Below are positions 1 through 38,287 of a stretch of 38,287 bases of DNA, one piece after another (the first letter of the stretch is position 1; each line of letters begins with the position of its first letter). The notes below the pieces were generated by a model, which did no database searches, was not told where the DNA came from, and saw only the letters and a program-made list of their open reading frames with translations. The stretch comes from Eubacterium sp. (lineage in GTDB: Bacteria; Bacillota; Clostridia; Lachnospirales; Lachnospiraceae). The DNA lies in the NCBI GenBank assembly GCA_024681515.1, contig JAILAR010000157.1, positions 1-38,287 on the forward strand. Direction: 5' to 3'. The position numbers and the translations under genes were made by a program.

Positions 1-392
1 GCGATCTCACCTTTTTTTTCCGGCAGGTTTCCCTGAAGCAGCTCCGGTGTACTGATCCGCTCCGTCTTTCGGATGAGCGGGACGAATACATTTGCCCCGT
101 TTAGACTCGCAGTCACGTCCAGCTGATGGAATCCCTCCACATCAACGACGCCGTCAATTCCACGCAGGGTTTCAAGTTCAGTGGTAAGGAGTCCCGTCTT
201 GCTGATCACGTCAATATCTTTGAAATTGTGTTTCTTATAGTAGGCGGTGCCGTCCCGTTCTGTGGACATATTGAAAAAACGGCACCCCATAAAAACCCCC
301 ACGGTCAGCATCGTAACGATCACAATAGAGATCCAGGAGACATTCTTTTTACGTATATTACGGATCGCATCTTTACGTTGTGTTTTTTTCAT
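1..392 (-). CDS. ABC transporter permease, FtsX/MacB type (partial, N-terminus only)
   Basis: Only the first 130 codons are present; the gene runs off the left edge. The start is an ATG at 392 preceded by GGAGC. The protein opens with a basic cytoplasmic stretch (MKKTQRKDAIRNIRKKN), one hydrophobic segment at about residues 18-36, and then an extracytoplasmic region, which is the usual start of a MacB/FtsX-family permease with a large external domain. It begins 51 bp after the stop of the GAF-ABC ATPase gene, so the two probably form one transporter of the LolCDE/MacB class. These export peptides or lipoproteins, or act by mechanotransmission; the substrate cannot be told from this fragment. 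Confidence 0.75.
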   Translation of the reverse strand, partial: MKKTQRKDAIRNIRKKNVSWISIVIVTMLTVGVFMGCRFFNMSTERDGTAYYKKHNFKDIDVISKTGLLTTELETLRGIDGVVDVEGFHQLDVTASLNGANVFVPLIRKTERISTPELLQGNLPEKKGEI

Positions 393-443
393 TTCTGCTC
401 CAATCGGTCAGACTATCACTCTTTTTCCGGTTCCTGTTTTCCG

Positions 444-1676
444 TTACCAGATGATCTCGACTGCTTTGAGCGGTTTCATGTTCACGCGGACGCTGGAGAT
501 CCGTCCGCCCCGCAGCTTGATCACACGATCTGCCATCTTGGCAATCTCAGCATTGTGCGTGATCATAACAACGGTTTTCCCCTGATTCCGAACAATGTCC
601 TCCACGATCACAAGAACCTCCTGACCGGTCTGAAAATCCAGCGCCGCCGTAGGCTCATCTGCCAGGATCACCCGGGGATTTTTCACCAGTGCACGGGCAA
701 TGGAGATCCTCTGCTGCTGTCCGCCGGACATCTGCGCAGGAAAATGTCCTGCTCTCTGTGACATTCCTACGATAGCCAGCGCATCCTCTGCTTTCAGAGG
801 ATCCTTGCAGTTTTCCGCCACAAACTCGATATTTTCGATCGCCGAGAGATTCGGCATCAGGTTGTAGGACTGGAAAATAAAACCGATATAGTCTCTGCGG
901 TACTCCGTCAGATCCTTATCCGTCGGATGAGAAAAGTCTTTGCCATCAACCGTGAGCGTTCCTTCCGACAGATTATCCATACCGCCGACGATGTTCAGCA
1001 TGGTAGATTTACCGCAGCCGCTCTCACCGAGGATCACCAGAAATTCTCCTTCAAAGATATCCAGGTCGATCCCCTTCAGCACTGTAAGGACACTGTCTCC
1101 GGACGGGAAGGTTTTCTTAACCCCACGCAGAGAGATGATCACCTTTTTGTCCGTTCGAATATTGACGTCATAACCCTTATCCTCGATATCCAGGGCTGCC
1201 AGAGCGGCGATATTCCCGGCCAGCATGGCATCCTGATCCGTAAAGCCTTCCGCATCATTATCAGAATCTTTGTTAACAAGCTGCATTGCGCCGTATACAT
1301 TTGTTCCCGTTTTCAAAGGAACCACCAATGTATTCCGGGTCCGGATACCGGTTTCTTCATCCTCTCCGATATTATACCGGGGGTCTTTCGCACAGTCCTC
1401 TATGGCAACAACTTCCTGTTCATGAAACACCCTGCCGATCAGACCCTGCGTTGCTGAGATACTGATACCGACAACATCCGTTTTCCCATAACTGGCCACA
1501 ATGAATAAGCGGTCCTCTTTATCATCATAAAGCCATGCAAATCCATTTTCACACCCTATGGTCTGACCCAGGATTGAAAGGCAGGTGGACAATCCGTTTT
1601 CCATCTGCTTTTCCTTCTGAAGTGCTTCAGTTGCGTCCCATATCGCCTGAATGTACACCGCGCCTTTCTCTGCCAT
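444..1676 (-). CDS. ABC transporter ATP-binding protein with N-terminal GAF domain
   Basis: About 410 aa, with two parts. Residues about 10-165 look like a GAF sensor domain (GFAWLYDDKEDRLFIVASYG, then GLIGRVF and NTLVVPLK). Residues about 180-400 are a LolD/MacB-type ATPase with Walker A GESGCGKST, Q-loop FIFQSYNLMPNL, signature MSGGQQQRISIARAL, Walker B VILADEPTAALD and an H-loop MITHN. The start at 1676 is chosen because GAGAGG lies 6 nt upstream; an in-frame ATG at 1697 is possible but has no clear ribosome binding site. The downstream gene is the matching permease. A GAF domain on the ATPase suggests that transport or assembly responds to a small cytoplasmic ligand. That role is inference; both folds are recognised from motifs. 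Confidence 0.88.
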   Translation of the reverse strand: MAEKGAVYIQAIWDATEALQKEKQMENGLSTCLSILGQTIGCENGFAWLYDDKEDRLFIVASYGKTDVVGISISATQGLIGRVFHEQEVVAIEDCAKDPRYNIGEDEETGIRTRNTLVVPLKTGTNVYGAMQLVNKDSDNDAEGFTDQDAMLAGNIAALAALDIEDKGYDVNIRTDKKVIISLRGVKKTFPSGDSVLTVLKGIDLDIFEGEFLVILGESGCGKSTMLNIVGGMDNLSEGTLTVDGKDFSHPTDKDLTEYRRDYIGFIFQSYNLMPNLSAIENIEFVAENCKDPLKAEDALAIVGMSQRAGHFPAQMSGGQQQRISIARALVKNPRVILADEPTAALDFQTGQEVLVIVEDIVRNQGKTVVMITHNAEIAKMADRVIKLRGGRISSVRVNMKPLKAVEIIW

Positions 1677-1723
1677 GCGGTACCTCTCTTTCATCATGGA
1701 AAAATCAATAATCTATAGGAAAT

Positions 1724-1756
1724 AAATATAACAGTTATATTTTAGCATGGGGTCAA
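1724..1756 (-). promoter_or_regulatory. Promoter with perfect 19-bp dyad for the GAF-ABC operon
   Basis: On the minus strand a TTGACC (1751-1756) is followed after 17 bp by TGTTAT (1728-1733). A perfect palindrome, AAATATAACAGTTATATTT (9-bp arms, one central base, 1724-1742), covers the -10. The layout is what a dimeric TetR- or GntR-like repressor site looks like. No regulator gene is adjacent, so the binding factor is unknown. Confidence 0.5.
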
Positions 1757-1784
1757 TGATTTGAACAGAACCGGCTTATCCCTG

Positions 1785-2897
1785 TCATAACTCGATCAGT
1801 TCTTTCGGGGAATGCGCAAAGCTTCGGTATCCGGATTCCGCCACAACACCCATATCCTCGATCCGTACGCCTCCGAAGCCCGGAACATAGATACCCGGTT
1901 CTATGGTCTCGATCATTCCCGGAACCAGAAATGTTTCGTCCCTGGTGTTCAGCGCCGGGCTTTCATGGATATAAAGCCCCACGGAATGTCCCAGACCATG
2001 TCCGAAATATTCACCGTAACCGGCATCCCGAATATAGTCTCTGGCAATTTTATCCACATCCCGGCAGCGCATGCCAGGGCGAAGTCCCTCCATGGCTTTC
2101 AGCTGTGCCTGAAGCACTGTATGATGAATCTTCCGCTGTTCCTCGGATGCCTTACCGATTACAACCGTACGTGTCATATCCGAGCAATACCCCTGATAGA
2201 TACAGCCGAAATCCATGGTGACAAAATCACCCTTCTCCAGTTTTTTCTCCGTCGGGATCGCATGCGGCATGGAACTGTGGAGGCCGGAAGCAACGATCGT
2301 ATCAAAGGACAGACCCTCCGCTCCGTTTTTTTTCATCGAGTATTCCAGTTCTGCTGCCACTTCCAGTTCCGTGATCCCCGGTTTCAGAAACTTCAGAATA
2401 TGTGAGAATGCCAGATCACCGATGGATTCCGCTTTTTTCAGTAATTCCAGCTCCTGCTCTGTCTTGATCTGACGCGGGATGAGCAGCGCATCTTCCAGCG
2501 GCACCAGCTTTACCCCAAGTTCCTTATGATATTTGGAAAATGTACTGCAGATCATGGATCGGTCTTCAAAACCCACCTCTTCCGCGTGAGCTGCAGCCAG
2601 CTGTGCCCGAAGCTGATCAAAAAGCGGTGCATCATGATTATATTCCCGTACCGAAAAACCATGGCCTGCCTTCTCTGTCTCCTGCCCGGCCGCCTCTGTA
2701 TAACGAGAATCCACATATAGTATAGCTTCTGATCCTGCTTCTTCTCCAACAGCATCCTCTGACCGAGCGCTGTTCACTGTACACAGCGCTACGCCTTCTC
2801 CGCCTCGGAATCCGGTATAATAACGCAGGCTGTACGCATCCGTGATCAGGATCCCCTGCAGGCCGCGGTCCGTCATCATTTCCGTTAATCGTTTCAT
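1785..2897 (-). CDS. M24B-family Xaa-Pro aminopeptidase
   Basis: 370 aa. The N-terminal half is the creatinase-like domain (LTEMMTDRGLQGILITDAYSLRYYTG); the C-terminal half has the pita-bread metal site: DFGCIYQGYCSDMTRT gives the two Asp ligands, GHGLGHSVGLYIHE the His, and IEPGIYVPGFGGVRIED the two Glu ligands. It should be a cytoplasmic, metal-dependent (Mn or Co) enzyme that removes an N-terminal residue ahead of proline in peptide salvage. The start at 2897 follows a perfect AGGAGG with 6-nt spacing; an upstream in-frame ATG at 2918 overlaps that site and is rejected. One of the dispersed intergenic repeats lies just upstream. Confidence 0.93.
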   Translation of the reverse strand: MKRLTEMMTDRGLQGILITDAYSLRYYTGFRGGEGVALCTVNSARSEDAVGEEAGSEAILYVDSRYTEAAGQETEKAGHGFSVREYNHDAPLFDQLRAQLAAAHAEEVGFEDRSMICSTFSKYHKELGVKLVPLEDALLIPRQIKTEQELELLKKAESIGDLAFSHILKFLKPGITELEVAAELEYSMKKNGAEGLSFDTIVASGLHSSMPHAIPTEKKLEKGDFVTMDFGCIYQGYCSDMTRTVVIGKASEEQRKIHHTVLQAQLKAMEGLRPGMRCRDVDKIARDYIRDAGYGEYFGHGLGHSVGLYIHESPALNTRDETFLVPGMIETIEPGIYVPGFGGVRIEDMGVVAESGYRSFAHSPKELIEL

Positions 2898-2910
2898 ACA
2901 TAACCTCCTA

Positions 2911-2960
2911 TATTTCACACCTTCGCGCTCCGTATCGAATCATATCGCACGTGCTCCGTA
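2911..2960 (-). repeat. Dispersed intergenic repeat (short form, two ACGGAGC units)
   Basis: In gene orientation it contains ACGGAGCAC, then ACGGAGCGCGAAGGTGTGAA, ending directly upstream of the AGGAGG of the peptidase gene. It matches the elements at 11198-11359, 25292-25392 and 29636-29706 but lacks the full hairpin arm. Confidence 0.55.
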
Positions 2961-3039
2961 GTAAAACCGAAACAGAGCCGGGTCCCAAGGATTCCGGCTT
3001 TGCTATATTTTTCAATTCAGTTTCAGAATTCCGATCGCA

Positions 3040-3897
3040 TCAGAATTCCAGCTCTTTTTTGCGGAATACAGTCTGGGACAGGATCAACGGAAGGATGATG
3101 AATACACCCACCAGGATCACAATGTACAGCATTGCCTTCGCAAGGTTCGGGTCAACGGCCTGGATCATATCTTCAATATTTCCTTCTGTGGCCTTCGACA
3201 CATCCAGGCTTGCCTCCCTGCCAAACAGGTAGTCGGATGCAAGTTCATACACACCGCTGGGAAGGATATAGGAAGGCTTGATCTTGTTGTCCTTCAGGAA
3301 CGGGATCATTTCCAAAAGTAAAAATAACAGTCGGAACGCATCTGCTGCCAGCAGGATATAGAGCACCAGGCCGCCCGTCGGGTTCTGGGTCATATAAAGC
3401 ACCAGCATGGCGATTGCAACATTTGCGACCAGAAGAACGGAACTGAACCACATCTTTCCGATCATGACACCGATGCCGCTCATAGATGCCCCAAAAGCAA
3501 GTGCGATCACGATCCCGATCACGCTGAAGATCAGAAGCGATTCGACAAGCAGCGCCAGAACCTCATAGAATCTTGCAAGGATCAGTCTTCTTCTGGAGAT
3601 TCCGCGTCCGATGGCAGTCTGCATGGTACGGCTCTTAAAGTCATCGGTGAAGACTGTACTGTAGATCGGAATACCGATCAGAAACGGCATCAGACCATAA
3701 GAGATACTGAAATTGGACAGAAATGCGGAAGCCTTTCCACTCGTTTCTCCAGACATCATAGTATCTGCAGAACTTGGTTTCCACACTGAAATAATTGCCA
3801 TTATGATGATCAGCAGAACCGTAATGACCATACATATGATAAATGCTTTCTTTCTCTGTGCACGGCGAAGATCCGTGAGTACAAGTCTCTTCATCAT
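3040..3897 (-). CDS. ABC-2 type transporter permease
   Basis: 285 aa with a short basic N-terminus and about six hydrophobic segments (for example AFIICMVITVLLIIIMAIISV near residues 18-38, and AMLYIVILVGVFIILPLIL near the C-terminus), the topology of ABC-2 (BcrB/LanE/YxlG-like) permeases. Its start overlaps the stop of the ATPase gene by 4 bp (ATGA), so the two are translationally coupled and form one exporter. Families with this pair give resistance or immunity to bacitracin and lantibiotics, or export unknown compounds; the substrate cannot be assigned here. Confidence 0.85.
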   Translation of the reverse strand: MMKRLVLTDLRRAQRKKAFIICMVITVLLIIIMAIISVWKPSSADTMMSGETSGKASAFLSNFSISYGLMPFLIGIPIYSTVFTDDFKSRTMQTAIGRGISRRRLILARFYEVLALLVESLLIFSVIGIVIALAFGASMSGIGVMIGKMWFSSVLLVANVAIAMLVLYMTQNPTGGLVLYILLAADAFRLLFLLLEMIPFLKDNKIKPSYILPSGVYELASDYLFGREASLDVSKATEGNIEDMIQAVDPNLAKAMLYIVILVGVFIILPLILSQTVFRKKELEF

Positions 3898-4718
3898 TGT
3901 TCGCCACCTCCGATCAGTCCGAAATAGAAATCCTCCAGAGAGGTGGTCGCCTGCACGGTTCCCTTTACCTCTACGCCGCCGGCCGCCAGCAACTGCAGGG
4001 CTTTCTCCACATCTTCATCCGCCACGTTGATGGATGTCTGTTTGCTGCCGGTCCGCATCTCTTCCTGGGTCATTTCCTTCATGAGGATACCCTCATGAAC
4101 GATACCGAAGCGGTGAGCGGTATGCTCCAACTCACCCAGAATATGAGATGATACGATAATAGTCGTACCGTATTCTTCATTTACGCGTTGGATCATATGA
4201 CGGACATCCATGATACCCTGCGGATCCAGGCCATTGGTAGGCTCGTCGAAGATCAGCAGTTCCGGATTGCCCAGCATGGCATTTGCAAGGCCAAGCCGCT
4301 GTTTCATACCAAGCGAAAACATTTTCGCCGGTTTCAGGGCCGCATCCGTGTTCAGGCCCACCAAATCGAGCACGCGGTCCACCTCACTCACCTCTTTAAT
4401 TCCCTTCAGTCTCCGGAAATAATCCAGGTTCTGGCGTGCATTCAGGTAGCCATAGAAATTGGCACCTACAAAAAATCCGATTCGGCTACGGTTTCTGCGA
4501 TTCTCCCGATTATCCTTCCCTCCGAAAATGGACACCGTGCCTCCCTCAAAATGGGAAAGGCCCAGAACCACCTTGAACAAGGTAGTCTTACCTGCGCCGT
4601 TCTTTCCGACCAGACCGTAGATATCGCCTTTGTTTACGGTCATGTTTACACCCTTCAAAACCTGGTGCTTGCCGTAACTCTTTTTTATATCCTTCAGTTC
4701 GAGTACCGCTTCACTCAA
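3894..4718 (-). CDS. ABC transporter ATP-binding protein, BcrA/LanF-like
   Basis: 274 aa. Walker A is GLVGKNGAGKTT, the signature is FSLGMKQRLGLANAM, Walker B is LLIFDEPTNGLD and the switch His is in IVSSHI. The roughly 70-residue tail after the ATPase core is typical of the bacitracin/lantibiotic-immunity subgroup. The start codon is TTG at 4718, with GGAGG 9 nt upstream; no in-frame ATG fits better. It is followed by its permease with a 4-bp overlap. A promoter lies at 4762-4791. Confidence 0.9.
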   Translation of the reverse strand: MSEAVLELKDIKKSYGKHQVLKGVNMTVNKGDIYGLVGKNGAGKTTLFKVVLGLSHFEGGTVSIFGGKDNRENRRNRSRIGFFVGANFYGYLNARQNLDYFRRLKGIKEVSEVDRVLDLVGLNTDAALKPAKMFSLGMKQRLGLANAMLGNPELLIFDEPTNGLDPQGIMDVRHMIQRVNEEYGTTIIVSSHILGELEHTAHRFGIVHEGILMKEMTQEEMRTGSKQTSINVADEDVEKALQLLAAGGVEVKGTVQATTSLEDFYFGLIGGGEQ

Positions 4719-4761
4719 AGTCTCTTACCTCCGTTTCCTGATGATCTGCATGAACGATGCT

Positions 4762-4791
4762 ATTGTAATATAAATGTCGATTTGTTGTAAA
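4762..4791 (-). promoter_or_regulatory. Promoter of the BcrA-like ABC operon
   Basis: TTTACA (4786-4791), 18-bp spacer, TACAAT (4762-4767), reading toward the TTG start at 4718. Confidence 0.55.
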
Positions 4792-4844
4792 TGTATAAAA
4801 TGACGTTTTTAGATATCATATGCGTGAGCTCATGTGCTATTTGC

Positions 4845-4974
4845 ACCAACGATCGGTCGCAGACCAGCCGCGCTTCGCATAGTCTACGATTCACGACCAA
4901 CGATCGGCCGCAGACCAGCCGCGCTTCGCGCGACCGTCGCGACTACGTCGCTTATGTCTGCGGCGATCATTGGC
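4845..4974. repeat. G+C-rich structured intergenic repeat cluster
   Basis: Two direct copies of a 34-bp unit (starting ACCAACGATCGG, running through CAGACCAGCCGCGCTTCGC) lie at 4845-4878 and 4896-4929, 51 bp apart. An inverted copy of the unit's first 20 bp lies at 4955-4974. The second direct and the inverted copy can pair into a stem of about 19 bp. In gene orientation that stem would enclose two small hairpins, GCGAC-GTA-GTCGC and GCGC-GAA-GCGC. Another inverted pair, TCTACGATTCACG at 4883-4895 and its complement at 5056-5068, encloses this region plus the terminator hairpin. No credible reading frame is present. It looks like a REP-like element or a structured RNA. Confidence 0.6.
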
Positions 4975-4991
4975 ACTCCTGCTTCGCAGGA

Positions 4992-5053
4992 TAAAGAATG
5001 AGCGGGCCACATCCATGCGTGCAAGCACGCGGGTGTGGCCCGCTCACTCTTTA
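4992..5053 (-). terminator. Long hairpin terminator after tsf
   Basis: Arms of 23 bp (TAAAGAATGAGCGGGCCACA and its near-complement, with two G-T type mismatches) enclose an inner GCGTGC-AA-GCACGC hairpin. It lies 19 bp past the tsf stop. The A- and T-rich ends are short, so it could work in both directions. Confidence 0.65.
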
Positions 5054-5071
5054 TTCGTGAATCGTAGATGC

Positions 5072-6211
5072 TTATTTGTTCATCTGCGCTGCAACTTCAG
5101 CTGCGAAGTCTTCGTTCTTCTTCTCAAGACCTTCACCTGTCTCAAAACGAACGAACTTCTTGATGCTGAAAGCACATCCGTTGTCCTTTGCAACCTTCTC
5201 TACATACTGCTTTACGGACTCCTTGTCCTCAGCCTTTACATAGGTCTGGTCAACCAGGCAGATCTCCTTCAGATGCTTGGAGAAACGTCCCTCTACAAGA
5301 CCTGCAAAGATCTTGTTCTCAAGATACTCTGCCTTGTGTGTAGCAGCGAGGTTCCGAAGTGCCTGGATCGCCGGATCGGAAAGGAAGTTGAAGAGATAGT
5401 TCATATTTGTCTTCTTCTCTTCATAGATCGCGATATCAGCCTCTGTCCAGCCCTTGCAGTCATCTCCTGCTGCTTCGTAGCTGTCAACCTTATTTGCAAC
5501 TGCCTCAGCGATGATAGCATTCAGCAGCGGCTTCGGAAGAGATGCCGGATCAGCAAGAGAGCTGTCCACGATGATCTCCTTCTCCTTTGCCAGTTCAGCA
5601 GCGGAGATCTCTTCTCTCTTAACGTAAGAAGGATTCATTGCCGCAATCTGCATAGCGATGTTCTTCATAGCTTCCTTGATCGCATCGCTCGGCTGATCGC
5701 ACTCTGCCTCAACAAGAACGCCGATCTTACCGCCCATGTGGATGTAGGAAACAACCACATCGCCTGTGATCTTCTCGAAGCGGCGGATGGTCAGGTTCTC
5801 ACCGATCTTTGCCACCATTGCCTTGTGATGATCTGTTACGGTAGCGGAAGGATCGATCTCGGATGTAGCTGCAAGGAATGCATCCATATCCGCATAATTG
5901 CCGTCATTGATCTGCTTTGCAAGACCTGCAACATAGGTCTGGAATACTTCGTTCTTTGCCACGAAATCGGTCTCGGAGTTTACCTCGATGATCGTAGCGG
6001 TCTTTGCATCCTCGGAAATGACAGTGGATACGATACCCTCTGCTGCGATACGGCCGGCCTTCTTTTCAGCGGTTGCAAGGCCTTTCTTACGAAGGAACTC
6101 TACGGCTGCATCAAAATCACCGTCTGTCTCAGTCAGTGCCTTCTTGCAATCCATCATGCCGGCACCGGTCATTTCTCTGAGGTTCTTTACATCTGCTGCT
6201 GTAATACCCAT
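5072..6211 (-). CDS. tsf: Elongation factor Ts with an internal insertion
   Basis: 379 aa; guanine-nucleotide exchange factor for EF-Tu in translation. The N-terminal UBA-like region (VKNLREMTGAGMMDCKKAL) and the TDFVAKN motif (residues 81-87) that contacts EF-Tu are intact, and the C-terminal part (AGLVEGRF, then EICLVDQTYVK) is conserved. Family members are usually about 290-310 aa. The extra length comes from about 70-80 residues between the helix ending AKEKEI (about 212) and the FAGLVEGR helix (about 302). This is the second gene of an rpsB-tsf operon, 34 bp after rpsB, and is followed by a long hairpin terminator. Confidence 0.95.
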   Translation of the reverse strand: MGITAADVKNLREMTGAGMMDCKKALTETDGDFDAAVEFLRKKGLATAEKKAGRIAAEGIVSTVISEDAKTATIIEVNSETDFVAKNEVFQTYVAGLAKQINDGNYADMDAFLAATSEIDPSATVTDHHKAMVAKIGENLTIRRFEKITGDVVVSYIHMGGKIGVLVEAECDQPSDAIKEAMKNIAMQIAAMNPSYVKREEISAAELAKEKEIIVDSSLADPASLPKPLLNAIIAEAVANKVDSYEAAGDDCKGWTEADIAIYEEKKTNMNYLFNFLSDPAIQALRNLAATHKAEYLENKIFAGLVEGRFSKHLKEICLVDQTYVKAEDKESVKQYVEKVAKDNGCAFSIKKFVRFETGEGLEKKNEDFAAEVAAQMNK

Positions 6212-6245
6212 AGTATTTCTCCTTATTCAAAAATCAATATAATAA

Positions 6246-6995
6246 TTACTCCTCAGTAGCTGCCTCTGCCTCAGCACCCTCAGCTTCCTCAGCTGCGATG
6301 GACTCTGCGTCTGCACCCTGATTTGCCTCGATGACAGCATCTGCCAGTTTGGATACGATCAGCTTTACGGCACGGATCGCATCATCATTTCCCGGGATCA
6401 CATAATCCAGTTCTTCCGGATCACAGTTTGTATCAGCGATACCTACAAGCGGAATGCCAAGTGTGTGTGCTTCCTGGATGCAGATATGCTCCTTTCTCGG
6501 GTCAACTACGAAGATCATATCCGGCAGTCTCTTCATCTCTTTCACACCGCCGATGTTCTTCTGCAGCTTCTCCATCTCTTTCTTGATCTTAACGACTTCC
6601 TTCTTCGGAAGTAAATCGAAGGTTCCGTCTGCTTCCATCTTCTCATACTTCTTCAGAGTCTCCACACGGGACTTGATGGTCTTGAAGTTGGTCAGCATAC
6701 CACCCAGCCATCTCTGGTTTACAAAGTACATACCGCAGCGCTCTGCCTCGGTCTGGATGGAGTCCTGTGCCTGCTTCTTGGTGCCTACAAAGAGGATCTT
6801 GCCGCCGTCAGCAACGGTGTCAAAAACTGCCTTGTAAGCTTCGTCCATCTTTACAACGGACTTCTGCAGGTCGATGATGTGGATCCCGTTACGCTCGGTG
6901 TAGATGTACTCGGACATCTTGGGATTCCAACGTCTTGTCTGGTGTCCGAAATGAACACCTGCCTCAAGTAACTGCTTCATGGAAATTACGCTCAT
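6246..6995 (-). CDS. rpsB: 30S ribosomal protein S2
   Basis: 249 aa. The S2 signatures [42 protein letters not shown] and [13 protein letters not shown] are all present, with an acidic Ala/Glu-rich tail. S2 joins the small subunit late, on the solvent side near S1 or mRNA exit. It is the first gene of rpsB-tsf. The start at 6995 has an AGGAGG about 8 nt upstream. A structured leader of about 110 nt lies between the promoter and the start and may carry autoregulation. Confidence 0.98.
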
Positions 6996-7004
6996 CTTTT
7001 TTTC

Positions 7005-7105
7005 CTCCTGGTTTTTTCTTCTGCATACCCTGATGTTCGGACGGTCAACCGAGCTGTGTTAACAGTCGGCACCAGCGCCCATGGGTATTGCATGATTTTT
7101 CGCGC
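7005..7105 (-). promoter_or_regulatory. Structured 5' leader of rpsB-tsf, candidate autoregulatory RNA
   Basis: In gene orientation GCAATACCC near the 5' end can pair with GGGTATGC near the 3' end, closing a domain. Inside it lie a GGCGCTGGTGCC hairpin and a CGGTTGACCG hairpin. The closing arm ends just before the ribosome binding site. S2 is known to repress its own mRNA in other bacteria, so a protein-binding leader is plausible, but this one was not matched to a known family. Confidence 0.4.
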
Positions 7106-7112
7106 AACGTAT

Positions 7113-7141
7113 ATACTACCATATTGATTTTAAATACGCAA
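7113..7141 (-). promoter_or_regulatory. Promoter of rpsB-tsf
   Basis: TTGCGT (7136-7141), 17-bp spacer, TAGTAT (7113-7118), reading into the rpsB leader. No strong terminator separates it from mnmA. Confidence 0.6.
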
Positions 7142-7193
7142 GGCTTTTTTCTGCCGTTTCTGCTATATTTCCGGTATACCTGATTTTGATACC

Positions 7194-8321
7194 CTATAAA
7201 ACAATGATCCCGCCGCCCAGTACATACTCTCCGTCATAAAATACCGCTGACTGTCCGGGAGTTGCTGCCCGCTGCGGTTCATCGAAAATGAGGGTGGCAG
7301 TTCCTCCTTCCGGTCCGGGGATCAGCGTCGCCGGTTGCTCCCTGTGGCGGTATCGGATCTTCGCCTTGCAGCGGATCTCCGACCCGGGAATCTCTCCGGT
7401 AATCCAGTGAAAGTCCCGAAGGCGAACCTCATTATGGAAGAGATCGGCCTCGTCCGAGAGAACCACCTGATTCTTCTCCGGATCCAAACGGGTAACATAG
7501 ATCCTTCGATCGGCAGGGACACCGAGTCCCCTTCGCTGTCCGATGGTGTAATGGATCAATCCCCTGTGGCGGCCGAGAACGTTTCCTGCGCTGTCCACGA
7601 TATCGCCTTCCGGATAATCATGATTTCTGTATCTGCATATCATGCCTGCATAATCTCCGTCCGGAACGAAGCAGATATCCTGACTTTCCTTCTTCTCTGC
7701 ATTTCGAAAACTTTGTTCTTCCGCGATCTTTCGAACCTGATCTTTCGTATACTCTCCCAACGGAAATGCGATCCGGGTCAGCTGCTCCTCCGTCAGCTGG
7801 TACAGAACATAGCTCTGATCCTTTGCAGGATCCACGGCTTTCTTCAGATAAAAATGTCCGTCCCTTTCCTCGATCCGCGCATAATGACCGGTTACGATCT
7901 TCCGACATCCGAGAGCCTCTGCTTTCTCAAAAAGTGCGGCAAATTTCATGCACCGGTTACAATCAATACAGGGATTCGGTGTTTCACAACGTTCATATGC
8001 CTGAACAAAGGGCTCGATCACCTTCTCCTGAAATTCCTTTTCATAATGAAAGATATGGTATGGTATTCCCAATCTCTCACAGACGCTGCGTGCATCATCC
8101 GTATCCTTTTTGCTGCAGCAGGTAGCCAGAAGATCCAGGCCGATCATATCATTTTCATACAGGCGCATCGTGCAGCCGATGCAGGAGTAGCCCTGATCCA
8201 GCATGCATTTTGCGGCAACGCTGCTATCCACACCTCCGCTCATAGCAATCAGCGCCGCAGGTTCTGCGGCGCTGTTCGTGCTTCTTTGTTCTTCTAAATG
8301 ATTCATGTTGCTCTGATCCAT
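7194..8321 (-). CDS. mnmA: tRNA-specific 2-thiouridylase MnmA
   Basis: 375 aa. This enzyme puts sulfur on U34 of tRNA Lys, Glu and Gln with ATP. The PP-loop SGGVDSS is at about residues 29-35, the catalytic Cys is in CETPNPCIDCN, and the second Cys is in SQDICFVPDGDY; YTIGQRRGLGV is also typical. The first 26 residues precede the PP-loop and are not conserved; the ATG at 8321 has only a weak AAAGATGAT upstream, so an internal start (for example 8306) is possible. It lies 20 bp after the MltG-like gene and is probably the last gene of the codY transcription unit. Confidence 0.96.
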   Translation of the reverse strand: MDQSNMNHLEEQRSTNSAAEPAALIAMSGGVDSSVAAKCMLDQGYSCIGCTMRLYENDMIGLDLLATCCSKKDTDDARSVCERLGIPYHIFHYEKEFQEKVIEPFVQAYERCETPNPCIDCNRCMKFAALFEKAEALGCRKIVTGHYARIEERDGHFYLKKAVDPAKDQSYVLYQLTEEQLTRIAFPLGEYTKDQVRKIAEEQSFRNAEKKESQDICFVPDGDYAGMICRYRNHDYPEGDIVDSAGNVLGRHRGLIHYTIGQRRGLGVPADRRIYVTRLDPEKNQVVLSDEADLFHNEVRLRDFHWITGEIPGSEIRCKAKIRYRHREQPATLIPGPEGGTATLIFDEPQRAATPGQSAVFYDGEYVLGGGIIVL

Positions 8322-8341
8322 ATCATCTTTTTTAATTCATA

Positions 8342-8953
8342 TCAGCGGCCCTGTGTTGTCAGCTCCTTTGCCAGTTCTTCGTAGGTCAGCCCCTTCTTAA
8401 TTGTCATGGTTCCGTAATGAAGCTTGTTGGAGTACTTATTATTCTTGAGCCACTTATCAAAGTCAGCAGAATTATCTACAAGGCCATTTTCCTGAAGCAG
8501 ACGGGCAATTTTCTCAGAGCTCATTCCACGCTTCACTTCGATCTCCACAGTCTGTCCCTGATTCTTCTGTTCCTCTTCCTGCTTTGCTTTTTCCTCGGAT
8601 GCCTTCTGCTCCGCTTCCTGCTTTGCTTTCTCCTCGGATGCCTTCTGCTCCGCTTCCTGCTTGGCTTTTTCCTCGGATGCCTTCTGTTCCTCAGCCTCCT
8701 GCTTTGCCTTCTCCTCGGATGCCTTCTGCGCCTCAGCCTCCTGCTTTGCCTGCTCTTCAGATGCCTTCTGGGCCTCAACTTCCTTCTTTGCCTGCTCCTC
8801 AGATGCCTTCGTCGGATCCTCCGTCATCTGTTCCGTAGACGTAGAGGATTCGCTCCCACTCACATAATTTCCGGTCTTAAATGCGGTATAGCTCACAGCC
8901 ACTCCGATACAAAGACCAATGCCGATCCCGCGTAACAGATATTTTCTCTTCAT
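8342..8953 (-). CDS. Membrane-anchored coiled-coil protein with MltG/YceG LysM-like domain
   Basis: 203 aa. One N-terminal transmembrane segment (about residues 6-25) is followed by a linker, then six tandem repeats KASEEKAKQEAEQ (residues 49-129, 13 or 14 residues each) that should form a charged helix. The last 70 residues (EIEVKRGMSSEKIARLLQEN, then YEELAKELTTQ) resemble the N-terminal LysM-like subdomain of MltG/YceG endolytic transglycosylases. The MltG catalytic domain is absent, so this is probably a peptidoglycan-binding or partner protein rather than an enzyme. The start has GGGAGGG about 7 nt upstream. It lies between the DUF6115-like gene and mnmA. Confidence 0.8.
   Translation of the reverse strand: MKRKYLLRGIGIGLCIGVAVSYTAFKTGNYVSGSESSTSTEQMTEDPTKASEEQAKKEVEAQKASEEQAKQEAEAQKASEEKAKQEAEEQKASEEKAKQEAEQKASEEKAKQEAEQKASEEKAKQEEEQKNQGQTVEIEVKRGMSSEKIARLLQENGLVDNSADFDKWLKNNKYSNKLHYGTMTIKKGLTYEELAKELTTQGR
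8567..8809 (-). repeat. Coding tandem repeat (13-14 codon unit)
   Basis: Six in-frame copies encoding KASEE(K/Q)AKQEAE-Q; the three downstream-most copies are almost identical at DNA level. Length is likely to vary between strains. Confidence 0.8.
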
Positions 8954-8972
8954 GCTCTGTCCCTCCCTCGGC

Positions 8973-10358
8973 TTATTGATTCTTTGTGTTGCTGTCGATG
9001 ATATACTTTACCTCGCCGACACCCATTTTCAGTACCTTTGAGATCTCGATGATGCTGAGGCCTGCCCCGTACATCGTCAGGATATTAACGGTCGGATCCT
9101 CTGCCGCAAGATCGATGCCTTCCCTGTCCAGGATCTGATCCAGATTCGTGATAGCTTTCAGATCATCTTCATCGTCATCGAACTCATCATCAAAGTCTTC
9201 ATCAAAATCCTCGTCCGAATCATTCTGCTGTCCTTTACGATCGCGCCGTGCCTTACGGACCAGTGTATCCCGAACAGCCTCCTCGATCGCTTTCTGATCG
9301 GCACCGGAATCCTGAGGAAATGCTACGATATTAGAGGATTCATCTTCTGCCTCGTCCTCATCTTCCGCGTACTCCTCGTCCTCTACTTCTGCCTCTTCGT
9401 ACTCCTCAGTTTCTTCCTCTGCTTCCGCCTCTTCGTACTCCTCAGCTTCTTCCTCAGCTTCCGCCTCTTCGTACTCCTCAGCTTCTTCCTCTGCTTCCGC
9501 CTCTTCGTACTCCTCAGCTTCTTCCTCTGCTTCCGATTCTTCGTATTCCTCGGCCTCTGCCTCAGTTTCCGCTTCTTCGGACTCCTCAGCCTCATCCGCA
9601 GCCTCAGCCTCTTCAGACTCCTCGGCCTCATCCACAGCCTCTGCGGTTTCCTCTTCGGACTCCACGGCTTCATCCGCAGCCACTGCGGCTGTCTCTTCAG
9701 ATTCCTCGGCTTCGTCCTCCAAAGCGGCCTCTTCGGATTCCTCATCCGTCCGGGCATATCTTCCAGAGACCTCTACCAACTGAAGTTCATGCAGACGCGT
9801 AACGGAAAGATCCGCTTCCTCTTTCAGTTTCTCCAGTCCCTTCTTGTATTCATCGATCAGACCGAGCTGGATCTTTACCTCTTTCTCTTTATCAACGATC
9901 TGCTCAAATACCGTCTGAACTTCCTGCCGGTTCTGTGCCCAACCTGCGGAAATAGCTGATGCCTGGTTAGATACAGCCTTTACACCTGCCTCGGAACGTG
10001 CATCGATTTCGGCCAGCTTCTGGTCTACCTTTGCCAGTTTCTGATCGATCGTATTCATTTTATCAGCGATCTTTACCTCAATGACCGGCTGTTTTTCAGA
10101 CACTGCCGCTTTCACCTCGGTTTCAATGGCAGTCTTCGTCAGGTCTTTTACCTGCTTCTTCCCGTATTCCTTGATGTATGTATCGGTAAGCTTCTTCAGC
10201 TGTTTCTTATCTGCTTCTGTCAGTTCCTCACGAAGTCCGGGTGTGGTACGCTCCACCGCTGCTTCTTCCTCTGTTTTTTCATCCTTGCCCGTCAGCAGAA
10301 AGCTGACTACGATCAGTACAAGACCGATTCCCAATGCGATAATTGTAGCTACTGTCAT
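8973..10358 (-). CDS. Membrane-anchored acidic coiled-coil protein, DUF6115-like C-terminus
   Basis: 461 aa. An N-terminal hydrophobic segment (ATIIALGIGLVLIVVSFLLT, about residues 3-22) precedes a long coiled coil (about 40-195) and a very acidic Glu/Ala/Tyr-rich section (about 205-345). The C-terminus (about 425-461: VNILTMYGAGLSIIEISKVL, then VGEVKYIID) is a helix-turn-helix-like tail of the kind annotated DUF6115 in Firmicutes. The arrangement recalls B. subtilis SwrB, also a single-pass protein with a coiled coil and a small C-terminal helical unit, but the homology is not certain. It lies 36 bp after codY and 19 bp before the MltG-like gene. Confidence 0.75.
   Translation of the reverse strand: MTVATIIALGIGLVLIVVSFLLTGKDEKTEEEAAVERTTPGLREELTEADKKQLKKLTDTYIKEYGKKQVKDLTKTAIETEVKAAVSEKQPVIEVKIADKMNTIDQKLAKVDQKLAEIDARSEAGVKAVSNQASAISAGWAQNRQEVQTVFEQIVDKEKEVKIQLGLIDEYKKGLEKLKEEADLSVTRLHELQLVEVSGRYARTDEESEEAALEDEAEESEETAAVAADEAVESEEETAEAVDEAEESEEAEAADEAEESEEAETEAEAEEYEESEAEEEAEEYEEAEAEEEAEEYEEAEAEEEAEEYEEAEAEEETEEYEEAEVEDEEYAEDEDEAEDESSNIVAFPQDSGADQKAIEEAVRDTLVRKARRDRKGQQNDSDEDFDEDFDDEFDDDEDDLKAITNLDQILDREGIDLAAEDPTVNILTMYGAGLSIIEISKVLKMGVGEVKYIIDSNTKNQ
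9391..9534 (-). repeat. 36-bp coding minisatellite, four copies
   Basis: Four nearly perfect 36-bp units at 9391, 9427, 9463 and 9499, each encoding a 12-residue Glu/Ala/Tyr-rich unit; a degenerate fifth follows at 9535. Confidence 0.85.
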
Positions 10359-10394
10359 GTTCTTCCCCCTTATTTCTCGGTGAATTCGTATTTA

Positions 10395-11171
10395 TCAGAA
10401 TTTCGGATCTGCATCCTGAAAATAAGTTAACAATGTTTCATTCAGAACCCGGATGTGCGTTCCACGCATTCCCATGGATTTGACTTCCAGGACACCCGCT
10501 CCTTCCAGTTTCTTAATGGCATTTACCAGAATGGACCGCGTCATGTGATTCTCTGCGGCCACCTTACTGGTCACCAATGCCCCCTCCGTTCCGGGCAACG
10601 CTGCAACCAGATATTTCACAGCCTCCTGCTCGGAAGAGGACAGGGATTCCATGGCTGCCCGCAGGATCTCCTTTCTCCGCTTCTGCTCATCATCCTCTTC
10701 GTATATGGCACGCATGATCTCAAGTTCGATCACGGTATTCGCATATTCACTCAGGATGATGTCTTCTACCTCATAATCCTTTTTATCGCGATAGATAAAG
10801 GTTGTTCCCATCCTTTGTCCCGCAAAAAATACGGGAAGCAATATAGCGGAGATCCCGCCGGTGTCCGACCGGTCAAATCCCAATGTCTGAAGATTGACAT
10901 TTTCCTTCGTGGAAAGCACCGACAGGAACCGATTATTCAGATTCTCATCGATCATATCCCCGACCGAATCTGCGATCAGACCCGTCAGTCTTGCGCTCGC
11001 CTTTTCTTCATAGATTCCCAGCACCTTGCCCTTGGCGCTGACCACCATACAACTCGCGGACAGGATCTTACCCACTACGCCGCAAATGTCATTAAAGATC
11101 ACGACTCTGGAAGAATTATCATGCAAAAGCTTGCTGATCTTCCTGGTCTGATCCAATAGAGTTACACTCAT
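10395..11171 (-). CDS. codY: GTP-sensing global repressor CodY
   Basis: 258 aa, the normal length. The N-terminal GAF domain binds branched-chain amino acids (start LLDQTRKISKLLHDN; middle ICGVVGKILSASCMVVSAKGK), and the C-terminal winged helix-turn-helix (VTSKVAAENHMTRSILVNAI, then GMRGTHIRVLNE) binds DNA. CodY represses nitrogen-metabolism and virulence-type genes when GTP and isoleucine are high. The ATG at 11171 has AGGAGTAGGGAA upstream. topA precedes it, the usual clostridial order. Its promoter sits inside the topA terminator, and the leader carries two 81-bp repeats. Confidence 0.97.
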   Translation of the reverse strand: MSVTLLDQTRKISKLLHDNSSRVVIFNDICGVVGKILSASCMVVSAKGKVLGIYEEKASARLTGLIADSVGDMIDENLNNRFLSVLSTKENVNLQTLGFDRSDTGGISAILLPVFFAGQRMGTTFIYRDKKDYEVEDIILSEYANTVIELEIMRAIYEEDDEQKRRKEILRAAMESLSSSEQEAVKYLVAALPGTEGALVTSKVAAENHMTRSILVNAIKKLEGAGVLEVKSMGMRGTHIRVLNETLLTYFQDADPKF

Positions 11172-11341
11172 TTCCCTACTCCTGATTCTATTCCATACTT
11201 CGCGCCTTCCGGCGCTCCGTAATATTTGCGCTTATACTTCCAGCCACACGCCTTACACATGGTTATTAGTTTCGCGCACTTCGCGCCTTCCGGCGCTCCG
11301 TAATATTTGCGCTTATCCTGCCAGCCATACGCCTTACACAT
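11168..11341 (-). CDS. Possible leader ORF overlapping the codY start (doubtful)
   Basis: 57 codons, made mostly of a repeated 27-residue unit ending YYGAPEGAK and including MCKACGW. Its TGA overlaps the ATG of codY by 4 bp (ATGA), which would couple translation. There is no convincing ribosome binding site before its ATG. The repeat's hairpin part also occurs in non-coding places elsewhere in the window, so the open frame may simply follow from an 81-bp (3n) repeat length. Confidence 0.2.
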   Translation of the reverse strand: MCKAYGWQDKRKYYGAPEGAKCAKLITMCKACGWKYKRKYYGAPEGAKYGIESGVGK

Positions 11342-11359
11342 GGTTATCAGTTTCGCGCA
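11198..11359 (-). repeat. Two tandem 81-bp repeats in the codY leader
   Basis: Copies at 11198-11278 and 11279-11359 differ at only a few positions. Each contains a GGAGCGCC-GGAA-GGCGCGAAG hairpin (stem GCGCC/GGCGC with a GGAA, GNRA-type tetraloop) plus a GCGCGAAAC(T)GATAACCATG segment. The hairpin part is the dispersed repeat found elsewhere in the window. Confidence 0.85.
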
Positions 11360-11361
11360 GT

Positions 11362-11409
11362 AAAAAAAAGTTTGTGCTAAATACCCCAACGGATAATATA
11401 GCACAAACT
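11362..11409 (-). terminator. Terminator after topA, overlapping the codY promoter
   Basis: In gene orientation AGTTTGTGCTA (11399-11409), a 19-nt loop, then TAGCACAAACT (11369-11379), followed by a run of eight T (11362-11369). The stem is a perfect 11 bp. Its 5' arm includes part of the -10 and spacer of the codY promoter. Confidence 0.8.
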
Positions 11410-11423
11410 TATTACGTAAACAA
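11395..11423 (-). promoter_or_regulatory. codY promoter embedded in the topA terminator
   Basis: TTGTTT (11418-11423), 17-bp spacer, TATATT (11395-11400) with TGC in front, i.e. an extended -10. Transcripts should start near 11388, past the 5' terminator arm, so they would escape termination. Confidence 0.65.
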
Positions 11424-11509
11424 CATGAATTTGTATAAAATGCGTGACTTTTTTTCAAGTTGTCAGACTATAACACTCTTTTCGACATTAGAACGGTTTA
11501 TTACAGAAC

Positions 11510-13564
11510 CTATTCCTCCGGCTTGTAGTCCTCTACATACCCACAGGATACATCTTCGCAGGCCACACGTTTTCCTTTGACTGTCATCATGGAACCACAC
11601 TTCGGACAGGGCTTTGCCACCGGCCGGGTCCAGGACATAAAGTCACAGGTCGGAATATCGATACAACCGAAATAGATCCTTCCCTTCTGCGTCCGGCGGA
11701 CAACAATATCCTTTCCGCACTTCGGACAGCTTACACCGATCTTCTCAAAGAAAGGCTTTGTATTCTTGCAGGTCGGGAAATTCGGACATGCAAGAAACTT
11801 TCCGTAAGCACCGTACTTGATCACCATACGGGTGCCGCATTTATCACAGATTTCTTCGGACTCCTCATCTGCCACATGGATGCTCGCCAGATTATCTCCC
11901 GCATGTCTGATCGCTTCATCCAGATCCGGGTAAAAATTACGGACGACTACCTTCCACTGAATAGCGCCTTCTCCGATCTTATCCAGCAGAGATTCCATAT
12001 TTGCCGTGAAACTCTCATCCACGATCACCGGGAATCCGGCTTCCATAATGCTGTTGACTGCATTTCCGAGTTCCGTAATGAACAGATCCTTCTTCTCCTT
12101 GGATACATATCTCCGGGCAAGAAGCGTGGAAATGGTCGGTGCATAGGTCGAAGGACGTCCGATGCCGTTCTCCTCCAGGGAACGAACCAGAGACGCCTCT
12201 GTATAATGTGCCGGAGGCTGTGTAAAATGTTGCTCCGGAGTAACCGCACCACACTTTAACTGATCCCCGGTCTCAATACCGTGAAAATTCACCGTTGCTT
12301 CCTGCTTCTCCTGGCTGGGATATACCAGCTGGAACCCGGCAAATGCCAGACTGCTGGAAGAAGCTCGGTAGGTATAGCCTGCACTCTCCGCAGTTACTGC
12401 AAAGATATCAAAAACCGCAGGCTTCATGCGGCTTGCCACAAACCGCTCATATACCAACTTGTACAGTTTGTACTGTTCATCGGACAGGACCCCTTTCAGG
12501 TCTGCCGGTTTTTGTTCCAGATCCGTGGGGCGGATTGCCTCGTGTGCATCCTGGATCTTCTTATCATTCTTTGCAGCCGGTTCACTGTCCGCTTCATACT
12601 CCGGACCATAGGTCGTGCAAATCATTTCCCGGACAGCCTTATCGGCCTCCTCAGAGATCCGGGTGGAATCCGTACGAAGATATGTAATGAGACCCACGGT
12701 TCCCTGACCTTTGATCTCCACGCCTTCATACAGCTGCTGTGCCACCCGCATGGTCTTGGAAGTGGAAAAATTCAGTCTTCCTGCAGCCGTCTGCTGCAAC
12801 GTACTTGTTGTAAAAGGCAGCGGGGCCTTGGTGCTCCGCTGAGACTCCTTCAGATTCGTTACCACAAACGGTGATTTTTCAGAAGCCTTCTGGATCTTAC
12901 GTGCCTCTGCTTCTTCTTTCACTTCCCCGGTATACTTAAATGAAACCGGTTTCTTCTGTCCCGGTACGGAAAGCTCCGCACTGATGGTCCAGTATTCCTC
13001 CGGAATAAAATCCTCGATCTCTTTATCCCGGTCGCTGATCATCTTCAGAGCAACCGACTGCACACGTCCTGCAGACAGTCCCCTTTTATGAACCTTTTCC
13101 CAAAGCAGCGGGCTGATCCCGTATCCTACCAGCCGGTCAAGAACACGTCTTGCCTGCTGGGCATCCACGAGATCCATATCGATGTCCCTGGCATTCTTCA
13201 GGGATTCCTTCACTGCATTCTTCGTGATCTCATTAAATGTGATCCGCTTGAACTTCCCCTGTTCCAGCTTCAGTGCGATGGCTAAATGATAGGATATAGC
13301 TTCCCCCTCACGGTCCGGGTCAGTTGCAAGATACACATAATCTGCCTTGGATGCTGCTTTACGAAGTGTTTTCAGCAGATCCCCTTTGCCCCGGATCGTA
13401 ATGTAATGCGGTTCAAAATCATTACTGATATCCACACCCATGTCGCTCTTCGGAAGATCCCTTACATGTCCTTCCGATGCGATCACTTCATAATTCTTTC
13501 CTAAATATTTCTTAATGGTCTTAGCCTTTGCAGGCGACTCAACGATCACCAGATTCTTCGCCAT
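11510..13564 (-). CDS. topA: DNA topoisomerase I (type IA)
   Basis: 684 aa. This enzyme relaxes negative supercoils. The toprim domain opens the protein (VESPAKAKTIKKYLG, then LATDPDREGEAISYHL), the catalytic Tyr is in GLITYLRTDSTRIS, and three C-terminal zinc fingers are visible: CDKCG...CPNFPTC, CPKCG...CIDIPTC and CPKCG...CEDVSC, the last with fewer canonical residues. Length is normal for clostridia. A promoter lies at 13668-13696. It is followed by a perfect intrinsic terminator and codY. Confidence 0.98.
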   Translation of the reverse strand: MAKNLVIVESPAKAKTIKKYLGKNYEVIASEGHVRDLPKSDMGVDISNDFEPHYITIRGKGDLLKTLRKAASKADYVYLATDPDREGEAISYHLAIALKLEQGKFKRITFNEITKNAVKESLKNARDIDMDLVDAQQARRVLDRLVGYGISPLLWEKVHKRGLSAGRVQSVALKMISDRDKEIEDFIPEEYWTISAELSVPGQKKPVSFKYTGEVKEEAEARKIQKASEKSPFVVTNLKESQRSTKAPLPFTTSTLQQTAAGRLNFSTSKTMRVAQQLYEGVEIKGQGTVGLITYLRTDSTRISEEADKAVREMICTTYGPEYEADSEPAAKNDKKIQDAHEAIRPTDLEQKPADLKGVLSDEQYKLYKLVYERFVASRMKPAVFDIFAVTAESAGYTYRASSSSLAFAGFQLVYPSQEKQEATVNFHGIETGDQLKCGAVTPEQHFTQPPAHYTEASLVRSLEENGIGRPSTYAPTISTLLARRYVSKEKKDLFITELGNAVNSIMEAGFPVIVDESFTANMESLLDKIGEGAIQWKVVVRNFYPDLDEAIRHAGDNLASIHVADEESEEICDKCGTRMVIKYGAYGKFLACPNFPTCKNTKPFFEKIGVSCPKCGKDIVVRRTQKGRIYFGCIDIPTCDFMSWTRPVAKPCPKCGSMMTVKGKRVACEDVSCGYVEDYKPEE

Positions 13565-13667
13565 TTCATTCCCCCGAAATCAGTTTTCCCTTTTTTAACC
13601 TTGCGATCAAACTCGTAATCAAGTTCCTATTTCAAATTCATGAATCAAACTCTTTGAAACGACACAC

Positions 13668-13696
13668 ACTATACACCGATTTTTTACGGCTTGCAA
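13668..13696 (-). promoter_or_regulatory. topA promoter
   Basis: TTGCAA (13691-13696), 17-bp spacer, TATAGT (13668-13673). The roughly 100-nt leader contains a TTTCAAA/TTTGAAA inverted pair and a CTTG/CAAG pair. No strong terminator separates it from the upstream transporter operon. Confidence 0.7.
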
Positions 13697-13717
13697 GAAA
13701 AATTTTCGTGAACTGTT

Positions 13718-14500
13718 TTACGAATCCCTCCATAACGGTTCATAGACCGGATCCGTCAGGTCTCCCGAGAGATCATAGACCCTGCGGATATTCTCCGGTG
13801 TGAGCACAGTCTCAGGGGTACCGAGACGGGTCTGTCCGTTACCGGTAAATGCCAGGATCCGGTCTGCCAGAACCCGGGCCTGTCTTGTATCATGCAGTGC
13901 GATGACCATGGATTTCCCCTGTTCTTTCGCAGCAGTCCGAAGCATGCGGATCAGCGCGATCTGGTGATGCAGATCAAGAAAGGATGCCGGTTCATCCAGA
14001 AGGATCAGGGGTGTATCCTGGCAAAAGGCCCTGGCCAGCATGACCCGCTGTTTCTGTCCGTCGGAAAGCGTATGATAAACCCTGCTCTCCAGGTCCCCGG
14101 TCTCCGTCCATTCCATCGCCCGTTTCAGGACCTCTGTATCCTCCGGCCGTTCCGTCAGCATCAGATTCATATATGGATAGCGTCCCAGAAGGATCACCTC
14201 CCTGCAGGTAAGCTGCGCCTTCACTTCACGTCCCGTCGTAACAATACTGAGCTTCGACGCCCGCTCCGCATTTGAATATGACCGAAGATCCTTTCCCCCT
14301 AAGATCACCTCTCCTGTCAGTGGCGCCTGTGCACCGGACAAGGTTCGAAGCAAGGTACTCTTTCCGCAGCCATTCGGTCCCAGAAGGCAGAGGATCTCGC
14401 CGACTTCAAGAGAAAATGTGATATCCTCCGCAACAACATTTTTTCCGTAACCGATCCGAAGTCCTTTGGATTCCAGGATCAGACTTTGGCTCTGACTCAT
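13718..14500 (-). CDS. ABC transporter ATP-binding protein, FecE/BtuD type (corrinoid or iron complex)
   Basis: 260 aa. Walker A LLGPNGCGKSTLL, signature LSDGQKQRVMLARAF, Walker B LILLDEPASFLDL and switch His in ALHDTRQA place it in the metal-chelate uptake (FecE/BtuD/FhuC) family. The ATG overlaps the permease stop by 4 bp, so both are coupled. It energises import through the FecCD-type permease. The cobalamin riboswitch at the head of the operon favours a corrinoid or cobalt-complex substrate over iron, but these ATPases do not reveal substrate themselves. It is the last gene of the operon. Confidence 0.9.
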   Translation of the reverse strand: MSQSQSLILESKGLRIGYGKNVVAEDITFSLEVGEILCLLGPNGCGKSTLLRTLSGAQAPLTGEVILGGKDLRSYSNAERASKLSIVTTGREVKAQLTCREVILLGRYPYMNLMLTERPEDTEVLKRAMEWTETGDLESRVYHTLSDGQKQRVMLARAFCQDTPLILLDEPASFLDLHHQIALIRMLRTAAKEQGKSMVIALHDTRQARVLADRILAFTGNGQTRLGTPETVLTPENIRRVYDLSGDLTDPVYEPLWRDS

Positions 14501-15519
14501 ATCGAATCACCCGCCTTTCTGCGCTGCGCCAGGATCAGCATCACGATGACCACCGGTGCTCCGAGTATGGAAGTCACCACACTGATGGAAAGCTCCGTGG
14601 GAGCCAGCAGATTTCTGGCCAAAAGATCCGCAAAAAGGCAGAACACGCCACCTCCGAAAAATGTCAGGGGAACCGTTATTTTCGTCTGCTCTGTCCCCAG
14701 CAGTCTGCGGATCAGAAAAGGCACTGCGATCCCGACAAAGGATATCGGACCTGCAAACGCCGTAACCGTTGCGGCCAGAAGGCTTGCGATAAGGATCAGT
14801 GTGATCCGGAAACGTTTCACATTTACACCGAGGCTCGCCGCCACAGTCTCTCCCAGAAAGAACGCCTGCATGGGCTTTGCAAGAAACAGCGTTCCGACAA
14901 AAAGCGGCAATATGATGATCGCCGAGATCCGGACATGGGACCAGGTCAGTCCCGAAAAACTTCCGAGACTCCAGGAATGCAGACTGACCACATTGGAATC
15001 CTCTGCCAGATTGATCACCAGATCCGTAATGGCTGAGCAGATATATCCGATCATGATCCCGGCCACCAGAAGGCTCGCTCCTCTGGGTAATCTGCGGGAT
15101 ACCAGAAGGATCAAAAGCAGCGTGATCATCGCACCTGCAAAAGACGCGAGAATCATAAACACCGAAGACATATGTCCACCCAGTTTCAGCACCAGCGTAA
15201 GGGATAACGCCACCACCAGCTTTGCCCCGGAAGAAATACCCAGTACAAACGGTCCCGCGATGGGATTCTCAAAAAAGGTCTGAAGCAAAAGTCCCGAAAG
15301 AGCCAGCGCTCCGCCGAGAATGAGAGCCATGAGCACACGGGGAAGCCGAAGATCCAGGAGAATCCTCTTTGCTGTCTCCTCCGTCTCGCCTCCAAAGAGA
15401 CACTTTAAATCTGCAAAAGAGAGCTTTACCGATCCCAGCAAAAGGTTTAGGAGCACCAAAAGAAGCAGGGCCGCGATCAGTCCTGCGGTGACATATCGGA
15501 TTCTTCTGCTCTTCTTCAT
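14497..15519 (-). CDS. FecCD-family ABC transporter permease, BtuC type
   Basis: 340 aa, the normal length, with about ten hydrophobic helices. Family motifs include LRLPRVLMALILGGALALSG near the N-terminus, NPIAGPFVLGISSGA, and PISFVGIAVPFLIRRLLG in the C-terminal half. It forms the membrane channel for a metal-chelate or corrinoid importer. It lies 35 bp after the binding-protein gene and overlaps the ATPase gene by 4 bp. The substrate is inferred from the riboswitch, not from the protein. Confidence 0.92.
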   Translation of the reverse strand: MKKSRRIRYVTAGLIAALLLLVLLNLLLGSVKLSFADLKCLFGGETEETAKRILLDLRLPRVLMALILGGALALSGLLLQTFFENPIAGPFVLGISSGAKLVVALSLTLVLKLGGHMSSVFMILASFAGAMITLLLILLVSRRLPRGASLLVAGIMIGYICSAITDLVINLAEDSNVVSLHSWSLGSFSGLTWSHVRISAIIILPLFVGTLFLAKPMQAFFLGETVAASLGVNVKRFRITLILIASLLAATVTAFAGPISFVGIAVPFLIRRLLGTEQTKITVPLTFFGGGVFCLFADLLARNLLAPTELSISVVTSILGAPVVIVMLILAQRRKAGDSI

Positions 15520-15554
15520 ACCCTGCCTCTTATTCTACAAAACACTTTTATTTG

Positions 15555-16757
15555 TTACGGAAGAATTCGGAAAAATGTACCCTCCGATTTCCCCTCCAGG
15601 ATCCCGACCAATTCTTCCAGGACATCATTCATATGTGTCACACCCTGAAACAGATTATCGCCCGTTGCGTACACTCTGCCGTTTTTAACAGCCTGAAAAT
15701 CCTTCAGCAGCGGATATTCCTCCGTAAGCTTTTCCAGACTCTCCGGAGGGCCGTAGATCGCGCCGTTATAGATGAGAACATCCGCATCCTTAGCCTCCTG
15801 ATAAAACTGATCCGTCTGCAGATTCATGCTTCCGCTTGCACTGTCTTCCCCGGGATCCGAATCAAGAAAATAGGTCCCTCCGGCCAGGCGGATCATTTCC
15901 GCAACATAGGAACCGGGTCTTTGAACCGATACATACCCATTTGGATTAAAATAGAAATAAGCCACTTTCGGACCGTTTTCCGAGCTGTCCGTCTGACCGT
16001 TCTCCTTATCTGAAAGCGCGCGAAAGCGTTGATCCTCTGCATCAAAATAACGCTCTGCTTCCTCTTCTATTCCAAGGATGCACCCATACACCCGCACCCA
16101 TTCCAGCCGTCCCATAGGGTGCTTCTCATAGCTGGAATATTCGATCAGAACCGGAATCCCCAGTTGTTCCAGCCGTTCCTTTGTCTTCGGACTGTGCAGC
16201 AACATGGTATTCTCGATTGCCAGAGAAGCCCCTTCCTGCATCAGCCACTCGTAATCCGGTGCGTTATATTTACCGATATAGGTGATCCGCTCCTCCTCCA
16301 CCGCTGTTCGGATCTCCTCCTCTGACCAGTCAGAGGCCCGGGTACTGGTATAGCTCACAGCGTCCAGGGTCGAAAGTGCCTGAAAGAAGGACATCGCTGA
16401 AGATGAGGCCACATACAGCTTCTCCTGCGGCCGTCGGATCACTGTGATCTCTTCCGGCAGATCATCCGGAACTTTTTTATCTTCCGGAACGATCAGATAT
16501 TCCTGTCCGGAAATGGTGATCCTCCGGTACCCGTCCGATAAATGATCGATCTGAAACTCCGTGGCATAGGAATTAACCTGCCGGTTTTCGATCGTAAAGC
16601 CCTGCCATAGTTCCTCCCCGGAGGCCACCGTAGAAGCTGCCTTTTCCTTTGATCCGCCGTCGGCATTATCTGCAGTCTTTCCACATCCGAAGAGTACAAA
16701 AAGAAGCAGAGTCCACGCCAGAAGTATGCTCCTTCTTCCCGCTTTTCCCTGCTTCAT
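15555..16757 (-). CDS. Substrate-binding lipoprotein of the BtuF/FecB type
   Basis: 400 aa. The signal sequence ends in a lipobox (LFVLFGC), so it should be lipid-anchored on the outer face of the membrane. The body has the two-lobe type III (cluster A) binding-protein pattern with ITYIGKYNAPDYEWLMQEGA, GIPVLIEYSSYE and AEMIRLAGGTYF. The start at 16757 is chosen for its AGGAGG with 6-nt spacing; an upstream ATG at 16778 lies within a dispersed repeat and is rejected. It delivers the ligand to the FecCD-type permease encoded next. Confidence 0.9.
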   Translation of the reverse strand: MKQGKAGRRSILLAWTLLLFVLFGCGKTADNADGGSKEKAASTVASGEELWQGFTIENRQVNSYATEFQIDHLSDGYRRITISGQEYLIVPEDKKVPDDLPEEITVIRRPQEKLYVASSSAMSFFQALSTLDAVSYTSTRASDWSEEEIRTAVEEERITYIGKYNAPDYEWLMQEGASLAIENTMLLHSPKTKERLEQLGIPVLIEYSSYEKHPMGRLEWVRVYGCILGIEEEAERYFDAEDQRFRALSDKENGQTDSSENGPKVAYFYFNPNGYVSVQRPGSYVAEMIRLAGGTYFLDSDPGEDSASGSMNLQTDQFYQEAKDADVLIYNGAIYGPPESLEKLTEEYPLLKDFQAVKNGRVYATGDNLFQGVTHMNDVLEELVGILEGKSEGTFFRILP

Positions 16758-16770
16758 ATATTGCCTCCTG

Positions 16771-16798
16771 CTTCGCACTTCGTGCCTGATGCGCTCCT
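16771..16798 (-). repeat. Dispersed intergenic repeat (diverged copy)
   Basis: In gene orientation GGAGCGC, a CAGG spacer and then GCACGAAGTGCGAAGC, directly upstream of the AGGAGG of the binding-protein gene. It resembles the elements at 2911, 11198, 22540, 25292 and 29636 but is more diverged. Confidence 0.4.
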
Positions 16799-16813
16799 CA
16801 TTAAGTGAATGAT

Positions 16814-17746
16814 CTACTTCAATGTGGCAGAATCAAATGTCAGTGTATACTCGATCTCATGTGCCTCACTCATGGCTGTGGTATCGGCCTTCACCGGCAG
16901 CGGATAATCAAATCCGATCACCGGGATCTCAAAAGTGGAATTCTCCGTGGAAGGATTTTCCACCGGAAGAAACTTGGTACCATCCACGACCATATAATCA
17001 TATTTCGAACTGCTCCACACGATCTCCGCAGTCACCTTTCCGCCTTCCACCGTCAGCTTCGCAGGAGAATTCACGGTTGCCCGTCCGGAACCCCCTGCCA
17101 GTGTCACCGAAGCCGAATAGGTTCCGTCCGTCAGTCCCAGATCCGAAGCGTCTTTGTAGGGCTTCTCCCGGTAAGCCGTAAAAGGAAGACCTGCAGCTTC
17201 AAAGCACAGATCCCTGTCATACCAGAGTTCTTTTTTCTTGCTGAATGCCGCACATGGCACCGCCTTATTCAATGCTTCCACCGGAAATGTGAAGCTGTGA
17301 CTCCCGTCTGCTTCTTCTGTAAACGGGATACGATCAGCCTCAGAGGCCTTCTCTGCCTCATCTCCGTTTCCGGGATATACATACAGATATCCTTTGCCGC
17401 CCATGATCATTTTCGCCGTCATGGTGCCCTGTGATACCGTCAGCTGACATGCCGTAATATCAAACATGGAGGAACTGGACTTTACAGTGATGTCATAGAC
17501 ACCGTCCTTTAGCTGATCTCCCGTGACCGTGATCATTCCTTCGGTGACGACCTGGACCGCTTCAACCGTTGTCTTCTCCGTATTCTTCTCGGTATTGTTT
17601 TTGATTTCCGACCCCGCCGCCTCACCTGATGTCGAAGACGTCTGCTCCGAGGAATCCTTTGTCTCCGTTGATCCCGACGATCCGCAGCCGACCAGCATCG
17701 TCGTTACTGCAAGTCCGAGAATCAGTCCTCTCCATTTTTTCTTCAT
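16814..17746 (-). CDS. Lipoprotein with two NEAT-like domains (tentative)
   Basis: 310 aa. The lipobox TTMLVGC is followed by a Ser/Thr/Glu-rich linker and two similar beta-rich units. Both begin D-G-x-Y (DGVYDITVKSSSSMFDI and DGTYSASVTLAGGSGRATV). The second has LTVEGGKVTAEIVWSSSKYD, then YMVVDGTKF, FEIPVIGFDYPLPV and EIEYTLTFD, which is close to the pattern of NEAT heme-binding domains. The assignment to NEAT is inference; no axial Tyr pair was proven. The start at 17746 is taken because GGAGA lies 7 nt upstream. It sits between the CbiK lipoprotein and the binding protein of the same riboswitch operon, so it may capture tetrapyrroles at the surface. Confidence 0.75.
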   Translation of the reverse strand: MKKKWRGLILGLAVTTMLVGCGSSGSTETKDSSEQTSSTSGEAAGSEIKNNTEKNTEKTTVEAVQVVTEGMITVTGDQLKDGVYDITVKSSSSMFDITACQLTVSQGTMTAKMIMGGKGYLYVYPGNGDEAEKASEADRIPFTEEADGSHSFTFPVEALNKAVPCAAFSKKKELWYDRDLCFEAAGLPFTAYREKPYKDASDLGLTDGTYSASVTLAGGSGRATVNSPAKLTVEGGKVTAEIVWSSSKYDYMVVDGTKFLPVENPSTENSTFEIPVIGFDYPLPVKADTTAMSEAHEIEYTLTFDSATLK

Positions 17747-17845
17747 ATTCGAATCTCCGTAAATATCGATAGTGTCCCACACTGTCAACACATCGACTGT
17801 CTTTACTCCACAGTGTCACTTGCTGTATTACAGTACTCTCCGACA

Positions 17846-18859
17846 CTATTTTACACTATCAATGGCAGCCTGGGCATGATCCACATAGATCTGGCGGATG
17901 GCTTCATTTTCTCCGAGACCGCGGAGCAGGCAAACCACCTCATAACCGTCCTTTGTAAATGCTGTCTTCCAGGAATCTTCCTCATCTCCGGCCATATCAT
18001 TATTCGCATGATCACCGGCAACTACCATCAGAGGCTCCAAAACCACGCGCTTATAACCGCCCTTCTTCACTGCCTCACGAACGTCATCCAGCGACGGTGT
18101 TGCCTCAACGGTACCGATAAAATAATTCTTGTAACCGTCTGCCGTCAGAAGGTCCTGCATTTTCTGATATACACCGTTTGATTCATGCTCGGTTCCGTGG
18201 CCCATGAATACGATGGCCGTCTGTCCGTCATCATACTCCTTTGTCCATTCCGTGATTGCCTTTTCCACACGCTTGAAATCATCATCCGATGTGAGCAGCG
18301 GCTTGCCGATGGCGATCTTCTCAAATGTATCGGAATACTTTGCCACCTTTCCGGTCAGCTCATCGTACTCAATTCCGTTCATCAGGTGGGTCGGCTGAAC
18401 CACCAGCGTCTTTACGTTATTTTTAACCGCACGCTCCAGCGCCTCATCCACATTATCGATATGGATCTTGTCACGCTTTTCCACATGATTGATGACGATA
18501 TCTGCCGTAAAGCCACGGCGTACGGAATAATCCTTAAAGGAATCCTCCAGAGACTGCTCGATGGCTCCGATGGTCAGACGACGTGAATCATTGAAACTGG
18601 TTCCGAAGCTGATAACAAGAAGTTCTCTGTCTCCGATCTCATCCTGATTTCTTACGTTGTCCAGGGATGCATCTCCCGTTGTGTAATCCTCTTCTTCATC
18701 CTCGCCGCCCTGTTCGGAAGCCGCCTGGGTTACCGCCTGGCTGGATGCTTCGGTATTGGCAGATGTGGTTGCCTCACCCTTGGATCCACAGCCCGTCAGA
18801 GACATACCCAGTGCCAGTGTCAGGATCATTGCCGTTTTTCTGAATGTATTCTTTCTCAT
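17846..18859 (-). CDS. cbiK: Lipid-anchored sirohydrochlorin cobaltochelatase CbiK homologue
   Basis: 337 aa. The N-terminus is a lipoprotein signal (lipobox LTGC, Cys24) and an acidic linker to about residue 73, so the enzyme should sit outside the membrane. The CbiK core follows: LLVISFGTSFNDSRRLTIGAI, QPTHLMNGIEYDEL (His158, Glu164), FMGHGTEHE (His221) and AGDHANNDMAGDEEDSW (His284). These match the His/Glu metal site known for CbiK, which inserts cobalt into sirohydrochlorin. A surface CbiK cannot serve cytosolic cobalamin synthesis directly; metal capture, tetrapyrrole binding or removal of metal are alternatives (a periplasmic CbiK that binds heme is known in Desulfovibrio). It is the first gene after the cobalamin riboswitch. 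Confidence 0.92.
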   Translation of the reverse strand: MRKNTFRKTAMILTLALGMSLTGCGSKGEATTSANTEASSQAVTQAASEQGGEDEEEDYTTGDASLDNVRNQDEIGDRELLVISFGTSFNDSRRLTIGAIEQSLEDSFKDYSVRRGFTADIVINHVEKRDKIHIDNVDEALERAVKNNVKTLVVQPTHLMNGIEYDELTGKVAKYSDTFEKIAIGKPLLTSDDDFKRVEKAITEWTKEYDDGQTAIVFMGHGTEHESNGVYQKMQDLLTADGYKNYFIGTVEATPSLDDVREAVKKGGYKRVVLEPLMVVAGDHANNDMAGDEEDSWKTAFTKDGYEVVCLLRGLGENEAIRQIYVDHAQAAIDSVK

Positions 18860-19074
18860 GTTTTCCTCCTGTGAACGATTGTCTGAAGTGTCAACCGAAT
18901 CTCTTCATCCGGTTGAAAACCTGATTTCATGATCCGATTCCCCGCGTTCAAAGGTCTGCTCGTTCCCCGCAGCACAGCACCCAAAATTCGTCATGACGAA
19001 GCTTTTTGCGAAATCTCTTTGCATAAGCATTACTCACGCATCACACCTGTGTCATTCACTCATTTTCGGGCATC
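18860..19074 (-). promoter_or_regulatory. Leader between riboswitch and cbiK
   Basis: This stretch of about 215 bp has no credible gene. It holds a perfect 14-bp palindrome TTCGTCATGACGAA, and a CAACCG/CGGTTG hairpin (18892-18897 with 18910-18915) about 20 nt upstream of the AGGAGG of cbiK. Confidence 0.4.
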
Positions 19075-19412
19075 AAAAAAACGCTGCGTACCGCGCCGCG
19101 TAGCTGACTGCAGTATGGTACGACCAAGGCCTCGTGGTCTGAAGCATTAGTGCTTCCGTACCGACAGCCGGCAGGTTTCCGGACTCCGAGCGATGCTGCC
19201 GTCTTCCCAACCGTGAAACTACGAATCTCAGACAAATGTCTGTATCCGTCGATTCCATGCTACGGGTCAGTGACACTTTAACAACACCCTGCATATCATA
19301 ACGCAGCTCGTTACCGTGACGAGATCGTGCAGGCCTTGCACCTGCTTCCCTTTTACCCTCCGGCCCGAAGCTGCTCACTCCGTCGGAGGCACCGTCTGAC
19401 ATATCCGTGCAA
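19075..19412 (-). ncRNA. Cobalamin riboswitch with terminator/antiterminator platform
   Basis: In gene orientation the conserved core runs from GACGGTGCC near 19405 through AAAAGGGAAGCAGGTGCAAG, then GTCACTG (19268-19274), to the B12 box GAGTCCGGAAACCTGCCGG (19168-19186). Downstream, CGTACC at 19117-19122 can pair either with GGTACG at 19157-19162 (antiterminator side) or with GGTACG at 19087-19092, followed by seven T at 19075-19081 (terminator side). Expected logic: cobalamin binding favours termination and shuts off cbiK, the NEAT-like lipoprotein and the transporter. Confidence 0.93.
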
Positions 19413-19434
19413 CGCAGACACGAATACGGCTATC

Positions 19435-19470
19435 TTTATATCACAAGAGGCGCATCGTGTCAACCGATGC
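19435..19470 (-). promoter_or_regulatory. Riboswitch operon promoter with dyad over the -35
   Basis: Perfect TTGACA (19458-19463), 17-bp spacer, TATAAA (19435-19440). A perfect 6-bp inverted repeat, GCATCG at 19452-19457 and CGATGC at 19465-19470, brackets the -35 with a 7-bp centre. Confidence 0.8.
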
Positions 19471-19519
19471 ACCTCCATGCGCTTGCTTTTCAATATTGCA
19501 CTTGATTTTTAATTCGATC

Positions 19520-20638
19520 TCATATCCGGTCATTCATACCCGGATCCCCGTCGAACCGGCTGCTCTGTCCTCTGAGCAGAAGATCCGCAACGGCAAACGC
19601 CGTCATCGTTTCAACAACGACAGCCGCTCTTGGACCGATCACCGGATCATGCCGTCCGCGGATGGAGAGCGCTACATCCTCGCCGGAAGAATTCACGGTC
19701 TGCTGCTCCCGAAAAATGGAAGGAGTCGGTTTAAAGGATGCCCGGATCACAATCTCGCTTCCGTCACTGATCCCACCAAGGATCCCTCCCGCATGATTGG
19801 TCCGCTTTGCAACGGCTCCGTCCTTCATATAAAAACTGTCATTGTTCTCCGAACCTCTTGCCTCTACAACTGCCGTCCCGTCTCCGATCTCCACTGCCTT
19901 CACTGCGCCGATGGAGAAGATCGCCTGCCCCAAAACCGCATCCAGCTTGTCAAAGACCGGTTCACCGATCCCCGCCGGAACTCCCGTCACGATACAGGTC
20001 ACCTCACTTCCGGAGGAATCCTGCTCTTCCATCAGTTTTCGTAAATACTCTGCCGCTTCAGCAGCCGCCTCCCCATCCGGCATGGAAAGTGCATTTGCCG
20101 CGATCACTTCAGGATCCGGATTTAACGGATCAAAACGTTTCGGGTCCGGTCGCACATGTCCGACGGCACTGACGTAGGCCTGTACACGTATACCATACGC
20201 TTCCAGGATCCTTGCAGCTATGGCACCTGCCGCCACCCGTCCTGCGGTCTCCCGTCCGGAAGATCGGCCGCCACCGCGGTAGTCACGGAAACCGTATTTT
20301 GCATCATATCCATAATCCGCATGACCCGGGCGATAGGTTGTTGCCAGATTTCCGTAATCCCCGGATCGCTGCGATGTATTCTCGATCATCATGGAAATGG
20401 GTGTGCCTGTCGTCCGCCCTTCAAATACTCCGGACAGGATCCTCACCCGATCCGCCTCCTGACGGGGTGTTGCAAAATCCCGTCCTCCGGGTTTTCTGCG
20501 GTCCAAATACGTCTGTATATATTTCTCCGAAACAGGCAGCCCTGCCTGGCACCCGTCCACGACCACTCCGATCCCTGCTCCATGGGATTCTCCCCAGGTC
20601 GTCATCACCAATTGTTTTCCAAAACTCGAACCTGCCAT
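19520..20638 (-). CDS. aroC: Chorismate synthase
   Basis: 372 aa; the last shikimate-pathway step, turning EPSP into chorismate with reduced FMN. Motifs: TTWGESHGAGIGVVVDGC near the start, RPGHADYGYDAKYGFRDYRG with GGGRSSGRETAGRVAAGAIA, and the Arg-rich RGRHDPVIGPRA near the end. Start 20638 gives GGAG with 9-nt spacing; the in-frame ATG at 20647 sits directly on the ribosome binding site. It is a lone shikimate gene here. A repeat hairpin (20668-20690) lies upstream, and the cobalamin-operon promoter follows. Confidence 0.97.
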   Translation of the reverse strand: MAGSSFGKQLVMTTWGESHGAGIGVVVDGCQAGLPVSEKYIQTYLDRRKPGGRDFATPRQEADRVRILSGVFEGRTTGTPISMMIENTSQRSGDYGNLATTYRPGHADYGYDAKYGFRDYRGGGRSSGRETAGRVAAGAIAARILEAYGIRVQAYVSAVGHVRPDPKRFDPLNPDPEVIAANALSMPDGEAAAEAAEYLRKLMEEQDSSGSEVTCIVTGVPAGIGEPVFDKLDAVLGQAIFSIGAVKAVEIGDGTAVVEARGSENNDSFYMKDGAVAKRTNHAGGILGGISDGSEIVIRASFKPTPSIFREQQTVNSSGEDVALSIRGRHDPVIGPRAAVVVETMTAFAVADLLLRGQSSRFDGDPGMNDRI

Positions 20639-20667
20639 ATGTAACATCTCCTGTATATTGTGATGCT

Positions 20668-20690
20668 GGGGTCAAAAGGTATTTTGCCCC
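20668..20690 (-). repeat. Intergenic hairpin repeat, second family
   Basis: In gene orientation GGGGCAAAA-TACC-TTTTGACCCC, then AGCAT, lying about 30 nt upstream of the aroC start. Near-identical to 27968-27995. Confidence 0.6.
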
Positions 20691-20712
20691 GATTCAACTC
20701 TTTACATTAAGA

Positions 20713-20744
20713 AACGCAGAGCCTACTGTCTCAGGCTCTGCGTT
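20713..20744 (-). terminator. Terminator of xerC/D-type gene
   Basis: A perfect 12-bp stem, AACGCAGAGCCT with its complement, around an 8-nt loop, followed by TTTCTT. The stop codon of the recombinase gene (20731-20733) is inside the hairpin. Confidence 0.75.
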
Positions 20745-21642
20745 CTTCCATCTTTTTTCCTGCGCGGGGATGCGCTTTATCATAGACTTCCTTCAAATGC
20801 CCAAGTTTTCCGGGCAGATACATCTGCGTTGTTGAAATGTCGGAATGACCAAGCATTTCCTTCACTGCATGCAGATCCGCGCCGTTACTTACCATATGAG
20901 AGGCAAATGAATGCCGGATCATATGTGGAGTGATATCTTTCTCAATGTGTGCCTTCTTTGCGTAGGACTTCAGAAGTTTCCAAAAGCCCTGGCGGGACAT
21001 TTCCTCTCCCTTCACATTGACGAACAGGAATTCACTGTCCTTTGCCATCTTCGCCCGTGTTCCGTCCAGGTATGACTGAAGCGCAGCGATTGCTTCCGCC
21101 TCAACCGGAATGATCCGGGTCTTGCTTCCGGAATTGCCCTTGCACTCAATAAATCCCATGGACAGGTTCAGATCCGTCACTTTCAGGGAGATCAGCTCTG
21201 ATACCCGAAGCCCGGTTCCGTAAAGCAATTCCAACATCGCCTTGTCGCGAATCTCCTTCGGTGTCTTTCCCGAAGGCTGCTGCAAAAGGAGGGACACCTC
21301 TTCCACGGTCAGCACGTCCGGCGCTTTCTTCTCAACCTTCGGAGGCTTGATCTGCTCCGTCGGATTCCCCTGCACCATACCGCGTGCCAAAAGGAACAGG
21401 AAAAAGGAACGGATACTCGCAATATTACGAGAGACCGTTGCTGAACTCATTCCCGAATTCTCCAGATGAAGGACATACGAACCAAGGGATGTTGAGGTTA
21501 CCTCATTTACATCCGTCACACCGTTTTCACGGTAGTATTCCTGCATCTTCCGAAGATCACGATTATACGATTGAATTGTGTTCTGGCTTGCGCGTTTCAC
21601 GTCACGCAAATAAGAAATGTAATACCCTATCAGTTGTTCCAT
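20731..21642 (-). CDS. xerD: Tyrosine recombinase XerC/XerD
   Basis: 303 aa, normal length. The N-terminal SAM-like DNA-binding domain is at residues 1-90. The catalytic set is visible: Arg in LLYGTGLRVSELISL, Lys in GSKTRIIPV, HMIRHSFASH (His and Arg), LGHSDISTTQ (His) and the nucleophilic Tyr in TTQMYL. XerC/D resolve chromosome dimers at dif before division; which of the two cannot be told from sequence alone. It has its own promoter and a structured leader, and ends in a hairpin overlapping its stop codon. Confidence 0.93.
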   Translation of the reverse strand: MEQLIGYYISYLRDVKRASQNTIQSYNRDLRKMQEYYRENGVTDVNEVTSTSLGSYVLHLENSGMSSATVSRNIASIRSFFLFLLARGMVQGNPTEQIKPPKVEKKAPDVLTVEEVSLLLQQPSGKTPKEIRDKAMLELLYGTGLRVSELISLKVTDLNLSMGFIECKGNSGSKTRIIPVEAEAIAALQSYLDGTRAKMAKDSEFLFVNVKGEEMSRQGFWKLLKSYAKKAHIEKDITPHMIRHSFASHMVSNGADLHAVKEMLGHSDISTTQMYLPGKLGHLKEVYDKAHPRAGKKMEERRA

Positions 21643-21762
21643 CTTTTACCCCTAAACAAACCCCTCCGGGAGCGGTTTCAATAATCTTATTGAGCGCCAA
21701 CTCAAACCCCGGCAGACTGTGTATCAAAATGCCTCGCCATGGCAACACAGATCCATCCGTAC

Positions 21763-21828
21763 TCCGGCCCCGGGCCGGACTCTCCCGTTTATATGTTACA
21801 GTATAATTACAAATTTACATAAAATCAA
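21763..21828 (-). promoter_or_regulatory. Promoter and structured leader of the recombinase gene
   Basis: TTGATT (21823-21828), 17-bp spacer, TATACT (21800-21805). Transcription enters a leader of about 150 nt that starts with a perfect hairpin TCCGGCCCCGGGCCGGA (21763-21779). The rest of 21643-21946 holds AT-rich dyads near 21841-21869 and 21897-21940 but no visible gene. Confidence 0.55.
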
Positions 21829-21946
21829 TAACATTTTTTTTGCAAAACCCCTTATAAAACAAGGGTTTGCGGGGCATTTACGCGAAATAAAGTGGACATA
21901 ATGATCCGGAACACAAAATATAGTTGTTTTGTATCATGAAAAAAAT

Positions 21947-22528
21947 TTAAAAATTTTTTTGTTTTTTTGCATCCATTTTCCCGCCCTTATTCGGGTCCCT
22001 GTTCACATCCACCCAGGCAAGTAATGCAATAATGGTTTTTCCGTCAATGATCCTTCCGTCGTAGATCATGGAAACCGCTTCTTCCACCGGGATCCGGACC
22101 ACCTCGATGGACTCCTCCGGATCCGCGTCCAGTTTTTCCTGTTTCAGATCCTTCCCAAGGAATATGGTGGTATGCTCATCGAATAATCCCGCAGCATTCA
22201 AAACCCTGCCGACACGGAATACCTTTGTCGGGTAGAACCCGGTTTCCTCCTTGGCCTCCCGGATCGCCGTCACCTCGGGAGTCGCATCCTCCGGATCCGT
22301 CACCCCCGCCGGAATCTCCAACGTAAAATCATCCTCAACATTTCGATACTGCCTGACAAGAATCGCTCTCTCCTCCTCATCCACCAGAAGGATCGCAGCG
22401 CCGTCCCGGTTCTTCACGTAATCATAGTGCCGGATCTGCCCATCCGGAAACTCCAGAACATCCTCATAAACCTTAACCCTGTGGGCCTCATATTTCAGTA
22501 TCCGTTCCAGTCGTTTTGTTTTTTTCAT
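21947..22528 (-). CDS. NUDIX hydrolase, ADP-ribose pyrophosphatase type
   Basis: 193 aa. The Nudix box reads GVTDPEDATPEVTAIREAKE followed by ETGF, with the REx2EE core intact and one extra residue in the first half. Flanking features (LVRQYRN before, and LEIPAGVTDP) fit the ADP-ribose pyrophosphatase group, which splits ADP-ribose into AMP and ribose-5-phosphate with Mg. The C-terminus is a Lys-rich tail (KMDAKKQKNF). It starts at 22528 with GAGG 8 nt upstream and follows rny after a strong terminator, so it needs its own promoter or read-through. Confidence 0.88.
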   Translation of the reverse strand: MKKTKRLERILKYEAHRVKVYEDVLEFPDGQIRHYDYVKNRDGAAILLVDEEERAILVRQYRNVEDDFTLEIPAGVTDPEDATPEVTAIREAKEETGFYPTKVFRVGRVLNAAGLFDEHTTIFLGKDLKQEKLDADPEESIEVVRIPVEEAVSMIYDGRIIDGKTIIALLAWVDVNRDPNKGGKMDAKKQKNF

Positions 22529-22539
22529 CTTATTTTCCT

Positions 22540-22554
22540 CTTCGTGCTCCGTGA
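22540..22554 (-). repeat. Dispersed intergenic repeat (minimal copy)
   Basis: TCACGGAGCACGAAG just upstream of the ribosome binding site of the NUDIX gene; same core as the larger copies at 25292-25392. Confidence 0.45.
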
Positions 22555-22557
22555 ACA

Positions 22558-22588
22558 GAAAAGGGATACCCGACGGGTATCCCTTTTC
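22558..22588 (-). terminator. Terminator of rny
   Basis: A perfect 14-bp stem, GAAAAGGGATACCC around a 3-nt loop, with A/T on both sides, directly after the rny stop. Its symmetry allows activity in both directions. Confidence 0.85.
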
Positions 22589-22596
22589 TTTACATG

Positions 22597-24147
22597 CTAT
22601 TTCGCATAATCGGTAACTCTGGATTCCCGAATCAAGCTGACCTTGATCTGGCCGGGATATTCCAGCTCATCCTCGATGCGCTTGGAAATCTCTCTTGCGA
22701 GGATCACCATATCTGCATCGGTGACATGCTCAGGAACTACCATAACCCGAATCTCACGACCTGCCTGAATAGCAAAGGACTTATCGACACCCTTGAACTC
22801 GTTTGCGATGGCTTCCAGTTTGGTAAGCCGTGTCGTATAAGTTTCCAGCGTCTCACGGCGAGCACCCGGACGCGCTGCGGAGATCGTATCCGCCGCCTGT
22901 ACGATGCAAGCAATGAGTGATTCTGCTTCGCAGTCTCCATGGTGAGATGCCACGGAATTGATAACCGTTGCATTCTCCTTGTACTTCCGACAAAGATCCA
23001 CACCGATGGATACATGGGAACCTTCCATCTCATGATCGATGGATTTACCGATATCATGCAGAAGTCCCGCACGCTTTGCCAGCTTGACATCCTCGCCGAT
23101 CTCTCCTGCGATGAGTCCGCTCAGCTCAGCGACCTCGATGGAATGCTTCAGGGCATTCTGTCCGTAACTGGTACGGAATTTCATACGACCGAGAAGTTTT
23201 ACCAGTTCGGGATGAATGCCATGCACGCCAACCTCCATGGTAGCGGCCTCGCCTTCCTCACGCATCATGGTTTCCACTTCCTTCTTTGCCTTCTCGACCA
23301 TTTCCTCGATGCGGGCCGGATGGATCCGTCCGTCAACGATCAGCTTCTCCAGCGCGATACGCGCCACTTCCCGGCGAACCGGATCGAAGCTGGAAAGCAC
23401 CACTGCCTCCGGGGTATCATCAATGATAAGATCCACACCCGTCAGTGTTTCCAATGTACGGATGTTACGACCCTCACGACCGATGATGCGTCCCTTCATG
23501 TCATCGTTCGGCAGCTGTACCAGTGAAATGGTGGATTCGGAAACAACGTCTGCAGCACATTTCTGAATGGCTGTAACGACGTATTCCCGGGCTTTCTTGT
23601 CGGCCTCTTCCTTGGCCCTCAGTTCCATCTCCTTGATCAGGACCGCGGTTTCATGCTTTACTTCATCTTCCACGGTGCGAAGCAAGTATTCCTTTGCCTG
23701 TTCAGAGGTGAGTCCGGAGATTCTCTCCAGTTCCTGTTGTCTTTTCGCGGAAAGCTCTTCGATCTCAGCCTGTTTCTTGGTCAAGTTGGACTCTCTGGCG
23801 GACAGGGACTGTTCCCTGCGTTCCAGTGTGTCGCTCTTCTTGTCAAGATTCTCTTCTCTCGAAAGAACTCTCTTCTCCATACGTTGAATCTCGTTGCGGC
23901 GTTCTTTGACTTCCTTGTCAAGGTCATTCTTGGTCTTCATGGCCTCTTCCTTGGCGGTCAGCAAAATATCCCGCTTCTTAGATTCCGCATCCTTTATGGC
24001 TTCATCTATAATCTCTCTGGCCTTGTCTTCAGCCTTGCCGAGCTTTGCTTCCGCAATATTCTTGCGGTATGCGATCGCTGCGAACCAGGTGATCACTACG
24101 GCCACAATTACTATGACAGCGCAGATGATGATGGATAGCGTATCCAC
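22597..24147 (-). CDS. rny: Ribonuclease Y
   Basis: 516 aa; a membrane-anchored endoribonuclease that starts bulk mRNA decay. A single N-terminal transmembrane helix ([18 protein letters not shown]) leads into a long coiled coil (about residues 35-200), a KH domain ([20 protein letters not shown]) and an HD domain with the catalytic [10 protein letters not shown]. Length is normal. The start is GTG at 24147 with GGAGG 7 nt upstream, the start site lying in an AGGAG-GTG-CTCCT dyad. It has its own promoter and a strong terminator. Confidence 0.97.
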
Positions 24148-24201
24148 AGGAGCACCTCCTTTATTAAGTTTTTATTGCACTTGACAAAGTACAACGTATC
24201 T

Positions 24202-24230
24202 ATCTTATTCTTTTTTGTGCATTATGTCAA
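24202..24230 (-). promoter_or_regulatory. rny promoter
   Basis: Consensus TTGACA (24225-24230), 17-bp spacer, TAAGAT (24202-24207). The -35 lies inside the last codons of hisC. An ACTTGACA/TGTCAAGT inverted pair spans the promoter. Confidence 0.75.
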
Positions 24231-25274
24231 GTTATTCTTCAAAAAGTCAGCCACCACCCGCATCTCCTCATCCGTACCGATGGTGATTCGGAGATAGTTA
24301 TCGATCCGCGGCTGTTTGAAATATCGGAAGAAGATTCCCCTCTCTCTCGCTTTTATGAAAATTTCCTCCGCCGGGATCGTACCATGGGATGCAAAGACAA
24401 AATTGGCTGCCGACGGGATCACCTGAAAGCCCAGGTCCGTCAGTTCCTTGGTAAACCATTCTCTGGTCGCCGTGATCTTTCCTGTCGTCTCCCGGAAATA
24501 TGCATCATCCGCGACGGATGCGCACCCATACAGGATGGACGGCCGGTTCATGGTATAGGAATTATAGGAGTATTTCACTGCCTGCATGCAGGCGATCAGT
24601 TCCTTCTGACCGATGGCATAACCGATCCGAAGTCCTGCCATGGAGCGGGACTTGGAGAAGGTCCGTACCACCAGCAGATTGTCATATTTATCTACCAGTG
24701 ACAGTGCAGAGCTGCCCTCCGGTGCAAAATCGATATAGGCTTCATCCACAATTACGACCACGTCCGGATTTGCCGAAATGATCTGCTCCACCTCTTCCAG
24801 AGGCAGAAGTCTTGCCGTCGGAGCATTGGGATTCGGGAACACCACTCCGCCGTTTTCCAGCCGATAATCCGAAGGATCGATCCTGAAATCCTCCGTCAGA
24901 GCCGGTGTCCTGGTCGGGATTCTGTAAAGCTCAGCCCAGACCGGATAAAAGGAATAGGTAATATCCGGGAAGAGGATCGGACGGTCGGAATTGAAAAAGG
25001 TAAGGAACGCCATACCCAATACATCATCACTGCCGACCCCGACAAATACCTGCGCGGGATCCACGTGATGATACTCCGCAAGGGCATTTACCAGATCCAG
25101 AGCCGCCGGATCCGGATATTTTCTGAGCAGATCATAGTCCATGATGCAGTTTTGAACCCGCTCCGATGGTCCGTAAGGATTCTCGTTCGTGTTCAATTTG
25201 ATCACATTCTGTTCTTTCGGCTGCTCTCCCGGTGTATACGGTTCCACCTGTCGTACATTCTCTTTCCAGCTCAC
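24222..25274 (-). CDS. hisC: Histidinol-phosphate aminotransferase
   Basis: 350 aa; a PLP enzyme of histidine synthesis that aminates imidazole-acetol phosphate. It has KLNTNENPYGPS at the N-terminus, VVIVDEAYIDFAPE, and the PLP lysine in RTFSKSRSMAGLRIGYAIG; the C-terminal NYLRITIGTDEE is also typical. The GTG at 25274 with AGGGAG about 9 nt upstream is chosen; a longer frame from a GTG at 25307 begins inside a dispersed repeat. No other his genes are near, so it may also serve as an aromatic aminotransferase. Two dispersed repeats lie upstream. Confidence 0.92.
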   Translation of the reverse strand: MSWKENVRQVEPYTPGEQPKEQNVIKLNTNENPYGPSERVQNCIMDYDLLRKYPDPAALDLVNALAEYHHVDPAQVFVGVGSDDVLGMAFLTFFNSDRPILFPDITYSFYPVWAELYRIPTRTPALTEDFRIDPSDYRLENGGVVFPNPNAPTARLLPLEEVEQIISANPDVVVIVDEAYIDFAPEGSSALSLVDKYDNLLVVRTFSKSRSMAGLRIGYAIGQKELIACMQAVKYSYNSYTMNRPSILYGCASVADDAYFRETTGKITATREWFTKELTDLGFQVIPSAANFVFASHGTIPAEEIFIKARERGIFFRYFKQPRIDNYLRITIGTDEEMRVVADFLKNNLT

Positions 25275-25291
25275 TTTGTCTGTCTCCCTTT

Positions 25292-25392
25292 CTGATTTAT
25301 TCCACACTTCGCGTCATTTGCTTTTCATCTCTGATACAGTCCGTGCTCCGTTCTGATTTATTCCATACTTCGCGCCTCCCGGCGCTCCGTGA
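25292..25392 (-). repeat. Two tandem dispersed intergenic repeats before hisC
   Basis: The first unit (25353-25392) reads TCACGGAGCGCC, GGGA, GGCGCGAAGTATGGAATAAA in gene orientation; the second (about 25292-25352) starts CGGAGCACGG and ends GACGCGAAGTGTGGAATAAA. The first directly abuts the stop codon of the upstream gene. Confidence 0.75.
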
Positions 25393-26118
25393 TCATTCCT
25401 TCTCAAACACGATATCGACTCCGGTATAAAAATCATCCTTTTCGGTAATGATCCCGTTTCTGCGATCATAATCGCAGGTCAGAACCTTGCCGTTATATAT
25501 AAATTTAACGGTATCGCCGCTGAATTCCACATCACAGTTTACGGTTCGAACATCTTCCTTCGATACCATGGTGATCGTCGCCTTGTCGCCGTCGATTTCG
25601 ATTTTGGCTGTCATGTCCGCTTTTGCATAATCGTCCCAGACATAGGTTCCGCTCCGGGAATGAAACCAGCCAAGCATCCAGGCTGTCAGCACGCCTGCGA
25701 TCACAAGAAGTGCACCCGCAATCCCCAGATACAATCCTGCGCGATGTTTTCCGGTCGTATCAGAGAGTTCGTCCGATGTCGAGGCACGGGGCATGCTCCT
25801 GTTCCCGTACGGAGAATACGACGCAGTTCCGAAGGGTGTATCCACCTGCTGACTCTGGGCGGCCTGTCCCTCCCCGTAGTACTGTGGCTGATAGGATGCA
25901 TACTGCGACAGGTCCTTTGCTGCCCCGGGCTGGGCTGTGTATGGATTCCGTCCTTCAGGCTGCGCAAACGGCTGTGACGGTTGCTGCGTTGCATATGACT
26001 GCTGCGGATGAACATACGGTTGCTGCGGCTGAACATACGGCTGTTGTGGTGCATATGGCTGCTGACCCGCCGGCTGATCCCATCGGCTGAACGGATCCTG
26101 TGTCCGATTATCTTCCAT
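25393..26118 (-). CDS. Single-pass membrane protein with Pro/Gln-rich cytoplasmic part
   Basis: 241 aa. The N-terminal part is low complexity with QQPYxxxQQPY repeats, then comes a transmembrane helix (YLGIAGALLVIAGVLTAWML) and an extracellular domain of about 80 residues (TYVWDDYAKADMTAKIEIDG and FSGDTVKFIYNGKVLTCDYD), probably a small beta sandwich. Start 26118 has GAGG 8 nt upstream. It has the same layout as the two zinc-ribbon proteins upstream (26217 and 27048) but lacks the zinc ribbon. Function unknown. Confidence 0.75.
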   Translation of the reverse strand: MEDNRTQDPFSRWDQPAGQQPYAPQQPYVQPQQPYVHPQQSYATQQPSQPFAQPEGRNPYTAQPGAAKDLSQYASYQPQYYGEGQAAQSQQVDTPFGTASYSPYGNRSMPRASTSDELSDTTGKHRAGLYLGIAGALLVIAGVLTAWMLGWFHSRSGTYVWDDYAKADMTAKIEIDGDKATITMVSKEDVRTVNCDVEFSGDTVKFIYNGKVLTCDYDRRNGIITEKDDFYTGVDIVFEKE

Positions 26119-26149
26119 ATCCATTTCCTCTATCCGAAAAGTAGTAAGA

Positions 26150-26172
26150 CAGGCGGCCATACCAGCCGCCTG
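26150..26172 (-). terminator. Hairpin between membrane-protein genes, possible terminator
   Basis: An 8-bp G+C stem (CAGGCGGC and complement) with a 7-nt loop follows the zinc-ribbon protein gene at 26217; the T-run after it is interrupted, so it may be partial or an attenuator. Confidence 0.5.
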
Positions 26173-26216
26173 CCTGTACAATAATACTTGAAACCTATTA
26201 TGATGTCTGAATTAAG

Positions 26217-26894
26217 CTACTTCTTAAATGTCATCGAAACACCACTCTCTTCAATGGTGATCGTTCCCGCAGCGGAATCATACTTACCCGTGATCTCCTT
26301 GCTGCCTTCCGTAAATGTGATGGTGGATCCGCTGATCGTAACTTCACAGTCGCCGCCCTGACCCATCAGGTTAATGCTTGCCTTGCTGCCGTTGATCTTG
26401 ATATAGAAGTCACTGACATCCACACCAAAGCCCTTCATGGTGTCTGCATCCAAAGTCATTCCATAGGCATCTGCAGAACTGAACTTGTAAGTTCCGTCTG
26501 CACCGCTTCCGCCGCCGAATACTCCGAGAGCCCAGCAAATAACCAACGCTGCGATCACGGCTACACCTGCGATGATACCGATGATCAGACCGGTATGGCT
26601 CTTCTTCGGAGCCGCCGGTGCCTGCGTCGGGGCACCCCCCTGCGGTGCAAACGGATCATATGCCCCCTGATTGGGATTATAAGCACCCTGATTCGGATCA
26701 TAGCCACCGAAATTCTGAGGTGCCTGATTTGCCGGATTTGCCGGATCCGCACCAAACGGATTCGTAGATGCGGCTACACTGCCGGCCCCCGGAAATCCAC
26801 CCTGTGCAGGGCCTGCAGCCGGTGCCGGAGCACCACATACGGGACAGGTTGCAGCGCCGGCAGGAATTTCTGCTCCACATACGTTACAGTTCAT
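26217..26894 (-). CDS. Zinc-ribbon single-pass membrane protein with external beta domain
   Basis: 225 aa. An N-terminal zinc ribbon (CNVCGAEIPAGAATCPVCG) is followed by a Gly/Asn/Pro-rich linker, a transmembrane helix (GLIIGIIAGVAVIAALVICW) and a domain of about 90 residues ending VSMTFKK with ISGSTITFTEGSKEITGKYD. It is a close paralogue of the protein at 27048. Start 26894 has GGAGG with 8-nt spacing. Function unknown; the pattern is common in Lachnospiraceae-type genomes and suggests sensing or envelope housekeeping. Confidence 0.82.
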   Translation of the reverse strand: MNCNVCGAEIPAGAATCPVCGAPAPAAGPAQGGFPGAGSVAASTNPFGADPANPANQAPQNFGGYDPNQGAYNPNQGAYDPFAPQGGAPTQAPAAPKKSHTGLIIGIIAGVAVIAALVICWALGVFGGGSGADGTYKFSSADAYGMTLDADTMKGFGVDVSDFYIKINGSKASINLMGQGGDCEVTISGSTITFTEGSKEITGKYDSAAGTITIEESGVSMTFKK

Positions 26895-26941
26895 AAACTC
26901 TTCCTCCATCCTTAAACCATTTTTATACTACGATTCTTCTT

Positions 26942-26991
26942 TGGATTTTGTTTGTTTTACAAAGCAAAAAACAAAATCCCATGCAATTATA
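26942..26991 (-). promoter_or_regulatory. Extended -10 promoter and leader hairpin
   Basis: TGCTATAAT (TATAAT at 26986-26991), preceded by a weak ATGAAA at 17-bp spacing. The leader then forms an imperfect GGATTTTGTTT hairpin (about 26942-26979). Confidence 0.5.
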
Positions 26992-27047
26992 GCACAATTG
27001 ATCTTCGATTTCATCATTAATTTTATAGTTTTCTGTATTTTTTTCGA

Positions 27048-27935
27048 TTACTTTTTAAAATTGAGTACGACACCATCGTTTTCGATGGAGATCGTGCCCT
27101 CTTCCTTATTGTACGTCCCTTCAAACTCTTCCTGACTGTCCTTAAATGTGATCGTCGATCCGCTGATCGATATCGTACATTTTCCGGACCGTCCCATCAA
27201 CCTTACCGTTGCCGTGCTTCCACTGATCTTTAATTCGAAATCATCCACATCCATGCCAAATTCCTTGAATTGGGCAGGTGTCAGTGTCATACCCTGAGTC
27301 GTGGCATTCACAAACTTATATGTACCGTTGGCTCCGTGGTTTCCACCGAGGATCCCCCTTTTCCAGAGAACCACCAGAATGGCAAGAAGGCAGCACCCGA
27401 TGGTGATGATGATAATGAGCGTCTTATTGTCCTTCTTCATCGGAGATCTCGAAGCCGAGGAATTTGACACAGCTGCAAACGGATCAAATCTGGAATCAAA
27501 GGCTGACAGATCCGGCCCACCGCCATTCACCGGTCCACCGGCAGCACCACCGTTTCCGACGCTCCCGAATGCAGCGCCTCCGTATGCCGCACCACCATAG
27601 CTGCTTTGCCCGAAGCCCGGCTCATCCACGATCCTGGCTTCCATCCCGGCTTCTCTCTCCAATTCCCGTCTGGCCTCTGCCTGTGCTTCCCGGGCCTCCT
27701 GATTATTGGGATCCATTCCAAATGGATTTGAAGCGGTTACATTTCCGCCCACCATCGAATATTTATTCTTCGCCGGCTCCGGTTCGGTCGCCATGGCCTT
27801 CGCCGGCTCTGGTTCGGTCGACATAGCCTTCGCCGCTGCATTGGCCGCAGCTTCCGAAGCAGCCACCGACATCCCGCAGATCGGGCATACAGATGCTCCC
27901 TCTGCGATCTCGCCGCCGCATATCTTACATTTCAT
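27048..27935 (-). CDS. Zinc-ribbon single-pass membrane protein, paralogue of 26217-26894
   Basis: 295 aa. The zinc ribbon CKICGGEIAEGASVCPICG is followed by an Ala/Glu-rich part with a duplicated EPAKAMATEPEPAK, a Gly-rich linker, a transmembrane helix (TLIIIITIGCCLLAILVVLW) and the same C-terminal domain as its neighbour (ISGSTITFKDSQEEFEGTYN, ending VVLNFKK). The pair looks like a local duplication. The start at 27935 has GGGGAGAGAG upstream. Function unknown. Confidence 0.82.
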   Translation of the reverse strand: MKCKICGGEIAEGASVCPICGMSVAASEAAANAAAKAMSTEPEPAKAMATEPEPAKNKYSMVGGNVTASNPFGMDPNNQEAREAQAEARRELEREAGMEARIVDEPGFGQSSYGGAAYGGAAFGSVGNGGAAGGPVNGGGPDLSAFDSRFDPFAAVSNSSASRSPMKKDNKTLIIIITIGCCLLAILVVLWKRGILGGNHGANGTYKFVNATTQGMTLTPAQFKEFGMDVDDFELKISGSTATVRLMGRSGKCTISISGSTITFKDSQEEFEGTYNKEEGTISIENDGVVLNFKK

Positions 27936-27967
27936 ACTCTCTCCCCTGTAATGCTGATTTTTATAAT

Positions 27968-27995
27968 GCCGGGGTCAAAAGTGTTTTGCCCCGGC
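27968..27995 (-). repeat. Intergenic hairpin repeat, second family
   Basis: GCCGGGGCAAAA-CAC-TTTTGACCCCGGC, a 12-bp stem with one bulged base, about 30 nt upstream of the zinc-ribbon protein start; near-identical to 20668-20690. Confidence 0.65.
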
Positions 27996-28015
27996 AAATG
28001 TTATGCAACACGTTA

Positions 28016-28255
28016 TTATTCGGTCTTGTCTCCGCCGCCGAACAGTCCGCTCAGCTTTCCAAGGCCTCCGGACACTGCATCACCGGTCATTTTTGCCTTA
28101 ACGCCTGCGATTGCTCCGTTTACAACATCATCCGGAAGATCCACACCGGCAACCTTTTCGATTGCTTTCGTCGGATTCTCTTTGAAATCCTGCTTCAGGC
28201 TCTCATCCTTTGTGATCTTCTCCACGATCTCAGTGATCTTTGCTTTGATGTCCAT
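28016..28255 (-). CDS. Small NHLP-leader-like helical protein
   Basis: 79 aa. The core DESLKQDFKENPTKAIEKVA followed by GVDLPDDVV has the pattern of nitrile-hydratase-like leader peptides (NHLP), where a helical leader ends in a G-x-x-[LI]-P motif. The C-terminus is Gly-rich (SGGLGKLSGLFGGGDK) and lacks Cys, Ser or Thr residues that would make an obvious RiPP core (only two Ser). No modifying enzyme or peptidase-exporter lies near, so this may be a free-standing relative with another role. The ATG at 28255 has AAAGGAGG upstream. Confidence 0.7.
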   Translation of the reverse strand: MDIKAKITEIVEKITKDESLKQDFKENPTKAIEKVAGVDLPDDVVNGAIAGVKAKMTGDAVSGGLGKLSGLFGGGDKTE

Positions 28256-28389
28256 AATTTCCTCCTTTGTCCGGTAATGACCGGGGTATGATTATTTGAA
28301 CCCGGTACTTGCCGGGGTTCGTACATGTTTAAAATATGGGATCACAGAGGCCTTCCATACTTTGCCCGGGCAATCCCGTGGTCATTATA
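28256..28389 (-). promoter_or_regulatory. Promoter and structured leader of the NHLP-like gene
   Basis: Extended -10 TGTTATAAT (TATAAT at 28384-28389). The leader of about 125 nt can form a GGGAT/ATCCC stem around the palindrome TTGCCCGGGCAA, then a GAACCC/GGGTTC hairpin near the ribosome binding site. Confidence 0.5.
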
Positions 28390-28416
28390 ACATAAAAGGG
28401 TTCCGATTAAAACAGA

Positions 28417-29109
28417 TCAGATAAAATTTGAAAAGATCATGGCACCCAGTACCGTCAGCAGACCGGAAACCACGATAGACAGGCTGCTCATGGCCCCTTC
28501 CACATCTCCGATCTCCATAGCCTTTGCCGTTCCCAGGGCATGTGAAGAGGATCCGATGGCGATACCGACGGCTATGGGTTCTTTGATCTTAAACAATTTA
28601 CATACGATCTCGGCAAAAATATTTCCGATGATCCCGGTAATGATGATCACCGCCACCGTGATCGCCACATGACCTCCCAGTTCTTCGGACACGCCCATTC
28701 CGATGGCAGTCGTGATGGACTTCGGAAGAAATGTCACATACTCCGCATGATTCAGATGGAACACCAGCGCAAAGAGAAAAACACTCACCATGCTGGAAAG
28801 CACACCGGAAAAGATGCCGGCGAATACGGCTTTCCAGTTCTTCTTCAATAATTCGATCTGCTCATAGAGCGGGATCGCCAGGCTTACCGTGGCCGGAGTC
28901 AGCAGGTAACTGATATATTTTGCACTTCCCTCATATACTTCGTAATCGATATCAAGCAGGAGCAAGGCTCCCATCGTCAGAAGGATCGCGATGAGCAGCG
29001 GATTAAAGATGGACAGTTTCGTCTTCTTCCGGAGAAAGACACCGATCCCATAAGAAAAGAGACTGATAAATACACCGAAGAATGCCGTTTGCTGAAAGAA
29101 TTCTTTCAT
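28417..29109 (-). CDS. lrgB: LrgB/CidB family protein
   Basis: 230 aa, normal length, with about six to seven hydrophobic helices. Typical motifs are LLTPATVSLAIPLYEQIELL, LPKSITTAIGMGVSEELGG and GIAIGSSSHALGTAKA. LrgB works with LrgA; the pair has been linked to murein hydrolase control, lysis, and pyruvate or glycolate uptake. The start overlaps the lrgA stop by 4 bp. Confidence 0.94.
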   Translation of the reverse strand: MKEFFQQTAFFGVFISLFSYGIGVFLRKKTKLSIFNPLLIAILLTMGALLLLDIDYEVYEGSAKYISYLLTPATVSLAIPLYEQIELLKKNWKAVFAGIFSGVLSSMVSVFLFALVFHLNHAEYVTFLPKSITTAIGMGVSEELGGHVAITVAVIIITGIIGNIFAEIVCKLFKIKEPIAVGIAIGSSSHALGTAKAMEIGDVEGAMSSLSIVVSGLLTVLGAMIFSNFI

Positions 29110-29621
29110 GACTCACTGCCTCCTTCCTCCCTGGGATCCGAAGCCACGGATCCCGCAGGCGCCTCTGTAACATTGCCCATGTCATTCGTTTTTTCTTCCG
29201 CAGGTACCCCGGAAATCTCATATGAATCGACATCTGTGCCGATTTCCATAGCTGCTTCCGAAGCGGCATCCGCCGGTTTCCCGTGCCGGATCACCGCCTG
29301 TGTGATCCGACCGGAAATGATCATGACGATAAAGGTCGTCGCAAACATGATCACTGTATAGATCAGCCAGTTGGGCTTCAGGATCCCCCAGGCCCTCAGC
29401 AAACCCACCGCTGCGGGAATGAACATCACCGGCATGATCTCGATCAGAAACCGTCCAGTCTCCCGAACTGCGGAGAGGGGAATGATATGCAGTTCCAGCG
29501 CAAGGAACATCAAAAGAATCCCGTAGATACTGGCCGGGATCGGCAGCGGGATCAGATAATTCAGGATCTCGCCCAGAAATGAAATAAACAGGATGATCAG
29601 AAACTGTCGTATGTATTTCAT
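29106..29621 (-). CDS. lrgA: LrgA/CidA family protein with acidic tail
   Basis: 171 aa. Four hydrophobic helices with FLGEILNYLIPLPIPASIYG and FLIEIMPVMFIPAAVG are typical of the holin-like LrgA family. Members usually end near 120-140 residues; this one has about 50 extra acidic, Ala/Glu/Ser-rich residues at the C-terminus. lrgB follows with a 4-bp overlap. Confidence 0.9.
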   Translation of the reverse strand: MKYIRQFLIILFISFLGEILNYLIPLPIPASIYGILLMFLALELHIIPLSAVRETGRFLIEIMPVMFIPAAVGLLRAWGILKPNWLIYTVIMFATTFIVMIISGRITQAVIRHGKPADAASEAAMEIGTDVDSYEISGVPAEEKTNDMGNVTEAPAGSVASDPREEGGSES

Positions 29622-29635
29622 AATAGATCTCCCTC

Positions 29636-29706
29636 GATTGATTCCACACTTCGCACCTAAAACGCTCCGTGGTTTTCGCGCCTAAAGGCGCTCCGTGATT
29701 TATTCC
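29636..29706 (-). repeat. Two tandem dispersed repeats between the GH3 gene and lrgA
   Basis: In gene orientation ATCACGGAGCGCC-TTTA-GGCGCG, then ACGGAGCG-TTTTA-GGTGCG and AAGTGTGGAATCAATC. The stop codon of the GH3 gene (TAA at 29700-29702) lies within the first unit's edge. Confidence 0.7.
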
Positions 29707-31022
29707 GGCAGCAGGCCGTATCTGTCCTTCAGCTCCAGGATCCGCAGCACGCTTTCGTTGATCCTCGTCTCCGGGATCTTTCCGGTACGTACCGCATCCA
29801 GAAGGCCGATATATGCCTCCTCAAAATCGTCCGGCATAAGTACGATATCATTTCCTGCGGTCACCGCCAGGATCGCCGCTTCCGCAGGTGTGTAATAGTC
29901 AGCGATGGCTCCCATTTCCATGGAATCCGTGATGACCACGCCGTCAAACCCCATCTCGTTCCTTAGTTTCTCGGTAATCATTTCGTAGGAAAGCGAAGCA
30001 GGAAGCCCGTCAGTGGTAACATTTTCCGCAGAAATATGTGCCACCATGATCATATCCACCCCTGCATCCACTGCCATCTGAAAAGGAATGATCTCTCCTT
30101 CCAGCAGTTCCTTCCAGGTCTTTGTCACATACACTGTTGAGTGATGCGTATCACCGTTCGTATCCCCATGACCCGGAAAATGCTTTGCCGTGGTTATGGT
30201 CTTTGTCCCCTGAAGTCCCTTGATCTCGGAAACCACCAGACTTCCCACCATGGACGGGTCCTTTCCAAAGGCCCGGGAACCGATAACACGATTCCGGGGA
30301 TTGGAATTCACGTCCGCCACAGGTGCCAGATTGGTATTGAATCCATACTTATTCATATAGGAACCGATATAGTTCCCCCTGGAAAATGCCTCCGTCTCAT
30401 CCACCACTTCATCCGCATCCGGAAGATCCGGAATTCCGAAGCTTGACTTGCCGCTGATCCGGGCCACCAGACCGCCTTCTTCATCCACCGCGATCATCAG
30501 CGGTATTTTACTCTCCTTCTGAAGATCCTGCAGCAATGCCGTGGTCTGCTCCGGATCGATAATATTATAGGAAAAAAGGATGATCCCTCCGGGTGTAAAT
30601 TTATGCAGGTTCTCCTTCAGAGAATTGCTCATCTGCACGGTACCCTGTACTTTCTTCCCGTTGTATTTTGTCCCGCGATATTCCTGATCCATCTCCTCCG
30701 GCGGGACCATAAACATCTGACCGACCTTCTCCTCCAGCGACATGCTGTCCAGAAGCCGCTCCGCCCGGGTCTTCACTACCACATCCTTCGGTGATGCAAG
30801 CTCTGTTTCCGCAGCCACACGAAGGATCGGATTCTCTATCACCTCTGCCGTATCCGGTTTCTTATCCGTTCCGATCAGGACGGCTGCCACAAGAAGCATC
30901 GGAAGCAGCAGGATCATCAGTTTTTTCAGAAATGTCCCTCTTCGTTTTTCAGCAGGTTCAGGAACGGCCGGAACGCCGACGGAACCGCTGCCGACATTTC
31001 CTGCTCTTCTATCTGGAACCAT
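29700..31022 (-). CDS. Membrane-anchored GH3 glycosidase, NagZ-like
   Basis: 440 aa from the ATG at 31022 (GGAG 7 nt upstream). After a basic cytoplasmic stretch, one transmembrane segment (LMILLLPMLLVAAVLIG, about residues 36-52) leads into a GH3 domain with VGQMFMVPPEEM, the general acid-base His motif KHFPGHGDTNGDTHHST and the nucleophile Asp in DGVVITDSMEMGAI. NagZ enzymes cut N-acetylglucosamine from muropeptides; here the enzyme should face outside. The start is uncertain because this reading overlaps mutY by 97 bp; an ATG at about 30914 would avoid overlap but lacks a good ribosome binding site and basic N-terminus. Confidence 0.88.
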   Translation of the reverse strand: MVPDRRAGNVGSGSVGVPAVPEPAEKRRGTFLKKLMILLLPMLLVAAVLIGTDKKPDTAEVIENPILRVAAETELASPKDVVVKTRAERLLDSMSLEEKVGQMFMVPPEEMDQEYRGTKYNGKKVQGTVQMSNSLKENLHKFTPGGIILFSYNIIDPEQTTALLQDLQKESKIPLMIAVDEEGGLVARISGKSSFGIPDLPDADEVVDETEAFSRGNYIGSYMNKYGFNTNLAPVADVNSNPRNRVIGSRAFGKDPSMVGSLVVSEIKGLQGTKTITTAKHFPGHGDTNGDTHHSTVYVTKTWKELLEGEIIPFQMAVDAGVDMIMVAHISAENVTTDGLPASLSYEMITEKLRNEMGFDGVVITDSMEMGAIADYYTPAEAAILAVTAGNDIVLMPDDFEEAYIGLLDAVRTGKIPETRINESVLRILELKDRYGLLPE

Positions 31023-32077
31023 TTGAGCTCTCCGATCTCATCGATATAGTCTATCTCCTTATTACAGATAATAAAATGTGCCTCCATGCGCCACTCCACA
31101 TGGCTGAAAACGTGTGTATACGGAAGGCTCATCCACGGCCGGGCAGATTCCGCGCCCCAATCATCGGCGCGTCTGACAGCTTCCTCCATGGAAAGATGCC
31201 CCTCCAGATTCGGAAACTCCCAGAGACCTGCCAGAAGTCCTTTCTTCGGGCGAAGATGCAGAGCAACCCTGCAGGAAGTATCTCCGCAGAGAAGGATCCA
31301 CACCGTCCGTTCCTCTACTTTCCGATTTTTCTTTTCCGCGCGTACAGGATACCGGTCTTCCGTCCCCGTCCTGTGTGCCACACACTGCCTTACAAGCGGA
31401 CAGTCTGCGCAAAACGGAGGGCCGTTGGGAACACACACCGTCGCTCCCAGTTCCATCCAACACTGGGTCATCTTCCCACGCTCTTCGGTCCGGCACTTAT
31501 TATATAAAGAAATAAGCGCCAGACGGACCGCCTTCTTCGTCGATTCCAGATCAATGCAGGACGAATCCCCATACAGCCTCGAATAGACCCGGAGGACATT
31601 TCCGTCCACCGCCGGTGTCGGTGCCCCGAAACATATGGAAGCGATGGCACCTGCCGTGTAGGCACCGATCCCGGAAAGTGAAAGGATCTCCTCATAGGTC
31701 TTTGGAAATACCCCGCCGAAGCGTTCCCGGATCTCCGTTGCCGCCTTCTTCAGATTCCGTGCACGATTATAATACCCCAGCCCCTCCCAGAGCTTCATCA
31801 GGCGTTCATCGTCCGCCGATGCAAGGGCTTCAATATCCGGAAATGCCTGCATAAACCGTTCATAATATCCGATCACCGCTGCTACTCTGGTCTGCTGCAG
31901 CATGATTTCGGAGATCCATACATGATATGGATCCCGGTCTCTTCGCCAGGGAAGCTCCCGATGATGTGCCTCATACCATTCCAGCAGCCGGCGGATCAGC
32001 TTTCTGTCATATTTCGGATCAGCAGGAGTCACCGGAGTATCATCGCATATCAGATTTGTTTTGCACTCACCCTTCAT
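30926..32077 (-). CDS. mutY: A/G-specific adenine glycosylase MutY
   Basis: 383 aa; removes adenine opposite 8-oxoguanine. Motifs: EIMLQQTRVAAVIGYYERFM, the helix-hairpin-helix LSGIGAYTAGAIA with PAVDGNVLRVYSRL (catalytic Asp), and an iron-sulfur set with Cys in CVPNGPPFCADCPLVRQC. The C-terminal NUDIX-like domain that recognises oxoG is present (LLAGLWEFPNLEGHL). The ATG at 32077 is chosen; a GTG at 32080 is equally possible. It has its own promoter with an operator-like dyad. Confidence 0.95.
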   Translation of the reverse strand: MKGECKTNLICDDTPVTPADPKYDRKLIRRLLEWYEAHHRELPWRRDRDPYHVWISEIMLQQTRVAAVIGYYERFMQAFPDIEALASADDERLMKLWEGLGYYNRARNLKKAATEIRERFGGVFPKTYEEILSLSGIGAYTAGAIASICFGAPTPAVDGNVLRVYSRLYGDSSCIDLESTKKAVRLALISLYNKCRTEERGKMTQCWMELGATVCVPNGPPFCADCPLVRQCVAHRTGTEDRYPVRAEKKNRKVEERTVWILLCGDTSCRVALHLRPKKGLLAGLWEFPNLEGHLSMEEAVRRADDWGAESARPWMSLPYTHVFSHVEWRMEAHFIICNKEIDYIDEIGELKWFQIEEQEMSAAVPSAFRPFLNLLKNEEGHF

Positions 32078-32137
32078 CACGCCCGTCTCTCTGCCTGTCT
32101 TTCCGCCATCATAAGGCAGCTGTCACCAGGCTTTTTG

Positions 32138-32181
32138 GATACAATCCCTAGTATTGTATCATACAGGCGGCCATATTTCAC
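32138..32181 (-). promoter_or_regulatory. mutY promoter with 8-bp dyad over the -10
   Basis: GTGAAA (32176-32181), 17-bp spacer, TACAAT (32153-32158). Perfect arms GATACAAT (32153-32160, minus strand) and ATTGTATC (32138-32145), 7 bp apart, place the -10 inside one arm. Confidence 0.6.
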
Positions 32182-32237
32182 CTTTTTTTGATTTGGATTT
32201 TTTTCAAAAACCACTATATATTTTCCGGCATTAGTGC

Positions 32238-32243
32238 TATAAT
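32238..32243 (+). promoter_or_regulatory. carB promoter (-10)
   Basis: TGCTATAAT forms an extended -10, about 54 nt before the carB start; no good -35 is visible. Confidence 0.5.
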
Positions 32244-32296
32244 ACCATAGATTGTGCAGTATGCACCCTTTCTACATTTATCTGGAGGAACTATAT

Positions 32297-35200
32297 ATGG
32301 CGCAAAGAACGGATATCCACAAGGTACTAATCATCGGCTCCGGCCCCATCGTAATCGGTCAGGCCTGCGAGTTCGACTATTCCGGCACACAGGCGTGTAA
32401 GGCGCTTCGCAGCCTCGGCTACGAGATCGTGCTGGTGAATTCCAACCCCGCAACTATCATGACAGACCCGGAAATGGCTGACGTGACCTACATCGAGCCG
32501 CTGAACGTAAAGCGTCTCGAGGCCATCATCGCCAAGGAACGTCCAGATGCTCTCCTTCCGAATCTGGGAGGTCAGTCCGGACTGAACCTCTGCTCCGAGC
32601 TGGCTGAAGCCGGGATCCTGGAGAAATACGGCGTTCAGGTTATCGGTGTGCAGGTAGATGCCATCGAGCGTGGCGAGGACCGTATCGAATTCAAGAACAC
32701 CATGAATGCACTGGGCATCGATGTTGCCCGCTCTGAGGTTGCTTACTCCGTAGAGGAAGCACTGAAGATCGCAGACGAACTTGGATATCCGGTGGTTCTC
32801 CGCCCGGCTTACACCATGGGCGGTGCCGGCGGCGGACTGGTATACAACCGCGAAGAGCTGCAGACCGTATGCGCCCGCGGACTGAAGGCCTCTCTTGTGG
32901 GACAGGTTCTGGTTGAGGAATCTGTTACCGGCTGGGAGGAACTGGAGCTGGAGGTTGTCCGGGATAAGGACAACAACATGATCACTGTCTGCTTCATCGA
33001 GAACGTGGATCCCATGGGTATCCATACCGGCGACTCCTTCTGTACAGCTCCCATGCTGACCATTTCCGAAGATGTTCAGAAGCGTCTGCAGGAACAGGCT
33101 TACAAGATCGTGGAGTCCATTCAGGTCATCGGCGGTACCAATGTACAGTTCGCCCATGACCCGAAGACAGATCGGATCATCGTCATCGAGATCAATCCCC
33201 GTACCTCCCGTTCTTCCGCACTTGCAAGTAAGGCGACGGGCTTCCCCATCGCTCTGGTATCCGCAAAGCTGGCTTCCGGACTTACTCTGGCAGACATCCC
33301 CTGCGGAAAGTACGGAACGTTGGACAAATATCATCCGGACGGCGATTATGTCGTAGTGAAATTTGCTCGTTGGGCATTTGAGAAGTTCAAGGGCGTAGAT
33401 GACAAGCTGGGTACACAGATGCGTGCCGTCGGCGAAGTCATGTCCATCGGTAAGAATTATAAGGAAGCCTTCCAGAAGGCTGTCCGTTCTCTGGAGAAGG
33501 GCCGCTACGGACTGGGTCATGTGAAGAACTTCCATGACCTGACCAAGGAGCAGCTGCTACAGCAGCTCATCACCCCCTCCAGTGAGCGTCATTTCATCAT
33601 GTATGAAGCGATCCGCAAGGGCGCTACCGTAGATGAGATCCATGAGATCACATATGTAAAGAAATACTTCATCGAACAGATGAAGGAACTGGTAGACGAG
33701 GAAGAAGCACTGGTTGCAGAGTTTAAGGGTCAGGTTCCCTCTGACGCTGCTCTGACACAGGCTAAGAAAGACGGCTTCTCCGACAAATATCTGTCCGAGA
33801 TCCTGGGCGTATCCGAGGATTCCATCCGCGAGAAGCGCGAGGCACTGGGCGTGGTTGAGACCTGGGATGCCGTTCATGTCAGCGGAACTCAGGACAGCTC
33901 CTACTTCTACTCTACCTACAATGCACCGGACAACAATCCGATCAATACCGACCGCCGGAAGGTTATGATCCTGGGCGGCGGACCGAACCGTATCGGTCAG
34001 GGTATCGAGTTTGACTACTGCTGCGTACATGCCGCACAGTCTCTTAAGAAGCTGGGCTTCGAGACCATCATCGTAAACTGCAATCCGGAGACCGTATCTA
34101 CCGACTATGATACCTCCGATAAGCTGTATTTTGAGCCTCTGACTCTGGAGGATGTTCTCTCCATCTACAAGAAGGAGAAGCCGGTGGGCGTGATCGCTCA
34201 GTTCGGCGGACAGACACCTCTGAATCTGGCGGCTGACCTTGAAAGAAACGGTGTGAAGATCCTGGGCACCTCTCCTGCTGTCATCGATCTGGCAGAGGAC
34301 CGTGATCAGTTCCGTGCCATCATGGACAAGCTGGGAATCCCCATGCCGGAAGCAGGCATGGCTACCACCGTGGAGGAAGCCATCGAAGTGGCTAACCGCA
34401 TCGGTTATCCGGTTATGGTACGTCCTTCCTACGTTCTGGGCGGACGCGGTATGGAAGTTGTCTATGATGATGAAAGCATGATCGGTTACATGCAGGCCGC
34501 TGTCGGCGTAACACCCGACCGCCCCATCCTCATCGACCGTTTCCTGCATCACGCGCTGGAATGCGAGGCAGATGCCATCGCAGACGGAACTCACGCATAT
34601 GTTCCGGCGGTTATGGAGCATATCGAGCTGGCCGGTATCCACTCCGGTGACTCCGCTTGTATCCTGCCGTCCAAGCACATTTCCGCAGAGAATCTGGCGA
34701 CCATTAAGGATTACACCCGGAAGATCGCCGAGCAGATGCACGTGGTAGGTCTGATGAATATGCAGTATGCCATCGAGGACGGTAAGGTCTTTGTACTGGA
34801 AGCAAACCCGAGAGCATCCAGAACCGTTCCGCTGGTTTCCAAGGTCTGCGGTATCCGCATGGTACCCATCGCAACCGAGATCATTACATCGGAACTGACC
34901 GGCAAGCCGTCACCCATTCCGAACATGAAGGAACGTCACATTCCGTACTACGGTGTGAAGGAAGCTGTCTTCCCCTTCAACATGTTCCCGGAGGTAGACC
35001 CGATCCTCGGACCGGAAATGCGTTCCACAGGCGAGGTTCTGGGCATGTCCCTTTCCGCCGGCGGCGCTTACTTCAAGTCCGAAGAAGCCGCAAAGGCAAC
35101 CCTGCCACTTAAGGGTACCGTACTGATCTCCGTCAACAGTCAGGAGCGCGCTGAAGCACCTGCCGTTGCAAAGATCCTGTATGATAACGGCTTTAAGATC

Positions 35201-35527
35201 CTGGCAACCGGCAAGACCTGCGATACCATCAACGAAGCAGGCATCCCGGCTGAGAAGGTAAAGAAGCTGTACGAAGGACGTCCCAACATTCTGGACCTGA
35301 TCACCAACGGTGAGATCGATCTGATCATCAACTCACCCATCGGTAAGGCCAGCGTGCATGACGACTCCTATATCCGGAAAGCTGCCATCAAGTCCAAGAT
35401 CCCTTACATCACCACCATCGTGGCAGGTAAGGCCGCAGCCGAGGGTATCGACCATATGCTCCGCAGACACATGGGCAACATCCATTCCCTGCAGGAGTGG
35501 CATGAACTGATCAAAGACGCTGAGTAA
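32297..35527 (+). CDS. carB: Carbamoyl-phosphate synthase large subunit
   Basis: 1076 aa, normal length. Two ATP-grasp halves are present (first: VLIIGSGPIVIGQACEFDYS; second: VMILGGGPNRIGQGIEFDYC), with LRPAYTMGGAGGG and VRPSYVLGGRGMEV, and the C-terminal MGS-like allosteric domain (VLISVNSQERAEAPAVAKIL to PYITTIVAGKAAAEG). It makes carbamoyl phosphate for pyrimidines and arginine. The start at 32297 follows GGAGG with 8-nt spacing; an ATG at 32252 is upstream but lacks this. It is the only plus-strand gene here, and no carA is adjacent. It ends at a strong terminator. Confidence 0.98.
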   Translation: MAQRTDIHKVLIIGSGPIVIGQACEFDYSGTQACKALRSLGYEIVLVNSNPATIMTDPEMADVTYIEPLNVKRLEAIIAKERPDALLPNLGGQSGLNLCSELAEAGILEKYGVQVIGVQVDAIERGEDRIEFKNTMNALGIDVARSEVAYSVEEALKIADELGYPVVLRPAYTMGGAGGGLVYNREELQTVCARGLKASLVGQVLVEESVTGWEELELEVVRDKDNNMITVCFIENVDPMGIHTGDSFCTAPMLTISEDVQKRLQEQAYKIVESIQVIGGTNVQFAHDPKTDRIIVIEINPRTSRSSALASKATGFPIALVSAKLASGLTLADIPCGKYGTLDKYHPDGDYVVVKFARWAFEKFKGVDDKLGTQMRAVGEVMSIGKNYKEAFQKAVRSLEKGRYGLGHVKNFHDLTKEQLLQQLITPSSERHFIMYEAIRKGATVDEIHEITYVKKYFIEQMKELVDEEEALVAEFKGQVPSDAALTQAKKDGFSDKYLSEILGVSEDSIREKREALGVVETWDAVHVSGTQDSSYFYSTYNAPDNNPINTDRRKVMILGGGPNRIGQGIEFDYCCVHAAQSLKKLGFETIIVNCNPETVSTDYDTSDKLYFEPLTLEDVLSIYKKEKPVGVIAQFGGQTPLNLAADLERNGVKILGTSPAVIDLAEDRDQFRAIMDKLGIPMPEAGMATTVEEAIEVANRIGYPVMVRPSYVLGGRGMEVVYDDESMIGYMQAAVGVTPDRPILIDRFLHHALECEADAIADGTHAYVPAVMEHIELAGIHSGDSACILPSKHISAENLATIKDYTRKIAEQMHVVGLMNMQYAIEDGKVFVLEANPRASRTVPLVSKVCGIRMVPIATEIITSELTGKPSPIPNMKERHIPYYGVKEAVFPFNMFPEVDPILGPEMRSTGEVLGMSLSAGGAYFKSEEAAKATLPLKGTVLISVNSQERAEAPAVAKILYDNGFKILATGKTCDTINEAGIPAEKVKKLYEGRPNILDLITNGEIDLIINSPIGKASVHDDSYIRKAAIKSKIPYITTIVAGKAAAEGIDHMLRRHMGNIHSLQEWHELIKDAE

Positions 35528-35601
35528 TTTACCACTCGATAATCTATCACTCGGATAAGAAGGGGATCCCCTCAGATCCGGCTTTGGAACAGCAAAAAAA
35601 C

Positions 35602-35632
35602 GGGAGTGTCCATTTCGGACACTCCCATTTTT
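35602..35632. terminator. Bidirectional terminator between carB and the transglutaminase-like gene
   Basis: Perfect 10-bp stem GGGAGTGTCC/GGACACTCCC with a 5-nt loop, seven A before it and five T after it, so it serves both converging genes. Confidence 0.9.
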
Positions 35633-35665
35633 AATGTTAAAGCAAGCTTTCACCGATGCGTACCA

Positions 35666-38287
35666 TTATTTCAGATAGCCCTTTTTATCAAAGCTGTACT
35701 TCTTTCCGTCGATCCAAATGGTCGTATTCTTCGCATACCAGCCACTGGTATCTCCGAACCACCATTTTCCTTTGGTCTTATGCCAGGACCCCTTGTACTT
35801 ATAGGTCCAGGCACCGCTCTTGCTGAACCAGTAACCCTTATACCATTCATTGGCAGCCATATAACCGTTTGGTTTGAAATAATACCATACGCCGTCGATC
35901 TTCTGCCACTGATTCTTAGGATACCAGCCGGTATTGTCTACGATCCACCAACCGGTCTTGTTATGCTTCCAGGTCATTTTATACTTCGTCGCATAACCGT
36001 TCTTGTCATACCAGATGTTCTTCACCCATTCACTTTTGTATTTCGTTTTTACGGGTTTCACCGGTTTGTCAGGTTCATCCGGTTCGTCAGGCTCATCCGG
36101 ATCGTCCGGATCATCGGGATCCTCCTTTACAAGCTTCGGAACTACTTCCTGCTTCTGGAGAACTGCATTACATACAGCACAATGACTTCCCTCCGTAAGT
36201 CCCGTGGATTCATACGTCGGAGCCACTGCCGGATCCTTTACGACCGTATGGTCCAGAAGGGGAAGTTCCTCTGTCTTTTCCTTTCCGCACACCGCGCAGA
36301 CAGCCACCCGGCTTCCGTGGACCGCGCAGGTAGATTTACTTATCTGTTGCATGGCACCCCAGGAATGACCTACATATCCCAGATTCTCAGGATACAAGTA
36401 TTCCCATCCCCATGTCCCGTCCTCTTTTTGTTTCGGCGTCCACGCAATATCTTCCGTGATAAGATCCTCTTCACATACCGGATAGTTTTCCGGCCGGTAC
36501 AAAGTATGATATCCCGCCGGATCCATACATTCGCGATGCGCATCCGAAAGATTAAAGTAGCGTGTATAACCGTTCGTATCATTTCCCTGGACATCATTAT
36601 ACGTCACATCGATCGTATACCATTTTTCATCATCCAGACAGACTTTGTTCCATGCCACACCTGAATTCTTCGCGGAATAAACAATATATACCGGAACATC
36701 CGACATCTTCATCAGATAATACATTGCCCAGGAATAGCCCTGATAATGTGTTTTCTTCCGCAGGAATACCGACACATCCTCATCTCTCGATTCAACAAGT
36801 TCAAAAGAAAACTCTCTGCAGAGGATCTCATTTGCGGCCCGTTCTCTTTCATACCTGGTATCAAACCGGGTTATGATATCCAGCCAACGATCCAGTTCAC
36901 CGAAAATCTCATTGGTAGTGGCAGTTCTGGTGGCGCCATCCCGATATTCCGGTTTGGCAAAGATCGTAATTGTCGTATTTCCACCGTTCACCGTTGAAAT
37001 CAAAGGTGCATACTCCACGAAATAAAAGCACGGATTCTCTCGCAGGAACACATGGAATATCGAAACCACATCCGAACCGTTCACATTCCCGCAGACCAGT
37101 TTTCCCATCACGCCTCTCTGATCCGTTTCAGAATAGGCCTCCAGGTCCTTCGAAGTAATCAGGTAATCCATACAGGTGCGATACATATTCTGGTACAGGA
37201 TCCTCTCGGTAGGCGTCATGTCAAGAAAACGGTTCTCTGCATCATTGGGCTCTATCACATATCGTTCCCAGTCATGTACTTCTATCGTTCCGTCCGCTTC
37301 CGGAGCCGGCAGCAGTGTAGGATCCGGCCCGGGATCCGGCGTTGGTATCGGCCCGGGATCCGGTGTGGGATATGGTTTGATGAGCTCAAGTGTAAGACTC
37401 CCGTCCTCCTCAGTATGGATCACGTAATGAGTGTCTTCCCCGACATAATCCTCCGTATCGGTTTCCGGATAGTATTCGGCATAGACCAGAATATGAACGT
37501 TGTTTCTGTCACGAAACATCATATGCTCATCCGCCCGGTTCAGATAATACTCCCGATTTCCGGAGCCGTCATTCCAGGTCACATCCGTCGCATACCACTT
37601 TCCATTATCCAGCTGACACTTATTCCATAAATGATTATAGCCGGTAACATTTACGGTGGGTACATCACAGTAATTCATCAGCAAACCGAAGGCAAGTGCG
37701 TATCCGGCACAGACTGTACTTCGATCGATGAAGACGCTATATGCACTCTGATTGAACTCCGAATGAAAATATGTCAGATTATCACAGAGCAATGTATTTG
37801 CGGCAAGGATCCTGGCATACCTGGTATCTCCTGCGGAACGGATCTGCTCTGACCATTCCTCGACGATATCAAATACACGATTGGTTTCCTTTGCCCGCGT
37901 TTCTCCATCTGCAAATGCCTCATAAACTCCGAGATTGATAGAGTCTTTCCCGTTACCGTACCCATGAAAAAGAAAATAAAACTGAGGATTTGAATTATAA
38001 AAAAGACTAAATACTCTGAGGATCGAGACATCATCCAGCCCGCGAGTCGAGATTTCCCCGGGAATCGTGCAATGCCCGAGCCACGGATATTGATAGCTGT
38101 CCTTCGAAGTAAGTGTCTGATAGGCTATCTCATACATTTCATCATAGATAGCCTTCTCATCCGCGTTCAGCTGATCATAAATATACGGGCTGGAATACTT
38201 CTCCCAATCCCGAGGAACAATCGTAACCTCTTCTTCCGATTCACCCGATACCTCTTCTGCGTATACATCAAGACAGGGATTCAGAAA
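35666..38287 (-). CDS. Secreted double transglutaminase-like protein with cell-wall-binding repeats (5' end outside)
   Basis: Over 870 residues; the frame is open to the right edge, where CLDVYAEEVSG looks like the end of a signal peptide, so little is missing. Transglutaminase-like domain 1 has Cys in STVCAGYA (codon at 37709-37711), His in GYNHLWNK and Asp in YATDVTWND. A Pro/Asp linker follows, then a second copy of the fold in which Cys is Tyr (THYQGYSW) and His is Val (NSGVAWNK). After two CxVCxK-type surface repeats and a DPDDPDEPDEP spacer, about 150 residues of Trp/Tyr-rich wall-binding repeats end the protein. It probably acts as a surface cysteine protease or crosslinking enzyme; the substrate is unknown. 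Confidence 0.87.
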   Translation of the reverse strand, partial: FLNPCLDVYAEEVSGESEEEVTIVPRDWEKYSSPYIYDQLNADEKAIYDEMYEIAYQTLTSKDSYQYPWLGHCTIPGEISTRGLDDVSILRVFSLFYNSNPQFYFLFHGYGNGKDSINLGVYEAFADGETRAKETNRVFDIVEEWSEQIRSAGDTRYARILAANTLLCDNLTYFHSEFNQSAYSVFIDRSTVCAGYALAFGLLMNYCDVPTVNVTGYNHLWNKCQLDNGKWYATDVTWNDGSGNREYYLNRADEHMMFRDRNNVHILVYAEYYPETDTEDYVGEDTHYVIHTEEDGSLTLELIKPYPTPDPGPIPTPDPGPDPTLLPAPEADGTIEVHDWERYVIEPNDAENRFLDMTPTERILYQNMYRTCMDYLITSKDLEAYSETDQRGVMGKLVCGNVNGSDVVSIFHVFLRENPCFYFVEYAPLISTVNGGNTTITIFAKPEYRDGATRTATTNEIFGELDRWLDIITRFDTRYERERAANEILCREFSFELVESRDEDVSVFLRKKTHYQGYSWAMYYLMKMSDVPVYIVYSAKNSGVAWNKVCLDDEKWYTIDVTYNDVQGNDTNGYTRYFNLSDAHRECMDPAGYHTLYRPENYPVCEEDLITEDIAWTPKQKEDGTWGWEYLYPENLGYVGHSWGAMQQISKSTCAVHGSRVAVCAVCGKEKTEELPLLDHTVVKDPAVAPTYESTGLTEGSHCAVCNAVLQKQEVVPKLVKEDPDDPDDPDEPDEPDEPDKPVKPVKTKYKSEWVKNIWYDKNGYATKYKMTWKHNKTGWWIVDNTGWYPKNQWQKIDGVWYYFKPNGYMAANEWYKGYWFSKSGAWTYKYKGSWHKTKGKWWFGDTSGWYAKNTTIWIDGKKYSFDKKGYLK

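Follow-up and report, generated by a model that had tools for sequence, protein, structure and literature searches.

The window, by which we mean the whole stretch of 38,287 nucleotides that was analysed, carries between positions 13718 and 19470 a cobalamin riboswitch followed by five genes, here called K, N, F, C and D. All lie on the minus strand, and every feature named in the original prediction is present:

19435 to 19463, minus strand: promoter read by eye, TTGACA (19463-19458), a 17-nt spacer and TATAAA (19440-19435)
19153 to 19411, minus strand: RF00174 aptamer, full length, 72.4 bits
17846 to 18859, minus strand: K, lipoprotein CbiK, 337 aa, Cys24 (Pfam CbiK, 1.2e-85)
16814 to 17746, minus strand: N, predicted from its fold to be a double-NEAT lipoprotein, 310 aa, Cys21
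15555 to 16757, minus strand: F, substrate-binding lipoprotein, class III, 400 aa, Cys25 (Pfam Peripla_BP_2, 2.4e-23)
14497 to 15519, minus strand: C, permease of the FecCD/BtuC family, 340 aa (Pfam FecCD, 1.5e-79)
13718 to 14500, minus strand: D, ABC ATPase, 260 aa (Pfam ABC_tran, 5.6e-31)

The last 4 bases of C are also the first 4 of D. The promoter had been described as strong. Its hexamers can be seen by eye, but a promoter scanner does not list the pair, because it requires the second hexamer to end in T, and the matches that it does list in the region (7) are close to the 5.4 expected from shuffles. The riboswitch match runs from 19411 to 19153 over positions 1-189 of the RF00174 model, its score compares with a gathering score of 31.5, and it is the single match at E <= 0.001 in the organism's own genome (150 of 210 first-look candidates scored).

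The product of K begins with a lipobox, LTGC, ending in Cys24. A Ser/Glu-rich linker follows, and from about residue 80 the CbiK domain (PF06180, residues 80-333, profile positions 3-261 of 262). The NCBIfam equivalog SiroCoChCbiK, which has a cut-off of 400 bits, gives 240. A phmmer search of the PDB finds three matches: 1qgo (5.8e-47), FetB (9b86, 6.2e-46), which we take to be IhtB of Porphyromonas gingivalis, and CbiKp (2xvx, 1.3e-30). Glu164, His221 and His284 of K align with Glu89 (presumably a metal ligand), His145 and His207 of Salmonella CbiK. The two His belong to the metal site according to the portion of PMC7689651 drawn on here. This Glu/His/His site is kept in 80 of 80 relative loci, which were fetched with K alone as the query, and in each of the 54 rows for exported K in the family sample described below, where one gene appears twice. 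A strict lipobox rule is satisfied by K in 71 of the 80 relatives. By eye, the K of several of the others resembles proteins with other signal peptides. A CbiK homologue with a lipobox and a conserved metal site is indeed there, and the predicted export signal, on which the original prediction had been made to depend, is conserved. The lipobox contradicts, for K, the cytosolic location of CbiK; insertion of cobalt by K is a predicted activity.

N had been described as two similar beta domains, NEAT-like. This was right, since the best PDB folds found by Foldseek for its AlphaFold2 model (mean pLDDT 86.5, pTM 0.73) are the NEAT proteins IsdH, IsdB and IsdX1 (IsdH N2-N3, 4ij2, 4.9e-7; IsdX1, 3sik, 6.8e-5, TMt 0.68). 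In the model the two domains span approximately residues 73-182 and 205-303. The suggested HMM search does give a Pfam NEAT match (residues 225-305, E 4.9e-5), but at 24.2 bits it stays below the cut-off of 32.8, as do the matches in three relatives (18.2, 20.6 and 25.5 bits). Among PDB sequences N has no match at E <= 1; it is classed as NEAT by its modelled fold only. NEAT domains bind heme or other tetrapyrroles through a Tyr ligand of a YxxxY motif. Tyr175 and Tyr299 of N are invariant in 63 sequences, and in the model each sits on the final strand of its domain, without the second Tyr.

The remaining genes had been called a BtuFCD-type importer. The fold class stands, but the name is not borne out by NCBIfam: BtuC is the best model for C (1.5e-61) at 208 bits against a cut-off of 334, BtuD gives D 103 bits against 281, and F matches no BtuF model, its best and weak match being IsdE. 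In the PDB, F matches the sequence of 5joq (1.8e-5). Its model (pLDDT 89.5) comes closest in the PDB to the folds of binding proteins for siderophores and heme and of unassigned ones; BtuF follows at rank 27. The nearest folds point to no single ligand. The binding proteins among them that have a ligand bound hold heme or a chelate, and only a few hold plain iron. By its sequence, F-C-D falls into the metal-chelate class of importers.

The order K-N-F-C-D recurs across the 80 relatives, as it should if the proposal had substance, and because of this recurrence the arrangement is not a product of chance. By phmmer (E <= 1e-3), N is matched in 78 loci, F in 75, C in 70 and D in 68; many of the gaps are loci cut by a contig end. 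A riboswitch (E <= 0.001) lies just upstream of K in 72 relatives, exceeding the gathering score in 70, and in 57 it is the genome's sole scored match. There are eight misses, four of them at contig ends. Many of the relatives' D proteins have a C-terminal extension that is absent from D of the window. N is fused to F in 6 of the 80 loci and K to N in 1.

We also analysed a sample of 160 genomes of the family, the Lachnospiraceae. In its 53 exported-K loci there are 13 N-F fusions and 15 K-N fusions, the latter count including one gene twice (L118 and L119). The expected co-occurrence was found here as well: in 51 of the 53 loci exported K has N close by or fused to it, compared with 0 of the 27 cytosolic K fetched, and RF00174 is present in 48 of the 53. 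F was not found within 3.5 kb of exported K in 9 of the 53, and in two (L144 and L151) neither N nor F was found near it.

What is new is that the operon goes with de novo cobalamin synthesis, often holds the sole CbiK found and is distributed opposite to short CbiM. CbiD marks genomes that make cobalamin de novo. It is found in 53 of 53 sample genomes with exported K and in 43 of the 107 others (P 5.6e-16, uncorrected for phylogeny), while exported K occurs in 0 of the 64 CbiD-negative genomes. CbiD is also present in the organism's own genome and in 74 of the 80 relatives; in 6 that carry the operon it was not found. In 35 sample genomes no CbiK other than exported K was found, and both kinds, exported and cytosolic, are present in 18 of the 53. 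Of the cobalt importers, the comparison covered CbiM: its short class is found in 0 of the 35 exported-only genomes versus 27 of the 56 genomes that have both CbiD and a cytosolic CbiK (Fisher 1.4e-7), and within exported-K genomes in 0 of 35 versus 4 of the 18 that have cytosolic CbiK too (P 0.010), both values being uncorrected for phylogeny; exported K is nearly one clade in our tree. In six of the 35 the long class of the CbiM family does occur, as a full-length protein that is perhaps NikMN.

The chelatase searches covered CbiK and CbiX; a cytosolic enzyme of the CysG/Met8 type, which could insert cobalt, may be present. A CbiX search of 46 genomes gave no match outside the CbiK proteins, and 41 of these genomes have no CbiK but exported K. 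Five CbiD-positive sample genomes have no CbiK match; therefore, other chelatases exist. The organism's own contig, C106, carries a cbi/cob cluster, and none of the genes for making sirohydrochlorin (hemA-D, cobA, cysG) was recognised on it by eye. Across 147 loci, neighbours of the operon that were named by eye resemble cobalamin-synthesis genes (CbiP type in 42, CbiC type in 28). None of these neighbours was conspicuous as an exporter of a tetrapyrrole precursor. In two proteins (L066 and L139) Pfam finds D fused to CbiD.

The original prediction was of a surface module for metallo-tetrapyrrole capture or metal exchange under B12 control. The exported chelatase, the NEAT fold, the importer and the B12 control do form a conserved unit. 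General tetrapyrrole capture does not fit, because the operon follows CbiD, often carries the only CbiK found and is anti-associated with short CbiM. The distribution looks like that of cobalt supply for B12 makers, not of salvage.

A chelatase that is predicted to lie outside, beside heme-type binders and an importer, in many gut bacteria with B12 synthesis of their own suggests that cobalt is collected by loading a precursor outside and importing the product. We tentatively favour, at somewhat less than an even chance, the idea that de novo cobalamin synthesis by the anaerobic, early-insertion route receives its cobalt through this operon, acting outside the cytoplasmic membrane. A sirohydrochlorin-type ring would be made in the cytosol and then released; K, at the outer face, would insert Co2+ into it; N, whose fold holds heme elsewhere, would hold the cobalt tetrapyrrole; F-C-D would import it; and the remaining cbi pathway would complete the corrin inside. 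Sirohydrochlorin would, in effect, serve as a metallophore that collects cobalt, and uptake would be switched off by B12 via the riboswitch. With a little more hesitation, we can imagine a B12 pathway split between compartments, in which B12 makers of a Lachnospiraceae and Ruminococcus kind would export the metal-free precursor, metallate it at the surface by means of exported CbiK, carry the cobalt-sirohydrochlorin on NEAT and re-import it. Sirohydrochlorin would then be both intermediate and cobaltophore, and NEAT would serve a cobalt tetrapyrrole, not heme.

Other suggestions can be made. K might be only a high-affinity receptor for Co2+ that binds it at the chelatase site and inserts it into no ring, with F-C-D importing Co2+ or a small chelate and a CysG-type enzyme inserting the metal inside. 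With no export of a ring, this would account for the link to CbiD, for the lack of short CbiM and for the riboswitch, and a cytosolic CysG-type chelatase may be there, the searches having covered CbiK and CbiX. However, it leaves unexplained the NEAT domains, whose best folds are heme-binding proteins; plain iron is rare among the fold relatives of F; and the searches showed neither cytosolic CbiK nor CbiX in 41 of the 46 genomes. We consider it unlikely.

Slightly less credit is due to uptake of corrinoids, in which producers recover lost cobamides through a BtuFCD-type F-C-D with K and N as surface corrinoid binders. A cobalamin riboswitch at the head of the operon, a permease scoring best with BtuC among NCBIfam models and the six operon-bearing relatives without CbiD, though their genomes may be incomplete, would all agree with it. 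But salvage is expected often in non-producers, and exported K occurs in 0 of the 64 CbiD-negative genomes, B12 users and any others taken together. Nor does it explain an invariant Glu/His/His metal site, the 35 genomes with no other CbiK or the anti-association with CbiM.

Acquisition of heme or iron, with NEAT capturing heme, the exported CbiK removing iron and the importer taking up heme or iron, appears very improbable. The NEAT fold of N speaks for it. In the Isd systems of Staphylococcus and Bacillus, NEAT domains feed a class III binding protein and an ABC importer (IsdEF), and IsdH and IsdX1 are the best folds for N, IsdE the best, though weak, NCBIfam match for F; in contrast to Isd, the NEAT protein of the window is lipoprotein-anchored, B12-controlled and remote in sequence, and in relatives it is sometimes fused to CbiK or F. 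FetB, among the three PDB matches of K, also favours heme. In our tree, however, FetB groups with CbiKp and Salmonella CbiK, apart from exported K, although branches are long. Desulfovibrio CbiKp (PDB 2xvx, 2xvy, 2xvz) is an extracytoplasmic, periplasmic CbiK. Its His96, which we take to be a heme ligand, aligns (counted by hand) with Asp166 of K. Together with the tree this makes the heme parallel to Desulfovibrio weaker than had been proposed. Control by B12 rather than iron, as judged from the riboswitch, and the linkage to CbiD and cbi/cob neighbours also argue against heme. A close layout is that of Iht of P. gingivalis, where, in the portion of PMC10913741 drawn on here, an exported CbiK-homologue lipoprotein, IhtB, proposed to remove iron from heme, stands beside a binding protein, a permease and an ATPase. 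Iht differs in its TonB receptor and its use for heme and iron, while the window operon has two NEAT domains, a B12 riboswitch and a link to cobalamin synthesis; a counterpart of the receptor IhtA is not among the operon genes. Least probable of all is that K exists both as a lipoprotein and, when translated from an internal start, as a cytosolic chelatase, which would keep cobalt insertion in the cytosol: an in-frame ATG, GTG or TTG downstream of the Cys or linker and ahead of the domain does occur in 46 of the 76 relatives checked out of 80 (ATG in 16; a start with a Shine-Dalgarno-like stretch in 24), but in 30 there is no internal start and K of the window has none between Cys24 and the domain.

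Cobalt insertion outside the membrane, the reading that we prefer, can be set beside systems already known. Cytosolic CbiK with CbiMNQO uses the same family, presumably for the same job, but has its chelatase inside; CbiM lies within 6 kb of cytosolic CbiK for 17 of 28 CbiM matches tested in the sample, while exported-only genomes are without its short class. ATPase-CbiK fusions exist (Pfam, 3 proteins). In Desulfovibrio, as far as the relevant portion of PMC545781 goes, a B12 element likewise stands over cbiK-cbiL and btuCDF; that portion names no NEAT protein there, reports that CbiK-bearing delta-proteobacteria have no homologues of any known cobalt transporter and proposes cbtX for the role.

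Zhang et al., in the portion of PMC2667541 drawn on here, count 13 B12-synthesising species with neither cobalt transporters nor transporters of unassigned function. The operon is a conserved, riboswitch-led candidate for cobalt supply in B12 makers of the gut and rumen. If the proposed mechanism is correct, a core step of cofactor synthesis happens outside the cell, and predictions of the pathway that place CbiK in the cytosol would be wrong for genomes with exported K. Gut species could then also steal the precursor from one another or share it.

The operon lies on the minus strand of the window and consists of the following features.

Upstream end of 19463-13718, minus strand: promoter, recognized by eye
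Within 19463-13718, minus strand: full-length cobalamin riboswitch, RF00174
Within 19463-13718, minus strand: five tightly spaced genes, K, N, F, C and D

In Pfam and NCBIfam profile searches, the lipoprotein K carries a CbiK domain. F comes out as a lipoprotein of the class III binding type, C belongs with the FecCD permeases and D with the ABC ATPases. N is discussed below. Of the flanking frames, that at 13564-11510 resembles topoisomerase I and that at 20647-19520 chorismate synthase. The source genome (3.13 Mb, 97% complete) has a single CbiK, which is K itself, and one RF00174 match, at the operon, among the 150 of 210 RNA candidates scored. An internal start yielding a cytosolic K was considered for the window and rejected, as there is no such start there.

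How well is this arrangement conserved? A search of genome contigs with K alone gave 547 relatives, from which the best 80 by similarity to K were taken; they partly overlap the family sample described below, and the K proteins of loci L060 and L094 are identical. Among these 80, the nearest K comes from a Lachnospiraceae MAG. The gene order on which the original prediction depended is borne out: K-N-F-C-D is found in nearly all loci long enough to show it. Seven two-part fusion frames occur in the 80 relatives, six of them N-F and one K-N. The metal-site triad of K (Glu/His/His) is invariant in the alignment. A strict lipobox rule is satisfied by 71/80 K, 66/78 N and 52/75 F proteins, as counted by a regular expression that accepted a few doubtful cases and missed at least one (L060); several of the negative starts look otherwise signal-like by eye. 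RF00174 stands directly upstream of K in 72 of the 80 relatives at E <= 0.001, with matches paired to loci by coordinates and contig names unchecked; 70 score above the gathering score and two (L007, L075) below it. It is missing upstream of K in L024, L027, L035 and L059 (K at contig end) and in L031, L057, L063 and L080. In 57 relatives it is the sole match of its genome among the candidates scored, whose number was capped at 40 per genome in one search and at 59 in the other.

D varies more. Many relatives have a conserved C-terminal extension of about 110 residues with a glycine-rich start like that of a nucleotide-binding fold (in L038, 8131-9270, residues about 250-379), which the D of the window lacks; Pfam gave it no name in L038, the one relative scanned. 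Elsewhere D is fused to CbiD (L066 12011-13918, L139 5635-7587) or to a CbiA/CobB-type protein (L117 367-2742).

N had been called NEAT-like. The Pfam NEAT match is present, but it is weak and under the cut-off. Against PDB sequences, N alone gave one chance-level match (E 0.27); when 63 N sequences were combined into a profile, no match at E <= 1 was obtained, so that the assignment rests on fold. The structure model is good across both domains; among solved structures it comes closest to NEAT proteins, namely IsdH N2-N3 (4.9e-7) and IsdX1 (6.8e-5, TM 0.68 by target). Since the tandem-domain matches have a low overall TM (about 0.27) and a high rmsd, the single-domain matches carry the case. 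In NEAT proteins the heme-ligand tyrosine is located in the last strand; in N, alignment and model place an invariant tyrosine in that strand of both domains (Tyr175 in the first, Tyr299 in the second).

We also looked at where the operon occurs. We searched 160 genomes of the family Lachnospiraceae, evenly drawn and at least 90% complete, for CbiK, CbiD (a marker of de novo cobalamin synthesis) and CbiM (a cobalt importer component). CbiK and CbiD occur together in 91, CbiK alone in 5, CbiD alone in 5 (G082, G111, G157, G189 and G201, with no CbiK match at E <= 0.001) and neither in 59. The genomes with an exported K number 53 and those with a cytosolic CbiK 61, 18 genomes having both, the type being read from the N-termini of 53 exported and 27 cytosolic loci and other CbiK being called cytosolic by open-frame length alone. 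All 53 genomes with exported K are CbiD-positive, as against 43 of the 107 others (P 5.6e-16, kinship ignored). These 53 include the source genome; the 53 fetched loci represent 52 other genomes, with G165 counted twice (overlapping loci L118 and L119). Of the 53 exported-K loci, 51 have N close to K or joined to it in one frame (the exceptions being L144 and L151); none of the 27 cytosolic loci does. Near exported K we found F in 44/53, C in 40/53 and D in 32/53 loci, some being cut by the fetched stretch, and RF00174 in 48/53 (not in L102, L122, L137, L140 or L151). L119 holds a tandem pair of exported CbiK genes (1078-2358 and 3015-4682), each with its own cobalamin riboswitch upstream.

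CbiM is also unevenly distributed. By our own classes (short, open frame of 251-317 aa; long, 335-434 aa), short CbiM occurs in none of the 35 genomes with exported K only, as against 27 of the 56 that have both CbiD and a cytosolic CbiK (P 1.4e-7, kinship ignored); here the 367-aa CbiM of G095, which adjoins an ATPase-CbiK fusion, is taken as long; taken as short, it would give 28/56 and P 4.9e-8. For any full-length CbiM the figures are 6/35 and 32/56 (P 1.8e-4, kinship ignored). Among exported-K genomes themselves, short CbiM is found in 4/18 with cytosolic CbiK and 0/35 without (P 0.010, kinship ignored).

Whole-genome searches of the relatives gave CbiD in 74 of 80 and in the source genome, counted in two batches (43/46, including the source genome, and 33/36, one genome being common to both); it was not found in G017, G020, G038, G046, G048 and G062. 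Exported K is the sole class II chelatase found in 41 of 46 genomes searched for CbiX and CbiK, and the remaining five (G004, G025, G038, G066, G075) have further CbiK copies. CbiM at E < 1e-50 occurs in 8/46; the short class is seen in G075 alone (265 aa), which also carries a second CbiK. Contig C106 of the source genome carries a cbi/cob cluster, most of whose genes were named by eye from ORF starts, with CbiD identified by genome search and CbiJ and a CobU part by Pfam. No hem, cobA, cysG or chelatase genes were recognized on C106 by eye in ORF starts and four Pfam scans, which is weak evidence. The cbi-cluster contig also holds a GTPase-like frame (L167 4074-5129) that by eye resembles the COG0523/CobW group.

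Where did exported K come from? We built a tree of 109 rows (the window, 25 random of the 80 relatives, 54 exported and 26 cytosolic K from the sample, and three PDB rows), whose bootstrap had not settled. The 80 exported K in it require two changes, the cytosolic row L154 falls inside them and several others that are cytosolic split off immediately beside them; for these reasons export may go back to roughly a single origin, in a cytosolic CbiK of K's lineage, with a later loss. FetB, Salmonella CbiK and CbiKp, the last being periplasmic with heme at His96, are placed elsewhere on long branches. In L107 (613-2274), L110 (5992-7674) and L112 (5983-7692), and again in L108, L111 and L113, an ABC ATPase precedes cytosolic CbiK within one protein, and CbiM lies nearby on the contig; three fusions were identified by Pfam, the others by profile matches. 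Judged by its sequence, such a fusion is a cobalt-importer ATPase and a chelatase in one protein. CbiK is also fused to porphobilinogen deaminase (L114 577-2304) and to a tetrapyrrole methylase (L121 5245-6774).

Parts of this have precedents. PMC545781 puts cbiK-cbiL and btuCDF of Desulfovibrio under a B12 element, reports known cobalt transporters as missing in CbiK species and proposes cbtX; PMC2667541 counts 13 B12 makers without recognized cobalt transporters. In Salmonella CbiK, His145 and His207 are important for cobalt insertion (PMC7689651), and IhtB of the Iht system is suggested to strip iron from heme (PMC10913741). With most subscription journals outside coverage, our searches found no literature linking a CbiK lipoprotein or NEAT to a cobalamin riboswitch, and no direct match for a CbiK-like heme lipoprotein or for FetB with CbiK and heme.

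Three facts have to be explained: the chelatase is outside, the fold of its partner is one that binds tetrapyrroles, and sister genomes have, in place of the unit, a cytosolic CbiK, often together with short CbiM. If exported K inserts cobalt into a ring at the cell surface and the metallated ring is then imported, all three would be accounted for. We favour this tentatively, and it may well be wrong. K would then be placed at the outer face of a different importer, whereas the cytosolic CbiK of sister genomes is found at the inner face of the cobalt importer, in some cases even in one protein with an ATPase beside CbiM. No exporter gene was consistently found in the operon flanks among the 32 largest neighbour clusters. 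Alternatively, K could be a Co2+ receptor, which fits two of the three facts. Recapture of corrinoids would be the best fit to the riboswitch but does not fit the genome pattern, and plain B12 salvage is disfavoured because exported K occurs in none of the 64 CbiD-negative sample genomes. Heme uptake via the NEAT protein is disfavoured by the B12 control of the operon and its linkage to CbiD. Whatever the mechanism is, the operon probably helps in one way or another to provide the cobalt for de novo B12 synthesis.
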